A stretch of 64,000 bases of DNA from Kangiella marina (GTDB lineage: Bacteria > Pseudomonadota > Gammaproteobacteria > Enterobacterales > Kangiellaceae). The notes beneath the pieces were generated by a model. That model was not told the DNA's origin. It searched no databases and saw only the letters and a list, made by a program, of their open reading frames with translations. The stretch is taken from positions 62,001-126,000 of the forward strand of contig NZ_BAABFV010000002.1 of the NCBI RefSeq assembly GCF_039541235.1, in the 5' to 3' direction. Shown piece after piece: positions 1-64,000 of the stretch. Both the position numbers and the translations under genes were made by a program. The stretch's first letter is position 1, and each line of letters begins with the position of its first letter.

Positions 1-242
1 ATCGTAACCTGACAGTGTTTGCTATAGTTAAAATTTTGGTGCGAAATATAAGGTTAGCACCATAGCACCCTTTATATTGAGCTGAACGAAGAAGCAGTCA
101 TAGCAATTCAAATCGTGGATGATTTGAATAGTGAAATTCAGGCCATGGAGGGACTGTATTTCACGGTGCGTTAAGTGACTGATACGGAGTAAAGGTAATT
201 ATTCGTAGAATAATCTCAATATAGGGGCGTCTTTTCTTTTCG

Positions 243-272
243 CCCTTTTCTTTGGACGAGCAAAGAAAAGGG
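243..272. repeat. Perfect 12-bp hairpin, TTTTCTTTG family
   Basis: CCCTTTTCTTTG at 243-254 and its exact complement at 261-272 flank the 6-nt loop GACGAG. The stem core is the same as in the terminal hairpins of the two larger elements at 22978-23175 and 38011-38210, so this may be a truncated or separate member of that family. There is no clean T-run on either side, so it is not a standard terminator. Confidence 0.65.
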
Positions 273-303
273 TAAGAGCGTAGAAAAACTATAAAGGCAC
301 TAG

Positions 304-431
304 ATTCCAAATTAAATTTGGAATGACAAAGCATAAACAATGTTGGGTTACACCTGGCGGCTAACCCAGCCTATAGATTCTGAGGTGCGAAAGAGTTAGG
401 GGGATTTCAGATTCCAAATCCAGTTTGGAAT
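304..431. repeat. Two copies of ATTCCAAA/TTTGGAAT palindrome
   Basis: Copy 1 at 304-324 is palindromic around a single central A. Copy 2 at 411-431 has 8-bp arms around TCCAG. Both are preceded by AG and followed by GACA. They resemble the short GGAATGACA-ending intergenic repeats seen in many proteobacterial genomes. That family link is from general knowledge and was not searched. Confidence 0.55.
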
Positions 432-492
432 GACAATAGTCAGAGTCACTGGATCTCGCTGTCATGCCGCGGGATGACAGGGTAAAGAAAAA

Positions 493-2349
493 CTACGAAA
501 CAACCTTAACGATATCGTCCGCTGTTAAGCCAATTCTTTCTAATAAGTCCCCGGTACTACCATGCTCAACAAACCTATCCGGTAATCCTAAATTTTTGAC
601 TTTGATTTGAATGTCATTGTTGAGAATAAATTCGTTAATAGCTGAGCCAGCGCCGCCTTGTACGGCATTTTCTTCGATGGTGATAAATTGGTCGTGAGTT
701 TCGGCAAGGTCACGAATCAGTTGTTTATCGAGTGGTTTGACGAAGCGCATGTCGGCTACTGTGGCGTTGATCTTTTCTGCTGCTTCTAATGCGGTTTGTA
801 CCATGGAGCCAAAGGCTAGAATGGCGACTTTTTCACCTTGTGTTTTGGTACTCTCTTTAACAAGACGACCTTTTCCTATTTCAAGCGGCGTGAAGGATTT
901 TTCAGCTTGGATGCCGGAGCCCATGCCGCGTGGATATCGAACGGCAACAGGACCTTCGTATAAATAACCGGTGTATAGGCATTGGCGGCATTCGTTTTCG
1001 TCGCTAGGCGCCATGATGACCATGTTTGGAATACAACGTAAATAACTTAGGTCGAAAGCGCCGTTATGGGTTGCACCGTCGCCACCGACTAGGCCACCAC
1101 GGTCAATCGCAAACAGAACATCAAGGTTTTGCAACGCAACGTCATGAATCAGCTGGTCATAGCCGCGCTGTAAAAACGTGGAGTAAATGGCACAAACAGG
1201 TTTTAATCCTTCGCACGCTAAGCCGGCTGATACCGTGACGGCATGTTGCTCGGCAATACCAACGTCGTAGTAACGTTCTGGAAATTCTTTTGAGAAGCGG
1301 ATCAAGTCCGAGCCTTCTCGCATGGCTGGCGTAATACCGACGACGCGTTCGTCTTTAGCCGCGATATCACACATAAAGTCACCAAAAATATTGGAATAAG
1401 TTTTTGGTTTTACACCTTTGGGTAATTCGCTGGTTTTTGGATCAAAAATCGGCACGCCATGGTAAGCAATCGGATCATTTTCCGCTGGCGCGTAGCCTTT
1501 ACCTTTGCGCGTGACCACGTGTAAAAATTGCGGGCCTTTGAGTTCTTTAATATTATTGAGCGTGTTCAATAAGGTCGGTAAATCATGACCATCAATGGGG
1601 CCATTGTAGTTAAAGCCGAGCTCTTCAAATAAAGTGCCCGGCAATACCATGCCCTTCATATGTTCTTCGGCGCGGCTAACGAACTCAGATAGTGGCTTAA
1701 TGCCATGCAACGCTTTTTTGCCGGTTTCACGAACACGCTGATAAAAGCGACCGGCAAGTAGCTTTGCTAAATAACGATTCATGCCACCGACGTTTTCAGA
1801 AATCGACATTTCGTTGTCGTTCAGGATAACCAACAGGTTGGCGTCGGTATCAGCAGCGTGATTCATCGCTTCAAACGCCATGCCGCCGGTTAAGGCGCCA
1901 TCACCAATCACGGCCACGCATTGACGCTCTTCACCACGTTGCTTCGCGGCTAGAGCCATGCCCAGAGCTGCGCTAATGGAGGTGCTGGAGTGTCCGACGG
2001 CAAACGTATCGTATTCTGACTCAACACGAACGGGGAAAGGATGCAGTCCATCGGTCTGGCGGATCGTGTGCAGTTGTTCTCGGCGCTCGGTCAAAACCTT
2101 GTGCGGATAGGCTTGATGGCCCACATCCCATACAATACGGTCTTCCGGCGTTTCGAACATGTAATGCAGCGCTACCGTTAACTCTACCGTTCCTAGGCCC
2201 GCAGCGAAGTGACCTCCACACTGACTGATCGTATTAATCAGGTACTGGCGAAGCTCATCAGCCACATCAACCAGTTGATTTTTATCAAGTTTTCTCAGGT
2301 CATGTGGGTTATTGATTTGCGTCAATAGTGGGTAAAGATCAGTGCTCAT
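493..2349 (-). CDS. dxs: 1-deoxy-D-xylulose-5-phosphate synthase
   Basis: Thiamine-diphosphate enzyme that condenses pyruvate and glyceraldehyde 3-phosphate to DXP, the first step of the MEP isoprenoid pathway and a source for thiamine and pyridoxal precursors. The 618 residues match the usual family length. The TPP/Mg motif begins GDG at residues 149-151, with the matching Asn in NDNE near 177. VGIAEQHAV in the middle domain carries the conserved catalytic Glu, and a transketolase C-terminal domain follows. The gene lies 18 nt downstream of ispA and appears co-transcribed in the order xseB-ispA-dxs, as in E. coli. The downstream side (1-492) is rich in palindromic repeats. Confidence 0.97.
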
Positions 2350-2367
2350 AGGTCTAGATAGATGCCG

Positions 2368-3258
2368 TTAGGATTTTCGATGGACAATAAATTCAGCCAA
2401 ATCGGCTAACAACTGCGTATTGTAGGGTAACTTAGCCAAAGCTTGTAGCGCTAATTGTAATAAATCGTCGAGTTTTTGACGTGAACCTTCGATTCCGAGC
2501 AATGCCGGATAGGTGTTTTTTTCTTTCTCAAGATCAGAGCCTTGAGGTTTGCCCAGGGTTTCGGTATCCGACTCGATGTCGAGGATATCGTCTTTGACCT
2601 GAAAGGCCAAGCCGATAGCATCGGCATAGTCGACCAAGGCTTGGCGTTCCTCAGCTTTTAAAGGGCCCGCGCTTAAGGCTCCCAGCAAGACGCTGGCTTT
2701 AATCAAGGCGCCAGTTTTCATGCGGTGCATGTTTTCCAGCATCGGCAGGTCGATGATTTTCTGTGTTGACTCTAAATCAATCGCTTGGCCGCCGCCCATA
2801 CCCAAAGAGCCGCTGGCTTCCGCTAAGACGCGAATCATTTCAAGCTGTTGCGGTTTGGCTTGGGCGCTAAATTCGAACGATGACAGTTCTTGGAACGCCT
2901 GCGTGTGCAGCGCGTCACCCGCTAAAATGGCGGTGGCTTCATTAAACTGAATGTGACAGGTTGGTTTGCCGCGACGTAAGTCATCATCGTCCATCGCAGG
3001 CAAGTCATCATGCACCAACGAATAGCAGTGAATGAGTTCTACGGCTAGTGCTGGAGAACTTAGGTCCTGTTCATTAGCACCTAAGGCTTGGCCGGTGGCG
3101 AAAACGAGGATAGGGCGAATACGCTTACCACCATTTAACGCACCGTAGCGCATGGCTTGGTGTAGCGTGTGTGGCACCGAGTCTGTGTTAGGAAGTCGCG
3201 CTTCTAGTAATGCCGCGACCTGGCCTTGCCATTGCTGCAAATGCTGTTCTATGGTCAT
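2368..3258 (-). CDS. ispA: Farnesyl diphosphate synthase (polyprenyl synthetase family)
   Basis: Makes farnesyl diphosphate from DMAPP/GPP and IPP, feeding undecaprenyl phosphate, quinone and heme side-chain synthesis in the cytoplasm. The 296-residue protein has the first aspartate-rich motif DDLPAMDDDD beginning at residue 84 and the second, DDILD, near residue 220. GGKRIRP near residue 44 supplies the phosphate-binding Lys and Arg. It lies between xseB and dxs on the same strand, which places the prenyl synthase with the enzyme starting the pathway. Confidence 0.96.
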   Translation of the reverse strand: MTIEQHLQQWQGQVAALLEARLPNTDSVPHTLHQAMRYGALNGGKRIRPILVFATGQALGANEQDLSSPALAVELIHCYSLVHDDLPAMDDDDLRRGKPTCHIQFNEATAILAGDALHTQAFQELSSFEFSAQAKPQQLEMIRVLAEASGSLGMGGGQAIDLESTQKIIDLPMLENMHRMKTGALIKASVLLGALSAGPLKAEERQALVDYADAIGLAFQVKDDILDIESDTETLGKPQGSDLEKEKNTYPALLGIEGSRQKLDDLLQLALQALAKLPYNTQLLADLAEFIVHRKS

Positions 3259-3296
3259 GATGTTGATATTAGGGTGTCTATACTAAGGTGTCGATA

Positions 3297-3545
3297 TTAA
3301 GCTTCGTCGGGAGATTCGAAGTCTTGCTCTTGATTATCCATCAAGATCGTGACTTTTTGCTCAGCTTCAGACAATAGTTGTTGGCACTGTCTCGACAGCT
3401 TAACCCCTTTTTCGAAGACTTTCAGAGCATCTTCCAAGGGCAGCTCGCCGGATTCCAGTTGCTCGACGATCGACTCTAATTCCGTGAGTTGAGTTTCAAA
3501 GTTCGTTTTGGACGATTGTTTTGCGGGCACTTGTTTTGCAGACAT
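3297..3545 (-). CDS. xseB: Exodeoxyribonuclease VII small subunit
   Basis: Small subunit of the exonuclease that degrades single-stranded DNA to oligonucleotides in partnership with XseA, which is not in this window. The 82-residue, mostly helical protein contains the family core FETQLTELESIVEQLESGEL followed by LEDALKVFEKGVKLSRQCQ. The N-terminal dozen residues (SAKQVPAKQSSK) are a polar extension. It is first in the minus-strand xseB-ispA-dxs operon and diverges from the MCE operon across 191 bp. Confidence 0.93.
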   Translation of the reverse strand: MSAKQVPAKQSSKTNFETQLTELESIVEQLESGELPLEDALKVFEKGVKLSRQCQQLLSEAEQKVTILMDNQEQDFESPDEA

Positions 3546-3736
3546 AGGTCTTCACGAAGAATTCATTAAGGCCTGCTATTGTCCTATATTGTGACTTAAA
3601 AGAAAAGTAACTGGCCAAGATCCTGGTAGCCTTGCTCAGTTGCGGCTTGCGTGGTCCTTGGCTACTATGGACTGATTGTGCGTCACAAATATTAACATTA
3701 ACAACTAAAATCAAAGAGTGAAGATGTAAACCCATC

Positions 3737-4855
3737 ATGAGCAGTAGTCAGTATCAAATACAAGGTGAGGGCTCTCAAGCAGCCTTAATCCTCTGTGGCG
3801 ACTGGACCATTCAACACAATGGTGGTGCCGCTGATGAGATTGTGAGCTATTTTAAGCGCTCACCCTTTGCGACTGTAGACGGCAGCGCGCTCGAACAGTG
3901 GGATAGCGCTTTGATCAGCTTACTGCTTCGTATCGACACCCTAGCCAAGGAATCGTCCAGCCACCTTGAGTACCAATCATTTCCAAGTGGTGCTTTAGAG
4001 TTATTGCAATTGGCCAACAAAGTCCCTGAGCGACAGGGTGCAGGTAAAGATAAAACCAAACCTACGATACTGGCGAATATCGGCGATAAAGTACTTACCG
4101 ATTACCGTGAGGCGCTCGGGTTCTTCTTTTTCTTAGGTGAGAGCGTTAAGAGCTTTTACCGGTTACTCAGAGGGCGTGCGCGCTTTCGAGCAAGAGACTT
4201 AAGGGAGATCCTCTCTGACACTGGGCCTGAAGCTCTGCCTATCGTGACTTTAATCAGTGTGCTGGTGGGGATTATTTTAGCCTTTGTCGGCGCAGTTCAG
4301 TTGAAACAGTTCGGTGCGGAAGTTTATGTCGCGGATTTGGTCGGTATTGCCATGGTACGTGAAATGGGCTGCATGATGACAGGGATCATTATGGCGGGGC
4401 GAACTGGCGCAGCTTTTGCCGCGCGCATCGGTACCATGCAGGTCAATGAAGAGATCGATGCCTATAGAACCTTGGGCATTTCACCGATGGACTTTATCGT
4501 CTTACCCCGAATTCTTGGGCTGATTATTATGATGCCGTTATTGTGCCTCTACGCCAATGTATTGGGTATTTTGGGTGGTGCCATGATCAGTATTGGCGCC
4601 ATGGGACTGACGTTTACCGAGTATTGGAATCAAACGGTTAATGCGATTGATATGACTGATATTAGTTTAGGGCTGATCAAAGCCTTTATCTTTGGCATCG
4701 TTATCGCGATTACTGGGTGTATGAACGGAATGCTCTCAGGGCGAAGTGCTTCTGCTGTGGGTAATGCTGCAACGTCCGCTGTGGTCGCTGGAGTGGTCTT
4801 TATCATTGTCATCGATGGGCTGTTTGCGATTGTGACCAGTTTGTTGGGGATTTAA
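3737..4855 (+). CDS. MlaE-family lipid transport permease with N-terminal STAS domain
   Basis: Inner-membrane permease of an MCE-type ABC system that moves lipids between inner and outer membranes. Residues 1 to about 105 look like a STAS domain (DWTIQHNG near 21, then VDGSALEQWDSALISLLLRI), the role played by the separate protein MlaB in E. coli. From about residue 130 comes a hydrophobic MlaE/YrbE permease with several membrane spans and the conserved loop AARIGTMQVNEEIDAYRTLG. The next gene, the ATPase, starts 2 nt after the stop. The fusion presumably ties STAS control of the ATPase to the permease (inference). The exact substrate and physiological name are not determinable here. Confidence 0.88.
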   Translation: MSSSQYQIQGEGSQAALILCGDWTIQHNGGAADEIVSYFKRSPFATVDGSALEQWDSALISLLLRIDTLAKESSSHLEYQSFPSGALELLQLANKVPERQGAGKDKTKPTILANIGDKVLTDYREALGFFFFLGESVKSFYRLLRGRARFRARDLREILSDTGPEALPIVTLISVLVGIILAFVGAVQLKQFGAEVYVADLVGIAMVREMGCMMTGIIMAGRTGAAFAARIGTMQVNEEIDAYRTLGISPMDFIVLPRILGLIIMMPLLCLYANVLGILGGAMISIGAMGLTFTEYWNQTVNAIDMTDISLGLIKAFIFGIVIAITGCMNGMLSGRSASAVGNAATSAVVAGVVFIIVIDGLFAIVTSLLGI

Positions 4856-4857
4856 CC

Positions 4858-5655
4858 ATGGCCGATAAACAGTCCAGCAAGAGCGCGATTAAAACCGAAC
4901 AACTGACCATGGCCTACGGCGATTATGTGGTGCAGAAGAACCTGACCTTCGACATTAAGCCTCAGGATATTTTTATTATTATGGGCAGTAGTGGTTGTGG
5001 CAAGAGTACCTTGCTGAAGCACTTTATCGGCTTAAAAGAGCCCGCTGAAGGGCGAATTTTGTATCAATCTTCTACTGTGGCGGGACGGCAGTCTGACTAT
5101 ATTGATTTCTGGCAGTCTGAAGAAAGCCAGCGGCAGCAATTAATGCAGCGTTGCGGAGTGCTGTACCAAAGCGGAGCTTTATGGAGTTCAATGACTTTGG
5201 CTGAGAATATCGCTTTGCCGCTTGGTGAATATACGGATCTTCCGGAGCGAGACATTATGCACTTGGCCTCGTTAAAGTTAGCTTTAGTCGGGCTTAATGG
5301 CTTTGAGGATTATTACCCCGCGGAGATTAGCGGCGGTATGCGTAAGCGCGCAGGGTTGGCTAGAGCATTAGCGCTAGAGCCGGATATTTTGTTTCTGGAT
5401 GAGCCGTCGGCGGGGTTAGATCCGATTAGCGCTCGACTGTTGGATGACCTGATACTACAGTTAAGAGACAACTTGGGCTGTACCTTGGTGGTCGTGACCC
5501 ACGAACTGGCCAGTATTTTTACCATTGGTAATAATTCGGTATTTCTTGATGCAGAAACGAAAACCATGCTGGCTACTGGCGATCCCAACGAACTGGTGAA
5601 ACATTCAGAGCACGAAACCGTTAGAAAGTTTTTAACCCGTGGTGATGGTGAGTGA
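4858..5655 (+). CDS. MlaF-like ABC transporter ATPase
   Basis: Cytoplasmic ATPase that powers the adjacent permease. The 265-residue protein has Walker A GSSGCGKST near residue 43, the signature SGGMRKRAGLARAL near 158, Walker B ILFLDEPSAGLDP and the switch His in VVVTHE. The C-terminal tail ending KFLTRGDGE is typical of MlaF/MlaF-like ATPases. It starts 2 nt after the permease stop. After its stop, a 79-nt gap precedes the MlaD-like gene, so the four genes are probably one transcript. Confidence 0.92.
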   Translation: MADKQSSKSAIKTEQLTMAYGDYVVQKNLTFDIKPQDIFIIMGSSGCGKSTLLKHFIGLKEPAEGRILYQSSTVAGRQSDYIDFWQSEESQRQQLMQRCGVLYQSGALWSSMTLAENIALPLGEYTDLPERDIMHLASLKLALVGLNGFEDYYPAEISGGMRKRAGLARALALEPDILFLDEPSAGLDPISARLLDDLILQLRDNLGCTLVVVTHELASIFTIGNNSVFLDAETKTMLATGDPNELVKHSEHETVRKFLTRGDGE

Positions 5656-5734
5656 GAGCGGCAGTGAGAAAAGCAAGAGCGAATAAAGAGAGAGTGAATA
5701 AAGCGACGGTTATACCGGTAAGGAATAATGAATC

Positions 5735-6712
5735 ATGAGCAATAAATCGCAATCCACAGCAATCGGTGGCTTCGTCTTAGGCGCTATTGTATTGCTGGTT
5801 GGCGCTATAATGTTTTTTGCTAAAGCTCGATTTAACGAGCCAGTGAACCAGTTTGTGATGTTTTTTGATAGCTCACTGGCGGGGCTGGATGAAGGTTCAC
5901 CAGTGGTCTTTAAAGGTGTCAAAGTTGGTATTGTTAAAAAAATCGAGGTCGTCTCAGATCGCGAAAGTCTTGATATCTATACGCCGGTTTACGTCAATAT
6001 TTATCCTGATAGCTTCAAAGGTCTGAATGGGCACGCTGGCGAAGCAGATATGAAAGACATTACCAATCGTATTGTGGAAAAGGGCTTAAAAGGGACCTTA
6101 GAAACTCAAAGCTTGGTTACCGGCAAGATGCGTATTGCACTAGAGTTTCGCCCTGAAGTGCCGCTTAAACGCAAAGGAATTATTAAAGACGTTACCGAGT
6201 TCCCAACTGCGCCTAGTGCCTTAAGTGTTTTTGCTGATGAAGTGTCGAAGCTGCCGCTGGCAGATATTGCACAAAATATGAATACCTTGCTGGAAAATGC
6301 CAATACCCTGATTACCAGCCCGGATATGGACAGTAGCCTAAAGAATTTGAATGAAACCATTAGTCGTTATCGCGAAGTGGCGGAAACTTTCAACACAGAA
6401 ATTAAACCGGTGGCTGATGAGTTTAAGCAAACCATGGACGAGTATGAGGATTTAGCGAAAAACTTGAACCGTTCCGTTCCTGAGATGGTTGGCAGTATGG
6501 AGAATAGCTTTAATGCACTAGAAAAGGTGCTCGCCGATACTCAAAAGTTGGTGGCCTCTATCGATCATTCCTACGGTCAAGACTCAGAATTGCAGTATCA
6601 GCTGAACCAAACGTTAAATGAAATATCGAAGGCTGCGCACTCGATTAGCGTATTGACCGATTATTTGGAACGTCATCCGGAAGCACTGATTTATGGTAAG
6701 GATAAGCAATGA
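5735..6712 (+). CDS. MlaD-family MCE domain protein
   Basis: Inner-membrane-anchored periplasmic lipid-binding component of the MCE transporter. There is one N-terminal membrane span at about residues 9-30 (GFVLGAIVLLVGAIMFF), then an MCE domain starting FVMFFDSSLAGLDEGSPVVF, where the GSPV..GV.VG pattern is diagnostic. From about residue 170 to 300 a long helical region, probably a coiled coil, would form a periplasmic tunnel or stalk. It is far longer than E. coli MlaD and closer to single-MCE proteins with helical extensions. Its stop overlaps the next start (ATGA), which suggests translational coupling. Confidence 0.9.
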   Translation: MSNKSQSTAIGGFVLGAIVLLVGAIMFFAKARFNEPVNQFVMFFDSSLAGLDEGSPVVFKGVKVGIVKKIEVVSDRESLDIYTPVYVNIYPDSFKGLNGHAGEADMKDITNRIVEKGLKGTLETQSLVTGKMRIALEFRPEVPLKRKGIIKDVTEFPTAPSALSVFADEVSKLPLADIAQNMNTLLENANTLITSPDMDSSLKNLNETISRYREVAETFNTEIKPVADEFKQTMDEYEDLAKNLNRSVPEMVGSMENSFNALEKVLADTQKLVASIDHSYGQDSELQYQLNQTLNEISKAAHSISVLTDYLERHPEALIYGKDKQ

Positions 6713-7284
6713 AATATCTACTGATTACTTTAATGACGGCGTCTATGCTGCTAGTAAGCGCTTGTTCAACCCGCTCGCCAAACTCAAACTTTTATTTGTT
6801 GGAGAATGAGCTGACTAAGAGTGAGCGAACAGGGAGTCTTCGAGTGGGATTAGGCCCAGTGTCGGTGGCGGACTATTTACAAAAGCCACAAATAGCCATT
6901 CGCACTCAAACCAGCCAGATTATTTTTTCCGAGTTTGACCGTTGGGCTTCGGACTTAAGAGGGCTCATTATCAGCGCTTTACAGCATGATTTGGGCAATG
7001 AGTTGAACACCAACAATGTATTTGAGTTCCCCTGGCGCAAGTCTGATCAAGTCGATGTCTCGGTTCAATTGGACATCAAGCGCTTTGATGCCAGCTTTGA
7101 GGAATCATCGGCTTATTTAGAAGCGAAAATGGTGCTATCGCGCACGGATGGTCAGTCGGTTGCCCGAGCTTTCGCTTTAACTGAAAACATAGAGCGAAAT
7201 TCGTATGCTGCCGCGGTATCTGCGGAGCGTCGCCTACTGAAACAATTGGCACAGCAAATTGCGGCGATTATTGAGCAGCAATAA
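6709..7284 (+). CDS. PqiC-like ABC transport auxiliary lipoprotein
   Basis: Probable outer-membrane lipoprotein of the MCE system. The signal peptide ends in a lipobox (LLVSAC, Cys at residue 19), followed by SNFYLL, the characteristic start of the ABC-type transport auxiliary/PqiC family. The body has the family pattern GLGPVSVADYLQKPQIAIR and FDRWASDL. In characterised systems PqiC-like lipoproteins dock the MCE tunnel at the outer membrane. Here the protein takes the place that MlaC would occupy in a classical mla operon. It overlaps the MCE gene by 4 nt. Confidence 0.85.
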   Translation: MKYLLITLMTASMLLVSACSTRSPNSNFYLLENELTKSERTGSLRVGLGPVSVADYLQKPQIAIRTQTSQIIFSEFDRWASDLRGLIISALQHDLGNELNTNNVFEFPWRKSDQVDVSVQLDIKRFDASFEESSAYLEAKMVLSRTDGQSVARAFALTENIERNSYAAAVSAERRLLKQLAQQIAAIIEQQ

Positions 7285-7445
7285 TCTTGCTTTTTGAGCC
7301 AAAGCCCCAATTATTAGGCTAATAGCTATCGCATTAGCCTTTAAATCTCGTTAAAATCACTGGCTTGCGAAACGAATACGCCTGAGCTGAAAGCCTGCGT
7401 TTGGGCGCACAAGCCTGTGGCTTGATTTAATCAACTTGATACTGT

Positions 7446-9143
7446 GTGAGCAATTCCAATATGTCTGAGACAAATTCAACGGAAAAAACCACTGAAAATT
7501 CAACACCGACCAACTTTATTCGTAACAAGATCAACCAAGATCTTGCTGAGGGTAAAAATGATGGTCGTGTGCACACGCGTTTCCCACCAGAGCCAAACGG
7601 TTATCTGCACGTTGGGCATGCGAAATCGATTTGTTTAAATTTCGGGATTGCTGAAGATTACCAAGCGCCATGTAACTTGCGCTTTGATGACACCAACCCG
7701 GCGAAAGAGAGTGAAGAGTTTGCTCGCTCTATCGAGGCCGACGTTAGTTGGCTAGGTTTTGAGTGGGATGGCGAAGTTCGTCACTCGTCGGATTATTTCG
7801 ATGAGCTTTATCATTTTGCTGAAGAGCTGATCACCAAAGATTTGGCCTATGTTGATGAGCAGCCTGCCGAAGACATCGCGAAAAACCGAGGCAATTTCCA
7901 AACACCGGGCAAAAATAGCCCCTATCGTGAGCGCCCAGCGGAAGAAAGCTTAGAGCAGTTCCGCAAAATGAAGGCCGGTGAGTATGCTGATGGGCAAATG
8001 GTATTACGCGCTAAAATCGACATGTCGCACCCCAATATGTTGATGCGTGACCCGGTGTTGTACCGAATTCGTCGTCTGCATCATATCCGTACTGGTGACG
8101 AGTGGTGCATCTACCCGATGTATGACTTTACCCACTGTATTTCTGATGCGATCGAAGGCATTACCCACTCGCTGTGTACGCTTGAATTTGAAGTTAACCG
8201 TCCGTTGTACGACTGGGTACTAGACAATATTGATGCGCCAGCGCGACCACAACAGATTGAATTTTCACGATTAAACCTAGCTTATACCATTACTTCAAAG
8301 CGTAAGCTGACGCAATTAGTGGATAGCGGCAAGGTTGATGGCTGGGATGATCCACGTATGCCGACTATTGCCGGTATGCGCCGCCGAGGCTATACGCCGC
8401 AGTCGATCCGTGATTTCTGTAAAGCGGTTGGGATCAGTAAGGTCAATAGCGTCAGCGACATGACGCTGCTGGAAGATGCGGTACGTAACGACTTGAATGA
8501 TACGGCTGAGCGTCGCATGGCGGTGCTGGACCCGATCAAAGTCATTATTACCAACTACCCTGAAGATAAAGAAGAAATGCTTCAGGGAATGAATCACCCG
8601 AAAATCGAAGATATGGGCACACGTGACTTGTCCTTTACTCGTGAGCTGTACATAGACCGCGCCGATTACCGTGAAAGCGCCAATAAAAAGTACAAGCGGC
8701 TGGTTAAAGACGGCGAGGTACGTTTGCGTAACGCTTATGTGATTCGTGCTGATGAAGCGATTTTGGACGATAATGGTGAAGTTAAAGAGCTTCACTGCAC
8801 TTATGATCCGGATACCTTGGGTAAAAACCCCGAGGGCCGTAAGGTTCGAGGCGTGATTCATTGGGTTTCAGCGAAATACGCTAAAGAAGCGACTGTGCGT
8901 TTATATGATCGTTTGTTCAATGTGCCAAACCCTGGTGCCATGGATGATTTTAACGAGGCATTAAATCCAGAGTCATTGAGCGTCATTAAGGCTATGGTTG
9001 AGCCGAGTGTGGCGGATGCTGAGCCTGAGACTCGCTTCCAGTTTGAGCGTGAAGGTTACTTTACGACCGATCGTTATGAACACAGCGCAGACAGTCTTGT
9101 GTTAAACCGAACGGTGACTTTGCGTGATTCGTGGAATGGCTAA
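7446..9143 (+). CDS. glnS: Glutaminyl-tRNA synthetase
   Basis: Charges tRNA-Gln with glutamine in the cytoplasm. The class I HIGH-type motif is [15 protein letters not shown] near residue 47, and the KMSKS-equivalent is TSKRKL near 282. The C-terminal anticodon-binding beta-barrels end at RTVTLRDSW, as in other GlnS proteins. The frame opens with GTG at 7446. An in-frame ATG at 7461 has a GAG about 10 nt upstream and is an equally plausible start (560 versus 565 residues). A hairpin terminator follows at 9216-9240. Confidence 0.95.
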
Positions 9144-9173
9144 CGTCTCAAAATAGACTAACCTATTGATTTT

Positions 9174-9201
9174 ATTGGCTAAAGCTTTAAGGTTAGCCAA
9201 T
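9174..9201 (+). other. Hairpin downstream of glnS
   Basis: ATTGGCTAA at 9174-9182 is exactly complementary to TTAGCCAAT at 9193-9201, with a 10-nt loop. There is no T-run. It lies 30 nt after the glnS stop and may stabilise the transcript end ahead of the terminator. Confidence 0.5.
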
Positions 9202-9215
9202 AGCAGGCAAAAGAA

Positions 9216-9244
9216 AGGCCAACCCTAGGGTTGGCCTGATTCTT
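9216..9244 (+). terminator. Rho-independent-like terminator after glnS
   Basis: A 22-bp perfect palindrome at 9216-9237 (arms AGGCCAACCCT and its complement) is followed by GATTCTTT. The T-run is weak, but position and stem strength fit transcription termination. Confidence 0.65.
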
Positions 9245-9506
9245 TATGACTAACAACTCTTTAAAACACTCTTTAAACACTTACAAAGAAATTTACACGA
9301 CAAAACTTTGTAGCAATTTCAATAACATGTATTTTAAAACTCTTCATTTAAGAAGAACAACAACAAAGAAATCTTATCCTTTCATAACTTTAGTCTGCAG
9401 TTTTTACAAATAGTTCAAATAAATAGTGATAAATTCGGTTGGAACATTGTTCTAATGGCGTTACTCTAAGTTACATACACCCAAGTTATTGATATTGTGA
9501 GTGATT

Positions 9507-11354
9507 ATGAAACGTTTATTTAAATGGATTTTAGGCCTAGTCGGCACTTTTGTCGCACTTATCCTAGTCTTAGGCATCGTTGCAGTGATTTTCTTTAACA
9601 GTGACGAGCTTAAAAATCAGATCGTGAAGAAAGTAAAAGCAGAAACGACAGCGGATCTCGTCATTGAGCAGGAGTTATCGCTGGGCTTTTTCCCCTGGTT
9701 ACAGATCGAAACGGGTGGTGTCACCCTGTCTCAACCTGCGACCTTCAAGAGTGATAAGTCACTGCTCAAGGTTGATCAAGTTGCGGCGAGCATTAAGTTG
9801 ATGCCGCTATTGAGCGGTGATATCGAAGTCGGTTCGGTCGAACTTTCGGGGGCTGAGCTAAATTTGCTTCGTGATAAGGCGGGTCGCTCCAATATTGAAG
9901 CCATGGTTAACGCTAAAGGTAGCGAAGAGGCGGTCGCTGAAGAAGGCACGACTGACTCATCTCAACCAGGAGCCTTAAGTCTTGATAGTTTGTCGCTAAA
10001 GGACTTCACCCTCAACCAGTATGACTATAATCAACAGTTGAGTCAGAGCTTCCGCCTGACGAGTCTAGAGGTTAACGATTTTGAACCTGAAGCGGTAACA
10101 CCAGTTACGGCTCAAGGTAGCTTAAAAAGTAGTGAGGCTCAGTCTGAGTGGGGAATATCCGGTGATTTATGGGTGGCGAAGGATTTTAAGCAGTTTAAAG
10201 TGAGCAAACTTGATGCCGAGCTAGAAGGGTTAAGTCAGCAGCTACAAAGCATCGGTTTAAGCGGCGACCTCGAGCTCAGCATGGAAGATAAAACCACCAA
10301 GCTTAGTCATGTGGGAGCAATGAATTTAAATGGACAGCCTATCGATCTTAAGTTGAATGCTGGCTTCAGTACTTTTAAAGATATTGATGTGACGCTAAGT
10401 GCCGAGCGTTTAGAGTTAGAGCAATTTCTAGCGGCAAGTGCTGGCGAAAAAGCGCCCAAGAAGTCCGGTGCTATGGATCTATCGCCGGTTGCTGATTTCT
10501 TGAAGCGTGCTCGAGTAAAGGGGCAGCTTGATGTTGGGCAACTGATATTGAAGAATGCGACCTTTAGTAATGTCTCGGCTAATTTAAGAAACAAAGGAAC
10601 GACCTTGTTTTTAGATCCGTTTAAAGCGGATGCTTTCCAAGGCAATATGGAAACGATTGCCAGTGTGGACTTCGCATCAAAACCTTTGGCGTTATCGATT
10701 CAGCCAGACTTTGACAATATTCAAATAGGCGACTTATTGGCAGCGTTTTTTGAGTTGGATAAATTGTCAGGGCTGGGCGAACTCGATCTGAACATGAAGA
10801 CCAAAGGTGCTGACGTCAAACAAATGCTACAGAACCTTAATGGTACGGGTAACTTAACCCTGAGCGATGGTGCCTTTAATGGTATCGATATTGCAAAGCT
10901 GGTTCAGTCAGGTTTGAGTTTGCAGTCGCTGAACAAGGAAAATTACAGTGGTAAGACAAATTTCGCTAACCTCAGCAGTAATATCAAAGCTAATCAAGGG
11001 TTGATCGAACTGCCTGATTTTCAATTGAACTCACCTGCGTTTGACTTGATTGGTAAAGCCTCGACCAATGCCAACAAAGAGACTTTGGCGGGTAATTTCC
11101 AGCTGGTGTTAAAAGGGAAGCTTAAGGAAGCGATGGAAGCGAAATATCCAAAGCTTAAAGATAAGAAGTTACCGTTTGAGCTAAAAGGCACTTGGGCTGA
11201 GCCTAAGGCGAGCATTGATATTGAAGCGATGTTAAAAGCTGAATATCAAGACAAGATCGATGACAAGAAAAAAGAGCTTGAAGATAAAGCGAAAGATGAA
11301 CTCAACGATAAACTCGGTGATATCTTCAATCGTAAAAAAGACAGCGATAAGTAA
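9507..11354 (+). CDS. AsmA family protein
   Basis: Inner-membrane-anchored periplasmic protein of the AsmA-like group, which is implicated in phospholipid movement to the outer membrane. One N-terminal membrane span (residues about 5-29, WILGLVGTFVALILVLGIVA) is followed by the AsmA domain, with repeated beta-rich segments and the C-terminal AsmA_2 region (DLNMKTKGADVKQMLQNLNG, GTGNLTLSDGAFNGIDI). The tail (about residues 575-615) is a highly charged Lys/Asp helix. The ATG at 9507 is preferred over the GTG at 9501 because GTGAG lies about 8 nt upstream. Exact function is not assigned. Confidence 0.85.
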   Translation: MKRLFKWILGLVGTFVALILVLGIVAVIFFNSDELKNQIVKKVKAETTADLVIEQELSLGFFPWLQIETGGVTLSQPATFKSDKSLLKVDQVAASIKLMPLLSGDIEVGSVELSGAELNLLRDKAGRSNIEAMVNAKGSEEAVAEEGTTDSSQPGALSLDSLSLKDFTLNQYDYNQQLSQSFRLTSLEVNDFEPEAVTPVTAQGSLKSSEAQSEWGISGDLWVAKDFKQFKVSKLDAELEGLSQQLQSIGLSGDLELSMEDKTTKLSHVGAMNLNGQPIDLKLNAGFSTFKDIDVTLSAERLELEQFLAASAGEKAPKKSGAMDLSPVADFLKRARVKGQLDVGQLILKNATFSNVSANLRNKGTTLFLDPFKADAFQGNMETIASVDFASKPLALSIQPDFDNIQIGDLLAAFFELDKLSGLGELDLNMKTKGADVKQMLQNLNGTGNLTLSDGAFNGIDIAKLVQSGLSLQSLNKENYSGKTNFANLSSNIKANQGLIELPDFQLNSPAFDLIGKASTNANKETLAGNFQLVLKGKLKEAMEAKYPKLKDKKLPFELKGTWAEPKASIDIEAMLKAEYQDKIDDKKKELEDKAKDELNDKLGDIFNRKKDSDK

Positions 11355-11360
11355 ACCCTT

Positions 11361-11397
11361 TTGCTACCGTTTGCATCAAAAGAGTAAATGGTAGCAA
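11361..11397 (+). other. Hairpin between asmA-like and DUF4097-like genes
   Basis: TTGCTACCGTTT at 11361-11372 pairs with AAATGGTAGCAA at 11386-11397, 12 bp with one G-T pair and a 13-nt loop. No T-run follows, and the stem ends 5 nt before the GAGGTG ribosome site of the next gene. It could reduce read-through or tune translation of that gene. Confidence 0.45.
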
Positions 11398-11412
11398 TTA
11401 TTGAGGTGTATG

Positions 11413-12180
11413 ATGCAAACAGTAAATAAATGGTTAGGTGGAATCTCAGCTGTCGCTTTAGGCGTAGCTTCTATGGTCGTAGCGGCTGATGAAACGAAAA
11501 CGTTTTCTCAGAGCTATGATTTCTTTAAGCACGGTAGTATCAACCTAGATAACATCAACGGTAGTATTGAAGTGAGCGGTTGGGATAAAGATGAGATCTT
11601 ACTTGAATACACGATCACCGCGGATGATACTGATGACTTAAAAAATGTCAAAGTTGAAGTTGAGCACAGCGAACAAGATTTTGATGTGGAAGTGGACATT
11701 GAGTCAGGCGGTTTTATGAATTGGGGCGGTAACTCTGGCGAAGTGTCATTTCAACTAAAAGTACCGAAAGGTGTTAGTTTGAACTCAATCGAATCAGTCA
11801 ATGGCAGCATTAAAATTGAAGGCGTTTCTGGTGAGATTAGAGCCGAGACCGTGAATGGAAAAATCGTTATTCGAAACGCGGCGCAGGATGTAAAGTTCGG
11901 CACCGTCAATGGTGATGTCGAAGTGCATCTTGACCAGCTACACAGTTCACACCGAATTAAAGGTGATACTGTCAATGGTGATATCGAAGTATACTTGCCA
12001 GAAAACGATGGCTTTGAACTTCGCACCGAAACGGTTAACGGTGATTTGAGCAATGAGTTCGGCATTAACGTTGATGAAGGTGAGTACGTTGGCGCTGACA
12101 TGGACGGTAAGTATAAAAACGGTGGCGCTAGCTTAAAGTTCGATACGGTAAACGGTGATATCGACGTTCGGAAAAAGTAA
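11413..12180 (+). CDS. Secreted DUF4097-like beta-repeat protein
   Basis: Exported protein of unknown function. The signal peptide ends near AVALGVASMVVAADE. The rest is a beta-rich, probably beta-helical domain with the motif VNG recurring about every 20-25 residues (ESVNGSIKIEG, ETVNGKIVI, GTVNGDVEV, DTVNGDIEV, ETVNGDLSN, DTVNGDIDV). That pattern is characteristic of DUF4097/putative adhesin proteins. Start chosen at 11413 because GAGGTG at 11403-11408 is 4 nt upstream. The frame itself is open from TTG at 11401. The protein ends with a basic RKK. Confidence 0.8.
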   Translation: MQTVNKWLGGISAVALGVASMVVAADETKTFSQSYDFFKHGSINLDNINGSIEVSGWDKDEILLEYTITADDTDDLKNVKVEVEHSEQDFDVEVDIESGGFMNWGGNSGEVSFQLKVPKGVSLNSIESVNGSIKIEGVSGEIRAETVNGKIVIRNAAQDVKFGTVNGDVEVHLDQLHSSHRIKGDTVNGDIEVYLPENDGFELRTETVNGDLSNEFGINVDEGEYVGADMDGKYKNGGASLKFDTVNGDIDVRKK

Positions 12181-12212
12181 CGGCGTTCGTTATTTATTAA
12201 TAATGAGTACTT

Positions 12213-12241
12213 AAAAAGCGGCCTTGAGGGTCGCTTTTTTT
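12213..12241 (+). terminator. Intrinsic terminator, plus strand
   Basis: AAAAAGCG and CGCTTTTT flank GCC...GGT inner pairs and a short loop, followed by T residues. It sits between the end of the DUF4097-like gene and the stop of the convergent methyltransferase and could serve both strands. Confidence 0.8.
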
Positions 12242-12887
12242 ATGGGGTTGCCAGTTTGTGTAATATGGCGGTGTCGTTGCTAGGAAACTCCACAGTGTAG
12301 TTCAGCCAGTCGCCAATCCAGTGAAAGGTGGCTTCTGAGAAAAAGCTGATATGAGTAGGATCATTTTTATAGTGCCAATTGGCAAAGGCTTCGACCGATA
12401 ACGGTCGTTTAGTCATGATGCCGAGATAGCCCTCGATTTTGAGGAGCTCGTCCAATAACTCAAGCTCTTTACGCGGCTGGGAAAAGTGTTCAATCGCTTC
12501 GGTGCAAGTAATAAAGTCATACTGTTGGTTTAAAGCGGTATTATCCTGATAGTAATAGAGGTCGTAATTACTCACTGTGTAGCCTTGGGACTCCAGCAGT
12601 GGTTGAATCGCCGGACCCGGGCCGCATCCAAAGTCTAGTCCAGAAGCGGCTTGAGGCAGCTTTTGAGTGAGCGGAGTGAGTAGTTTATTGAGGAATCGAC
12701 GATAGCCCTCATCGTCAGGAGAGTTTTGGTGTAAATCATAGATCTTCTTTTCATCAGCTTGATTTAGATGGAATTCTGGAGACACAAAAATTAAATCACA
12801 ACGCTTACAGATCTCGTAACGCCGATTTTTATCTTCAAAATACTGCTTTGTCTCGCTTGAGAGGCAAAGAGGGCAAGCGATAGTCAT
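12240..12887 (-). CDS. SAM-dependent methyltransferase with N-terminal zinc ribbon
   Basis: Class I methyltransferase of unknown substrate, 215 residues. The N-terminal Cys4 site (C5, C8, C27, C30) should bind zinc. The SAM site is LDFGCGPG near residue 84, and a second conserved segment ITCTEAIEHF near 124 matches the methyltransferase_12 type. The organisation resembles zinc-ribbon methyltransferases that sometimes modify sugars or small molecules. No neighbour points to a substrate. It diverges from uup with 43 bp between starts. Confidence 0.8.
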   Translation of the reverse strand: MTIACPLCLSSETKQYFEDKNRRYEICKRCDLIFVSPEFHLNQADEKKIYDLHQNSPDDEGYRRFLNKLLTPLTQKLPQAASGLDFGCGPGPAIQPLLESQGYTVSNYDLYYYQDNTALNQQYDFITCTEAIEHFSQPRKELELLDELLKIEGYLGIMTKRPLSVEAFANWHYKNDPTHISFFSEATFHWIGDWLNYTVEFPSNDTAILHKLATP

Positions 12888-12930
12888 GATTTTACGTTAA
12901 AATGTCCCAAAATTTCGATACTGTATTTTA

Positions 12931-14829
12931 ATGTCTTTAGTAACCTTACAACAAGTCGAAGTCGGCTATGGCGGCCCTGCGCTGCTAAATAAAGTGGACT
13001 TCACCATCGAGCCCGGCGAGCGGATCTGTATTATTGGCCGTAATGGCGTTGGTAAATCGACGCTGCTTAAAGTGGTTAATCGAGAAATTATTCCTGATGA
13101 TGGCTCCCTGCGTTTTCAAGAAGGGGTGAAAGTTGCCAAGCTGACTCAGGAAGTCCCTTCTGATACTCATGGCTCCGTGTTCCAGGTGGTCTCATCTGGG
13201 CTGGGTCATGTCGGCGAGCTGCTCCAGCAGTTTCGTCAGTTGAGTGTTAGCACTGATGCCTCAGCGCTAGATCGGATGGCTCAGGTGCAGCAGAAAATTG
13301 AAGCCGAGGATGGATGGGCCATGGATCAGCGGGTTCAGTCGGTGATTAACCGGCTTGGGCTGGATGCTGATGTGGAGTTCGAAGCTCTGTCAGGTGGCAT
13401 GAAGCGTCGTGTATTACTGGCTCAGGCATTGGTTGAGCAGCCTGATGTGCTGTTGCTCGACGAGCCAACCAACCACTTGGACATCGACTCGATTGAGTGG
13501 TTAGAAGGTTTTCTCAAAGCTTACAAGGGGAGTATTTTATTCATTACTCACGATCGACGGTTCTTAAAAAGTTTAGCAACACGAATCGTTGAAATTGATC
13601 GTGGAGAGCTAACGTCGTGGCCTGGGGATTATGACAATTACCTCCGTCGAAAAGAGGAACGACTCGCCGCAGAGGAAAAGCAAAACGCTGAGTTTGACAA
13701 AAAATTAGCACAAGAAGAGGCTTGGATTCGTCAAGGTATCAAAGCCAGACGGACAAGAAACGAAGGTCGGGTTAGGCGCTTGCAGGCTGCGCGTAAAGAG
13801 CGCTCAGAGCGCCGCAATCTTATTGGCAACGTTGATATGAAAGCGCAGAAGGCTGAATTGTCGGGCAAAAAAGTGATCGAAGCTTCAGCCATTAGCATGA
13901 GCTATCAAGACCGTCAGCTGATTGATGACTTTTCAACCTTGATCATGCGAGGCGATAAGGTCGGTATCGTTGGGCCTAACGGTTGCGGTAAATCGACTTT
14001 ACTTAAAATATTGCTGGGGGATTTAAAGCCGGAGCAGGGCACGGTGACCTTAGGAACAAAGCTCGACATTGCTTATTTCGATCAGCACCGAGCACAGCTG
14101 GATGAGACAAAGTCTGCGATGGACAACGTCTCGGAAGGTAAAGACATGATGATGATTAATGGTAAAGAACGCCATGTGATCAGTTACATGCAGGACTTCT
14201 TGTTCACCCCAGAAAGAGCAAGAGCGCCAATTACAGCCTTATCCGGTGGTGAACGAAATCGCTTATTGTTAGCTAAAATCTTAGCAAAGCCTTCTAACTT
14301 GTTAATTCTCGATGAGCCGACCAATGATCTGGATATTGAGACGTTAGAGTTACTGGAAGACATGCTTGAGAATTATAGCGGCACTATGCTGCTGGTGTCG
14401 CACGACCGAGACTTTATTAACAACGTAGTCACTAGCAGTATTGTTTTCGAAGGTCAGGGTAAGGTTAAAGAGTATGTTGGTGGTTATGACGACTGGTTAC
14501 GCCAAAGAAAAACCAAACAAGACTCTTCTTCTGGTGCCGGTGGTTCTCAGTCACAGCAGTCGAAAGTAAAGTCGCGCCGTAAATCTGCTAAGCTGAGTTA
14601 TAAAGACCAGCGAGAATTAGACCAGTTACCGGCTGATATCGCTGATATCGAAAAAAACATTGAGCTGCTGCACACTGAGATGGCAGACCCTGAGTTTTAT
14701 CAACAAGGTAATGATAAAGTGACACAAACTAGTGCCAATCTAGAAGCTTTAGAGTCGAAGTTGGAGCAATGTTTTGAGCGCTGGGAAGAGTTAGAAGCTA
14801 AAAAGGAAGCGCTGGAAAGCGAGGCGTAG
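12931..14829 (+). CDS. uup: ABC-F family ATPase Uup
   Basis: Soluble ABC-F ATPase that acts on ribosomes or branched DNA intermediates and limits precise excision of transposons in E. coli. The 632-residue protein has two ATPase domains: Walker A GRNGVGKST near 37 with signature SGGMKRR, and GPNGCGKST near 350 with SGGERNR. Between them is the linker rich in Arg and Glu (QARRTRNEGRVRR type). After about residue 540 a Ser/Gln/Lys-rich hinge leads to a coiled coil (DQLPADIADIEKNIELLHTEM), the DNA-binding C-terminal domain that distinguishes Uup from EttA and YheS. Confidence 0.93.
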   Translation: MSLVTLQQVEVGYGGPALLNKVDFTIEPGERICIIGRNGVGKSTLLKVVNREIIPDDGSLRFQEGVKVAKLTQEVPSDTHGSVFQVVSSGLGHVGELLQQFRQLSVSTDASALDRMAQVQQKIEAEDGWAMDQRVQSVINRLGLDADVEFEALSGGMKRRVLLAQALVEQPDVLLLDEPTNHLDIDSIEWLEGFLKAYKGSILFITHDRRFLKSLATRIVEIDRGELTSWPGDYDNYLRRKEERLAAEEKQNAEFDKKLAQEEAWIRQGIKARRTRNEGRVRRLQAARKERSERRNLIGNVDMKAQKAELSGKKVIEASAISMSYQDRQLIDDFSTLIMRGDKVGIVGPNGCGKSTLLKILLGDLKPEQGTVTLGTKLDIAYFDQHRAQLDETKSAMDNVSEGKDMMMINGKERHVISYMQDFLFTPERARAPITALSGGERNRLLLAKILAKPSNLLILDEPTNDLDIETLELLEDMLENYSGTMLLVSHDRDFINNVVTSSIVFEGQGKVKEYVGGYDDWLRQRKTKQDSSSGAGGSQSQQSKVKSRRKSAKLSYKDQRELDQLPADIADIEKNIELLHTEMADPEFYQQGNDKVTQTSANLEALESKLEQCFERWEELEAKKEALESEA

Positions 14830-14880
14830 TTTTAGCTGTAATGATGAATGCCACGTTGGCGGGTTTAAGTGGGTGATGAT

Positions 14881-15462
14881 ATGGCAAATGATGATTTTGA
14901 TTTATTTAAGAAAGAGTTGGGTGGTGTTAAACCGATCAAAAATGATCGCGTGAATTTGCATAGCCCAAAAGATGAACCATCACTATCACAGTTAGCCCGC
15001 CAAGAAGCAGCCTTGGGGCGCAAGCCAAACCATGACCCTAATTATTTAAGCACTGATTTTGTAGCGCCTGTCGAACCAAACTCATGGCTGGAATATAAGC
15101 GTTCAGGGGTGCAAGAGGGCGTTTACAAAAAATTGAGGCTGGGTAAGTATGATATACAGGCTCAAACTGACCTCCATAGGCTCACCGTTAACGAGGCGCG
15201 TGACGAGGTTTTTTATTTCATAAAGGCATGCGTAAAACGGGGTAAGCGAACAGTATTAATTACTCATGGTAAAGGTGAAAGGAGCGTGCCTCAGGCTGTG
15301 TTAAAAAGCCACGTTAATCACTGGTTACAGCAACATGACTCTGTGATGGCTTTCCATTCAGCACAGCAAAAACATGGTGGTTTGGGCTCGGTGTATGTGT
15401 TGTTAAAAAAGAACGAGCTGGATAAGCAGCTGAACCGAGAAACCTATAATAAAACGGTTTAA
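14881..15462 (+). CDS. Smr domain protein (SmrA/SmrB-like endonuclease)
   Basis: Has a C-terminal Smr domain with DLHRLTVNEARDEV, the ITHGKG loop and HGGLGSVYVLLKK. These are the motifs of Smr nucleases that cut mRNA or nick DNA. SmrB cleaves mRNA at collided ribosomes in E. coli. The N-terminal 80 residues contain the NDDFDLFKKELGGVKPIKND pattern shared by proteobacterial SmrA/SmrB proteins. The ATG at 14881 gives MANDDFDLF and is preferred to the GTG at 14869. It follows uup by 51 nt and precedes a small unknown gene by 11 nt, so the three may be co-transcribed. Confidence 0.87.
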   Translation: MANDDFDLFKKELGGVKPIKNDRVNLHSPKDEPSLSQLARQEAALGRKPNHDPNYLSTDFVAPVEPNSWLEYKRSGVQEGVYKKLRLGKYDIQAQTDLHRLTVNEARDEVFYFIKACVKRGKRTVLITHGKGERSVPQAVLKSHVNHWLQQHDSVMAFHSAQQKHGGLGSVYVLLKKNELDKQLNRETYNKTV

Positions 15463-15473
15463 GGACCAGAGAA

Positions 15474-15875
15474 ATGGAACAGAAAGATAAGGTGCTGATT
15501 TTGACCGAAGAAACCTCGACCAACACTTGGCGTAAAACACGCAACTTACTGTTGTTACAGTTGAAGTTGTGGATTGATGCTTTGAGGGATTTCGCTTTAA
15601 TGCCGATAGGTTTTGTTTGTTACTTGATGGATTTATTCAGTGACAGTAAGGACGACCACCATTGGAATAGGCTCATGAAGTGGGGCCGTCAGAGTGATCA
15701 TCATATTAATTTGTTCCAACACAAATCATTCGACAAGAAAAAGTCCGTTACGGTAGATGATCTGGCGGATATTGTCGAGGATGTGTTGAAAAAAGACGTT
15801 AAGAACTCACAAAGTACTCAGCAGTTAGTCGAAACAATTAAGCAGCGTGTGAAAACGCAATTTCGTCAAGATTAA
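15474..15875 (+). CDS. Hypothetical protein, 133 residues
   Basis: I do not recognise this protein. It has an amphipathic N-terminal half with one hydrophobic stretch at about residues 27-53 (LLLLQLKLWIDALRDFALMPIGFV broken by charges), possibly a membrane-associated helix. A charged middle (SDSKDDHHWNRLMKWGRQSD) and a helical C-terminus follow. A ribosome site (AAGGACCAGAGAA) lies just upstream of the ATG. It sits 11 nt after the Smr gene and 18 nt before the LpxR-like gene in the same direction, suggesting one operon. Confidence 0.7.
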   Translation: MEQKDKVLILTEETSTNTWRKTRNLLLLQLKLWIDALRDFALMPIGFVCYLMDLFSDSKDDHHWNRLMKWGRQSDHHINLFQHKSFDKKKSVTVDDLADIVEDVLKKDVKNSQSTQQLVETIKQRVKTQFRQD

Positions 15876-15893
15876 GGTATAAGGAACTTCAGG

Positions 15894-16919
15894 ATGCGAT
15901 TTTTTGTAGAGGTGTGGGGCTTATCCCTTTTTTCAATGTCAGCGCTGAAGGCGGAGCCCAAAGATGAGGGTTTTGCTGGAACGAATCCCCAAGTAGGAGA
16001 GTTTGCCACTTTGACATTAGAGAACGATCTCTTTGCAGGTAAAGATGGCGGTTACACAAATGGAATTGGTTTTAGCTGGGGCTATGGGCCTTATGATGAT
16101 TATGCGGAGTCGAGTGCGCCTAGTTGGCTTGTTGGGCTGAGCGACATGCTGTTTATCCATACCTCCGATCCTAGAGAGAAAGCGGTGAGTTTCAGTATTT
16201 TCCAAGGCATGCAGACCCCGGAAGATATTCAAACCGAAGCGTTGATCGAGGATGACTTACCCTACGCAGGATTACTTGGCTGGCGCAGTACTTTATATGC
16301 TTGGGATAATGATGTGGCCGACCAGTTTTCGGTGGTGTTAGGTATCGTAGGACCGGCATCGCTGGCAGAAGATACACAAAAGATCGTTCATCGAATTACC
16401 GGCTCAGAGAAGCCACAAGGCTGGGACAATCAATTGCATAACGAGCTGGTGTTTAGCATTAATGGCCAACGCAGCTGGCGCTTTGATATGAGCAACGGAG
16501 AAGGTTTTGGGACAGACTTTCTAACCTTCGCAAGTGGCAGCATTGGAACATTTAACTCTGAGGTTTCAGCATCTGCTATGGTCCGTTATGGCTCAGGTCT
16601 CGCAGAGACTTTCCCTGCTGTCAGCATTTTGCCGGGGCGAGATATTAACCCGTTGGCAGGATCTAATACGGATCACTTCTATTTGTTCTTCGGTGCGCAG
16701 GCACGGTATGTTTTTAACGATATCTTTGTTGATGGTAATACTTTCCGTGACAGTCACTCGGTCACCTTAAAACATGAAGGTTTCACTCTTTCCACGGGAG
16801 CCGTTTGGAATTGGGAAAAGTGGGGACTGCTCTTTTCCATTGCTGAAACCAGCTCAGCATTTGAAGAAAGAAAAGGGCGGGGACGTTTTGGCTCACTGAG
16901 CTTTAGTTACCGCTTTTAG
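15894..16919 (+). CDS. LpxR-like outer-membrane lipid A deacylase
   Basis: Probable outer-membrane beta-barrel of the LpxR/DUF2219 family, which removes the 3'-acyloxyacyl chain of lipid A. A short signal peptide (about residues 1-21) is followed by TLENDLFAGKDGGYTNGIGF, matching the LpxR active-site Asn-Asp segment. DLPYAGLLGWRSTLYAW and QGWDNQLHNE are further family hallmarks. The barrel ends in an aromatic residue (SLSFSYRF), as expected for outer-membrane proteins. 341 residues is normal. A role in lipid A remodelling is inferred from the family only. Confidence 0.86.
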   Translation: MRFFVEVWGLSLFSMSALKAEPKDEGFAGTNPQVGEFATLTLENDLFAGKDGGYTNGIGFSWGYGPYDDYAESSAPSWLVGLSDMLFIHTSDPREKAVSFSIFQGMQTPEDIQTEALIEDDLPYAGLLGWRSTLYAWDNDVADQFSVVLGIVGPASLAEDTQKIVHRITGSEKPQGWDNQLHNELVFSINGQRSWRFDMSNGEGFGTDFLTFASGSIGTFNSEVSASAMVRYGSGLAETFPAVSILPGRDINPLAGSNTDHFYLFFGAQARYVFNDIFVDGNTFRDSHSVTLKHEGFTLSTGAVWNWEKWGLLFSIAETSSAFEERKGRGRFGSLSFSYRF

Positions 16920-16932
16920 GTTTTAACTCAGG

Positions 16933-17421
16933 CTATTCCTCGTGGGGGCTGGGGTATCGAATTTTGTCGATCCACAGCCTTCGAGTTTCCTCTGGAAGTT
17001 TAACCACAACTTCATCGTCAATCATCTTACCCAATAAAGCTCTTGCCATGGGTGAGTCGACGCTAATGTATTCAGGTTTTACATCAAACTCGTCAGAGCC
17101 AACAATCCTGTACAGTGTTTCATCATTACTGTCGTCAATCACCGTGACTTCTGCGCCAAAAAATACTTTATCTTGAGTCTGTGGAGTGTGTTCAATGACT
17201 TGCATCTCTGCGGTGCGTTTCTGTAAGTATCGGACTCGACGGTCGATTTCCCTTAACTGTTTTTTGCGATAAATATATTCCGCATTTTCACTGCGATCAC
17301 CCTCGGCCGCGGCTGCGTTGATGGCGCGAGTGACTTCCGGGCGAAGGTTTTTCCATAAATGGGCAAGTTCGTTTCGCAGCCGAGTAGCACCTGCTGCCGT
17401 GATCAGATTTGAGCGTTTCAT
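16933..17421 (-). CDS. greB: Transcription elongation factor GreB
   Basis: Rescues backtracked RNA polymerase by stimulating cleavage of the transcript 3' end. The N-terminal coiled coil (residues about 1-75) carries the acidic tip in AAAAEGDRSENAEYIYRKKQ, where Asp and Glu coordinate the catalytic Mg. The C-terminal FKBP-like domain spans about 85-155. The RYLQKRTAEMQVIE linker matches GreB rather than GreA. It is convergent with the LpxR-like gene (13 nt apart) and downstream of the small lipoprotein gene. Confidence 0.92.
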   Translation of the reverse strand: MKRSNLITAAGATRLRNELAHLWKNLRPEVTRAINAAAAEGDRSENAEYIYRKKQLREIDRRVRYLQKRTAEMQVIEHTPQTQDKVFFGAEVTVIDDSNDETLYRIVGSDEFDVKPEYISVDSPMARALLGKMIDDEVVVKLPEETRRLWIDKIRYPSPHEE

Positions 17422-17430
17422 CAGTGAGTT

Positions 17431-17643
17431 TTATAGCGTATCGTCGTCGCTTTCTTTGGAGTGTTCTTCAAGCTGTTTATTAATAGTATCAACACGCTTA
17501 TTCATTTCGTCTTCAACAGCTTTGGCTTTATCCAGTTGCTGCTTTTTATAGTCGCTTAGCTCTGTTCTTTCTTCTGGCTCAGCGTTACAGCCCGATAATA
17601 GTAACACAGAGCTGATGCTTAGCAGGGCAATCAAGATTTTCAT
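17431..17643 (-). CDS. Small lipoprotein, 70 residues
   Basis: Starts at the ATG at 17643, which has AGGA about 9 nt upstream. The frame is open further 5' but without a ribosome site. The signal peptide MKILIALLSISSVLLL ends in lipobox LSGC (Cys near residue 19). The mature part of about 50 residues is highly charged and helical (SDYKKQQLDKAKAVEDEMNK), reminiscent of small outer-membrane coiled-coil lipoproteins. Function unknown. It lies 9 nt upstream of greB on the same strand. Confidence 0.75.
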   Translation of the reverse strand: MKILIALLSISSVLLLSGCNAEPEERTELSDYKKQQLDKAKAVEDEMNKRVDTINKQLEEHSKESDDDTL

Positions 17644-17753
17644 AAGTTTTTTCCTATAAAAAAAGTCATTATAAGAAGGGTGTGCTGTATCAACAACCGT
17701 TAGATTAGCAAACTTCAAGAAAAGGTAGAGAAAACTCACCAAAAAAGTGAAAT

Positions 17754-17787
17754 ATGTATGGTAATCATTCTCATTTAGATTTATAAT
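17754..17787 (+). promoter_or_regulatory. Fur-box-like operator overlapping TonB receptor promoter
   Basis: 17754-17772 matches 13 of 19 positions of the Fur consensus, including the core TAATCATT, with TCTC at its end. A perfect TATAAT at 17782-17787 is a candidate -10 box. Its -35 region (about 17759-17764) lies inside the Fur-like site, so Fur binding would block RNA polymerase. The downstream gene encodes a TonB-dependent receptor, which fits iron repression. Confidence 0.75.
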
Positions 17788-17833
17788 CCCGCCCGAAAGT
17801 CACATTCTGCAGATAAACAAGTTAGGTAATTAC

Positions 17834-20059
17834 ATGAAAGCTCCTTTTCATTTTAGTATCGTGGCGTCTGCCGTGGTATTGGGGATAACGGCTGCATCTC
17901 CAGCAATCGCCGAAGAAAAACAAAAAGAAGATCTAGAAACTATCACGATTATTGGCGATAGTTCTAATGCGAAAAAAGTTGCTGGTTCAGCACATATCGT
18001 GACTGAAGCGGAACTTGAGCAATTTAAATACAGTGATGTAAACCGAGCGGTTCGACAAGTTCCGGGCGTTTATGTCCAGCTTGAAGATGGCTTAGGTCTA
18101 CGCCCTAACATTGGTTTGCGTGGTACTGGGACGAGCCGTTCAGGTCGTGTCAGCTTGATGGAAGATGGCGTCTTGATCGCTCCAGCACCTTACGCGGCAT
18201 CATCAGCTTACTATTTCCCAACATTTGATCGGATTACTGGCATTGAAGTCTTAAAAGGGCCTGCAAACATCAAGTATGGTCCTTTTACCGTAGGTGGCGC
18301 AGTTAACTTAATTTCTCGCCAGATCCCACAAGATGCTCAAGGTCAGCTAAAGCTTGAGAAAGGCCAGCATGAAGAGTTGCACGGCTATTTATACTATGGT
18401 GACAGCTTTGATAACTTTGGCTACTTAGTTGAAGTGAATGATCATCAGTCTGATGGCTTTAAAACGATCGATCGTGTTGGACAGCAGACTGGTTTTGAGA
18501 AGTCTGATCAAATCGTCAAACTACGTTTTAACACGGACTCAGACGCAGCGGTTTATCAGCAGTTTGATATTAAATTACAGAACTCTTATGAAGAGTCTGA
18601 TCAGTCTTACATGGGTTTAACCGATGTCGATTTCGCCGCAGACCCTTACAGAATGTATGGCGTTTCAGCGGGTGATAACTTTAAAGGTAAGCACCAGCAG
18701 GTGGTATTAAGTTACTTTGCTGATCTTAGTGACAGCTTCGACTTAAATATTACAGCCTACCAAAATGATTTTGCTCGTAACTGGTATAAAACGGGTAAGT
18801 TCTACATGGAAGACAGCGCGAATCCAGGCAGCTACAACAGTGTGAGCTGGTCGTCTGTTGTGGGTGAAGTTAACACTAACCCAGGTAGCTCTTTAGCTAA
18901 TTACTATCAATCAATTTTAGATGGCGCTGATAGCGGCAATGACTTGATTGATAAAGTTGACGGTAACCGTGCCTATTTAAGCGAAGGCATTCAAGCTCGT
19001 TTAGACTGGAACTTTATGACGGGATCAGCGGATCACTACATGCAACTTGGCATCCGTGTGCATGAAGATGAGGCCGATCGTTTCCAGCGCCGTGGTTTCT
19101 TCGCACAAGAAAATGGTCAGCTAGTAGTTGTGGACCCTGGTGTTTGGGGTGATGCTGGTAATCGTATTGATTCAGCAGAAGCTAACGCTTATTACCTAGT
19201 TGACACTATTACTTGGGGTGACTGGACATTAACGCCAGGCGTACGTTACGAAGACGTCGAGCTTAAGCGTGAAAACTGGGGTTCTGCTCCAGATCGTTCA
19301 GCCTCGGCAAGCGTTCGTACAAACAGCGTTTCAGAAGTGCTCCCTGGCTTTGGTGCAGTATGGGCGATTAACAACACGACCAGTGTCTTGTTCGGTGCTC
19401 ATAAAGGTTTTGCTCCTCCAGGAAGCAGCGCTGACGACAAGCCTGAAGAAAGTTGGAACTACGAAATGGGCCTACGTTTTAGCGGCTCTCAGTACTCAAG
19501 TGAGTTGATTGCTTTCTTCAGCGATTACGAGAACTTGCTGGGTGAATGTACACTGGCTAACAGCGGCTGTGACATTAATAACGAAGGTGACAAATTTAAC
19601 GGCGGTAAAGCTGAAGTTAAAGGTGTTGAGCTTCTGGTTACAGGTGAGCTAGCAGAAAACTGGCCTGCACGTTTAAGCTATACATTTACTGAAACTGAGT
19701 TTGGTAGCTCGTTTGACAGCAATGTTTGGGGTGATGTTGACGCAGGTCAACCGATTCCATATATCCCTGAAAACCAAGCTCAGTTGATGCTCGGTTATGA
19801 CAACTCAGAGTGGAGCGTTCTTGCTAGCGTAAACTACTTTGACGAGCTGTGTACTAAGCCAGCTTGTGGTGAGTTCGAGCGTACTGATGAGCGTACTTTG
19901 ATCGACTTGTCTGGTGAAATTCAGGCGAATGAGAATGTTGCATTCTACGCGACTATCGAAAACATCACAGACGAAGACACTATTGTGGCACGTGAGCCTT
20001 ATGGTGCTCGTCCTGATAAACCAAGAACTGCTAAGATTGGTGTAAAACTATCTTTCTAA
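17834..20059 (+). CDS. TonB-dependent receptor, FecA-like
   Basis: Outer-membrane gated channel for an iron chelate, driven by TonB-ExbBD. The signal peptide (residues 1-26, ends AIAEE) is followed by a TonB-box-like segment (LETITIIGD) and a plug domain with RQVPGVYVQLEDG, RPNIGLRGTG and EVLKGPANIKYGPFTVGGAV. A 22-strand barrel of normal length ends in AKIGVKLSF with a C-terminal Phe. The plug is most like FecA-type ferric dicitrate receptors, but substrate cannot be read from sequence. The Fur-like promoter site supports iron uptake. An efficient terminator follows. Confidence 0.92.
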   Translation: MKAPFHFSIVASAVVLGITAASPAIAEEKQKEDLETITIIGDSSNAKKVAGSAHIVTEAELEQFKYSDVNRAVRQVPGVYVQLEDGLGLRPNIGLRGTGTSRSGRVSLMEDGVLIAPAPYAASSAYYFPTFDRITGIEVLKGPANIKYGPFTVGGAVNLISRQIPQDAQGQLKLEKGQHEELHGYLYYGDSFDNFGYLVEVNDHQSDGFKTIDRVGQQTGFEKSDQIVKLRFNTDSDAAVYQQFDIKLQNSYEESDQSYMGLTDVDFAADPYRMYGVSAGDNFKGKHQQVVLSYFADLSDSFDLNITAYQNDFARNWYKTGKFYMEDSANPGSYNSVSWSSVVGEVNTNPGSSLANYYQSILDGADSGNDLIDKVDGNRAYLSEGIQARLDWNFMTGSADHYMQLGIRVHEDEADRFQRRGFFAQENGQLVVVDPGVWGDAGNRIDSAEANAYYLVDTITWGDWTLTPGVRYEDVELKRENWGSAPDRSASASVRTNSVSEVLPGFGAVWAINNTTSVLFGAHKGFAPPGSSADDKPEESWNYEMGLRFSGSQYSSELIAFFSDYENLLGECTLANSGCDINNEGDKFNGGKAEVKGVELLVTGELAENWPARLSYTFTETEFGSSFDSNVWGDVDAGQPIPYIPENQAQLMLGYDNSEWSVLASVNYFDELCTKPACGEFERTDERTLIDLSGEIQANENVAFYATIENITDEDTIVAREPYGARPDKPRTAKIGVKLSF

Positions 20060-20077
20060 GCCAGTGAGTATGGTGAC

Positions 20078-20106
20078 AAAAGCCCGCATTATTGCGGGCT
20101 TTTTTG
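20078..20106 (+). terminator. Intrinsic terminator after the TonB receptor
   Basis: AAAAGCCCGCA at 20078-20088 pairs exactly with TGCGGGCTTTT at 20093-20103 around a 4-nt loop, with further T residues after it. Confidence 0.92.
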
Positions 20107-20188
20107 TGGCTGAAACAGAGTAACCTGATCTGAAATCGAGCGCTAAATGGTGTAACATTAAGTAGAGTCCTCACAGAAGTAATAAGTC

Positions 20189-20527
20189 ATGAAACAAATA
20201 GATTGGTTTGAAGAATACTTAAAAGTCTTTGAAAAAATTGAAAAAAGGTTAATGGAATTAGACCTTTGGTCGGAAAAGCGGCCGGCGCCGGAAGCTTTGG
20301 AAAGTTCGATGCCATTTTGCGTCGATACGCTGAAGCTCGAGCAGTGGTTGCAGTTCGTCTTTCTGCCGAGAATGCACCGAAGCGTGGAGCGTAAGCAGTT
20401 ACCACCTGGCCCCGCGCAAATTGCACCTATCGCGCAAGAGGCTTTTAAAGAAACCGATGATTCAGACAAACTGATTCGGGCCATTCAAAAGTTCGACGAA
20501 GTGTCTCATCTAAGCCATTTGCATTAG
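20189..20527 (+). CDS. yqcC: YqcC family protein
   Basis: 112-residue cytoplasmic protein of the YqcC/DUF446 family, function unknown. In many gammaproteobacteria it is next to truC, which is not the case here. Family features: LMELDLWSEKRPAPEAL, the region PFCVDTLKLEQWLQFVFLPRM and the PPGPAQIAPIAQEAF segment. The AT-rich upstream region lacks a strong ribosome site. It is followed 28 nt later by a DksA-type gene. Confidence 0.85.
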   Translation: MKQIDWFEEYLKVFEKIEKRLMELDLWSEKRPAPEALESSMPFCVDTLKLEQWLQFVFLPRMHRSVERKQLPPGPAQIAPIAQEAFKETDDSDKLIRAIQKFDEVSHLSHLH

Positions 20528-20555
20528 TCATTAACATTAGCCGTTATCCATCAAG

Positions 20556-20921
20556 ATGAAACAAACCCACATCCAACATTTCAAAAAGCAGCTGCTGTCG
20601 TTAGAAGCAGAGCTGATGGAGTGTTTGGGGTTGACCTCTGAGTCAAGCAAAGCCGTTGAATTGGATCAGGCCAGAATGGGGCGGGTGTCACGAGGTGATG
20701 CGATGCAGCAGCAAGCCATGGTCAGTGCTGCACATCAGCGAGATGAAAAACATTTAGTGAAAGTGCGTAAAGCGCTTAAGCGTATCGATGATGACGACTA
20801 TGGTTTTTGCTTAGAGTGTGGCGAAGACATTACGATGAAGCGATTAGACGTGGCACCTGAGACTGAGCTGTGTCTAGATTGCCAATCCTTACTGGAGCAA
20901 CGACAAAAGCGTCAACCTTAG
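20556..20921 (+). CDS. Short TraR/DksA family zinc-finger protein
   Basis: 121-residue relative of DksA, which binds the RNA polymerase secondary channel and modulates initiation with ppGpp. It has a four-Cys zinc site (C85, C88, C106, C109) and a helical N-terminal half with VELDQARMGRVSRGDAMQQQ, the motif of short DksA-like proteins rather than full-length DksA (about 150 residues). It probably acts as an accessory RNA polymerase regulator (inference from family). It is convergent with the alkyltransferase-like gene, 18 nt apart. Confidence 0.87.
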   Translation: MKQTHIQHFKKQLLSLEAELMECLGLTSESSKAVELDQARMGRVSRGDAMQQQAMVSAAHQRDEKHLVKVRKALKRIDDDDYGFCLECGEDITMKRLDVAPETELCLDCQSLLEQRQKRQP

Positions 20922-20939
20922 TGGCTTGAAAGACGAGTT

Positions 20940-21326
20940 CTAGCGGAAAAAATCTTCCGCCTGAATGCCTTTGTTATTCTTTGATTCGTTCTCATTATCG
21001 CTTTGCAATGGATGCTTCCAGCCATACAGCTTTAAATCGACTTTTCCTTTGAGCACCGCTACTCCTTCTTGTTGAAGCAACGATTGTTGAAGCGCAAAAT
21101 GATCAGAGTCTGGGTTAAATGCGATTTTTCCATCCGCACCGATCACCCGCTGCCACGGCAGTGTTTTCCGGTTCGGCGCAGATCCTAAAGCTTTGCTGAC
21201 ATGCCGGGCATGGCGCGGAAAACCCGCTAACTTAGCAATGGTACCGTAACTGGTAACTTTACCTTCAGGGATTTGTGCGACCCAGTAATAAACTTGCTTT
21301 TTAAAGTGCTCCATTCGTTCGCTCAT
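20940..21326 (-). CDS. Alkyltransferase-like protein (ATL), MGMT family
   Basis: Resembles the DNA-binding domain of O6-methylguanine-DNA methyltransferase, but the acceptor Cys of PCHR is replaced: LPWQRVIG near residue 55 has Trp. ATLs bind O6-alkylguanine without repairing it and hand the lesion to nucleotide excision repair. YGTIAKLAGFPRHARHVSKAL matches the recognition helix with its Arg finger. The length of 128 is slightly longer than E. coli Atl because of a C-terminal polar tail (NENESKNNKGIQAEDFFR). The start has a strong GGAGGG ribosome site. Confidence 0.9.
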   Translation of the reverse strand: MSERMEHFKKQVYYWVAQIPEGKVTSYGTIAKLAGFPRHARHVSKALGSAPNRKTLPWQRVIGADGKIAFNPDSDHFALQQSLLQQEGVAVLKGKVDLKLYGWKHPLQSDNENESKNNKGIQAEDFFR

Positions 21327-21355
21327 AAACCCTCCGCAATCGCTCTACAAATCTT

Positions 21356-21895
21356 TTAAAGCATTCTTTTAAGCACGTCATTGTCTTTATTTTTATCAAA
21401 GAATCGATGTTTGAGAGAGCCGAGTAGATGTAATCCAATCAGTCCTAATAAAATATAAGGCAAAATACCGTGTGCGGCCAACGCACCTTGTGAACGGTCC
21501 ATATCATCGTCAACCAGTCCGGGCACTTCGATACCAAACCACTCAACGGGAAATCCTGCGAAATCAGACATCAGATAGCCTGATATTGGAACCAATAGCA
21601 TCAAAGCGTAGAGCAAGAAATGGACGGTTTTGGTGAGGAGTTTTTCCCACCAAGCGAGATCGTGAGGAAGCTTGGGAATTGGGCTGAAAAAACGCACCAG
21701 CAACCGTATGATTACCAATCCAAGTAGCGTGATGCCAATAGATTTATGAATGGCATAAATATCATATTTGGTCGGGTGTTCATCGGGCAAGCCTGCCATA
21801 TACCAACCAACACCAATCATGCCCAAAATAAGAACAGCGATTAGCCAGTGCAAAATGCGCATCAGCAAAGTGTATTTAGTACGATCTGTTGCCAT
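21356..21895 (-). CDS. Cytochrome b561
   Basis: Four-helix inner-membrane diheme cytochrome that oxidises ubiquinol or passes electrons to superoxide (CybB type). The 179 residues contain membrane spans near 10-30, 50-68, 88-108 and 140-160. Candidate heme His ligands lie in ILHWLIAV, AIHKSIG, TVHFLLY and LIGLHLLGSLKH. The start codon at 21895 follows Met-Ala-Thr-Asp-Arg, with the Arg-Tyr before span 1 typical of the family. Tail-to-tail spacing and neighbours give no pathway clue. Confidence 0.88.
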   Translation of the reverse strand: MATDRTKYTLLMRILHWLIAVLILGMIGVGWYMAGLPDEHPTKYDIYAIHKSIGITLLGLVIIRLLVRFFSPIPKLPHDLAWWEKLLTKTVHFLLYALMLLVPISGYLMSDFAGFPVEWFGIEVPGLVDDDMDRSQGALAAHGILPYILLGLIGLHLLGSLKHRFFDKNKDNDVLKRML

Positions 21896-22013
21896 AGTCG
21901 TAACTCCAATGGGGATTGTTGTTAGTGGAATGTTATCAATAATTTGGAATAAGAATGGCAGAGATGCTTTTTAAAGGCAAGTTGGCGCTATTGAAAATAG
22001 CGCCAAGATTCAG

Positions 22014-22865
22014 TTATTTGGTTGACGCTAGAGGGCTGCCCATAACGGTAGGGGCATAGGCTTTCATATCCGCTTCCCACTCGATAGTGTCTTTAGGAAA
22101 CAGTAGGATAACGGTGGAGCCAAGTTTAAAGCGCCCCATTTCTTGACCTTTATCAAGAGTGATATTTTTATCGTGATAATCCCAAGCTTTAATATCGTCA
22201 CGAGTTGGTGGGGTAATGGTTCCTTCCCAAACGGTTTCGATGCTACCGACAATGGTTGCGCCTACCAAGACCATTGCCATCGGCCCAATATCGGTATCGA
22301 ACATAGCGACAACACGTTCATTGCGAGCAAATAAATTCGGTACGTTTCGCGCTGTTAGTGGGTTAACGCTGAATAAGTTACCGGGAACGTGAATCATTTT
22401 TGTGAGTTTACCGTTCATCGGCATGTGTACCCGATGGTAATCTTTTGGCGATAAATAAATGGTAGCAAACTCACCATTCTCGAACGGTTTAGCTAACTCG
22501 GCATTGCCACCTAATAAGGTTTTAGCGCTATAGCGATGGCCTTTCGCCTGAAAAATAAAACCTTTCTCAATGGGGCCTAACTGACTTACTTTTCCGTCGG
22601 CTGGATTGACAATAACCGAATCACCTTGCGCAATCGGACGAACGCCTTCTTTTAGACTACGCGTGAAGAAATCATTGAAGGTTTCATAATCTTCAGGATT
22701 TTCACGCTCCGCGATGCTCATATCAATGCCGTACTTTTTGATGAACCATTTCGCAAAGGTGTTTTTAATTCTGGGATTTTTGCTTTCAGCAATTTTCCCC
22801 ATCAGCAAGGATAAGCCATGCTGCGGGATCAGGTACTGTAATAAGACTTTGAGTTTATCAGCCAT
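22014..22865 (-). CDS. psd: Phosphatidylserine decarboxylase proenzyme
   Basis: Inner-membrane enzyme that converts phosphatidylserine to phosphatidylethanolamine. The proenzyme self-cleaves at the LGST motif near residue 252 of this 283-residue form, leaving a pyruvoyl Ser on the small subunit. Other conserved parts: [14 protein letters not shown] (catalytic His) and [11 protein letters not shown] chose the ATG at 22865. The frame is open to 22943, but the extra 26 residues do not look like the family. It is downstream of rsgA, as in E. coli, although here a structured repeat separates them. Confidence 0.94.
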
Positions 22866-22977
22866 GATGGTTTGAAGTTTGCTTTGATTGATTGAATTGT
22901 AACTTAAATTAGTAAAGCAGACTATTGTTATGCTCTGAGGCAAGCAATTCTGTGTTTTGTTAAGAGTTAAGTGGGCT

Positions 22978-23175
22978 GTTGCCCCTTGGAGTTAGCCGAT
23001 GGCGATAAAAAATATAGCGTAAATTGGGCAGGGATAGCCCAATTTAGCAAAATCGAAACAGGAAGTTTCGTTTTGCGGCGCGTTATTATTTTTATTGCCA
23101 AGGGAAGTGCGTAGCACCTAACGACGGGGTGGCTTTCTTTTGGTTCCTTTTCTTGGCCACACAAGAAAAGGAACT
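22978..23175 (+). repeat. Structured intergenic repeat, copy A
   Basis: About 200 bp between rsgA and psd, homologous over its length to the inverted copy at 38011-38210. It contains three hairpins: AAATTGGGC/GCCCAATTT at 23021-23045; GCAAAA-T-CGAAAC with GTTTCG-TTTTGC at 23047-23076; and a perfect 13-bp stem GTTCCTTTTCTTG/CAAGAAAAGGAAC at 23143-23174. Short conserved blocks between them (TAACGACGGG, TTTTTATTG, GAGTTAGCCGA) also match copy B. A 65-codon frame over the repeat is not a gene. Confidence 0.8.
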
Positions 23176-23232
23176 CGCTATAAAAGCGAAAAGCGCAATT
23201 TAGGTATCTTTGATTCAGCGAAAGTTTGAGAT

Positions 23233-24210
23233 TTAACTAAACTGCTGATCGTAATTCTGAATCAGGTGATGATAATTTTTCATGCGTGATTTAGCGATTT
23301 TGCCTTCTTTTGCTGCGTCGAGTACGGCACAACCGGGTTCTTTGATGTGCTTACAGTTACGGAACTTACAGTTTTCGGCGAGCTTGTAGATTTCGACAAA
23401 GCCTTGTTGGATGTCGTGATCTTCTAGATGCCATAAGCCAAATTCGCGCACTCCAGGTGAGTCAACTAAGAAGGTTTCATCATCCAGCTTATAAAGTCGT
23501 GAGGCGGTGGTGGTGTGGGTACCGAGTCCTGAAGTTTCTGAAATGTCTGCGGTCACCACTTCTAAATCGGGGAATAAGTACTTAATTAGCGTAGATTTAC
23601 CAACACCTGATTGACCGGCCAGTAACAGTTGCTTACCGCGAAGGTCTTCAACAAGCTTGTCAACTTGATGACCTTGTTTGGCGCTAATAAAATAGATCGG
23701 GTAGCCAATATCTTGGTAGGTTTTTAAGCGGCTTTGTATCTCGTCTCGCTCTTCATTATTCAGCAAGTCCCACTTGTTAAACACTAACCATACGGGAATC
23801 TTGCTGGATTCCGCCGCAACCAGGTAGCGGTCCAGTAACATTTCTGAAAAGCCAAGCTCTGGCGCTAATAGCAGGGCTACTAGGTCGATATTGGCTGCTA
23901 CCGGTTTGATGCCGTGGTGAGGGGTCGGGCGCTTGAGCAACGACGTTCGTTCTTCAAATCTTACTAAAACACCGGTATCCAGTTTTTCTTGGCGCTGAAA
24001 AATAGCCTTATCACCAACCACTGGGACTTCTTTAGCGCGTCTTAGAAAGCAGCGAATGGTTTCGAAGTTGTGATCGGCGATATCAACCTGCTGACCAAAG
24101 CGGCTGATGACGATACCTTCTTCTTCGGGCCCAAGCTCTTCGGAATTCACTTTAGCGTCATCGAGGTTGTCCTGACGCTGTTGTTTGTTGTGCTTACGTT
24201 TTTTTCCCAA
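23233..24210 (-). CDS. rsgA: Ribosome small-subunit-dependent GTPase RsgA
   Basis: Circularly permuted GTPase that checks late 30S subunit maturation. An N-terminal OB fold (about residues 30-105) is followed by the permuted GTPase motifs in the order NKWD (near 165), GQSGVGKST (near 197) and DSPGVREFG (near 247). The C-terminal zinc domain is CKFRNCKHIKEPGC. 325 residues is typical. The Lys-rich start (GKKRKHNKQQRQDN) resembles other gammaproteobacterial RsgA proteins. It lies next to psd and divergent from orn, as in E. coli, with the pterin dehydratase gene inserted between. Confidence 0.95.
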   Translation of the reverse strand: MGKKRKHNKQQRQDNLDDAKVNSEELGPEEEGIVISRFGQQVDIADHNFETIRCFLRRAKEVPVVGDKAIFQRQEKLDTGVLVRFEERTSLLKRPTPHHGIKPVAANIDLVALLLAPELGFSEMLLDRYLVAAESSKIPVWLVFNKWDLLNNEERDEIQSRLKTYQDIGYPIYFISAKQGHQVDKLVEDLRGKQLLLAGQSGVGKSTLIKYLFPDLEVVTADISETSGLGTHTTTASRLYKLDDETFLVDSPGVREFGLWHLEDHDIQQGFVEIYKLAENCKFRNCKHIKEPGCAVLDAAKEGKIAKSRMKNYHHLIQNYDQQFS

Positions 24211-24231
24211 TGCTTGAGTCCTGTTTTTGTA

Positions 24232-24615
24232 TTAATCTTGAAAGTTCGGGCCGAAAGAGCCGTTGTTTTCCAGTGCGCTGATATGAGCGGCGCAGATCAG
24301 ATCGTTAAGACACAAGCTATTACCTGCATCGTGTGTGGTGTAGCGTACAAGGCAGTGGCCATAGCTTACTTCGAGATCAGGGTGATGAGCTTGCTTATTG
24401 GCGATCCAAGCGACTGCGTTGACGAATGCCATCGTGTGGTAATAGTTTTTAAACTTAAACTTACGGGACACTTCACCTTTATTAGCATTATAGGTCCATT
24501 CAGGAAGCTGTTCTTTGAGTAAAGAGTCGCGGGTGGCATCGTCGAGTGGCTTTTTTGAGTCGTCGTTATGTACACACTCTTGCTTAGAGAGTTGCAATGA
24601 TGCTAACTGTTCCAT
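24232..24615 (-). CDS. 4a-hydroxytetrahydrobiopterin dehydratase (PhhB-like)
   Basis: Dehydrates 4a-hydroxytetrahydropterin produced by phenylalanine hydroxylase. Related PCD/DCoH proteins may also serve in molybdopterin metabolism. The 127-residue form starting at 24615 is supported by GGAG about 7 nt upstream, and the longer frame to 24708 has no such site. Motifs: KQAHHPDLEVSYGHCLVRYTTHD carries the active-site His pair and the closing TTH(D/N). It lies 21 nt upstream of rsgA on the same strand. No hydroxylase gene is in the window. Confidence 0.9.
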   Translation of the reverse strand: MEQLASLQLSKQECVHNDDSKKPLDDATRDSLLKEQLPEWTYNANKGEVSRKFKFKNYYHTMAFVNAVAWIANKQAHHPDLEVSYGHCLVRYTTHDAGNSLCLNDLICAAHISALENNGSFGPNFQD

Positions 24616-24731
24616 AGATACTCCAAAAATCGTTAAAATTTGTGGCAAGCGCCACATGTGTTTAAATTTGTGTCTATAATAACTGAAGTGACACCATATT
24701 TTTAGCAAAACTCAAAGAACGGGAGTGTTTT

Positions 24732-25292
24732 GTGGCTCAAAACGCAGATAATTTAATTTGGCTGGATCTCGAAATGACAGGATTGGATCCTGAAACTGAT
24801 AAAGTCATCGAAATCGCAACCATTGTAACGGACAAAGATCTTAATATTTTGGCAGAAGGGCCGGTATTAGCCATTCATCAAGACGATGATACATTGGCTA
24901 ATATGAATCAATGGTGTGTTGAGCAGCATGGTAAGTCAGGGCTCACTCAGCGAGTTAAAGACAGTCAAGTAGACGAAGTCGAAGCTTCAAGACAGACCAT
25001 TGAGTTCCTACAAAAGTGGGTGCCTGAAGGAAAGTCGCCAATGTGTGGTAACTCGATTTGCCAAGATCGCCGCTTTATGGTCAAGCATATGCCGGAACTT
25101 GAGCGTTATTTCCACTATCGCCACCTTGATGTCAGTACCTTGAAAGAATTGGCGCGTCGTTGGAAACCGGGCATTCTTCCGGGCTTTAAGAAAAGCGCGA
25201 CTCACTTGGCTCTGGACGATATTCGCGAGTCGATTGCTGAGTGTGCGTATTACCGTGAGCATTTTATTGATTTAACGGAAAACGATCATTAG
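24732..25292 (+). CDS. orn: Oligoribonuclease
   Basis: Essential 3'-5' exoribonuclease that degrades diribonucleotides, including pGpG from c-di-GMP turnover. DEDDh catalytic residues are seen in [12 protein letters not shown] (Asp and Glu near residues 11-13), in the [11 protein letters not shown] region, and in the [13 protein letters not shown] terminus (His and Asp). 186 residues with a GTG start preceded by GGGAGTG. It diverges from the phhB-rsgA-psd strand and heads the plus-strand run that continues, with 3 nt spacing, into nnr. Confidence 0.96.
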
Positions 25293-25295
25293 CCC

Positions 25296-26885
25296 ATGCA
25301 ACCTCTGTTTTCAGTTGATAGCATTAAAAAGATTGAGCAGGCTTTCGTTAAGCAGCAAGGCATCGAGCTGTATGAATTAATGCTGCGAGCGGGTGCTAGT
25401 GCATTTGAGCGAGCGCGGCGCTTGTGGCCACAAGCCAGCCACTGGTTGATTGCAACCGGGGCGGGGAATAACGCCGGCGATGGCCTGGTTGTTGCCAAAC
25501 ATGCGCTACAGGCAGGGTTTGACGTCACTTTGATTGCGTTAAAGCCGTATGCTGAGTTGCGTGGCGATCCCAAAAAAGCGTGGCAAGAGCTTCTCTCCAT
25601 GAAAAAAGAGCCGCATCAAACGTTCGATATTTTGAGTGTTGATGACGCTGAAGAATTGGATCTGTCTTTCGCCGAAGTGGTTATTGATGCGCTGTTGGGT
25701 ACGGGCGTTGACGGTGAATTAAGAGACCATTATCGTCTGATGATTGAAAGCTTGAACTCACTTGAGGCGCCAAAACTAGCCCTAGACATCCCAACCGGTG
25801 TTTATGCAGAGAGTGGTAACTGTGCGAAATACAATGGTCAAGATATCGCCTTCAAAGCCGACGCAACGATCAGCTTTATTGCCTTAAAGACTGGACAGCG
25901 ACTGAATCAGGCGCTCGAATACCAAGGGCAACTGTACTTGGATACACTCGGCGTTAAAAATCCCCTGGCTTTTGGCGAGCAGGCGACAGCATGGTCGGTA
26001 GATAGTCATCATCTTAGAGACAAGATTCCGACTCGTGGCAAAGTGGGCTCTAAGTTTGATTGCGGTCATGCGCTGATTGTCGGCGGTGGACAGAATCTCG
26101 GCGGTGCTGCGATCTTATCTGCGACAGCGGCAATAAAGTCCGGCTCAGGGCTGGTCTCTTGCTGGCTGCATGGTGACAACCAAACAGCTGCGTTGAGCCA
26201 CTGTCCGGAAGTGATGTGGCAAGCCTACCCTGAAAGCCCCGTCAGTAATGATTTTAAGCGCTTTCAAGCAGTGGGCTTTGGGCCTGGTTTGGGGCGCAGC
26301 GAAGCGGCTGAGCAGTACTTTCTTAGTAGCATGAAATGTCTCTATCAGCTTGATATTCCATGTGTTTTAGACGCCGACGGCCTTTATTGGCTGGCTCAAC
26401 ATACTTCCGTTGAATTACCGGCGAAGTGTATAATGACGCCGCATGCTGGGGAAGCGTGTCGTTTATTAAACGCTCAGCAAGAGGACGTTTTCTCGTCGGG
26501 TCGTATCGAACCGCAGTTAAGCGTAGATACAGCTTATGTTGAGCAAAATCGGATCCATGTTGCTCGTGCACTGGCCAAAAAGTACAGCGCGATTTGTGTG
26601 CTTAAAGGCGCTGGAACTGTCGTCAGTGATGGTGAGCAATGTTTTGTCTTGGCGGGCGCGCATCCTGCCATGATGACCGCTGGCCTTGGCGATGTGCTGA
26701 CAGGGTTAATGACCAGTCTCATCGCGCAGGGAGCGAAGCTGCTTGATGCAGCGTTAGTCGCAACCCAGTTACACTATGAAGCCGCTGTAAGTGTTGCGGG
26801 AGCGCGCCAAAGAGGTGTTTTAGCCTCAGAAGTGATCAATGAATTAGTGGTTTGGATCAATCAATTAGAACGGTCAGTTAAATAA
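25296..26885 (+). CDS. nnr: Bifunctional NAD(P)H-hydrate epimerase / dehydratase
   Basis: Repairs hydrated NADH and NADPH. The N-terminal YjeF_N epimerase domain (residues about 1-215) has GAGNNAGDGLVVAKHAL and ALLGTGVDGELR. The C-terminal ADP-dependent dehydratase domain (about 225-525) has GGGQNLGGAAILSATAAIKS, TPHAGEACRLL, VLKGAGTVV and the nucleotide-binding TAGLGDVLTG. 529 residues, a typical fused form. It starts 3 nt after orn and is followed by tsaE, the conserved E. coli neighbour. Confidence 0.95.
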   Translation: MQPLFSVDSIKKIEQAFVKQQGIELYELMLRAGASAFERARRLWPQASHWLIATGAGNNAGDGLVVAKHALQAGFDVTLIALKPYAELRGDPKKAWQELLSMKKEPHQTFDILSVDDAEELDLSFAEVVIDALLGTGVDGELRDHYRLMIESLNSLEAPKLALDIPTGVYAESGNCAKYNGQDIAFKADATISFIALKTGQRLNQALEYQGQLYLDTLGVKNPLAFGEQATAWSVDSHHLRDKIPTRGKVGSKFDCGHALIVGGGQNLGGAAILSATAAIKSGSGLVSCWLHGDNQTAALSHCPEVMWQAYPESPVSNDFKRFQAVGFGPGLGRSEAAEQYFLSSMKCLYQLDIPCVLDADGLYWLAQHTSVELPAKCIMTPHAGEACRLLNAQQEDVFSSGRIEPQLSVDTAYVEQNRIHVARALAKKYSAICVLKGAGTVVSDGEQCFVLAGAHPAMMTAGLGDVLTGLMTSLIAQGAKLLDAALVATQLHYEAAVSVAGARQRGVLASEVINELVVWINQLERSVK

Positions 26886-26901
26886 GCTTTGGGGGAGACT
26901 A

Positions 26902-27399
26902 GTGGGAACGACGGAAATTGATAAGCCGCGGTTGAGTTTTTTATTGGAAAGCGAGGCTGAAACGGTGGCGTTGGGCTTTGCGTTATCAGAACTTGTAGCC
27001 TTGCCTTTTGTCATTTATATGTACGGTGAGTTAGGCGCAGGCAAAACCACATTTGTTCGTGGTCTGCTCCAAGGCTTGGGGCACAAGGGGGCGGTGAAAA
27101 GCCCAACCTATACTTTAGTCGAGCCTTATGAGTTAAAGGGGAAAGCTATTTATCACTTTGATTTATATCGCCTTTCCGATCCCGAAGAGTTAGAGTTTAT
27201 TGGCATTCGTGAGTATCAGGATGACGATGCCTTGGTAATTTTTGAATGGCCCGACAAGGGCAGCGGTATGATCCCTGAAGCAGACTTGGTTATCGAGTTG
27301 GAATACCAAGATTCTGGCCGCAAGGCTGAGTTTATTTTTAGGGACGCTGCAGCAGGTCAAAATATCGCACAAAAAATCCGGCAAAAACTAGCCAAATGA
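26902..27399 (+). CDS. tsaE: tRNA threonylcarbamoyladenosine biosynthesis ATPase TsaE
   Basis: ATPase partner of TsaB-TsaD in forming t6A37 on ANN-decoding tRNAs. The P-loop GELGAGKTTFVRGLL is near residue 42, then KSPTYTLVEPYE and the HFDLYRL and EWPDKG motifs that define the family. 165 residues. The GTG start at 26902 has a strong GGGGGAG about 6 nt upstream. It lies 16 nt after nnr and before the amidase gene in the ancestral order. Confidence 0.95.
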   Translation: MGTTEIDKPRLSFLLESEAETVALGFALSELVALPFVIYMYGELGAGKTTFVRGLLQGLGHKGAVKSPTYTLVEPYELKGKAIYHFDLYRLSDPEELEFIGIREYQDDDALVIFEWPDKGSGMIPEADLVIELEYQDSGRKAEFIFRDAAAGQNIAQKIRQKLAK

Positions 27400-27446
27400 C
27401 GTGAAATTATGCCAAAATCAAATGGAGCAGTAACTGCAAAGTGACA

Positions 27447-28763
27447 ATGATAAAAAAGCATTTGACGAAAACATTACTCGCCACAACCTTAATGCTTGGC
27501 TTTGCAGCACAGGCTGCAGTCATCAAGAGTATGAGGTTTTGGCAATCTCCGGAATCGACCCGTGTCGTTTTTGATTTAACGTCTCCAGTCGAGCATGAGC
27601 TGACTGTCCTTACTAATCCCGATCGAATTGTTGTTGATATTCCTGAATCCCGTGTCTCGGTTGATCTCAGTCAACTGGATATTAAAAGTGATTTGGTGAA
27701 ACGCGTACGCCAAAGCAAGCCGCCAAAAGAAGGCGTGTTGCGCTTAGTCTTGGATCTTAATAAAGCCGCTGAACCTAAAAGCTTTGCCTTAAAACCTTAC
27801 CAAGAATATGGCGATCGTTTAGTGATTGATCTGGTGGATGAGAAGCGTGAAGTGATAAAACCACCGGAATCAGCCACTGGCGCTGAGCGTGATATCGTTA
27901 TTGCGGTTGATGCAGGCCATGGTGGTGAAGATCCCGGTGCTATGGGTCCAAGCGGTACCCGCGAAAAAGATATCGTGCTGCAGCTGTCTAAAGAGTTGGT
28001 CAATGCCATTAATCGCGTTAATGGGTTAAAGGCAATAATGGTACGTGAAGGGGATTACTATATCCCTCACCGTAAGCGTACCGACATAGCGCGAAAACAC
28101 CGCGCTGATTTGTTTGTGTCAGTCCATGCCGACGGGTTTAAGAGTCCACGCGCCAGAGGCGCTTCGGTTTGGGTGTTGAATCTTTATGGTGCTAAATCTG
28201 AAGTAGCGCGCTGGATGAAGTTACAGGAAGAAAAGTCTGAGTTGCTGGGCGGCGTCGATAGCACGGTGGTGTTATCAGAATACGATAACTCGGTGCGTTC
28301 GGTGTTGCTTGACTTACAGATGGAAAGCTCGATTGCTGAAAGTTTTAAAGTGGGGCGTGAGGTGCACTCGGCGATGAAGCGCGTGGCGCCTAAAATGCAC
28401 AAGAATTATGTTGAAGAAAACTCATTGTTGGTACTGAAGAACCCTGATATCCCATCAATTCTTGTTGAGTCAGGTTTTATTTCAAACCCCGGCGAAGAAC
28501 GTTTGTTGAAAACAACAGCTTACCGACGCAAATTAGCGGGCGCTGTTAAAAATGGTATCGTCGATTACTTTAAGCAACATGCGCCGGATGGTACTAAATT
28601 CGCTACTCTTTATCGCAAGAATATTTATCATGTTAAACGTGGTGATAACTTAATTAATGTGGCTAAGCGCTTTAACACCAGCGTTAGTGAAATCAAAAAA
28701 GCTAATAAAATGACCTCAGATACAGTGCGTATTGGTCAAAAATTAGTGATCCCTCGTAGCTAG
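27447..28763 (+). CDS. amiB: N-acetylmuramoyl-L-alanine amidase with AMIN and LysM domains
   Basis: Periplasmic zinc amidase that splits septal peptidoglycan during cell separation. Signal peptide about residues 1-24 (LLATTLMLGFAAQA), AMIN targeting domain about 28-125 and amidase_3 domain about 150-365. Zinc ligands lie in VDAGHGGEDPGA (His), REKDIVL (Glu) and SVHADGF (His), with the catalytic Glu in LVESGFISN. A C-terminal LysM module (YHVKRGDNLINVAKRFN to IGQKLVIP) adds glycan binding. The name amiB follows its position beside mutL in E. coli. The frame also opens at GTG 27441. Confidence 0.94.
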   Translation: MIKKHLTKTLLATTLMLGFAAQAAVIKSMRFWQSPESTRVVFDLTSPVEHELTVLTNPDRIVVDIPESRVSVDLSQLDIKSDLVKRVRQSKPPKEGVLRLVLDLNKAAEPKSFALKPYQEYGDRLVIDLVDEKREVIKPPESATGAERDIVIAVDAGHGGEDPGAMGPSGTREKDIVLQLSKELVNAINRVNGLKAIMVREGDYYIPHRKRTDIARKHRADLFVSVHADGFKSPRARGASVWVLNLYGAKSEVARWMKLQEEKSELLGGVDSTVVLSEYDNSVRSVLLDLQMESSIAESFKVGREVHSAMKRVAPKMHKNYVEENSLLVLKNPDIPSILVESGFISNPGEERLLKTTAYRRKLAGAVKNGIVDYFKQHAPDGTKFATLYRKNIYHVKRGDNLINVAKRFNTSVSEIKKANKMTSDTVRIGQKLVIPRS

Positions 28764-28782
28764 CTGCTACAGGACTGTGTCG

Positions 28783-30555
28783 ATGCTCATCAAAAAGCTC
28801 TCCCCTTTGTTGGCTAACCAGATCGCTGCAGGCGAAGTGGTTGAACGCCCCTCGTCAGTGGTTAAAGAGTTGTTAGAAAATGCCGTTGATGCTGGTGCAA
28901 AACGAATTCAGCTCGATATTGAGCGTGGCGGAACACGCTTAATTCGAATCACTGATGATGGCTCCGGTATCAGTCGCGATCAATTGGAGTTAGCGTTGGC
29001 GCGTCACGCGACCAGTAAGATCGAGCATACTGACGATCTGAAAGCGATCCATACATTAGGTTTTCGCGGCGAGGCGTTGGCCAGTATCAGTTCGGTCTCG
29101 AAACTTACCTTGAGTTCGAAAGTTGCTTCTGATGATGAGCAGTCATCGGGTTGGTCGGCAATTGCTCAGGGTCGGGATATGGCGGTTGAAATTCAGCCAC
29201 GCGCTATGCCCACTGGAACCATTGTCGAAGTCAAAGATTTGTTTTTTAATACGCCCGCACGGCAAAAGTTCTTACGAGCTGAGCGCACCGAGTATGTTCA
29301 TATTGAAGAAACCATGAAGCGGGTTGCTCTGGCTTCGCCGAGTATTGCGTTCACTTTAAAACATAACGGCAAAGTAACGAAACGGATCCCTGCGGCTAGC
29401 TCGCAAGAGCAGCAAAAACAACGCATAGGTTCTATCGTCAGTAACAGTTTTCTACAGCAAGCGCTGGCGCTGGATACCCGAATTGATAATTTAAAATTGT
29501 GGGGGTGGGTGTCGAGTCCTCAGCATCACCAAAACTCAAACTTAAGTCAGTATGTTTTCGTCAATGGTCGTGCGGTCAGGGATAAAACTCTCAACCATGC
29601 CATACGCCAAGCTTATCAAGATCTACTGCCTACAGGCCGTGTGCCGGCTTATGTGTTGTACCTTGAGCTTGATGCTGAGAAGGTTGATGTTAATGTGCAC
29701 CCGACCAAGCATGAAGTTCGGTTTTCGGAAGCAAGACAAGTGCATGACTTTATTGCGAGGGCTGTAGCAGAGTGTTTGCAGCCCCAGAACGAAACCTTAC
29801 TGGCAAGCGAGCTGAATCACGTTGAAGAAGTGACTCGAGCTTATCAGCCGCAAAGTGGTCGAGCCGATGATGAATATTACCACCCCAGACTCGCCGCAGG
29901 CGTATCTCTGGACACGACCGCGGGGCAACGCAGTTCTCGTCAACCGATTAGTCGTGAAAAGACTTACCATTCTTATTCGCCCAAACAGGTTTCCAACAAT
30001 GCTGAGCGGGCTGGTGATTACTTTCTGGTGGCTGAGCGCTACTTAATGCAGCCCAAAGACGACGGGTTATTGGTGCTGGACGTCAAAAGTTTTTGGTTAG
30101 ACTACAGTACTCAGTTGCTACAAGACGAGTGGGCAAGTGATGACGTGAAGCAAAGACCCTTGTTAATTCCTGAGCGTTTGGGAGTGCCGGTGGAGTCTGT
30201 TTCAGAAGGCTACCTGACCAACTGGGCCAAGCTGGGGTTTGATCTCTCTTTAACTGGGCCACAATCTGTAGCACTAAGAAAAGTGCCTGCGTCCTTGCTG
30301 CATATTGATATTAAAGCGTTAACGCAGGATGTGTTGTACCACACAGCTCAGGACCAAAATATTAGTCTACAACAGTTACAAGAGATGATTTTGAAGCAGT
30401 TTGAACCGCACTGGGCGGTGGATTCTAAGCACTCGTGGCTGGAACTTTTACAGCCACACAATTGGCAACAGTCTCAGTATTGTCAGTATCTAAGCGGTGG
30501 TGATATTGGGCACTGGCTCGCCACACAGTCTAAATCGAACAGGCAGGCAGGCTAG
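28783..30555 (+). CDS. mutL: DNA mismatch repair protein MutL
   Basis: Matchmaker ATPase linking MutS recognition to strand cleavage. The N-terminal GHKL ATPase has [30 protein letters not shown] and the [10 protein letters not shown] lid. The transducer domain has [14 protein letters not shown]. After a variable Gln/Ser-rich linker (about residues 340-400) lies a C-terminal dimerisation domain with [13 protein letters not shown], without the DQHA endonuclease motif seen in species lacking MutH. The ATG at 28783 is preferred because AGGA lies 8 nt upstream; a GTG at 28777 is possible. It is followed by miaA after 2 nt. Confidence 0.95.
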
Positions 30556-30557
30556 CT

Positions 30558-31499
30558 GTGCAGGCATCGACAAAACCCAAAGCCATATTCATCATGGGGC
30601 CGACGGCTTCTGGCAAAACCGACTTGGCGATGCGACTGGTGAAAGATCATCAGTGTGACATTATCAGTGTCGACTCAGCGATGGTGTACAAAGGCTTGGA
30701 CATTGGTTCGGCTAAACCATCAGCAGAAGAACTAGCACAAGCACCACACCGCCTCATTGATATTTGTGATCCGTCTGAGCCTTATTCTGCGGCACAATTT
30801 CGAGATGATGCGCTGCGTGAGATGGCGGCGATAGTCAATAACGGGCGCACGCCATTATTGGTTGGCGGCACTATGTTGTATTACAAGGCCTTGCTTGAAG
30901 GGATGAGTAACCTGCCGGATTCCGATCCCGATATTAGGAAAGCGCTTCAACAGCGGCTTGATGACAAGGGGTTACCATCATTACATCAAGAACTGGCTTC
31001 TGTTGATCCTGAGTCAGCACAACGAATCCATGAGAATGATCCTCAGCGGACATTGCGGGCGTTGGAAGTTTTTCAAATTACCGGGAAGTCACTGACCCAA
31101 CTTCACCAAGAGCAGCAGCAACAAGAGTTTCCTTATCATGTTACACAAATTGCCGTAGCACCTGACGACCGAGCTTATCTTCATCAACGAATTGAGACGC
31201 GCTTCAAACTGATGATGGAACAAGGCTTTCTCGACGAGGTCAAAGCTCTGCACCAACGCCATGACTTGAATAGTGAGCTGCCTGCGATTCGCTCGGTCGG
31301 TTATCGCCAAATGTGGCAGTACTTAGAAGGTGAGCTAGGGTTGGATGAAGCTGTTGAGCGCGGTATTATCGCGACAAGACAGTTGGCAAAACGACAATTT
31401 ACCTGGTTACGGAGTTGGTCTGACTTGCATTGGGTTAACTCTCAGCGCCCCTTACCTGAGATTTATCAGGACGTGACGCAATTATTAAATTTGCCCTAA
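30558..31499 (+). CDS. miaA: tRNA dimethylallyltransferase
   Basis: Transfers a dimethylallyl group from DMAPP to N6 of A37 in tRNAs reading UNN codons, using isoprenoid precursor made by the MEP pathway. P-loop [14 protein letters not shown] near residue 14, the [16 protein letters not shown] segment, and conserved [13 protein letters not shown] and [11 protein letters not shown]. 313 residues. The GTG start at 30558 lies 2 nt after the mutL stop, suggesting translational coupling. hfq follows after 177 bp that probably hold its own promoter. Confidence 0.95.
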
Positions 31500-31676
31500 A
31501 ACCAATCATATCTTATTGATATATCTCGATCTGGTTAGGTAAATGATGTACACTTTTATTGGAATTCGTTCCATTATGATTTGTAGAAGTAGATAAGTTT
31601 AGGCTGGCTTTAGAGCAGGTTTTAATAATAAAAGCTAACTGAATAAACATAAATTAATAAAGAACAGGAGAGAGCA

Positions 31677-32009
31677 ATGTCAAAAGGGCAATCACTACAA
31701 GACCCTTTCTTGAATGCACTAAGACGCGAGAAAGTACCCGTTTCGATTTACTTGGTTAATGGCATCAAACTACAAGGACAAATCGAGTCTTTTGATCAGT
31801 TCGTGATTTTGCTTAAGAACACTGTGAGCCAGATGGTGTATAAGCATGCGATCTCTACGGTAGTTCCTATCCGTAACGTTCGTGGTCATTACCAGAATAA
31901 CGAAAACGGTGGTCAGCGTGACGACCAAGGCGGCCAAGGTGGAATGGGTGGACCAATGTCTAGTGGTAGCGGTGGTGGCTACACAGGCGGCCCAATGGGC
32001 GATCTGTAA
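31677..32009 (+). CDS. hfq: RNA chaperone Hfq
   Basis: Hexameric Sm-like protein that pairs small RNAs with mRNAs. The N-terminal Sm core has [19 protein letters not shown], the Sm1 motif [21 protein letters not shown] and the Sm2 motif [10 protein letters not shown]. Gln8, Phe39-like and Tyr-Lys-His residues of the RNA-binding faces are present. The 110-residue protein ends in a Gly/Gln-rich flexible tail (residues about 70-110). Strong AGGAGAG ribosome site. An intrinsic terminator follows at 32045-32078. Confidence 0.97.
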
Positions 32010-32044
32010 GCTTTACTAAATACCCATCTTACATATTCTGATAC

Positions 32045-32078
32045 AACGACTTGCTGGTTTATTTCAGCAGGTCGTTTT
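32045..32078 (+). terminator. Intrinsic terminator after hfq
   Basis: AACGACTTGCTG at 32045-32056 pairs with CAGCAGGTCGTT at 32065-32076 (12 bp, one G-T pair, 8-nt loop), then TT. It probably gives partial termination before hflX. Confidence 0.8.
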
Positions 32079-32128
32079 ACACTATTCTTATTATTCATCA
32101 TTTAACTCCCGACTTTTGAGGTTGTTTA

Positions 32129-33418
32129 TTGTTTGACCGTCATAGTGGTGGCGAATCAGCCATCTTGGTTCATATCGATTTCGATCAAGAATCCAATCAA
32201 GAAGATCTACAGGAATTTGTCGAGCTTGTACGCTCAGCGGGTTTGACCGTGATGGATATCGTCACCGCAAAGCGTCATTCACCGGATCCGAAATATTTTA
32301 TTGGCAAAGGTAAGATTGAAGAAATCCAAAGTGCCAAAGAGGCAACGGAAGCAAACGTTATCATCTTTAATCACAACCTAGCGCCGACCCAAGAACGTAA
32401 TATTGAGAAAGTCGCGAAATGTCGTGTGATTGATCGTATTGGCCTGATTTTGGATATTTTTGCGCAAAGAGCCTTCACGTTCGAGGGCAAGCTTCAGGTG
32501 GAGCTTGCTCAGCTTAGACACTTGGCCACTCGTCTTGTGCGGGGTTGGACGCACCTTGAGCGACAGAAAGGTGGTATCGGTATGCGGGGGCCGGGTGAAA
32601 CCCAGCTCGAAACCGATAGACGATTAATCAGAGACCGAATCAAGCATATTGAGAAGCGCTTGGATAAGGTTGGTAAGCAGCGTGAGCAAGGACGTCGCTC
32701 TCGAAAGCGTGCCAATATTAAAACGGTTTCCATCGTTGGTTACACTAACGCTGGAAAGTCGACGTTATTTAATTTGCTTACCGAAGCACAAGTTCTGGCT
32801 GAAGATAAGCTCTTTGCAACGCTCGATCCGACGCTGCGCCGAGTATCCTTACCCCAGGGTAGTGACATTATTTTGGCCGATACGGTAGGTTTTATTCGAC
32901 ATTTACCGCATGAACTGGTCGCTGCTTTCCGTGCGACCCTAGAGGAATCGGTCGAGGCGAATATCCTTTTGCATGTGATAGATGCAGCGAGCGAGCGTCG
33001 CGAAGAAAATATTGAGCAAGTGTGGGAAGTGCTGTCGGATATTGGTGCTGATGAAATCCAGACTTTAGAAGTTTATAATAAAATTGATATGATAGAGGGC
33101 GCTGAGCCACGGATTGAACGCAATGATGAAGGTGTTCCGATCCGTGTGTGGACTTCAGCGAAAAAAGAGCAGGGTATCGAGCTGCTGCTTGAAGCCATTG
33201 AAGAACTCGCGGAAGAGCAACAATTTAGCGCAAGCTTAAGGTTGCCGCCGCAGGAAGGACGCTTGCGAGGCTTATTGTATGAGTTACAAGCCATTGAGCA
33301 AGAAAACGTTGCCGAAAATGGCGATATGCTGCTTGATATTAGGCTAGAACAAGCTGACTGGATCCGCTTGGGGCGCCAACTGGAGAAAGATTTGAACCAG
33401 TTCGTGCTGAGTTCGTGA
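32129..33418 (+). CDS. hflX: Ribosome-splitting GTPase HflX
   Basis: GTPase that splits stalled 70S ribosomes after stress. The N-terminal HflX domain (residues about 1-190) has DPKYFIGKGKIEEI, the helical RHLATRLVRGWTHLERQKGG and GMRGPGETQLETDRR. The GTPase domain has GYTNAGKSTLFN, the DTVGFIRHLPHELV switch and NKID. The C-terminal domain of about 65 residues completes the 429-residue protein. The frame opens with TTG, and the N-terminal sequence LFDRHSGGESAILVHIDF supports that start. It sits between hfq and hflK as in E. coli. Confidence 0.95.
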   Translation: MFDRHSGGESAILVHIDFDQESNQEDLQEFVELVRSAGLTVMDIVTAKRHSPDPKYFIGKGKIEEIQSAKEATEANVIIFNHNLAPTQERNIEKVAKCRVIDRIGLILDIFAQRAFTFEGKLQVELAQLRHLATRLVRGWTHLERQKGGIGMRGPGETQLETDRRLIRDRIKHIEKRLDKVGKQREQGRRSRKRANIKTVSIVGYTNAGKSTLFNLLTEAQVLAEDKLFATLDPTLRRVSLPQGSDIILADTVGFIRHLPHELVAAFRATLEESVEANILLHVIDAASERREENIEQVWEVLSDIGADEIQTLEVYNKIDMIEGAEPRIERNDEGVPIRVWTSAKKEQGIELLLEAIEELAEEQQFSASLRLPPQEGRLRGLLYELQAIEQENVAENGDMLLDIRLEQADWIRLGRQLEKDLNQFVLSS

Positions 33419-33518
33419 TATTATAGGTATCAGAACGTCGAAGAATGATTGATTGGGGCTATTAAGCCCTTATTTTATGAGTGATTATTCAAATTAAACA
33501 GTAATTGGAGAAGTGTCT

Positions 33519-34577
33519 ATGGCCTGGAATGAACCGGGTAATAACAATCAAGACCCATGGGGCAAAAAACGCCCAAATAACAATAACGACCTTGATGATA
33601 TGATCAAAAAAGTTGGCGAAAAGCTTGGTGGTATATTTGGCGGCGGAAGCGGCGGCAAAGGTAAAGGCAGTGGCGGTAGCGCTGGTATTATCATCGGTAT
33701 TTTAGTATTGCTAGCAGTATATCTTGTCAAGTCAGCCTATATCGTAAACGAAAAAGAACAAGCGATAGTACTAACCTTTGGTGAGCATACGCGTACTGAT
33801 ACGGCAGGCTTACATTTTGCTTTCGCACCGGTTCAGCAAGTCTATTTTGTTGATGTCGAAAGTATTAAAGATATTGAAATCGAAGGCTTAATGTTAACTG
33901 AGGATGACAATGTTGCCACAGTTAAAGTTAAGGTTCAGTACCGAGTTGGTGATGCGATGGCGTTCCAATTTAACGTCGAAGATCCTGTAGAAACGTTGAA
34001 ACACGCGACAGAGGCTGCTCTGCGTCAAGTCATTGGCCACACTAACCTGCGCGATGCCAGAACAGATGGCAAGCAGTTGGTTCGAACTAACGTTGCCAAA
34101 GAACTGAAGTCGATACTTGAGCCTTATCAAACCGGTATTGAGATTTTCCGTGTGAACTTAATTGGTAACGTTGATGTTCCACCGTCAGTGAAACCGGCAT
34201 TTGATGATGCGATTAAGGCGGAAGAAGATCAGCAAGCTTACCAAGATCAGGGTGAAGCGTATCGTAGTAAACAAATACCTCTGGCTGAAGGTGATGCCCA
34301 AAAAGCTATCCAAAAAGCTAATGCGTACAAGGCGCAAGTTACTGAAAAAGCGCACGGTGAAGTTGCTCGATTTAAAGAACTATTACCTGAGTACAATGCA
34401 GCACCAGAAGTGACTCGTAAGCGTCTTTATTTAGAGACGATCGAGCAAGTATTGAGTAGAACATCGAAAGTGATGTTGGATACAGACGGTGGTAATAATA
34501 TGACGTATATTCCGTTGGATAAGATTATGCAGCGTAGTAAACGTTCTTCATCTCAATCAAATGACACCAACCAGTAA
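33519..34577 (+). CDS. hflK: FtsH modulator HflK
   Basis: Inner-membrane SPFH protein that assembles with HflC into a cage around FtsH and tempers degradation of membrane proteins. The N-terminal 45 residues are Asn/Gly/Lys-rich (GGGSGGKGKGSGG), then one membrane span (about 50-68), a band-7/SPFH domain (about 70-250) and a helical C-terminus ending in a Ser/Gln/Asn tail. The ATG at 33519 has GGAG 8 nt upstream and is preferred over the GTG at 33513. hflC follows after 11 nt. Confidence 0.95.
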   Translation: MAWNEPGNNNQDPWGKKRPNNNNDLDDMIKKVGEKLGGIFGGGSGGKGKGSGGSAGIIIGILVLLAVYLVKSAYIVNEKEQAIVLTFGEHTRTDTAGLHFAFAPVQQVYFVDVESIKDIEIEGLMLTEDDNVATVKVKVQYRVGDAMAFQFNVEDPVETLKHATEAALRQVIGHTNLRDARTDGKQLVRTNVAKELKSILEPYQTGIEIFRVNLIGNVDVPPSVKPAFDDAIKAEEDQQAYQDQGEAYRSKQIPLAEGDAQKAIQKANAYKAQVTEKAHGEVARFKELLPEYNAAPEVTRKRLYLETIEQVLSRTSKVMLDTDGGNNMTYIPLDKIMQRSKRSSSQSNDTNQ

Positions 34578-34588
34578 GGGGGCTAACG

Positions 34589-35476
34589 ATGAATAAGTTA
34601 ATTGGTATTTTAGTGATTCTTGTAGTCGCCTTGGTCGTATTCTTGACTTGTACTTTTAAAGTAAAAGAGTGGGAAACTGCGATTGTTCTTCAGTTTGGTG
34701 ATGTTAAGAAAGATGATGAGGATAGAGCAAAAATTTACGGTCACGGCCTACATTTTCGCTGGCCTGTCGCTGATAAAGCGATCATCATGGATAAGCGTAT
34801 CCAGACCTTTGATGGTGAAGCGGATCGTATCTCAACCTCAGAGCAGAAAGACTTGATTGTTGATAGCTATATTAAGTGGAAGATTGCAGACTTTGACCAG
34901 TTCTATCGTAAGACCAATGCAAACTTCCGTTCTGCCGAGCGTTTATTGGATAATACGGTTGAAACGACTCTGCGTGAAGAGTTTGGTCGTCGTACTCGTA
35001 CTCAGGTAGTATCCGGTGAGCGTGAAGAAGTTATGGGCTTAACACTGGAAGAAGTGAAGAAGCTTGCTCCTGAGCTGGGTATCGAAGTGGTGGATATTCG
35101 AGTTAAAACAATTAACTTACCGACAGAAGTGAGTGAGTCGATTTATAACCGTATGCGTACTGAGCGTTTACGTGTTGCTAATGAGCACCGCTCTGAAGGT
35201 GAGAAAGAAAAGCGTATTATTATTGCTGAGACTGACGCTGAAGTTGAGCGAATTTTAGCGGAAGCCGATCGTGAGGCTCGTGAAATTCGTGGCCGAGCTG
35301 ACGCTCAGTCAGCAAAGATTTATGCTCAAACCTATAATCAAAACCCGGAGTTTTATGCGTTCTTACGAAGCTTAGATGCTTATCGTGAGTCGTTTCAAAA
35401 TTCCGATGATATTTTAGTGATTAAACCTGATAGCGAGTTCTTTAAGTACTTTAAAGACGCCGAAGGTAAAAACTAG
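34589..35476 (+). CDS. hflC: FtsH modulator HflC
   Basis: Partner of HflK in the FtsH-associated inner-membrane complex. An N-terminal membrane anchor (residues 3-22, LIGILVILVVALVVFLTC) is followed by the SPFH domain with KEWETAIVLQFGDV and the conserved VVDIRVKTINLP, then a long helix with TDAEVERILAEADREAREIRG. 295 residues. A ribosome site (AAGGGGG) lies before the ATG, and a strong terminator follows. Confidence 0.95.
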   Translation: MNKLIGILVILVVALVVFLTCTFKVKEWETAIVLQFGDVKKDDEDRAKIYGHGLHFRWPVADKAIIMDKRIQTFDGEADRISTSEQKDLIVDSYIKWKIADFDQFYRKTNANFRSAERLLDNTVETTLREEFGRRTRTQVVSGEREEVMGLTLEEVKKLAPELGIEVVDIRVKTINLPTEVSESIYNRMRTERLRVANEHRSEGEKEKRIIIAETDAEVERILAEADREAREIRGRADAQSAKIYAQTYNQNPEFYAFLRSLDAYRESFQNSDDILVIKPDSEFFKYFKDAEGKN

Positions 35477-35491
35477 TCGCAAGACGAGTCT

Positions 35492-35518
35492 AAAGGCCAG
35501 CTTAGCTGGCCTTTTTTA
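35492..35518 (+). terminator. Intrinsic terminator after hflC
   Basis: AAAGGCCAGC at 35492-35501 pairs with GCTGGCCTTT at 35505-35514 around TTA, followed by more T. It lies 16 nt after the hflC stop, before yjeT, and should reduce read-through into the downstream genes. Confidence 0.9.
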
Positions 35519-35539
35519 TTGGTCTTAAGGAGGTGCGGT

Positions 35540-35725
35540 ATGTCAGATGAGTGGTTAATAGCAATGGGTTTGGTGCTTGTGTTAGAGGGCTTGGTTCCGA
35601 CATTGGCGCCTAAAGCTTGGAAAAAAATGGTCAGTGATATGTCGAGTAAACCTGATGGTCAACTTCGCATGATTGGCCTAGTTGTGATGTTAGTCGGGCT
35701 TGGCTGGGTATTCTTGATCAGTTAG
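35540..35725 (+). CDS. yjeT: YjeT/DUF2065 small membrane protein
   Basis: 61-residue inner-membrane protein with two hydrophobic segments (about residues 4-22 and 43-60) joined by the conserved LAPKAWKKMV...PDGQLRMIGL pattern of the DUF2065 family. Function is unknown. It is nearly always between hflC and purA in gammaproteobacteria, as here. The ATG at 35540 has an excellent AGGAGG ribosome site, so the longer open frame from 35519 is not used. Confidence 0.92.
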   Translation: MSDEWLIAMGLVLVLEGLVPTLAPKAWKKMVSDMSSKPDGQLRMIGLVVMLVGLGWVFLIS

Positions 35726-35892
35726 TGTCTTTTCGATTAAAGCGATCTATAGATCACATGACTAACTTGTTGATATATAGCAGGTATCACTAAATAGTAA
35801 AAACGGCTGTTGAAAAAATAACCTTTTTTATAAAAAAAGGGGGATTTTCGATGACGATAACGGTAAAATGCGCGGTTTGGTGTCCGAGTTAG

Positions 35893-37239
<1,347 letters not shown>

Positions 37240-37254
37240 GCGTTAGATATTAAT

Positions 37255-37283
37255 AAAAAAGCGGCCTGAAGGCCGCTTTTTTT
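37255..37283. terminator. Bidirectional intrinsic terminator between purA and efpL
   Basis: AAAAAAGCGGCC and GGCCGCTTTTTT flank TGAA, giving a 12-bp perfect stem with T-runs on both strands. It lies 15 nt after the purA stop and serves the convergent gene as well. Confidence 0.9.
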
Positions 37284-37363
37284 ATTGTGGTTGAGGAATC
37301 GGTTTATTGACAGCATGCAGGTAAGGTCGCCTGTGCAACACACTTATCATTAGTAGAATAAAT

Positions 37364-37933
37364 TTAATCCGCACGACTCATAAACTTCTTTTCTTCGACG
37401 TTTATTTTGACTTTCTCGCCGGTAGAAATGTATTCAGGAACTTGGATGGTTAAGCCTGTGGCGAATTCTGCCGGTTTAGTTCTCGCTGTCGCAGAGGCGC
37501 CTTTAATCGAAGGATCGGTTTGTTGAATAATCATCTCAACGGATTGAGGTAGCTCTAAGCCAACCACTTTTTCATCGGCAATCACAACTTTTAAATCTTG
37601 AATATCGTCCGTGATAAACAGTAAATCATCTTCTATATCTTCGCGGTTGAAGGTGTACTGGCTGTAATCTTCGCTATCCATAAAGATAATGCTGTCACCT
37701 TCTTCATAAGAGTAAGTGGCTGCACGTTTAGTTAAGTCGACTAAGGTTAGCTGGTCATCACCTTTAAAGGTTTGCTCGACTTTTGACCCCGCCTGAACAT
37801 CTGTGAAGCGCATCTTATACAGCGTCGCAGCACCGCGGGCACTCGGACTACTGACTTCAATGTTTTTTACCACTAACAATTTACCGTTATGTTCAACGGC
37901 CATGTTTCTTTTTATATCACTAGCTTTTGCCAT
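37364..37933 (-). CDS. efpL: Elongation factor P-like protein EfpL (YeiP)
   Basis: EF-P paralogue that relieves ribosome stalling on proline-containing and related motifs. 189 residues with three beta domains. The tip loop reads SPSARGAA with Arg33 where EF-P has a modified Lys or Arg, as in E. coli YeiP. The body (YKMRFTDVQAGSKVEQTFKGDD) and the C-terminal GLTIQVPEYISTGEKVKIN match YeiP closely. Paralogue choice is based on this loop and the KMRFTDV...MSRAD ends. The canonical efp is not in the window. Confidence 0.92.
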   Translation of the reverse strand: MAKASDIKRNMAVEHNGKLLVVKNIEVSSPSARGAATLYKMRFTDVQAGSKVEQTFKGDDQLTLVDLTKRAATYSYEEGDSIIFMDSEDYSQYTFNREDIEDDLLFITDDIQDLKVVIADEKVVGLELPQSVEMIIQQTDPSIKGASATARTKPAEFATGLTIQVPEYISTGEKVKINVEEKKFMSRAD

Positions 37934-38010
37934 TGGAATGGTCTCTGTGTTTTAAACTGAGTTTATTGTAAAGGCTTGTTTGGGTATTGAAAAGTAGAAG
38001 TATTTTGATT

Positions 38011-38210
38011 GTTACTTTTCTTGCGTAGCCAAGAAAAGTAACCAAAAGAAGGCTACCCCCGTCGTTAGATCCTGCGGATTACCCTTGCCAATAAAAATCA
38101 TAACGAGTCGTCAAACGAAACGTCCTGTTTCGTTTTGACTAAATTAGGCTTCCCTGCCTAATTTACTCTATGATTTTATATCGGCTTCGGCTAACTCTAA
38201 GGGGGCGTAA
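38011..38210 (-). repeat. Structured intergenic repeat, copy B (inverted relative to copy A)
   Basis: Lies between efpL and the S10 peptidase gene. Read on the minus strand it aligns along its length with 22978-23175. Its hairpins are GTTACTTTTCTTG/CAAGAAAAGTAAC at 38011-38042, CGAAAC/GTTTCG with TCAAA/TTTGA outer pairs at about 38110-38138, and AAATTAGGC/GCCTAATTT at about 38140-38164. Stem differences from copy A are paired on both arms. Confidence 0.8.
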
Positions 38211-38223
38211 AAAGATTAAAGTC

Positions 38224-39726
38224 TTACAGAGACTTTTTGAAGAATTCCGCCAAGTCTTTCTTTAGCTTTATTAAGTCGAACTCACGAATATACATCATGT
38301 GTCCCGACTCGTAATAATACATGTGTACGTTATCTTTTAATGACTTAGGAAGCCCCATGTGTGAGAAGGTGTATTCGGTGGCGAAGAACGGTGTGGCGAA
38401 GTCGTAGTAGCCGTTACCGACGTATACTTGCATATCTGGATTACGCAGCATGGCACTGGTTAACTTATCGCTGATGTCGTTACTTTGACGGTTGAAGTCT
38501 TCGTAATTCCAGCTTTTAACACCGCCACCGAGAATGTGGTAAGGCAAGTCAGACTTGTAGTTGAGCTCTGTTGAAAGATAAGTCATTAGTGTTTCGGTGT
38601 AAGTACCATGAATCGCCATATAGCTTGGATCGCGATAGCCACGCTTGTTCATGGCGTCTAACTCTGGCGTTGTGAAGCGGCTGTCCAGGCGACCAATGGT
38701 TTCGCCTTCTTTACGCTTTACGTTGTGCAAGAAATCATTCAGGGTGATGCGCAGATCTTTTTCCATCACCAAGTCAACGGATAGACCGGTAAAGTCCGCG
38801 ACTCTCTCTGCGATAGCCATTTTTCGACGAGACTCTAACTCGTCGCCTTGCAATAATGCTAAGGCATAATCGTTCATGGCAAACTCTTTAGCTTGTTCTA
38901 TCGAGTTTTGTAAATTTGCATCAAGCGGGGCGTTAAGTTTTTTATGATACCAGGCCGCGGCGGTATAGCTCGGTAACATGGTCACTGGGGCTAAAATACC
39001 ATTACGGTCGCTGAAATCATCCAAACGAAAGTCAAGCACGCTTGAGATCAGCATGACGCCATTGAAGTAGACGCCGTGGTTCTGTCCCATGTGATAGGCG
39101 ATACCGGCTGAGCGAGTAGTGCCATAACTTTCGCCCGCAAGGAATTTTGGGGAGCTCCAGCGTTCGTTGCGTGTCATATAAAGGCGAATAAATTCAGAGA
39201 CTGTTTCAATATCTTCCCATACACCGTGGAAATCTTTTGCTGTACCTTTATCGTGCGGACGACTGTAACCAGTTCCGACAGGGTCGATAAAGACAATATC
39301 GGTGAGATCTAGAATGGAGTACTCATTATCGATTAAATCGAAAGGTGGCTTTAAAGGAAAACCTTCTTTATCCATAACCACACGCTTAGGACCTAAAGCA
39401 CCCATATGCAGCCAGACAGATGCTGAGCCAGGCCCGCCATTATAGGCAAAGGTGATGGGACGATTTTTGGAGTTGGTCCCTTTTTTGGTATATGCCGTAA
39501 AAAAGATAGAGCCGATTACTTCATTGCTGTCGTTATAGACAAAGGAGTTACCAGTCGTCGCTTTGTACTTGATGGTTTTATTCCCAATCTCGGCAGAGTG
39601 TTCAGTGACGATAGTCTTTTCTTCAGGGTATGGGTTTGGTGTCGATTCTTTTTTGTCTTCGGCTAAAGCCAGTGGACTAAAACTAAGACTCACTGCCAGT
39701 AGAGCAGAGTAGGCAAGCTGTTTCAT
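38224..39726 (-). CDS. Peptidase S10 family serine carboxypeptidase
   Basis: Exported serine peptidase with an alpha/beta-hydrolase fold that removes C-terminal residues. The signal peptide MKQLAYSALLAVSLSFSPLALAED precedes a 480-residue mature protein. The oxyanion region NGGPGSASVW, nucleophile elbow GESYGT, an Asp in GNGYYDFATPF and the final His in YYESGHMMY form the expected catalytic set. It is likely periplasmic or secreted and fits a peptide-scavenging lifestyle together with the 5-oxoproline genes (inference). Confidence 0.92.
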   Translation of the reverse strand: MKQLAYSALLAVSLSFSPLALAEDKKESTPNPYPEEKTIVTEHSAEIGNKTIKYKATTGNSFVYNDSNEVIGSIFFTAYTKKGTNSKNRPITFAYNGGPGSASVWLHMGALGPKRVVMDKEGFPLKPPFDLIDNEYSILDLTDIVFIDPVGTGYSRPHDKGTAKDFHGVWEDIETVSEFIRLYMTRNERWSSPKFLAGESYGTTRSAGIAYHMGQNHGVYFNGVMLISSVLDFRLDDFSDRNGILAPVTMLPSYTAAAWYHKKLNAPLDANLQNSIEQAKEFAMNDYALALLQGDELESRRKMAIAERVADFTGLSVDLVMEKDLRITLNDFLHNVKRKEGETIGRLDSRFTTPELDAMNKRGYRDPSYMAIHGTYTETLMTYLSTELNYKSDLPYHILGGGVKSWNYEDFNRQSNDISDKLTSAMLRNPDMQVYVGNGYYDFATPFFATEYTFSHMGLPKSLKDNVHMYYYESGHMMYIREFDLIKLKKDLAEFFKKSL

Positions 39727-39837
39727 GGTGTCTCCCCAATGCGTTAAAACCTTAAGGTAAAGATAGAGACTAGCAAGTAACGGCTAGTGGGCAAAGTGAG
39801 ACGAGAATAGTTATTTGAGTAAATCGTAACAAGATGT

Positions 39838-39866
39838 AAAAAAGCCACTCAATTGAGCGACTTTCC
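39838..39866 (-). terminator. Intrinsic terminator on the minus strand
   Basis: On the minus strand AAAGTCGCTC and GAGTGGCTTT pair (two G-T pairs) around AATT, followed by a T-run. It lies about 20 nt after the stop of the choice-of-anchor-I gene. Confidence 0.75.
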
Positions 39867-39883
39867 GTTGATTAATCAATATC

Positions 39884-41665
39884 TTACTGAATGCTATAAA
39901 TAGAGACGCTGCCGCTGACTTCATTGGCAACAGCCAGTAACGGCTTGCCCGTTGGGCTATCTGCTGCACTGATAAAAACTAACCCTTCGGGCGCTAAGTC
40001 GCCGACCTGATCGTAAGCACCCTTCAAGGTAACAGGATCTGTATCATCATCGATCTCAAATTCTTGGCTGAAGTCACGGTTGTTGGTATAACTTTGGAAA
40101 ACCGGTTGACGTGGATCGCTCACATCGAAAATCATAATGCCACCCTGTCGCTCTAATCCCAGAAAGGCATAGGTCCTGCCTTCAATAACACCGGTGATGA
40201 GTGCTTCTGGCTCAGCACCTTTATCATCAGAACGACTATCGCCTTGGTTCTCAGATTCGTTGTTATTGAAGTCCTCGCCATAGTGTTTGAGAAGATATTG
40301 TTCGATGTAATCACCGCTATCAAATACTAAGTGACCTTCTTCATCCCAAATGCTGAATGAGCGTGCGCCGTAGCTGTAGAGTTTGTCGTACATACCGTCA
40401 TTGTTGTCATCACCGAGTACGTTAGTGACTTTGAGGCGGCCAATGCCATCTTTTTTGTAATAGGAATCAATAACCGAGGGTGACTTAATCGAGAGTTTTT
40501 TAACGCGGTATTCTTCACTGTAGCTGATGCACCCATCCTCGTCATCATACTTATGGCCAGCAGCTAAACACTCTGCCTTGGTAGCTGAGTAAATATATTC
40601 TCGGGCATCACCTTCGTTGGCGCTTAAAATATAGGTTTTGCCGTCAACTTGGTAGCTGGCTAGAGAGTCCGGTTGGTAGAGGCCATAAAGGTTTTCATAA
40701 TAGGCCGCATTAACGCCATCTTTGTTGCTAACATCAATCTTGTATTGACTCCAGTCTTTGTAGCCGAGTCCTTTAATGGCATCGATACGTTTTGATGCTA
40801 AGTCGATAATCGCTATGGCATTATTTTCTTGGAGGCTAACAAAAGCTTTATCATTATTGACGCTGACGGTGATGTATTCCGGCTCAAGGTCTTGGGCTAC
40901 AGAGGTGCCTTCAGGGCTAGCAAATTTAACCCCTGATTGCTCTAATTCAGCCCTTTGGTTATTGAACTGAGCAAAGCTAAGGTGCGTGGCTGTATTAGCA
41001 ATCTCAGTACCTATTTCAGTACCTATCTTAGTACTCATCTCAGTACTTATCTCAATGATGCTAATCGAACCTTCAGGATCATTGCGGTAATCGTGACTGG
41101 GTTCGCCTTCGTTGGCGACTAGAGCAAGAGTACCGTCATGAGTGAATGTCACCATATCCGGAAGTGAGCCGACCGATACTGCTTTAATAAAAGTCGTATG
41201 ATTACTATGAAGCTGATAAAAGAGTACGGCGCCTACTTGTTGTTCATCGCTGTGCGTGACCGCGACGGCCATCAGTTCGTCATGAATACTCAGTGAGCTG
41301 GGAGAGCCTATAGTTAATCTGCCTTGCTCATGGGTATCAATCGACGAAGGCAAGTTGAGACGTTGGCTGGTTAGGTTTTGGCCGCTGAAGGGAAGTGGAA
41401 GTACCTCGTCGGGTAAGCTTGAAATTGGAATAATATCAATGGCTTTAGCAGCGCCGTTAACCACATACAAATTATGATGCTTTGCATCATAGCCTAAAAT
41501 TTCAGCCGCTCCCTCGCCGTATTGTCCAGAGACATGGCGTGCAACCAGCTCGAGCTTCAAACTGCTTTCAGCAGCAGGCGAGGTTGGAGCCGTTGTCTTG
41601 CAGGCCACCAGTGAGCTTATTAATAGCGATGATAGTACACATAAGCTGAACACGACTTTTTTCAT
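39884..41665 (-). CDS. Choice-of-anchor I domain lipoprotein
   Basis: 593-residue surface or periplasmic lipoprotein. The signal peptide begins MKKVVFSLCVLSSLL, with lipobox LVAC (Cys near residue 22). The body is a beta-propeller-like choice-of-anchor-I domain, seen in GSLPDMVTFTHDGTLALVANEGEPSHDY, SVNNDKAFVSLQENNAIAIIDL and YILSANEGDAREY. Metal-like loops (DDNNDGMYD) occur near residue 430. Function is unknown; homologues are often annotated as alkaline-phosphatase-associated or cell-surface proteins. A 12-bp tandem repeat (41001-41048) lengthens one loop near residues 206-222. The start at 41665 matches the signal peptide. Confidence 0.85.
   Translation of the reverse strand: MKKVVFSLCVLSSLLISSLVACKTTAPTSPAAESSLKLELVARHVSGQYGEGAAEILGYDAKHHNLYVVNGAAKAIDIIPISSLPDEVLPLPFSGQNLTSQRLNLPSSIDTHEQGRLTIGSPSSLSIHDELMAVAVTHSDEQQVGAVLFYQLHSNHTTFIKAVSVGSLPDMVTFTHDGTLALVANEGEPSHDYRNDPEGSISIIEISTEMSTKIGTEIGTEIANTATHLSFAQFNNQRAELEQSGVKFASPEGTSVAQDLEPEYITVSVNNDKAFVSLQENNAIAIIDLASKRIDAIKGLGYKDWSQYKIDVSNKDGVNAAYYENLYGLYQPDSLASYQVDGKTYILSANEGDAREYIYSATKAECLAAGHKYDDEDGCISYSEEYRVKKLSIKSPSVIDSYYKKDGIGRLKVTNVLGDDNNDGMYDKLYSYGARSFSIWDEEGHLVFDSGDYIEQYLLKHYGEDFNNNESENQGDSRSDDKGAEPEALITGVIEGRTYAFLGLERQGGIMIFDVSDPRQPVFQSYTNNRDFSQEFEIDDDTDPVTLKGAYDQVGDLAPEGLVFISAADSPTGKPLLAVANEVSGSVSIYSIQ
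41001..41048 (-). repeat. Four in-frame 12-bp tandem repeats
   Basis: Four consecutive 12-bp units (plus strand form ATCTCAGTACCT, up to three differences each) encode the tetrapeptides ISTE, MSTK, IGTE and IGTE inside the choice-of-anchor-I protein. A fifth, degraded unit follows on the plus strand. In-frame length means copy number can change without a frameshift. Confidence 0.75.
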
Positions 41666-41761
41666 AAAAGACTCGTTAATTATCAACATCTTTGCTGATT
41701 ATGCGGCGATATTATGACAGGATGATGACATCTAGCCCTTAGAATAAAAAGTCATAAACGC

Positions 41762-41794
41762 TTTACAAGAAAAAAATTAGAGTGTAAATTCATT
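41762..41794 (+). promoter_or_regulatory. Candidate arg operon promoter with overlapping ArgR-like site
   Basis: TTTACA at 41762-41767 and TAAATT at 41785-41790, 17 bp apart, form a plausible sigma-70 promoter. The 18-bp window 41777-41794 matches the ARG-box consensus at 15 positions including unconstrained ones, with a perfect ATTCA half and a weak left half (AGAGT for TGAAT). If used, transcription would begin near 41797, about 90 nt before the leader ORF. Promoter and operator are predictions by eye. Confidence 0.5.
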
Positions 41795-41886
41795 GTCGTT
41801 GACGCCAACTTGCTCTTATCGTGGAGTAAAGATTGACCTAAATCAGCGAATGTAGCCAAACACAGACATATAGAGAAAGAATACGA

Positions 41887-41988
41887 ATGATACTTAACTT
41901 ATGTTTAACTGCTAACAGCAGTAATACCACACAACAACGACGTCGCAGCCGTATTATGCCGGCTGGGAGTAGCACGTTGTTGAAATAA
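41887..41988 (+). CDS. Arginine-rich leader peptide of the arg operon (33 codons)
   Basis: Short ORF from ATG 41887 to TAA 41986-41988, preceded by the purine-rich AGAGAAAGA about 6 nt upstream. It contains the control run CAA CAA CGA CGT CGC AGC CGT (Gln-Gln-Arg-Arg-Arg-Ser-Arg) at residues 16-22, using three different Arg codons. Its position upstream of a terminator and of arginine biosynthesis genes fits a translated sensor of charged tRNA-Arg. The peptide itself probably has no function. It is too short and featureless to be an ordinary protein gene. Confidence 0.75.
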   Translation: MILNLCLTANSSNTTQQRRRSRIMPAGSSTLLK

Positions 41989-42042
41989 GTATCTTCAAAA
42001 AACAACAGAATTTAAAACCCAGCCATCGGCTGGGTTTTTTTA
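41932..42042 (+). promoter_or_regulatory. Arg operon attenuator: protector, antiterminator and terminator
   Basis: Protector hairpin: CAACAACG 41932-41939 pairs with CGTTGTTG 41975-41982, and inside it CAGCCG 41946-41951 pairs with CGGCTG 41960-41965, covering the Arg codons. Antiterminator: GGCTGGG 41961-41967 is complementary to CCCAGCC 42018-42024. Terminator: ACCCAGCC 42017-42024 pairs with GGCTGGGT 42028-42035 (8 bp, 3-nt loop), followed by a T-run to 42041. A ribosome stalled at the Arg codons would free 41961-41967 to block the terminator. Mechanism inferred from the trp/his-type paradigm. Confidence 0.78.
42017..42041 (+). terminator. Intrinsic terminator in arg leader
   Basis: Perfect 8-bp GC-rich stem with ATC loop and seven T, located between the leader ORF and the first arg gene, with the argF' start 49 nt after the T-run. 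Confidence 0.92.
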
Positions 42043-42089
42043 TGCGTCACTAAAATCCCCTCCCGATGGCATGACTAACAGGAATTGCC

Positions 42090-43091
42090 ATGCAACATTT
42101 TTTAAGTACCGAAAGCTGGTCGCAGCACTCCTTGCAGGAGATGATCGACTTTGCCAAAGCACTCAAAAACAATAAATTTCAACCGCTGCTCAAAGAGAAG
42201 TCGGTTGCACTACTATTTTTTAACCCTTCTTTGAGAACACGAACGAGCTTTGAATTAGGCGTGCATCAACTCGGTGGCCAAGCTGTTATCTTGCAGCCTG
42301 GAAAAGATGCTTGGCCGATTGAATTTGAGCTGGGTTCAATCATGGATGGCGAAGCCGAAGAGCACATCAAAGAAGTGGCTCAAGTATTGTCGAGTTACTG
42401 TGATCTCATCGCCGTCAGAGCATTCCCAAAGTTTGAGAGCTGGCAAGAGGATCGTCAGGATAAGCTGATTAAGTCACTAGCTCATTTCTCAAGCGTACCA
42501 GTGATCAATATGGAAACCATTACTCACCCCTGCCAAGAGTTAGCGCACATCATGGCGTTACAAGAAAATTTAGGTGACTTGAAGGGCAAAAAGTATGTCC
42601 TGACTTGGACTTATCATCCGAAGCCATTAAACACAGCGGTAGCAAACTCAGCCTTAATGATAGCCAGTAAGTTTGGCATGGACGTCACTTTGTTGTGTCC
42701 GAATGACGATTACGTGCTGGATGAGCACTACATGGCTCTGGGACAAAGTTACAGCGCCCAACACGGTCATCAACTGACTGTATCGCACGATATTGATAGT
42801 GCTTACCAAGGGGCCGATGTGGTGTATGCCAAAAGTTGGGGAGCGTTACCTTACTTTGGCCAGTGGGAAAAAGAAAAGCCCATCAGAGATCAATACAAGC
42901 ACTTTATGGTGGATGAAGCAAAAATGGCAAAAACCAACAATGCCTTGTTTAGTCACTGTTTGCCATTAAGACGAAATATAAAAGCGTCGGACGAAGTCGT
43001 TGACTCGAAAAACTGTATTGCGATCGAGGAAGCGGGCAATCGGTTGCATGTCCAGAAATCCATTATGAATACGTTAATTAATCATTCTTAA
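42090..43091 (+). CDS. argF': N-acetylornithine carbamoyltransferase
   Basis: Carbamoylates N-acetyl-L-ornithine to N-acetyl-L-citrulline, in place of the usual ornithine carbamoyltransferase. 333 residues, colinear with Xanthomonas AOTCase from memory. FFNPSLRTRTSFELG (43-57) is the carbamoyl-phosphate site and HPCQE (146-150) is present. Glu90 aligns with Xanthomonas Glu92, which selects acetylornithine over succinylornithine, and Lys298 aligns with the carboxylated Lys302. The SHCLPLRRN motif at 288-296 replaces the HCLP context of OTC. First gene of the operon; AGGA ribosome site 7 nt upstream. Confidence 0.93.
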   Translation: MQHFLSTESWSQHSLQEMIDFAKALKNNKFQPLLKEKSVALLFFNPSLRTRTSFELGVHQLGGQAVILQPGKDAWPIEFELGSIMDGEAEEHIKEVAQVLSSYCDLIAVRAFPKFESWQEDRQDKLIKSLAHFSSVPVINMETITHPCQELAHIMALQENLGDLKGKKYVLTWTYHPKPLNTAVANSALMIASKFGMDVTLLCPNDDYVLDEHYMALGQSYSAQHGHQLTVSHDIDSAYQGADVVYAKSWGALPYFGQWEKEKPIRDQYKHFMVDEAKMAKTNNALFSHCLPLRRNIKASDEVVDSKNCIAIEEAGNRLHVQKSIMNTLINHS

Positions 43092-43101
43092 GGTGAGCAT
43101 T

Positions 43102-44310
43102 GTGAATAAAGAAAAAGTTGTTTTAGCATTTTCGGGCGGTTTGGATACCAGTTTTTGCGTGCCTTATTTAATTGATAAGGGATTTGAAGTGCATACGCTA
43201 TTCGTTAATACCGGTGGTGTGAGCACTCAAGTTGTGGATGAGATAGAGCAAACCGCGATTAAGCTCGGTGCAGAAAAACACTGGACGATTGATGGTCAAC
43301 AGGAGTTGTGGAACACCATCATTAAGCCATTGGTTTGGGGGAATGCATTGTATCAAGATCAATACCCCGTGTTATGTGCAGATCGGTACTTAATAGCCAA
43401 AGAAGCTGTCCAATTGTGTAAGAAATTACAGACCAATTATGTGGCGCATGGTTGTACGGGGATGGGGAATGATCAGGTACGTTTTGATTTATCGATTAAG
43501 GCGCTAAGTGATTTAACAATACTATCGCCCATACGCGACATTCAAAAAGACATTACTGACGTTCGTCAGTATGAAATTGATTACCTAGCAAACAAAGGAC
43601 ATGAGGTTTCTGCAACTCACAAAAAATACAGTATTAACGAAAACTTACTTGGGGTAACCGTCTCAGGAGGTGCGATTGATAAGTGGCTAGCGCCTGAAGA
43701 TAACACTTATATTTTAACGAGCTTGCCAGAGAAGAGACCATCTACTTCGACTAACTTAAAGCTTGAGTTTGTTGAAGGAGAGCTTAAGGCGATCAATGGT
43801 GAGGCGCTGCATGGTGTCGCTGCCATGCAACAGTTAAACACTATGCTTGGAGGCTATGGCATTGGTCGCGGCATCTATACCGGCGACACCATTATTGGAT
43901 TAAAAGGACGAATTGTATTTGAAGCGCCAGCTTTAATGGGGTTACTGGCTGCGCATAAAGCCTTAGAAGAAGTGGTGTTGACGCAACAACAAAATCACTT
44001 TAAGCCATTGCTTGCAAAAAAGTGGGTTGAGTTGGTTTACCAGGGATTTTATTTCGACCCACTGACGGCGAATATTCAGAAGTTTTTAGAATCGTCTCAA
44101 AAAAATGTTACTGGCATAGTTGAGCTTAAAGTTAGCGCGGGTCATGTGGAAGCTGTGGCTATCGATAGCTCTTATATGATCATCAACAAAGACGTTGAGT
44201 ATGCGCAGAAAGCAAACTGGGGTATTGAGGAAGCTACAGGTTTTATCAAGTTGTTTGGCCAAAGCACTGCGACTTGGTCAAGCGTCCAGAAAGCAGACGG
44301 TGGTTTCTGA
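43102..44310 (+). CDS. argG: Argininosuccinate synthase
   Basis: ATP-dependent ligation of citrulline and aspartate. The N-terminal P-loop is AFSGGLDTSFC, with the family motifs GCTGMGNDQVRF and SINENLLGVTVSGG. About 402 residues. The GTG at 43102 is favoured because AAGGTGAG at 43090-43097 ends 4 nt before it. The frame is also open from GTG 43093. It starts 10 nt after argF' and its stop overlaps the next start by one base. In this route citrulline is supplied by deacetylation of acetylcitrulline. Confidence 0.93.
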   Translation: MNKEKVVLAFSGGLDTSFCVPYLIDKGFEVHTLFVNTGGVSTQVVDEIEQTAIKLGAEKHWTIDGQQELWNTIIKPLVWGNALYQDQYPVLCADRYLIAKEAVQLCKKLQTNYVAHGCTGMGNDQVRFDLSIKALSDLTILSPIRDIQKDITDVRQYEIDYLANKGHEVSATHKKYSINENLLGVTVSGGAIDKWLAPEDNTYILTSLPEKRPSTSTNLKLEFVEGELKAINGEALHGVAAMQQLNTMLGGYGIGRGIYTGDTIIGLKGRIVFEAPALMGLLAAHKALEEVVLTQQQNHFKPLLAKKWVELVYQGFYFDPLTANIQKFLESSQKNVTGIVELKVSAGHVEAVAIDSSYMIINKDVEYAQKANWGIEEATGFIKLFGQSTATWSSVQKADGGF

Positions 44311-45419
44311 TGTCATTACTCAATATTATTGCCAAGACTCAATCAGCTCCTACAATGGGGCTGGTTAAAAAACACTTGAGGGCTTTAGTGAGCTTTGACA
44401 CGACCAACCCTCCAAGAAATATTATTGAATCAGGGATAGTCGAATACTTACAAAGTCAATTGCATGATGCTGACATTAAAGTCACGGATTATGGTCATGG
44501 TTCAGTCAATATACTGGCGACTAAAGGCCAACCCAAGTATCTGTTTAATTATCATATTGATACGGTGCCTGTAACCGAGGGCTGGGATACCGATCCTTTT
44601 GAACTGCATGAAGGCGAGGGTAAGTTTTATGGATTAGGTGCTTGTGATATCAAAGGTGCGGCGGCTTGTCTGTTGGCCTGTATTGAAGCTGGCTTAAATG
44701 ATTATGCGGTACTATTTTCATCGGATGAGGAGCATGGAAACAGTTTGTGCGTAACATCATTTCTCAAGGATAAACACTCGTATCAAGGCGTTATTGTAGC
44801 AGAACCAACTCAAGCAAAAGCGGTATTAGCCCATCGAGGCATTGTTACTGCGACTGCTTATTTTGAAGCAGAAAGTGGCCACAGTTCTGAGCCGCGTGCA
44901 CTAAAGGAAAACAGCAACCATCAAGCTGCTTATTGGATGGTAAAAGCCGTTGAGTGGGGCGAGGAAAAACTCAATCACCAGTATGACAATCTAACTGGAG
45001 TTTGCCTTAATATCGGCAAAGTCGAAGGCGGCATTAAACCCAATATCATTGCACCAAGCACAAAAGTGACGTTTGGAATGCGGCCATTACCAGGTAATGA
45101 TGTTGAGGATACTTTAGTTGAATTGTTGGAGGATACTCACTTAAACAACAGTACTGTAGACATTGGATTTAAAGCACCATCACTGCCTGCTTGTCAGTCG
45201 AATCTTGACAATAAAGCACTCGCAGATGCTCTAAAGTTGCCAGTAGGAAGCCCTGTTAGTTTTTGGACCGAAGCGGCGCTGTTTTCCGCAGCAGGTTATC
45301 CCTCGCTGGTATTTGGCCCTGGTTCCATTGAGCAAGCTCACACCGCAAATGAGTGGGTATTAAAATCGGACTTGGAAAAAGTAATGAAGCAGTATTGGAG
45401 GATTTTAAGTCATGGCTAG
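44310..45419 (+). CDS. argE: N-acetyl-citrulline deacetylase (ArgE family, M20 peptidase fold)
   Basis: Zinc-dependent M20 deacetylase, 369 residues. Metal and catalytic residues: HIDTVP (His, Asp), ACDIKGAAA (Asp), SSDEEHG (Glu pair), VAEPT and the late His in EQAHTANEW. From sequence alone it could act on acetylornithine. Its position in an operon with acetylornithine carbamoyltransferase implies acetylcitrulline as substrate, as for the Xanthomonas enzyme (inference). Its start overlaps the argG stop (TGATG) and its end overlaps argBA by 8 nt. Confidence 0.88.
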   Translation: MSLLNIIAKTQSAPTMGLVKKHLRALVSFDTTNPPRNIIESGIVEYLQSQLHDADIKVTDYGHGSVNILATKGQPKYLFNYHIDTVPVTEGWDTDPFELHEGEGKFYGLGACDIKGAAACLLACIEAGLNDYAVLFSSDEEHGNSLCVTSFLKDKHSYQGVIVAEPTQAKAVLAHRGIVTATAYFEAESGHSSEPRALKENSNHQAAYWMVKAVEWGEEKLNHQYDNLTGVCLNIGKVEGGIKPNIIAPSTKVTFGMRPLPGNDVEDTLVELLEDTHLNNSTVDIGFKAPSLPACQSNLDNKALADALKLPVGSPVSFWTEAALFSAAGYPSLVFGPGSIEQAHTANEWVLKSDLEKVMKQYWRILSHG

Positions 45420-46734
45420 CTCAGTGAAGGACACGATTTATAAGTTGTTAACCGTGATGGAAAGCGAAACTCAGATAAGGAAGTACCTGAAACGATTTTC
45501 TTCAGAGCAGGGGTTAAAGTTCGCGGTTATTAAAGTGGGTGGCAATATTTTAAAAGAAGATATGAGCAACCTTGTGACATCGCTAACGTTCTTAAAGCAA
45601 GTTGGTTTAACGCCGATTATTGTTCATGGTGCTGGCCCACAGCTGACCGAAAAGTTAGCTCAGAATAATATTGATACGCGATTTATTGAGGGGCAACGCG
45701 TCACTAGCCCAGAAGTTCTTAAAGCAGCGCGTGATGTTTTTATTGGTGAAAACCATAACCTGGCTGCGAAGCTTAAAGAAGCTGGCGTCGATGCGACCTC
45801 CTTTTATTCAGGAGTTTTTGAGTGTGATCTTGATCATCAATCATCACTTGGGTTGGTTGGAGAGATTACTTCTGTGCAAGTTGATCAATTACTTAATTCC
45901 GTTCAAAAAGGGCGGATTCCGGTGGTCAGTCCCATAGGTGAAACTTGCGCAGGACAGATAGTCAATATTAATGCAGACTCTGCAACTTTTAGCTTGGCGA
46001 AAGCGATACAACCTTACAAAATTATTTTTCTGACTGAGACGGGAGGTGTTCTTAACAAGGAGGGGCTCATTATCCCTAATATCAGTATTGTGAATAACTA
46101 CAAATATCTGATTCAACAACCGTGGGTTCACTCAGGCATGAAACTAAAGTTACAAAAGATTAAAGATATTTTGGAAGTCATGCCAGCAGCAACGTCTGTA
46201 TCGATCACGAAACCTGATCTCCTAGCCAAAGAGCTTTTTACCGATAAAGGGTCCGGCACACTGGTCAATATGGGCGAGAAAGCTGTAGTTTCAAATTCAT
46301 GGGACGGGATTGACCAAGAGAAGCTTAAAAGACTCATTGAGTCATCCTTCAACAAACAGCTCGATACGAATTACTTTTTGAGTGTTCCATTACATAAAGT
46401 GTATGTCACTGAATGTTATAGAGCAGCGATTGTTTTAGTCGAGACCGGCGGTATTCCTTACTTGGATAAATTTGTGGTCAGTGATGATGCCAAAGGCGAG
46501 GGCATTGGTCGTGCACTGTGGGATAAGGTGGTGAGGAAAAACTCACAGCTTTTTTGGAGAGCGGGTCTCAATAATCCTATCAACAAGTTTTATGCTTCTG
46601 TTGCAGATGGCTTTATGAAGTGTGATCAGTGGAAAGTCTACTGGCTGGGCATCACGAAGTATCCCGATATCGAATATTGCGTTAACTTTGCTGAGAGCAA
46701 AAACCGCACTGTTTATGAGGGGCTGGCGATATGA
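45412..46734 (+). CDS. argBA: Fused N-acetylglutamate kinase / N-acetylglutamate synthase
   Basis: Bifunctional enzyme for the first two arginine steps, as in Xanthomonas. The N-terminal amino-acid-kinase domain (residues about 35-280) has KVGGNILKEDM, IIVHGAGPQLTEKL and NINADSATFSLAKAI. The C-terminal GNAT-type domain (about 285-440) has DKFVVSDDAKGEGIGRALWDK, whose GEGIGRAL is the acetyl-CoA loop, and FWRAGLNNPINKFYASVADG. 440 residues. Arginine feedback inhibition is known for this class of fusion. The ATG at 45412 overlaps the argE stop, and its end overlaps argC (ATGA). Confidence 0.9.
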   Translation: MASSVKDTIYKLLTVMESETQIRKYLKRFSSEQGLKFAVIKVGGNILKEDMSNLVTSLTFLKQVGLTPIIVHGAGPQLTEKLAQNNIDTRFIEGQRVTSPEVLKAARDVFIGENHNLAAKLKEAGVDATSFYSGVFECDLDHQSSLGLVGEITSVQVDQLLNSVQKGRIPVVSPIGETCAGQIVNINADSATFSLAKAIQPYKIIFLTETGGVLNKEGLIIPNISIVNNYKYLIQQPWVHSGMKLKLQKIKDILEVMPAATSVSITKPDLLAKELFTDKGSGTLVNMGEKAVVSNSWDGIDQEKLKRLIESSFNKQLDTNYFLSVPLHKVYVTECYRAAIVLVETGGIPYLDKFVVSDDAKGEGIGRALWDKVVRKNSQLFWRAGLNNPINKFYASVADGFMKCDQWKVYWLGITKYPDIEYCVNFAESKNRTVYEGLAI

Positions 46735-47657
46735 GCATCAAAGCAGTTTTAATTGGGGCTAGAGGTTATGTTGGCGCAGAGTTAATGACACTGATATCTC
46801 GGCACTCATCGATTGATTTAATCGCCGCGAGTTCAAGGGAGCTTGAGGGAAAGGCAGTAAAGCACTATCGAAAAAAAGAGCTGGTGTATCGGGATTTAAG
46901 TCCGCAAGACTTAGTTGAGTTATCGCCAGACTTGGTTATTTTAGCGCTACCTAATGGTTTATCATCTGACTTTGTTACCGCTATTGATAGTCACTGCCCG
47001 AAGACCACTTTGATTGATCTCAGTGCGGATTATCGGTTCGATCCTTCTTGGCATTATGCCTTACCTGAAGTTGTTGAGCAGAAAGTGTCATCTCGAATCA
47101 GTAATCCAGGGTGTTATGCGACAGCAATGCAGTTGAGCTTGGCGCCTGTGAACCATTTGATCGCGGCGAGAGTGAGCTGCTTCGGCGTGTCGGGATATAG
47201 TGGTGCTGGAACCACCCCTTCGGATAAAAATAATACCGCGTTATTAGCTGGTAATATTATGCCCTATAGCTTGGCGAATCACTTGCACGAAAAAGAAGTG
47301 TCCTACCAGCTTGATGTGGACATTAAATTTTCACCTCATGTTGCCGAGTTTTTTAGGGGCATAAGTTTAACCTCGCACATTCCACTTATAGAATCTGTTA
47401 GTGAAGGTGAGATCGAAACACTTTATCAAGACTACTACTACAATGCCGAACTGGTGCAGGTACAGAGTGAGGCGCCTCAAATAACCCAAGTCGCAAAGAC
47501 CTGTCATGCCATCATTGGAGGTTGGACTTTATCGGACGATGGAACTCACTTAGCCGTGAATTGCGCGCTGGACAATTTACTCAAAGGGGCTGCTTCTCAG
47601 GCCATCCAGAATATCAACATTACTTTTGGGCTTCCACAGCTTGAAGCTTTGACATAA
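46731..47657 (+). CDS. argC: N-acetyl-gamma-glutamyl-phosphate reductase
   Basis: NADPH-dependent reduction of acetylglutamyl phosphate to the semialdehyde. The 308-residue protein has the N-terminal Rossmann segment IGARGYVGAELMTLI, SNPGCYATAMQLSL with the catalytic Cys, and SGYSGAGTTPSDKN. It is of the short ArgC type. It overlaps argBA by 4 nt and precedes argH by 12 nt. No argD (acetylornithine aminotransferase) is present, so that step must be encoded elsewhere. Confidence 0.93.
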   Translation: MSIKAVLIGARGYVGAELMTLISRHSSIDLIAASSRELEGKAVKHYRKKELVYRDLSPQDLVELSPDLVILALPNGLSSDFVTAIDSHCPKTTLIDLSADYRFDPSWHYALPEVVEQKVSSRISNPGCYATAMQLSLAPVNHLIAARVSCFGVSGYSGAGTTPSDKNNTALLAGNIMPYSLANHLHEKEVSYQLDVDIKFSPHVAEFFRGISLTSHIPLIESVSEGEIETLYQDYYYNAELVQVQSEAPQITQVAKTCHAIIGGWTLSDDGTHLAVNCALDNLLKGAASQAIQNINITFGLPQLEALT

Positions 47658-47669
47658 GAGGTACACTTT

Positions 47670-48986
47670 ATGACGCAACCACTTTGGAGCAAAAGCCAGA
47701 ATAACGCCGGCTCTGCCTTACTTGGGAAAATTACCAACTTTATGTCGGGACATGATGTTATTTCAGATCGTGATTTATTGCTCTATGACATCCAGGCCAG
47801 CAAAGTTCATGCTGAAGGACTCATGAAAATTGGTGTATTGAGTGAACAAGAATTGAGTCAGATTAACGAAGCCTTATCGTTACTGTCGCAAGAGTTTGCT
47901 AGCGGAACATTTGTGCTGGATGAGCGCTTTGAGGATTGTCACTCGGCCATTGAATGGTACTTAACCCATAAACTTGGCGAGACAGGGAAAAAAATTCACA
48001 CAGGGAGAAGTCGTAACGATCAAGTCTCGACTGCAACTCGATTGTACTGCCGCGATGCACTTTTACGATTACAAAAACAATCTATTGCGATTGCGGATAC
48101 CTGTTTAGAATTGGCCCAGAAGTATGAGTTTGTGGTACTTCCGGGCTATACCCACCTACAAAGAGCCGTCGTCTCAAGCTGGGGAATGTGGTTTGCTGCT
48201 TTTGCAGAATCTTTTGTCGATAATGCGACACAAGCTAAAGATACTCATGATCTGATCAATTCTAATCCACTCGGTACTGCTGCGGGCTATGGCGTTAACT
48301 TGAAACTGGATCGAGATTACACCACGCAAGCACTGAGTTTCAATCGTAAACAAGTGAATCCCATCTATGCACAAAATAGTCGAGGGAAGATCGAGTTACA
48401 AGTGCTTTCCAACTTTAAAAATGCGTTGCTGGATGTTCGCCGTCTGTCTTGGGACTTGAGTTTGTTTTCGACTGCGGAGTATGGCTTTGTTGACGTTGGT
48501 GATCATTTTAGTACCGGCTCTTCTATTATGCCGAATAAACATAACCCGGACGCGGTGGAGTTAATGCGAGCGTCTTATTCTCAGTTAGTCGGTGCTTATA
48601 ATGAATTGGAATCTTTATTGTCTTTACCCAGCGGCTATCAACGTGATTTACAAAATACCAAAGGGGCATTGTTGAGAGGCGTTCAATCGGCGACGCAGTG
48701 TCTCGACCTTTTGCCTGAACTACTTCAATCGCTGACCATCAATACTTCGCGTTGTGAAGCGGCTATTGACGCATCAATGTTTGCTACTGATAAAGCGGTG
48801 GAATTAGTGATTAATGAAGGGATGGCCTTTAGGGATGCTTATCGTCATATCAAGCATAATTATGATGAATTGCAAGATCGGCAGGCTGCTGACTCGATAA
48901 AGGCCCGAGTGTCGCCAGGCGCTTGTGGAGACTTGTTGTTGGTGGAAATCTCGGATCGATTAAAGGCGTTAAAGTCTGAACTTTGA
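47670..48986 (+). CDS. argH: Argininosuccinate lyase
   Basis: Final enzyme, which splits argininosuccinate into arginine and fumarate. 438 residues of the fumarase/aspartase superfamily, with HTGRSRNDQVSTATRLY near residue 110, the catalytic TGSSIMPNKHNPD loop and YTHLQRAVVSSWG. Slightly shorter than E. coli ArgH. It closes the operon and is convergent with hldE, with a hairpin at 49002-49023 between them. Confidence 0.94.
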   Translation: MTQPLWSKSQNNAGSALLGKITNFMSGHDVISDRDLLLYDIQASKVHAEGLMKIGVLSEQELSQINEALSLLSQEFASGTFVLDERFEDCHSAIEWYLTHKLGETGKKIHTGRSRNDQVSTATRLYCRDALLRLQKQSIAIADTCLELAQKYEFVVLPGYTHLQRAVVSSWGMWFAAFAESFVDNATQAKDTHDLINSNPLGTAAGYGVNLKLDRDYTTQALSFNRKQVNPIYAQNSRGKIELQVLSNFKNALLDVRRLSWDLSLFSTAEYGFVDVGDHFSTGSSIMPNKHNPDAVELMRASYSQLVGAYNELESLLSLPSGYQRDLQNTKGALLRGVQSATQCLDLLPELLQSLTINTSRCEAAIDASMFATDKAVELVINEGMAFRDAYRHIKHNYDELQDRQAADSIKARVSPGACGDLLLVEISDRLKALKSEL

Positions 48987-49001
48987 GGTTGAGTGAGGCA
49001 G

Positions 49002-49023
49002 CACGGCGACTGTTGTCGCCGTG
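49002..49023. terminator. Hairpin between convergent argH and hldE
   Basis: CACGGCGAC at 49002-49010 pairs exactly with GTCGCCGTG at 49015-49023 around TGTT. No T-run follows on the plus strand, so it is a terminator-like hairpin rather than a canonical one. Confidence 0.55.
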
Positions 49024-49032
49024 GGAGTGGGG

Positions 49033-50466
49033 TTATTTACTTTTGGCGGCTTCAATAATCTTTGTGGTTGAAACACCGTCAACAAAATCGAGGATGATGA
49101 CATCACCGCCGTTGTTCAAAACACTCTCCGAGCCAGCGATTTGTTCAACTTTGTAATCGCCACCTTTAACCAACACGTCAGGGCAAAGCGCTTCGATAAG
49201 GCGTTGTGGTGTGTCTTCGGTAAATTCAACGACCCAGTCTACGCTCGACAGTTCAGCCAGAACAATCATCCGTTGCTGAGACGGGTTGATAGGGCGACTC
49301 TCTCCCTTGAGACGTTTTACCGAGTCGTCACTATTTACCGCAACGATTAAGCGATCACCAAGTTTTGCCGCTTGTTTGAGGTAAGTGACATGTCCTGAAT
49401 GCAAAATATCGAAACAGCCATTGGTCATGACAATTTTTTCGCCAGAGGCTTTTGCTTGTTTAATGAGTTCCACTAACTCAAGCTCGCCAATCACGCCTTG
49501 TTGCAGTGGTTGCTGCTGTAACATGGCGTAGCTTAATTCTTGCGTATTGACCGTTGCAGTACCGAGTTTTCCTACCACAACACCCGCCGCTAAGTTTGCA
49601 ATTTGCACCGATTCTTTGAGCGACGCCCCTGTGGCCATCGCACTGGCTAGCGTCGCCACAACGGTATCGCCAGCACCAGTGACATCATAAACCTCCCGAG
49701 CTTGGGTCGGTTGTAAATAAGGCTCTTGATTTGCACTAAATAGCGCCATGCCTTTTTCACTTCGCGTCACTAATAAATGATCAATGCTGAGCGTCTGGCG
49801 AAGCTTTCTTCCTAACTCAAGGAAATGATCTTCGGAAGTTGGTTTGCCTGCGATGGTTTCGAACTCAGATTGGTTGGGTGTGATTAGCGTTGCTTGTCGG
49901 TACTTAGTGAAGTCCGAACCTTTGGGATCAACAATCACTGGCTTATTGGCCAATAAGGCTGCCTGAATAATTGGCTGGGGATCGGCTAGTGTGCCTTTGC
50001 CATAATCGGATAACACGACCACATCATGTTGCTCGATGAGTTTGCTTAAGCGCTCAATATCTAAACCGTTGGTCAGGGAGAAGTCTTTCTCAAAGTCAGC
50101 GCGTAACAGTTGCTGACTTCTGCTCATCAGACGCAGCTTGGTGATGGTTTGTTGATTGCTTCGTTTCTCAAAGCGACAGTCAACCTTATGGTGTTTTAAG
50201 ATTTCTTCTAAACTGCTTGCCGCTTCATCATCGCCAGTGATGCCGCATAAAGTAACGTCACAGCCAAGAACTGCAATATTCAAAGCAACGTTGCCAGCGC
50301 CGCCAGCGCGATCTTCGGTGTTATTGATGTTGACTACGGGCACTGGCGCTTCAGGAGATATGCGCGCTGCGTTACCGTGCCAATAGCGATCGAGCATAAT
50401 ATCGCCAATCACCAACACGCTAGAATTGTTAAATTTTGGAAGACTTAGGTTCAAATTCTGTCTCAT
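49033..50466 (-). CDS. hldE: Bifunctional heptose-7-phosphate kinase / heptose-1-phosphate adenylyltransferase
   Basis: Makes ADP-glycero-manno-heptose for the LPS inner core. The N-terminal ribokinase-like domain (residues about 1-320) has VLVIGDIMLDRYW, the VVLSDYGKG segment and the DVTGAGDTVVATLA catalytic motif. The C-terminal nucleotidyltransferase domain (about 345-477) has TNGCFDILHSGHVTYL (with HxGH) and NSDDSVKRLKG. 477 residues. LPS synthesis is consistent with the LpxR-like lipid A enzyme elsewhere in the window. It is divergent from the small lipoprotein gene. Confidence 0.95.
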   Translation of the reverse strand: MRQNLNLSLPKFNNSSVLVIGDIMLDRYWHGNAARISPEAPVPVVNINNTEDRAGGAGNVALNIAVLGCDVTLCGITGDDEAASSLEEILKHHKVDCRFEKRSNQQTITKLRLMSRSQQLLRADFEKDFSLTNGLDIERLSKLIEQHDVVVLSDYGKGTLADPQPIIQAALLANKPVIVDPKGSDFTKYRQATLITPNQSEFETIAGKPTSEDHFLELGRKLRQTLSIDHLLVTRSEKGMALFSANQEPYLQPTQAREVYDVTGAGDTVVATLASAMATGASLKESVQIANLAAGVVVGKLGTATVNTQELSYAMLQQQPLQQGVIGELELVELIKQAKASGEKIVMTNGCFDILHSGHVTYLKQAAKLGDRLIVAVNSDDSVKRLKGESRPINPSQQRMIVLAELSSVDWVVEFTEDTPQRLIEALCPDVLVKGGDYKVEQIAGSESVLNNGGDVIILDFVDGVSTTKIIEAAKSK

Positions 50467-50597
50467 GAGCCAAAGTTAAGGGTATATTAATCATATCGCG
50501 TTAACCTTGGTGATGTAAGAGTTGAGAGATATTTTGTTTAATATCAAAGAGTTTACGGTAGACTATTACGCAGTAAATTACAGATTGGAGGTTTGAA

Positions 50598-50891
50598 ATG
50601 AAGAAGTTTTTAGTATTGATGGCTGTTTGCGCCATGGGACTGATGTTAGTGTCGTGTGCAGGTGCCAGAAAAGGTTACAGTGCTGAACAGTGTCGCCAAT
50701 CAGTCGATGTGGCCTACAAGGAGCTGAACTTTGCTAAGAGTGAAGGTTTTGCTGGGACGGTGAATTACACCAAAGCAGCGAGTTTGTTAACAGCAGCCAA
50801 AACTAACCAGACTTTTGAGAGTTATGATGCTTGTGTTAATAACGCAGAGAAAGCGAGATACTACATTCGTGAGTCTAAAAAAGGGCAATAA
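50598..50891 (+). CDS. Small outer-membrane-type lipoprotein, 97 residues
   Basis: Signal peptide with a hydrophobic core and lipobox MLVSC (Cys near residue 20). The mature protein of about 77 residues is helical, with two further Cys (EQCRQSVD and YDACVNN) that could form a disulphide. I do not recognise a characterised homologue. A TTGGAGG ribosome site precedes the start. Followed by its own terminator at 50916-50946, so it is probably monocistronic. Confidence 0.78.
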   Translation: MKKFLVLMAVCAMGLMLVSCAGARKGYSAEQCRQSVDVAYKELNFAKSEGFAGTVNYTKAASLLTAAKTNQTFESYDACVNNAEKARYYIRESKKGQ

Positions 50892-50915
50892 CTCAAAACG
50901 GTCATGAATAACACC

Positions 50916-50946
50916 AAAAAAGCGGTCACATGGCCGCTTTTTTACT
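50916..50946 (+). terminator. Intrinsic terminator after the small lipoprotein gene
   Basis: AAAAAAGCGGTCA and TGGCCGCTTTTTT pair around CA, with one G-T pair, and the T-run extends to TTTTTT. Located about 25 nt after the stop. Confidence 0.85.
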
Positions 50947-51025
50947 ATTTGTGCCCTTATATCCGAATTAGGCTTGGTTAGTGGGGGGGATAATAGATAC
51001 AATGACAAAAAATTAGGATGAATAT

Positions 51026-53404
51026 ATGCCAAAAAAGCCTCATCAAGATCCACAAGCTGAGTTAGAAGCACAACGGTACGACAATCCTATTGTCAGCCGT
51101 CAATTTATTTTGCAGTTGTTAGAGGATTCAGGAGAGCCTGTGTCTTTTGAAACCATTGCAAAAAAATCCAATATCGAAGAATCTGAGCAAAAAAGAGCAC
51201 TGCACAAGCGCTTGAACGCGATGGAGCGTGACGGACAGCTTATTTGCAACCGTAAGGGTAAATATTGCTTGGTTGATGCGACGGACTTAGTTCGCGGGAA
51301 GGTGCTTGCGCACCGTGATGGCTACGGTTATCTTGCGCTCGAGCAGGGCGGTGATGACTGGTATTTATCTCCGCGAGAAATGCACAGCGTGTTTCATGGC
51401 GATAAAGTCCTAGCTCGCGTTAAGAAAATCGATAAGAAAGGCCGAACTGAAGGCGCTATCGTTGAGATTCTTGATGGTTCGACTCACCATGTCGTTGGCC
51501 GCTTGTTTGAAGAAAGTGGATTAGTCTTCGTTTCATCTGACGACTCACGAATTTTACACGATCTGATTATCTCTCCGGATGATACTCTTGGTGCAAAAAT
51601 AGGCCAAGTCGTTGTTGCTGAAATCGTGCAGCGACCTAAAAAGAATCAACATGCTCGCGGTATTATCACTGAAGTCTTGGGTGACCATTTATCCGCTGGT
51701 ATGGAAATCGAAATTGCAATTCGTAATCACCAGATCCCGCATGAGTGGCCGGCAGAGGTTAATTCAGAAGTAACCGAGTTACCGGTTGAAGTGTCGGCGA
51801 CTGATTCGGAAGGTCGGGTTGATTTGAGAAAGTTGCCTTTGGTCACTATCGACGGTGCCGACGCTCGTGATTTTGATGATGCGGTGTATTGCGAAAAGCA
51901 AAAAAATGGCGGCTGGAAGCTTTGGGTCGCGATAGCGGATGTGAGTCACTACGTTCGACCAGGCTCCGCCCTCGATAAGGAAGCGATTGAGCGTGGTAAT
52001 TCGGTTTATTTCCCTGAGTTCGTGGTACCCATGCTGCCAGAATTATTATCTAACGGCCTGTGCTCATTGAATCCAAATGTGGATCGTTTATGCATGGTTT
52101 CGGAAATGGATATTGATGCCGAGGGTAAGGTCGTTGATTCGCAGTTTTACCCTGCTGTCATGCACTCACACGCACGCTTTACTTATGAGAAAGTATGGGC
52201 CATCTTGAGTGGCGACGAGGAGCTGCGTAAAGAGTATCAGCCGCGTGTGGCTGAACTCGAAGAGTTGTATGAGTTATTTAAAGCACGCATCAGTCGCAAG
52301 ACAAAGCGTGGAGCGATTGAGTTTGAGACGACTGAAACGCAAATTATATTTGATGAGAATCGCAAGATTGAAAATATCGTCGGTCGCACTCGTAATGATG
52401 CTCATAAAATTATCGAAGAGTGCATGATCTGCGCTAATGTTGCGGCGGCTGAGTTTATTGAAAGTAGTGAGCTGGCTGGTGTCTATCGAATTCATGAAGG
52501 CCCTTCCGAAGAGCGGTTGGAAAAGTTTAGGGCCTTTTTAGGTGAACTTGGGATCTTCCTCTTTGGTGGTGATAAGCCTGAGCCTAAAAATTATCGAGAG
52601 CTACATGAGTCGATTAAAGGTCGTGCGGACTATGAGCTGATTCAAACCATGATGTTGCGCTCAATGATGCAAGCGGTTTATAGCCCTGAAAATGAGGGGC
52701 ACTTCGGTCTGGCATTTGATTCTTATACCCACTTTACATCACCGATTCGACGTTATCCGGACTTATTGGTGCATCGAATTATTAAGGCTTTGCTTAAACA
52801 GCATAAGATCACCGGTGCAGAGAGTGGTAAAGCCTATACTGAACAAGAGTTGGTGAATTTTACTGAACACTGCTCAATGACTGAGCGGCGAGCCGATTTA
52901 GCGACGCGTGATGTGGTTGATTGGTTGAAGTGTGAATACATGCTGACCCGTGTTGGAGATGAATATTGGGGAACCGTAGCAACGGTCACCAGTTTTGGTA
53001 TCTTTGTTGCACTGGATGAGTTGTTTGTTGAAGGCTTGATTCATATTAGTGAACTCGGTGATGATTATTACCATTTCGACGCGACGAAAATGCGCTTGAT
53101 TGGAGAGCGTAAAGGACAAAGTTTCCGAGTCGGCGATCGAGTAAAAATTAAGGTTGCAAAAGTTGATCTAGATCAGCGCAATATTGACTTCGAGTTGCTT
53201 GAGCGAGAAAAAGTAAAGCGCGAGGAAGTCAAAGGCTCCGAACGAAGAAAGCTATATGCAAAAGCGAAGCGCTCAGGCTCACTCTCCAAGAGTGGTAAGC
53301 CATCTTCTAAACATAAAGGCAAAAAAGCCGACGCGGATGGTAAGAAGGGCGCTAAGAATGTAAAAAAGAAACGCGGTAAAAGCGGAAAAAAGAATCGACG
53401 ATAG
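51026..53404 (+). CDS. rnr: Ribonuclease R
   Basis: Processive 3'-5' exoribonuclease that can degrade structured RNA and helps in rRNA and mRNA turnover. 792 residues: N-terminal helix-turn-helix (about 20-80), cold-shock domains (about 85-230), RNB catalytic domain with TIDGADARDFDDAVY and the IADVSHYVRPGS segment, S1 domain near 640-725 (GTVATVTSFGIFVALDE), and a Lys/Arg-rich tail after 745. It precedes rlmB by 10 nt, the conserved E. coli pair. Confidence 0.96.
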   Translation: MPKKPHQDPQAELEAQRYDNPIVSRQFILQLLEDSGEPVSFETIAKKSNIEESEQKRALHKRLNAMERDGQLICNRKGKYCLVDATDLVRGKVLAHRDGYGYLALEQGGDDWYLSPREMHSVFHGDKVLARVKKIDKKGRTEGAIVEILDGSTHHVVGRLFEESGLVFVSSDDSRILHDLIISPDDTLGAKIGQVVVAEIVQRPKKNQHARGIITEVLGDHLSAGMEIEIAIRNHQIPHEWPAEVNSEVTELPVEVSATDSEGRVDLRKLPLVTIDGADARDFDDAVYCEKQKNGGWKLWVAIADVSHYVRPGSALDKEAIERGNSVYFPEFVVPMLPELLSNGLCSLNPNVDRLCMVSEMDIDAEGKVVDSQFYPAVMHSHARFTYEKVWAILSGDEELRKEYQPRVAELEELYELFKARISRKTKRGAIEFETTETQIIFDENRKIENIVGRTRNDAHKIIEECMICANVAAAEFIESSELAGVYRIHEGPSEERLEKFRAFLGELGIFLFGGDKPEPKNYRELHESIKGRADYELIQTMMLRSMMQAVYSPENEGHFGLAFDSYTHFTSPIRRYPDLLVHRIIKALLKQHKITGAESGKAYTEQELVNFTEHCSMTERRADLATRDVVDWLKCEYMLTRVGDEYWGTVATVTSFGIFVALDELFVEGLIHISELGDDYYHFDATKMRLIGERKGQSFRVGDRVKIKVAKVDLDQRNIDFELLEREKVKREEVKGSERRKLYAKAKRSGSLSKSGKPSSKHKGKKADADGKKGAKNVKKKRGKSGKKNRR

Positions 53405-53414
53405 GTAAGTATTG

Positions 53415-54170
53415 ATGTCAGAAATAGTGTATGGGTTGCATGCTGTAGAAGTTTTACTTAAAAGAAATAGTGAAGCAGTCGAAGTGCTTTATGTGCAAAG
53501 TAATCGTCACGATCAGCGTGCCCATAAATTAGTAAAATTAGCGCAGTCAAAAGATATTCCAATCTCGCAAAAAAGCCGTGAAGAACTGGATGAAATGACT
53601 GACCAGCGACACCAAGGTGTTATTGCGCTGAGCCGTCAGTCCAAGCAAAAGCAGTTCCATGAAAAGCATATTCCAGAAATTCTGGATGCTATTGATGAGC
53701 CACCTTTCGTTTTAATTCTCGATGGTGTTACGGATCCTCATAACTTGGGAGCTTGTTTACGCAGTGCCGATGCAGCAGGCGTGCACATGGTTATTGCACC
53801 AAAAGATAATGCGGTAGGTATTACCGACGTCGTGCGTAAGGTGGCATGTGGCGCTGCAGAGTCGGTGCCGTTTGTCCCAGTGACAAACTTAGCTCGTACC
53901 ATGAAGCAGCTGCAGGAAAGAAATGTTTGGATCGCCGGAACCGCTGGAGAAGCAGAGCAGGATATTTATCAAGCCAACTTAACTGGTGGCTTGGCGATTG
54001 TCATGGGCGCTGAAGGTGATGGCATGCGCCGTTTAACTCGTGAGAACTGCGACTTCTTAATTAAAATCCCGATGGCTGGTGAAGTATCCAGTTTGAACGT
54101 TTCGGTCGCTACGGGAGTCACATTGTTTGAAGCGGTTAGGCAAAGGACTAACTCGTTAAAACCTGCTTAA
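53415..54170 (+). CDS. rlmB: 23S rRNA (guanosine-2'-O-)-methyltransferase RlmB
   Basis: SpoU-family enzyme that methylates G2251 in the 23S rRNA P-loop. N-terminal substrate-binding region (about 1-75) followed by the knotted SAM fold with [32 protein letters not shown] and [18 protein letters not shown]. 251 residues. The ATG at 53415 has AGGTAAG 5 nt upstream and is preferred to the TTG at 53412. The gene ends 23 bp inside the convergent pxpC. Confidence 0.95.
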
Positions 54171-55092
54171 TATACTGGTTTTTAGCTTTTAGGGTTTCTA
54201 CGGCTTTCTGAATATCCACTTGGTAAAAGGATAATGTATCATTGGGTTTCAACTGGGCGAGTAAGCTTAAATCGGCGCTGATAACTTGTCCAATTCTTGG
54301 GTAGCCGCCAGCGGTTTGACCGTCGGCTAGCGTGATGATCGGCTGCCCGTTTGGAGGCAGCTGAATGGTGCCGGCGACAATTGCTGTCGTGGTCATTGAT
54401 AAATCTTCAGAAAGCTCTAGAGCCTCGCCATCCAGCTTGATTGCCATTCGATTACTGAAACTGGTGACTTCATAATTTGATTCTAATAACCTTGCTTGGC
54501 TCGATGATGAGAGTTGTGAAAACTCCCGACCTTCGGTAACTCGTGCAATGATGTGGTTTTGCAACAGGTTATGGTGATGCTCTTCTGATAGCTCACTAGG
54601 TGTCACTCGGGAGTCTGTAAAGTCCGCTGGCTCAATGTCGATGACATCACCGTCTTTTAGTGCGCGACCCTCGAGTCCACCGAAGTTAGCGAGTAGGCTT
54701 GTTGATGCACTACCCATAACAGGCTTTATTGTTAACCTGCCCGCAAACGCAACATACGCTCTTGCGCCTGTGTGTAGCTTACCAAATTTTAAAACATCCC
54801 CTTTTTTTAAGTGCAGGGTGCTGTTCATCATGACTTGTTGATCATTGATGTAGATATCAAATTTAGCCCCAGCGATGCCGACGGTCACTGCGGTGGTAAA
54901 CTCTAAGGTTGGGCCTATGTGTGTTACTTCTAATACCGCTTGGTTTTTATCATTTCCCACCAGCCAATTGGCTATTTCACAACTATACTCATCAAGGACT
55001 CCATTGGTCGCGATACCAAACTCCCTATAGCCACAGCGGCCAAGATCTTGGACCGTGGTTAGAAGCCCAGCCTTTAAAACCTTAATGCTCAT
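54148..55092 (-). CDS. pxpC: 5-oxoprolinase subunit PxpC
   Basis: ATPase-type subunit of ATP-dependent 5-oxoprolinase (biotin-dependent carboxylase-like fold), which opens 5-oxoproline to glutamate with PxpA and PxpB. Family signatures: [44 protein letters not shown] and [21 protein letters not shown] start at the ATG at 55092 (MSIKVLKAG), which overlaps the pxpB stop by 11 nt. The longer frame to 55170 lies inside pxpB. The 3' end overlaps rlmB tail to tail by 23 bp. Confidence 0.92.
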
Positions 55093-55762
55093 AGTTTTGG
55101 AACTCCTCAAGGCTGATGGCTTCAAAAACGATGGTATCCAAGGGTTGAGCAATAGCCGGAACTTTAGCATCAGTGTTTAGAAGCGCTATTGGTGTCTGAC
55201 CAATGATATGCCAGCCGCCTGGACTATTGATGGGGTAGACACCGGTTTGATCGCCGCCGATAGCGACTGAACCAGCCTTGATATTCGGTCGGGGATCTTC
55301 TCTACGCGGGCAATGTAGTTTCGAATTAAGGTTGCCTAAGTATAAAAAGCCCGGCAAGAAGCCAAGCATATAGACAGGGTATTCGTTAGCCGTGTGTAGA
55401 GTGACAACTTCATCGGTAGTCAACTGGCAGTGTGACGCGACATGTTCTAAGTCTGGAGCAACGGACGCGTGATAACAGACGGGGATGCGATGAGTTTTGC
55501 TGGCTGAAGATGCTAAAGGTTTCACTGCTTTAAGTAATTCGGATACCTCACCGACTCGCTGTTTTGGCTCAAAGAAGAGGGGAGAAAAAATAATCAACAA
55601 AGAATTATAAGCTGGCACGGCTTCAATAAAACCAGCCAGCTTTGCTTTTTCAATATGCTGTTTCGCACCAAGAATATAGCGAGTCAGCTCAAGATTGATC
55701 TCGCCATCAAACTCTATAATGAGTGAGCTATCGCTGTTGATGGTAACGGTATATTGAGGCAT
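55082..55762 (-). CDS. pxpB: 5-oxoprolinase subunit PxpB
   Basis: Second subunit of the 5-oxoprolinase complex (KipI/AHS1 family). 226 residues, with VCYHASVAPDLEHVASHCQLTTDEVV, LGFLPGFLYLGNLNSKL, PRREDPRPNIKAGSVAIGG and QTGVYPINSPGGWHIIGQTP, the conserved cluster of this family. Its start overlaps the pxpA stop by one base. It makes a functional unit with pxpA and pxpC. Confidence 0.93.
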   Translation of the reverse strand: MPQYTVTINSDSSLIIEFDGEINLELTRYILGAKQHIEKAKLAGFIEAVPAYNSLLIIFSPLFFEPKQRVGEVSELLKAVKPLASSASKTHRIPVCYHASVAPDLEHVASHCQLTTDEVVTLHTANEYPVYMLGFLPGFLYLGNLNSKLHCPRREDPRPNIKAGSVAIGGDQTGVYPINSPGGWHIIGQTPIALLNTDAKVPAIAQPLDTIVFEAISLEEFQNYEH

Positions 55763-56523
55763 TAACGTCCTGCGTAGATTGTAATTTTATGTTCTGCTAA
55801 GCGTTGGTGAAGCGCTTGTGCAATCGCTAGCGCATCAGGATTATCGCCGTGTAAACAAATCGAGTCTACTGTTATCATGAGTTGCTGACCGTTTGGTATC
55901 GAGATTGGTTCACCTAAGGCGAACTGCAAAGCCTGGTGTAAGCTATCATCAAGATTGGCATGCAACGCTGTGGGCTCACTTCTAGGCACTAATCTTTTAT
56001 TCGGCTGATAGTTTCTATCCATAAAACCTTCGTTGATAAAGTCGAGCCCAACCTTATGAGCAGCTTCAAGCATGGCTGACTCAGCTAGCCCCATCAGTTT
56101 GATTGAACCGGATAGGTGAGCGACTTCTTGAGCTATTATCATGGCTAGATGCAAATCATCTGCTGCGTCATTGTAGAGGGCGCCATGAGGTTTTACATGA
56201 TGCAGTGTGACGCCATGGTGATTGCAGCCTTCAATAATAGAGTTTAATTGCAGCCTTAAGGTTTTTCGTAACTCAGTGTCGCTGAGTTTCATTGATTGAC
56301 GACCGAAGTTCTCTCTGTCCGGATAAGAGGGGTGCGCGCCAATCGCCAGTTGATGCTGTGTAGCATTATGAATCGCTGCTTGAATGCTTTCGCTATTTCC
56401 CGCATGACCGCCACAGGCAATGTTGCATGAAGAAATGTAAGGCATCAGCTCAGCATCTTTGGCCCAATCTTCGGGCAAGATGCTTTCGCCTAAATCACAA
56501 TTGATATCAATGACTCTACTCAT
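55762..56523 (-). CDS. pxpA: 5-oxoprolinase subunit PxpA
   Basis: LamB/YcsF family subunit. 253 residues: INCDLGESI, SSCNIACGGHAGN, HPSYPDRENFGRQ and VKPHGALYNDA place the metal and substrate residues. The complex salvages pyroglutamate that forms from glutamine and peptides. The order transporter-pxpA-pxpB-pxpC on the minus strand with 7-nt and overlap spacing indicates a single operon. Confidence 0.94.
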   Translation of the reverse strand: MSRVIDINCDLGESILPEDWAKDAELMPYISSCNIACGGHAGNSESIQAAIHNATQHQLAIGAHPSYPDRENFGRQSMKLSDTELRKTLRLQLNSIIEGCNHHGVTLHHVKPHGALYNDAADDLHLAMIIAQEVAHLSGSIKLMGLAESAMLEAAHKVGLDFINEGFMDRNYQPNKRLVPRSEPTALHANLDDSLHQALQFALGEPISIPNGQQLMITVDSICLHGDNPDALAIAQALHQRLAEHKITIYAGR

Positions 56524-56530
56524 ATCGCGA

Positions 56531-57748
56531 TTATAACAACTCGAACGCAGAGAGTAGACTTTTCGCGCCCAAAATAATCGAAACGATGACTACTAATAAG
56601 CCCAACACGTTTTGCCAAGCATTATTTTTATGCTGACCTAAAAAGCCTTGGTTCATTGCCCACAATAAAAAACTGGCGATGATAGGCAGCAATAGTCCAT
56701 TGGCGACTTGGGCAAACCAAATCACAGATACGGGTTTTAAACCTAGCGATGCTACGGCGACTCCGACCACTAAAATAACTAACCAAATCAGCCGGAATGA
56801 TCGGCTTTTAAGATCCTCTGGAATATTAAGCAATCCCGATAGGGCATAAGCCGAGGCCAGCGGGGCGGTAATTGCTGATGAAATTCCGGCGGCAAATAAT
56901 CCTAGAGCAATCATGTATTGAGCTAGGTTTCCGAACGCAGGTTCAATACTTTTCGCCATATCCGCAGCGCTATCAATCTCCAACTGACTGCCAAAAAAGG
57001 CGCTGGCAGCGGTCGACACAATAGCGATTGAAATTAAGCCACCCAAAGGAATTGAAATATAAATATCTTGTCGAGCTTGAGACAGCTCTTCAGGCGTGCT
57101 CCATTTCTTTTTGGCGCTCGAAGAGTGTAAAAATAAATTGTAAGGAACAACTGTTGTACCAATTAAAGCTATCACGGTTAAGGTCGCACTATCAGGAAGC
57201 GAAGGCACTAAGAGGCCTTTAAAAAGAGCACCCAGATCAGGCTTAGTGATAACGAAAGTGACCAAAAAGGCAACGCTCATGAGTAAAACGACCGCGATTA
57301 AAATTTTCTCAATAAAGCGGTAACTGCCTGTCCATAAAACAATAAAGGCGATTAAGCCAATCAATAGTGCGGCCAAGTCCAAGTTTGCAATGCTTGGGTA
57401 ATTCCAAACAGCCTGCACTCCTAGCGTAGCGCCAGCAATATTCCCACCTTCGTAGGCGGCATTGCCGATGATGATCGCACTGACCACTAAAATAACGGAT
57501 AGAACTTTGAGTAAGGGATTTTTCACCAGCTCACGAATCGATTGCCCCAATCCTTTTTGGCCAATGACTCCAAGTCTCGCCGTCATTTCTTGCAAAATGA
57601 TTGTGGCGACTACAGAAAAGAGTAGGGCCCAAAGTAAACTAAATCCAAAGTTTGCCCCAGCTTTTGTAGCAACGGTTACTGTTCCTGGCCCAATAAAAGC
57701 CGCTGCGACAAGCGCCGCTGGGCCAATAGAAAATTTAGATTTCGCCAT
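56531..57748 (-). CDS. NRAMP-related transporter linked to 5-oxoprolinase
   Basis: Polytopic inner-membrane protein of the NRAMP fold, 405 residues with about 11 predicted spans. The metal-binding TM1 motif DPGN of true NRAMPs reads GPGT here (residues 20-23), and the TM6 motif MPH reads VPY (201-203), so the usual Mn/Fe ligands Asp, Asn and Met are absent. GANFGFSLLWALLFSVV and NLFLHSS confirm the family. It starts the pxpABC operon, as the NRAMP-like ycsG gene accompanies ycsF in Bacillus. Substrate might be 5-oxoproline or a metal (inference). Confidence 0.85.
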   Translation of the reverse strand: MAKSKFSIGPAALVAAAFIGPGTVTVATKAGANFGFSLLWALLFSVVATIILQEMTARLGVIGQKGLGQSIRELVKNPLLKVLSVILVVSAIIIGNAAYEGGNIAGATLGVQAVWNYPSIANLDLAALLIGLIAFIVLWTGSYRFIEKILIAVVLLMSVAFLVTFVITKPDLGALFKGLLVPSLPDSATLTVIALIGTTVVPYNLFLHSSSAKKKWSTPEELSQARQDIYISIPLGGLISIAIVSTAASAFFGSQLEIDSAADMAKSIEPAFGNLAQYMIALGLFAAGISSAITAPLASAYALSGLLNIPEDLKSRSFRLIWLVILVVGVAVASLGLKPVSVIWFAQVANGLLLPIIASFLLWAMNQGFLGQHKNNAWQNVLGLLVVIVSIILGAKSLLSAFELL

Positions 57749-57869
57749 ACTGATACTGAATTGATTTTTTTATGAGGTTACAGGTAAATACTGACCCTCG
57801 CAATAATTTGCCTAATTTCTCATAATTGGGTATAACCGGCGACAATAAATATAAAACATGGAGTTACCA

Positions 57870-58580
57870 ATGAGTAAAATTATTATCCCACTTCTCATAC
57901 TTTCCTTGGCGCTCAATACTTATCTCCTGATAGGCAAAGAAAAGGCCGCGAAATATCACTCTGAAGTACAAAGTGCCGCCCTTGAATCCAATCAAACCAA
58001 GAGTACGGTATTGGATACTAATAATATCAACGATAGAGAGAAAGACGAGTTAATCGCTATGTTGAGCGACAAGTTAGAAAAGTCTAGAAGTGAGGTTTCC
58101 CGTCTTCAAAGACAAGTTGAAGGTCTAGAGTCAGAGATGTCAGCTGCAAAATTGAATCAAGAACTGGAGCCCAAAAAGGATGTTGTTGAAAATAAGGACG
58201 AAAGCGAACAAAAGCCGTATGAAAGCATGACTATTGAGGAAATGAGAAAGCAAGGTGACGCTCAAGTGGCGCGGTATGAAAGTGATACTATTGACCAAGA
58301 TTGGGCGTATAAAACACAACGTGATTTAGCCGAAATTGTGAATAACTCTGATTTACTCGGCAAAGTGAGTTTGAACGAAATTGATTGTCGATCAACCAGC
58401 TGCCGCGTTTCGGTAACACCTCTACAGCAAGGTTCAGGAGCAAGTGTCGGGGCTTACTTTGATTTCCTTAAATTGTTACAAGAAGATAGCAACTATAAGG
58501 ATTTTGACTCAATATCGAGGGATAACAGTGAGGACAACACAGTCTATATTTATCTCGAAGAGTCGAGTGGTGGGCATTAG
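57870..58580 (+). CDS. Hypothetical coiled-coil protein with N-terminal anchor
   Basis: I do not recognise this 236-residue protein. The N-terminal hydrophobic segment (residues about 1-20, IIIPLLILSLALNTYLLIG) is probably a membrane anchor or uncleaved signal. Residues about 55-100 form a charged coiled coil (LEKSRSEVSRLQRQVEGLE), then an acidic/Lys linker. A compact C-terminal domain has a DCRSTSCRVSV Cys pair, a pattern I have seen in other uncharacterised envelope proteins. Start chosen at 57870 because GGAG ends 6 nt before it. Confidence 0.72.
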   Translation: MSKIIIPLLILSLALNTYLLIGKEKAAKYHSEVQSAALESNQTKSTVLDTNNINDREKDELIAMLSDKLEKSRSEVSRLQRQVEGLESEMSAAKLNQELEPKKDVVENKDESEQKPYESMTIEEMRKQGDAQVARYESDTIDQDWAYKTQRDLAEIVNNSDLLGKVSLNEIDCRSTSCRVSVTPLQQGSGASVGAYFDFLKLLQEDSNYKDFDSISRDNSEDNTVYIYLEESSGGH

Positions 58581-58590
58581 GTAATAAAGT

Positions 58591-58624
58591 GCGGCCTTTA
58601 CCGATAGGGGGGCGTAAAGGCCGC
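58591..58624. terminator. Long hairpin between convergent hypothetical gene and asnA
   Basis: GCGGCCTTTAC at 58591-58601 is exactly complementary to GTAAAGGCCGC at 58614-58624, with a 12-nt G-rich loop. No T-run follows, but it sits between converging stops. Confidence 0.6.
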
Positions 58625-58636
58625 GAGGGTAAGCGG

Positions 58637-59629
58637 TTAAAGAACGGCAACTTCCAACGCTTCTGGCCAAACGCTAAACTGTACTTGCCCGATGTGCTCT
58701 TTTTGTAAAAGGAACATCACGAGGCGAGATTGACCGATACCGCCACCGATGGTTTGTGGCAAATGGCCTGCCATCAGTTGCTGATGCCATAGGTAGTTAA
58801 GCCTATGTTCGCAACCGCGAATTTGTAATTGTTGTTGCATGACTTGTGGGGAAACCCGGATTCCCATGGAGGAAATCTCGAAGGCATCCTCTAACACTGG
58901 GTTCCAGACTAAAATATCGCCATTTAGTCCGTAGCGTCCTTGGTCCGTTCCGGTCGTCCAGTCATCATAGTCTGGAGCGCGGCCATCATGGATTGAGCCA
59001 TCACTCAATTCGCCGCCGATTCCGATCAAGAAAATCGCACCATATTCTTTACAGGCTTCCTGCTCGCGCTGCTTAGGTGTGAGATCTGGGTACTGCTTCA
59101 TGAGATCTTCGGTATGAATAAAAGTGATGGTCTTTGGCAATAAAGAATCTCTCAAGGTTGCCTTAGCGACCACATGGTCCGTTTCAAGCATGGTCTTATA
59201 GATTTTCTCGACTGTGTCTTTAAGGTAATCCAATGTTCGATCGTCGTCAGCGATAACCTTTTCCCAGTCCCACTGCTCAACATACAGCGAATGTCGTTCG
59301 CTTAGAAACTCTTCATCGGGACGGATGGCTCGCATTTGAGTGATAATACCGCTACCGACATCAAAGTCACTGCGGGCCAATAGCTGACGTTTCCATTTTG
59401 CCAGTGACTGCACGATTTCTAGTGGCTTGTCCAAGGTTTGGCTCTGGACAGTGACAGGCTTTTCAGTGCCATTAAGATCGTCTTGGACCCCATTACCTTG
59501 ATAGGTCAGAATCGGAGCTTGAACCTCCAATAACGACAGTTCTTGACTTAACCGCTCCATAAAGAACGACTTTGTGCGTTGGATCAGCCTTTGATCGTGA
59601 ATAAAGGCTTCTTTCGGTAACTTTTTCAT
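58637..59629 (-). CDS. asnA: Aspartate-ammonia ligase
   Basis: Makes asparagine from aspartate, ammonia and ATP, the ammonia-dependent route. 330 residues with a class II aminoacyl-tRNA synthetase-like fold: APILTYQGNGVQDDLNG, VQSLAKWKRQLL, TQMRAIRPDEEFLSERHSLY, EQWDWEKVI and the C-terminal GGGIGQSRLVMFLLQ motif. It is divergent from asnC, its regulator in E. coli, sharing a 154-bp regulatory region. Confidence 0.96.
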   Translation of the reverse strand: MKKLPKEAFIHDQRLIQRTKSFFMERLSQELSLLEVQAPILTYQGNGVQDDLNGTEKPVTVQSQTLDKPLEIVQSLAKWKRQLLARSDFDVGSGIITQMRAIRPDEEFLSERHSLYVEQWDWEKVIADDDRTLDYLKDTVEKIYKTMLETDHVVAKATLRDSLLPKTITFIHTEDLMKQYPDLTPKQREQEACKEYGAIFLIGIGGELSDGSIHDGRAPDYDDWTTGTDQGRYGLNGDILVWNPVLEDAFEISSMGIRVSPQVMQQQLQIRGCEHRLNYLWHQQLMAGHLPQTIGGGIGQSRLVMFLLQKEHIGQVQFSVWPEALEVAVL

Positions 59630-59665
59630 TGTTTTCCTTATTCATAATTGTTGTTCGTTGTTATA

Positions 59666-59693
59666 TTTATATCTAAAATCGCAAAATGCTCAA
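59666..59693 (-). promoter_or_regulatory. Candidate asnA promoter
   Basis: On the minus strand, TTGAGC (59693-59688) and TATAAA (59671-59666) are 16 bp apart, 5 of 6 and 4 of 6 matches to the -10 and -35 consensus. It lies in the asnA-asnC gap, where AsnC binding is expected. I could not define an AsnC site by eye. Confidence 0.55.
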
Positions 59694-59717
59694 TAGATGT
59701 TTAATAAAAACGCCTTG

Positions 59718-59746
59718 TTGATATATGTAATCTAATAAATGATAAT
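59718..59746 (+). promoter_or_regulatory. Candidate asnC promoter
   Basis: TTGATA at 59718-59723 and GATAAT at 59741-59746 with a 17-bp spacer, each 5 of 6 consensus matches. The asnC ATG is 37 nt downstream of the -10 box. The two divergent promoters are back to back, so one regulator could affect both. Confidence 0.65.
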
Positions 59747-59783
59747 AAATTTAGTTTGCATATGATTTGTTTGTGGGTTTTGC

Positions 59784-60251
59784 ATGAAAAATTATGAAAT
59801 AGACAATTTGGATAAAAAGATTTTGGCACAATTATTGGAAGAGGCTCGTACACCGTACGCTAAAATTGCCGAAAGCTTGGGTGTTAGTCCTGGAACCATC
59901 CATGTAAGAATTGAAAAAATGCGCCAAGCCGGCATCATTAAAGGGACGAAGGTCAAGGTGGATGCGAAAGCGCTTGGTTATGATGTCTGCTGTTTCGTTG
60001 GCGTCTATTTAAAGTCAGCTAAAGATTACCACCCGGTCAAAGAGCAATTAATTAACATTCCAGAAGTGATAGAAGCTTACTACACGACCGGGCAGTACAG
60101 TATTTTGCTAAAGGTTATCGCGCCAGACATTGATCGTTTTCAACATATTTTGATCGATAAGTTGCAGTCTATCGAAGAGGTTGGCTCAACGGAGACATTG
60201 ATATCCCTGCAAAACCCAATTTACAGGGATATAGATGGGTTATTGATATAA
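59784..60251 (+). CDS. asnC: Asparagine-responsive Lrp/AsnC family regulator
   Basis: 155-residue Lrp-type protein. The helix-turn-helix is at about residues 20-45 (TPYAKIAESLGVSPGTIHVRI), followed by the RAM ligand-binding domain (about 65-145). In E. coli AsnC activates asnA and is silenced by asparagine. The divergent position next to asnA supports the same role. It is convergent with thrC, 17 nt apart. Confidence 0.93.
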   Translation: MKNYEIDNLDKKILAQLLEEARTPYAKIAESLGVSPGTIHVRIEKMRQAGIIKGTKVKVDAKALGYDVCCFVGVYLKSAKDYHPVKEQLINIPEVIEAYYTTGQYSILLKVIAPDIDRFQHILIDKLQSIEEVGSTETLISLQNPIYRDIDGLLI

Positions 60252-60268
60252 CCTTGAACAGAGGTAAG

Positions 60269-61537
60269 TTAATCTAAAGCAAGCAGGTACTCCTTAAAGT
60301 CATCAAAGTCATCCGCTATTCGAATCGATAGGTTGGGCTTGGTTAAGCATTCGCTAATTGCTGATGGACGCGATATTGGTTTTTGCAAAATACCCTCAAG
60401 CACGTCGGCAAACTTCGCTGGATGCGCTGTTGAAACCACTAGATTATTCGTCTGGCCAACATTCATTTTACTCAAAGCATGCATGCCAACCGCGGTGTGC
60501 GGGTCGACTTGGTAGCCTTGCGTATCGAGTTCTTTTATCGTTTGTCGAGTTTGGGCGTCGCTAATGCTAAGGGCACTCATATCCACAAAAAGCTGATCAA
60601 GCTTATGTTGATAATAATACAAGATCCGTGAGAAATTATTCGGTTGTGACACGTCCATCGCATTCGACAGAGTGCGTTGGGTGACTTGCGGTAACCATTG
60701 TTTATGATTGAAAAAGCGTGGCGCGGTATCGTTAGCGTTAGTTGCTGCGATAAGGTGGCCAACTGGTGCTCCCATGTGTTTTGCGATTAAAGCAGCGGTG
60801 ATGTTACCAAAGTTACCGCTCGGCACCACGAGGTTGTCAATAGGCTGTTGAATCAGCGTTGGCAAGGCGGTGTAGTAGCAAACCTGAGCCAGCAATCGTG
60901 CGACATTGATTGAGTTTGCAGAATTGAGGTTAAGTTTATTGTTAACTTCCTCATCGTTGAAAGCTTGTTTGACCAAGCTTTGACAATTGTCAAAGTTGCC
61001 ATCAACTTTAACCGTGCGAATATTGTCGCCCAAGGTACAGAAAAGTTGTTCTTGTTCTTTGGAGATCTTACCTTCCGGGTAAAGCACAACCACTTCAACG
61101 TTCGGCTGACCATGAAAGGCATGAGCTACAGCGGCTCCGGTATCGCCTGACGTCGCTGTGATGATGGTCGCTTTTTGCTGATTGAATTCGGTTAAACATT
61201 CCGCTAAAAAACGCGCGCCGAAATCTTTAAAAGCCAAAGTTGGTCCATGGAACAGCTCTAGAATATGGTTCTTGTCAGTTAAAGAGTGCAGCTCGAGTGG
61301 GAAGTTAAAAGCACGGGCGACCATTGAGCCGAGTTTATCTTTAGAGAGTTCGTTGTGAGTTAGGTTATGTAGTGTTTCAACGGCAATTTGGTGAAAGTCT
61401 CCACACTCAAAAATGTCTTTATCGAGTGGCTTAATATCATGCGGAAAGTAGATGCCACTGTTTTCCCCAATAGGATTAAGTACTGCATCCTTGAACGATA
61501 CTCGTTGGTGTTGTTGTGAAATATTGATAAAGGACAT
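60269..61537 (-). CDS. thrC: Threonine synthase
   Basis: PLP enzyme that converts O-phosphohomoserine to threonine. 422 residues. The PLP Lys is Lys104 in LAFKDFGARF, the phosphate-binding TSGDTGAAVAHAF follows near 130, and VPSGNFGNITAALIA is the second signature. It is of the shorter (class I) type as in E. coli. The start overlaps the thrB stop by one base (TAATG), so the thrA-thrB-thrC operon is tightly coupled. Confidence 0.96.
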   Translation of the reverse strand: MSFINISQQHQRVSFKDAVLNPIGENSGIYFPHDIKPLDKDIFECGDFHQIAVETLHNLTHNELSKDKLGSMVARAFNFPLELHSLTDKNHILELFHGPTLAFKDFGARFLAECLTEFNQQKATIITATSGDTGAAVAHAFHGQPNVEVVVLYPEGKISKEQEQLFCTLGDNIRTVKVDGNFDNCQSLVKQAFNDEEVNNKLNLNSANSINVARLLAQVCYYTALPTLIQQPIDNLVVPSGNFGNITAALIAKHMGAPVGHLIAATNANDTAPRFFNHKQWLPQVTQRTLSNAMDVSQPNNFSRILYYYQHKLDQLFVDMSALSISDAQTRQTIKELDTQGYQVDPHTAVGMHALSKMNVGQTNNLVVSTAHPAKFADVLEGILQKPISRPSAISECLTKPNLSIRIADDFDDFKEYLLALD

Positions 61538-62496
61538 TAGTGTTCTCCATGCACTTTATTGAGAGGTTGAGCGCCATCAGAGTGTAACTGACAAATATGG
61601 CTAAAAGCACGGTCATTTTCGCGGTAGTGGAACTGTAGGTACTGTTGTACTGATTTGGCTTTGGTGAGATCAGAGCATACGACGAACAGCGTCGGCCCTG
61701 AGCCAGAAATTCCGACGGCCTCTGCACCTATGTTCAGTAACGCTTTCTTGTGATCAGTAAATCTCGGCAACAACGAATGACGGTGAGGCTCAGCGATGAC
61801 GTCTTTTAAATGATGCACAGCACTGGCTTGATCCTCGCTATACAGCGCTTGAATAAAATTCGCTAGGTTTTGGGCGTATTCCGTCGCCTGCAATAAAGGC
61901 ACTGAGCTGGGGATGGCGTCACGAGCAGCTTTGGTCAGAATATTGGTGCCAGGGTTAGCGACCACAATATACCAGTCGTCAAACCACGGTAAAGGTTTGC
62001 TGATGGCGTCATCAGCAGACATTAGTTGCAGCCCGCCAAGGTAACAGGGCGCGATATTATCGTAATGCAGGCTGCCGCTGATTTGTGCCTCCATCTTGCC
62101 CATCATCATGAGTAGTTCGTGCGGTGTAAACGGTGATTGATACCATTCATTAAGCGCCATAATGGCAGCCACAATTGAGCTGCTGCTGGAGCCGAGTCCA
62201 CTGCCGACTGGTAAGTTTTTTGAGAGCTTCAAGGTTAGCGTTTGAGGCTCAACACTTTTTTCAGCAAGCTCAGCACGAAACAGTTCATGACAGTGATGAA
62301 TAATGTTATCAGTAACGTCGCTTGGTAATTGTTCGGCAAAAGCACCATCACATACGATTTGATACTGAGAGCTGGCGGCAACTTCAACCACATCGCCGAG
62401 TAATGCGCCATCGATAGGAGTAATTGCTGCACCCAATAAATCGTAACCCACCGAAAAGTTACCGATAGAAGCTGGTGCGAATATTTTGATACTCAT
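61537..62496 (-). CDS. thrB: Homoserine kinase
   Basis: GHMP kinase that phosphorylates homoserine. 319 residues with the ATP loop PVGSGLGSSSSSIVAA near residue 95, ASIGNFSVGYDLLG near the N-terminus and the C-terminal GISGSGPTLF. It overlaps thrA by 3-4 nt (ATGA) and thrC by one base. Confidence 0.96.
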   Translation of the reverse strand: MSIKIFAPASIGNFSVGYDLLGAAITPIDGALLGDVVEVAASSQYQIVCDGAFAEQLPSDVTDNIIHHCHELFRAELAEKSVEPQTLTLKLSKNLPVGSGLGSSSSSIVAAIMALNEWYQSPFTPHELLMMMGKMEAQISGSLHYDNIAPCYLGGLQLMSADDAISKPLPWFDDWYIVVANPGTNILTKAARDAIPSSVPLLQATEYAQNLANFIQALYSEDQASAVHHLKDVIAEPHRHSLLPRFTDHKKALLNIGAEAVGISGSGPTLFVVCSDLTKAKSVQQYLQFHYRENDRAFSHICQLHSDGAQPLNKVHGEH

Positions 62497-64000
62497 GATG
62501 CTAACTCCTGTTCACGATGCGGCAAGGTCTGTAGTATGTCGGAAAAAATTCCGGAAGCAGTAACCGAAGCGCCGGCTCCATACCCTTTGATCACGAAAGG
62601 TATCGGAGAATAGTAATCACTATAAACGGCTATCGCATTTTCGCCACCTTTGATCGAGTAGAGCGGGTGTTCGGCAGCCACTTGCTGTAGTCCAACCGCC
62701 AGCTTACCGTCTTTAAAGCTCGCTACATATTTCAAGGTTGCGTTTTTAGACCGGGCTTTCTCAAAGAGGGTTTGAAAGTGATCGTCAACATCAGTGAGCG
62801 ACTGCATAAATTCATCTATAGCTCCACTGCCATCAAAGTCACTCGGCAGTAGAGAGTCCAACTGAATGTCGTCGATATTCAATTCGGCGCCCAGCTCACG
62901 AGCCAATATCAAGATCTTGCGCGCAACATCCATGCCACTTAGATCATCGCGCGGATCAGGCTCGGTGAAGCCTTGTTGTTTAGCTTGCTCCACCGCTTGT
63001 GACATGGGCATACCGTCTTCTACCAACCCTAAAATATAGGAGAGCGAGCCGGATAAGATCCCTGAAATATCATGAACCCTGTCTCCTGAGCAGAGTAGAG
63101 AGTCCAGAGTCTTAAGGATGGGCAAACCAGCGCCAACATTGGTTTCGTAGAAGAAGTGCCTAAAACGGCGTGAGGCCGACTGGCGAATATTGCGGTAATG
63201 TTGCATATCACTTGAGTTGGCTTTTTTATTAGCCGTGACTAAATTAAATCCCATATCAAGATAGTCAGCATAGTTAGCACTGACTTCTTCCGAGCAGGTG
63301 CAGTCGACGATCGTTGGGTTAACGTAGCGACCGGACTGCAATAATTGTTCGAGCTTGTCATGACTCAGTACTTGTTGGCTTTGCTCTAGAAGCGGCTGCC
63401 AGTGTTCAAGCTCATGATGTGTATCATCGCAGTAGAATTTGGAGTTAGCAATTAAACGAACGTTGGCGCTGATCCCTTTACTGCTTAAGTAAGGTTTTTG
63501 CGATTGAATTTGCCGGATTAATTCTTTACCTACGTTACCGCAACCAAGAATAAACAAATCGACCTGACGTTTTCTGTCGAAAAACTCGGCATACACTCGA
63601 TGGTACGCTGGCAATAATTGATGCTGATCAACCACTGCCGAAATGGATAATTCAGAAGATCCTTGAGCAATCGCTTCAATATTCGCACCGCCGGAGGAGA
63701 TGGCGCTAAGGAATTTTGAGGACACTCCTTTTTCATGAATCAGTCCCTGACCGACAATGGTAATAATCGCTCGGTTAGCGCGGATATCGATTGGATCGAG
63801 TTGGTGCTGATCAAGCTCATGGGCAAACTCATGCTGTAACGATTGTTTGGCGACTGTTGCATCCTGCTGTCGGATAGCAAAACACACGCTGTACTCGGAG
63901 GAAGATTGACTGATCAGAATGATAGAAATATGGTGCCTCGCCAAACAGCCAAAAATACGCTCCGCTGCGCCATAAGTATCACACAAATAACTGCCGCTGA
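62493..64000 (-). CDS. thrA: Bifunctional aspartokinase / homoserine dehydrogenase I, 5' part off the window
   Basis: About 500 C-terminal residues are visible, and the frame stays open to the window edge, so the kinase domain is missing from view. Present are the tandem ACT domains (AAERIFGCLARHHISIILIS, then AIAQGSSELSISAVV) and the homoserine dehydrogenase domain with ILGCGNVGKELI (NAD site), TANKKAN and the catalytic GILSGSLSYI and EPDPRDDLSGMDVARK. The apparent first Met at 63986 is a TTG inside the gene and not a start. Any thr leader attenuator lies outside the window. Confidence 0.94.
   Translation of the reverse strand, partial: SGSYLCDTYGAAERIFGCLARHHISIILISQSSSEYSVCFAIRQQDATVAKQSLQHEFAHELDQHQLDPIDIRANRAIITIVGQGLIHEKGVSSKFLSAISSGGANIEAIAQGSSELSISAVVDQHQLLPAYHRVYAEFFDRKRQVDLFILGCGNVGKELIRQIQSQKPYLSSKGISANVRLIANSKFYCDDTHHELEHWQPLLEQSQQVLSHDKLEQLLQSGRYVNPTIVDCTCSEEVSANYADYLDMGFNLVTANKKANSSDMQHYRNIRQSASRRFRHFFYETNVGAGLPILKTLDSLLCSGDRVHDISGILSGSLSYILGLVEDGMPMSQAVEQAKQQGFTEPDPRDDLSGMDVARKILILARELGAELNIDDIQLDSLLPSDFDGSGAIDEFMQSLTDVDDHFQTLFEKARSKNATLKYVASFKDGKLAVGLQQVAAEHPLYSIKGGENAIAVYSDYYSPIPFVIKGYGAGASVTASGIFSDILQTLPHREQELAS

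Follow-up and report, generated by a model that had tools for sequence, protein, structure and literature searches.

The window is a stretch of 64,000 nucleotides from the 2.51-Mb genome of Kangiella marina, and its forward strand carries the six-gene cluster argF'-argG-argE-argB/A-argC-argH. Pfam and NCBIfam models assign all six genes, which lie 3' of a short leader, to the arginine pathway. The first gene, argF' (42090-43091), encodes N-acetylornithine carbamoyltransferase and matches NCBIfam NF003384 with 573.5 bits against a cut-off of 288. It is followed by argG for argininosuccinate synthase (43093-44310; Pfam PF00764 and PF20979) and by a gene for an argE-like M20 deacetylase (44274-45419; Pfam PF01546), whose listed start is TTG and whose true start probably lies later. 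The remaining genes encode an acetylglutamate kinase with a NAT domain, of the argB/argA type (45412-46734; NCBIfam NF003387, Pfam PF00696 and PF04768), an argC-like semialdehyde dehydrogenase (46731-47657; Pfam PF01118) and an argH-like lyase (47670-48986; Pfam PF00206). The gene upstream of the leader (39884-41689) is on the opposite strand.

The leader ORF (41887-41988, forward strand) has 33 codons and a stop codon at 41986, encodes the peptide MILNLCLTANSSNTTQQRRRSRIMPAGSSTLLK and resembles leaders found in relatives. Its ATG at 41887 is the sole ATG, GTG or TTG that the leader frame contains from the in-frame stop at 41839 up to the Arg codons. Four of the five codons at 41938-41952 (CGA CGT CGC AGC CGT, for Arg Arg Arg Ser Arg) specify arginine, as an earlier sequence-only reading of the locus had claimed. 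The Arg codons of this run are the putative control codons, and the first three vary only synonymously in 24 Kangiellaceae-type leaders. A motif scan places a promoter-like site, TTTACA-17-TAAATT (41762-41790, forward strand), upstream of the ORF; seven such sites were found in the 2.5 kb scanned, with 4.9 expected. In 11 of 12 Kangiella loci, the top-scoring site 5' of the leader has the form TTTAC(A/T)-17-TA(A/C/G)A(T/C)T; in the twelfth (L006), such a site is visible by eye. The sequence-only reading had named a transcription start downstream of 41990 as a finding that would count against it; the predicted promoter instead precedes the leader ORF.

An intrinsic terminator (42014-42041, forward strand) sits between the leader ORF and the first gene. 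Its stem and loop span 42014-42038, and a T-run extends to 42041, 48 nt before the argF' ATG. The terminator and T-run had been recognized previously, but the stem is 11 bp with a 3-nt loop rather than 8 bp, and the gap had been given as 49 nt. The minimum free energy (MFE) fold of the 183-nt leader reaches -55.3 kcal/mol (z = -6.8; none of 200 shuffles is as good) and contains the nested hairpin over the Arg codons that had been proposed from the letters. This protector (1:2; 41932-41982, forward strand) pairs 41932-41939 with 41975-41982, 41940-41944 with 41967-41970, and 41946-41951 with 41960-41965. Segment 2 (41961-41982) consists of GGCTGGG at 41961-41967 and TTGTTG at 41977-41982. Segment 3 (42003-42024), its partner in the antiterminator on the same strand, consists of CAACAG at 42003-42008 and CCCAGCC at 42018-42024. 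The repeat noted earlier is also real: a second copy of GGCTGGG lies in the terminator at 42028, next to its complement CCCAGCC at 42018. When the 3' arm of the terminator is barred from pairing, the fold yields an antiterminator of -17.8 kcal/mol made of 41961-41967/42018-42024 and 41977-41982/42003-42008, which bears out the antiterminator pairing proposed before and adds a second helix to it.

Two other features of the window were considered and set aside. A translation gate formed by pairing 41889-41896 with 41986-41993 is absent, by eye, from the other Kangiella leaders. An Arg-rich ORF at 26360 is nested in a 529-aa ORF on the same strand and is taken as a chance occurrence.

Distribution of the leader ahead of argF'

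The census covers 122 argF' loci: 26 from the family of the window, four from 369 genomes of the class, the best 80 of at least 581 relatives from one named collection, and 12 of 60 places in the family to which genome G406 belongs. Removing 12 duplicates and two loci with short upstream DNA (L011 and L026) leaves 108 distinct upstream regions. Four loci with 34-39% identity to ArgF' (L031-L034), whose upstream DNA resembles coding sequence by eye, were excluded from the census. Leader detection initially accepted only ORFs with at least three Arg in six codons; the motifs used for the census (RRR followed by S(x)R, R or T; and TSRAR) were composed after inspection of the sequences.

Of the 108 regions, 106 combine an Arg-codon leader with a terminator, 25 of them Kangiellaceae-type and 81 Xanthomonadales-type. 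The direct census finds the leader in 105 regions (24 and 81, respectively), each with a terminator (105 of 105). The 106th is L023, where the leader and, by eye, the terminator lie farther upstream (L138), with about 430 nt between the end of the terminator and argF'. Segment 2 retains GCTGGG there, in a shifted reading frame, so it is conserved as RNA and not as the Ala-Gly that it encodes elsewhere. The only two regions of the 108 in which argF' is found without such a leader, L041 and L078, are both on MAG contigs. The genome of L011 also has a leader, at the end of a different contig (L139). Among the named records that carry the leader are Kangiella, Aliikangiella, Xanthomonas, Stenotrophomonas, Pseudoxanthomonas, Lysobacter, Luteimonas, Rhodanobacter, Frateuria and Oleiagrimonas, and one of the 24 Kangiellaceae-type leaders comes from a MAG filed under Aeromonadales (L089).

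Several records invite comment in their own right. The taxonomic labels of the MAG contigs L041, L078 and L089 may be doubtful. Contig L084 is labeled Bacillus subtilis, but its argF' and leader are Stenotrophomonas-like; it is probably contamination. In L023 (G012:C72), the roughly 430 nt between attenuator and argF' contain repeats by eye. In the annotated Xanthomonas sacchari record, whose gene table is incomplete, the leader is not covered by any listed gene. Viral contigs were scanned for close ArgF' relatives, and none was confirmed.

Copies in front of other genes were sought with two models. The Kangiella model R1, run over 40 genomes of the family, gives 37 matches at E <= 0.01, and every match with E below 1e-12 lies before argF'; it missed one genome (G006), in which the leader is known from L021. 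Four further R1 matches (L135, L136, L137 and L141) are his leaders before hisG rather than arginine copies, and eight (L140, L142 and L162-L167) are terminators that lie within or behind other reading frames or in intergenic DNA and have no Arg leader. The Xanthomonadales model R2, run over the 369 class genomes, gives 27 matches. The four strong ones all lie at argF'; of the 23 weaker ones, eight were inspected. Two of these eight lie before argD and show a GMT peptide, but this peptide is the tail of a longer ORF that reads like a membrane protein and has a terminator behind it. The other six fall on the tail of some other reading frame or on a terminator between genes; the Arg-rich end in L152 belongs to an open frame of 522 codons. 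In the K. marina genome, argD has neither a listed leader with at least three Arg in six codons nor a GCTGGG or GCCGGG within 450 nt upstream. A 26-codon ORF before carA does have three Arg in six codons, but the 450 nt upstream of carA also contain no GCTGGG or GCCGGG.

The his operon of the same genome has leaders of its own. Before hisG (L143:1121-1500; G000:C2, about 478659-479038) lie two tandem His leader peptides, MKTLLNTLHHHHHHTNVLAVS and MNLISQLHHHHHTLRERRWDELYMAK, with one terminator each, forming a tandem his attenuator. Paired His-rich ORFs are also seen by eye in L135, L136, L137 and L141.

Segment pairing and ribosome position

The comparative alignment suggested by the sequence-only reading was carried out as pair counts rather than with R-scape; it revealed covariation in the Xanthomonadales and none within the invariant Kangiella sequences. 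Among the 97 loci with GGG in segment 2 (the eight of 105 without it were set aside), an A in segment 3 is matched by a T in segment 2 in 63 of 63 cases, and a G in segment 3 by a C in 22 cases and by a T, as a G-U pair, in 12. In a set of 36 from the 81 Xanthomonadales-type sequences, pairing is intact in 98.4% of antiterminator cells, 13 of them double-changed, and in 100% of terminator cells, with 17 double-changed. None of 500 shuffles of this set matches the pairing values or the covariation scores of either structure. The double changes fall in one antiterminator pair and, bar one cell, in one terminator pair, and the number of double-changed antiterminator pairs is itself unremarkable (431 of 500 shuffles are as high). 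Twelve sequences, 11 from other Kangiellaceae genera plus L089, give a weak signal, with one double-changed cell and a score equalled by 31 of 500 shuffles. The stems are invariant in the 12 Kangiella sequences, hence the lack of covariation within that genus. On a tree of the 108 ArgF' proteins, in which 51 of 105 inner branches are left open, segment 3 changed at least six times and segment 2 at least four; well-supported branches hold just two independent segment 3 changes or pairs, too few for a sign test. Covariation across genera, mainly in one pair, thus indicates that an antiterminator excluding the terminator is probably maintained. Together with the presence of leader and terminator in almost every argF' upstream region, the Xanthomonadales covariation gives good support to the translated attenuator first suggested for the window.

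The position of the ribosome was modeled by placing its A site on each leader codon and computing the probability (P) that segment 2 pairs with segment 3 downstream. In the window, P is 1.0 at the first three Arg codons with all three footprints and 1.0, 0.71 and 0.41 at the fourth. High values begin up to five codons ahead of the Arg run; before that P lies between 0 and 0.28, and from a few codons past the run to the stop it is zero. Values above 0.5 are reached at four of four Arg codons of the window leader and at six of its 29 other codons. The 24 Kangiellaceae-type leaders, which are related and not independent, exceed 0.5 at 99 of 99 Arg-run codons compared with 170 of 568 others. Among the 81 Xanthomonadales-type leaders, also related rather than independent, the figures are 232 of 247 and 1155 of 1906. 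Early in the leader, the mean P is about 0.3 to 0.4 in the Kangiellaceae type compared with 0.55 to 0.73 in the Xanthomonadales type. With the A site at the stop codon, P exceeds 0.5 in none of the 105 leaders. As a positive control, his leader 1 of the K. marina genome scores above 0.5 at six of six His codons and two of 15 others, as sharp as the arginine leader of the window. His leader 2 (five of five compared with eight of 21) and the his leader of L135 (five of five compared with 10 of 14) are less sharp.

The state of the 5' arm of the terminator was followed in 27 sequences. With a ribosome on the Arg codons, the arm is paired in all 27, and with a ribosome at the stop codon it is free in 19 and partly, mostly weakly, paired in eight. 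Compared with shuffles, 22 of 24 Kangiellaceae-type and 66 of 81 Xanthomonadales-type loci stand out at the 5% level; chance alone pairs the arm in roughly 29% of shuffles for the 24 loci and roughly 35% for the 81, and it is unpaired in three of the 81. In these models, the control codons are predicted to sit where a stalled ribosome, unlike one at the stop codon, frees segment 2. Without a ribosome, 11 of the 27 sequences leave the arm free, and the other 16 pair it partly or mostly. The protector appears in the MFE fold of the window but is not the predicted default in those 16, and because the state without a ribosome varies in this way, it is the least certain part of the device.

Candidate attenuation mechanism and its rivals

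The combined evidence points to a ribosome-mediated transcription attenuator by which the supply of charged tRNA-Arg would govern argF'-argG-argE-argB/A-argC-argH, a reading to which we assign a probability of about 0.87. Its basis lies in sequence and computation: the parts are present and conserved, pairs covary across genera, Arg codons coincide with antiterminating ribosome positions, and ArgR has no match. From these we infer translation of the leader, the start site of transcription, ribosome stalling, conditional termination and the response to charged tRNA-Arg. Transcription would start near 41798, with the leader ORF translated close behind the polymerase. Under ample arginine, the ribosome would reach the stop codon and mask segment 2, allowing the terminator to form. 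When charged tRNA-Arg is scarce, the ribosome would stall on CGA CGT CGC AGC CGT, occupying segment 1 and freeing segment 2, which would then pair with segment 3, block the terminator and permit transcription of the operon. If no ribosome is present, the protector would capture segment 2 and termination would be the default.

Some leader peptides, such as SpeFL and TnaC, act as nascent-peptide sensors that arrest the ribosome in a sequence-specific manner. The leader here could likewise encode a specific peptide that arrests the ribosome on arginine, ornithine or another ligand, in which case the Arg codons would belong to an arrest motif and not to a counter of tRNA-Arg. The Xanthomonadales-type leaders lend some weight to this idea, as their core, A.(M)A.GMTSRARR, is under amino-acid selection. 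Values of pN/pS in this core are 0.10 to 0.21, compared with about 1 on either side; for the 13 codons as a whole the value is 0.20, and it is 0.21 in a thinned set of 46 and still 0.20 when the Arg codons are left out, figures that come from short windows and non-independent pairs and to which RNA pairing may add constraint. Eight core residues are identical in 81 of 81 sequences, and five of these are Ala, Thr or Ser. This constraint exceeds what a codon counter needs and is the basis for a nascent-chain reading, hinting at a peptide-level component in the Xanthomonadales. The window, however, belongs to the Kangiellaceae type, in which constraint is confined to the Arg codons: across the 24 leaders, the first three Arg codons show only synonymous changes and a pN/pS of 0, and the flanks have values of 0.85 and 0.93, subject to the same limits of window length and dependence. 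The Arg run also varies among RRRSR, RRRSxR, RRRR, RRRRR and RRRT, in varied contexts. Constrained Arg codons between neutral-looking flanks are what a codon counter would leave behind, and an arrest peptide is accordingly an improbable account of this locus.

Two other explanations dispense with arginine as the signal read by the leader. One holds that any slowing of the ribosome, or any uncoupling of transcription from translation, lifts termination, the Arg codons being simply a slow patch. CGA is decoded slowly, and it is the first Arg codon in all 12 Kangiella leaders and the last in 77 of the 81 Xanthomonadales-type ones; the antiterminating stretch also extends to codons ahead of the Arg run. 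A general sensor of this kind fits poorly with a downstream cluster devoted to the arginine pathway and with a predicted antiterminating stretch that is short and ends at the Arg run, and CGA is not rare in the window (17.9% of Arg codons); we regard it as quite improbable. The other takes the ORF as a chance occurrence beside a plain terminator, the operon being controlled by a protein or a different RNA element. Arg-rich short ORFs do arise by chance, since four or more Arg in six codons occur in nine of the window's 1054 short ORFs, the one at 26360 among them, so the ORF alone is weak evidence and conservation carries the case. That conservation, across 106 of 108 loci, argues strongly against coincidence. 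The terminator is not the end of the gene at 39884-41689, because that gene is on the opposite strand. No match to ArgR occurs in the K. marina genome, and Rfam returns nothing at the gathering score for the attenuator region, the 11 sub-threshold matches including no T-box or riboswitch. A chance ORF is therefore a very improbable explanation.

Relation to known leaders and to ArgR

Ribosome-mediated leader-peptide attenuation is established for the trp, his, leu, thr, ilv and phe operons. To our knowledge, arginine is not usually listed among the amino acids with biosynthetic operons attenuated in this way. The window shares with the classical attenuators codons for the end product in the leader peptide, a stop after segment 2, mutually exclusive antiterminator and terminator, and the cognate operon directly downstream; it differs in having arginine codons ahead of an arginine operon. 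His leader 1 of the same genome and the arginine leader also behave alike in the ribosome scan. The locus is thus very probably a classical attenuator, with a mechanism of a known kind.

T-boxes achieve amino acid control by another route, binding uncharged tRNA directly, without a leader peptide. Arginine T-boxes are named in the accessible text of PMC1262725. Like the candidate attenuator, they would place arginine genes under RNA-level control by tRNA-Arg, but a T-box covariance model finds no match in the attenuator region.

The nearest known case is the speF leader of Salmonella, orf34, in which two consecutive Arg codons sense arginine by ribosome pausing, according to the available part of PMC6386406. 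The same source describes control of ornithine decarboxylase by way of Rho, RNase G and the accessibility of the ribosome-binding site of speF, and assigns the DUF2618 domain to orf34. The two leaders are alike in that Arg codons would sense arginine. They differ in that the speF leader precedes the ornithine decarboxylase gene, whereas the leader in the window precedes argF'; moreover, four leader peptides that were tried match no Pfam family, DUF2618 included. A second parallel is the cysS uORF motif uORFC-8-2 of the Rhodobacterales, a computationally found attenuator with two Cys codons (PMC8632094, as far as its accessible text describes it). It too concerns an amino acid outside the classical list, but it controls a tRNA synthetase and occurs in other taxa.

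The sequence-only reading knew of no described arginine attenuator of this kind. None was found among the open-access papers listed either, including PMC6386406, PMC8632094, PMC5343134, PMC4997734, PMC2965389, PMC1262725, PMC1382215, PMC10219788 and PMC2659441, and an earlier prediction may exist in subscription papers or supplements. Within that literature, the arginine specificity, the breadth across two groups of Gammaproteobacteria and the apparent replacement of ArgR look new. A conserved, testable arginine attenuator can now be placed in a broad set of bacteria.

ArgR, a DNA-binding repressor, has a regulon in Gammaproteobacteria that covers the same arginine pathway (PMC5343134, in the part available). 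The sequence-only reading had named ArgR as the usual control of arginine operons. ArgR is not found in the K. marina genome by a search that detected it in nine of 14 named control genomes, eight of them above the cut-off. Among 40 genomes of the family, some incomplete, argF' occurs in 25 and ArgR in six, with both in none and neither in nine. In the G051 family, where the leaders are of the Xanthomonadales type, ArgR is likewise not found in any of the 99 genomes searched. The attenuator presumably took over from ArgR. Within this one family, argF' with its leader and ArgR do not co-occur, which may be a natural swap of regulatory systems. The conserved attenuator also suggests how Xanthomonas, Stenotrophomonas, Lysobacter and others could regulate arginine synthesis where ArgR is not found.

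A broader scenario is offered tentatively, and we think it rather doubtful. A single lineage of arginine attenuators may move with the argF' operon, replacing ArgR in both Kangiellaceae and Xanthomonadales, while the conserved Xanthomonadales peptide A.MA.GMTSRARR may itself have come to arrest the ribosome, sensing arginine or an intermediate of the pathway from within the exit tunnel. If so, a codon-counting attenuator and a nascent-chain sensor would be two branches derived from one another. The Xanthomonadales branch offers a direct route to asking how a codon-counting leader can gain a peptide-level function.

Three minor observations concern the surrounding material. In seven genomes of the Kangiella group (G019, G023, G024, G027, G029, G030 and G031), argF' and ArgR are both undetected, and the arginine pathway may have been lost. 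In Xanthomonas sacchari (L156; NZ_CP010410.1), the arginine operon, with dksA and proB nearby, lies on a 508-kb record labeled as a plasmid, which may be a piece of the chromosome. Far from the leader, at window positions 101-176, Rfam reports a TwoAYGGAY RNA with 47 bits against a gathering score of 43.
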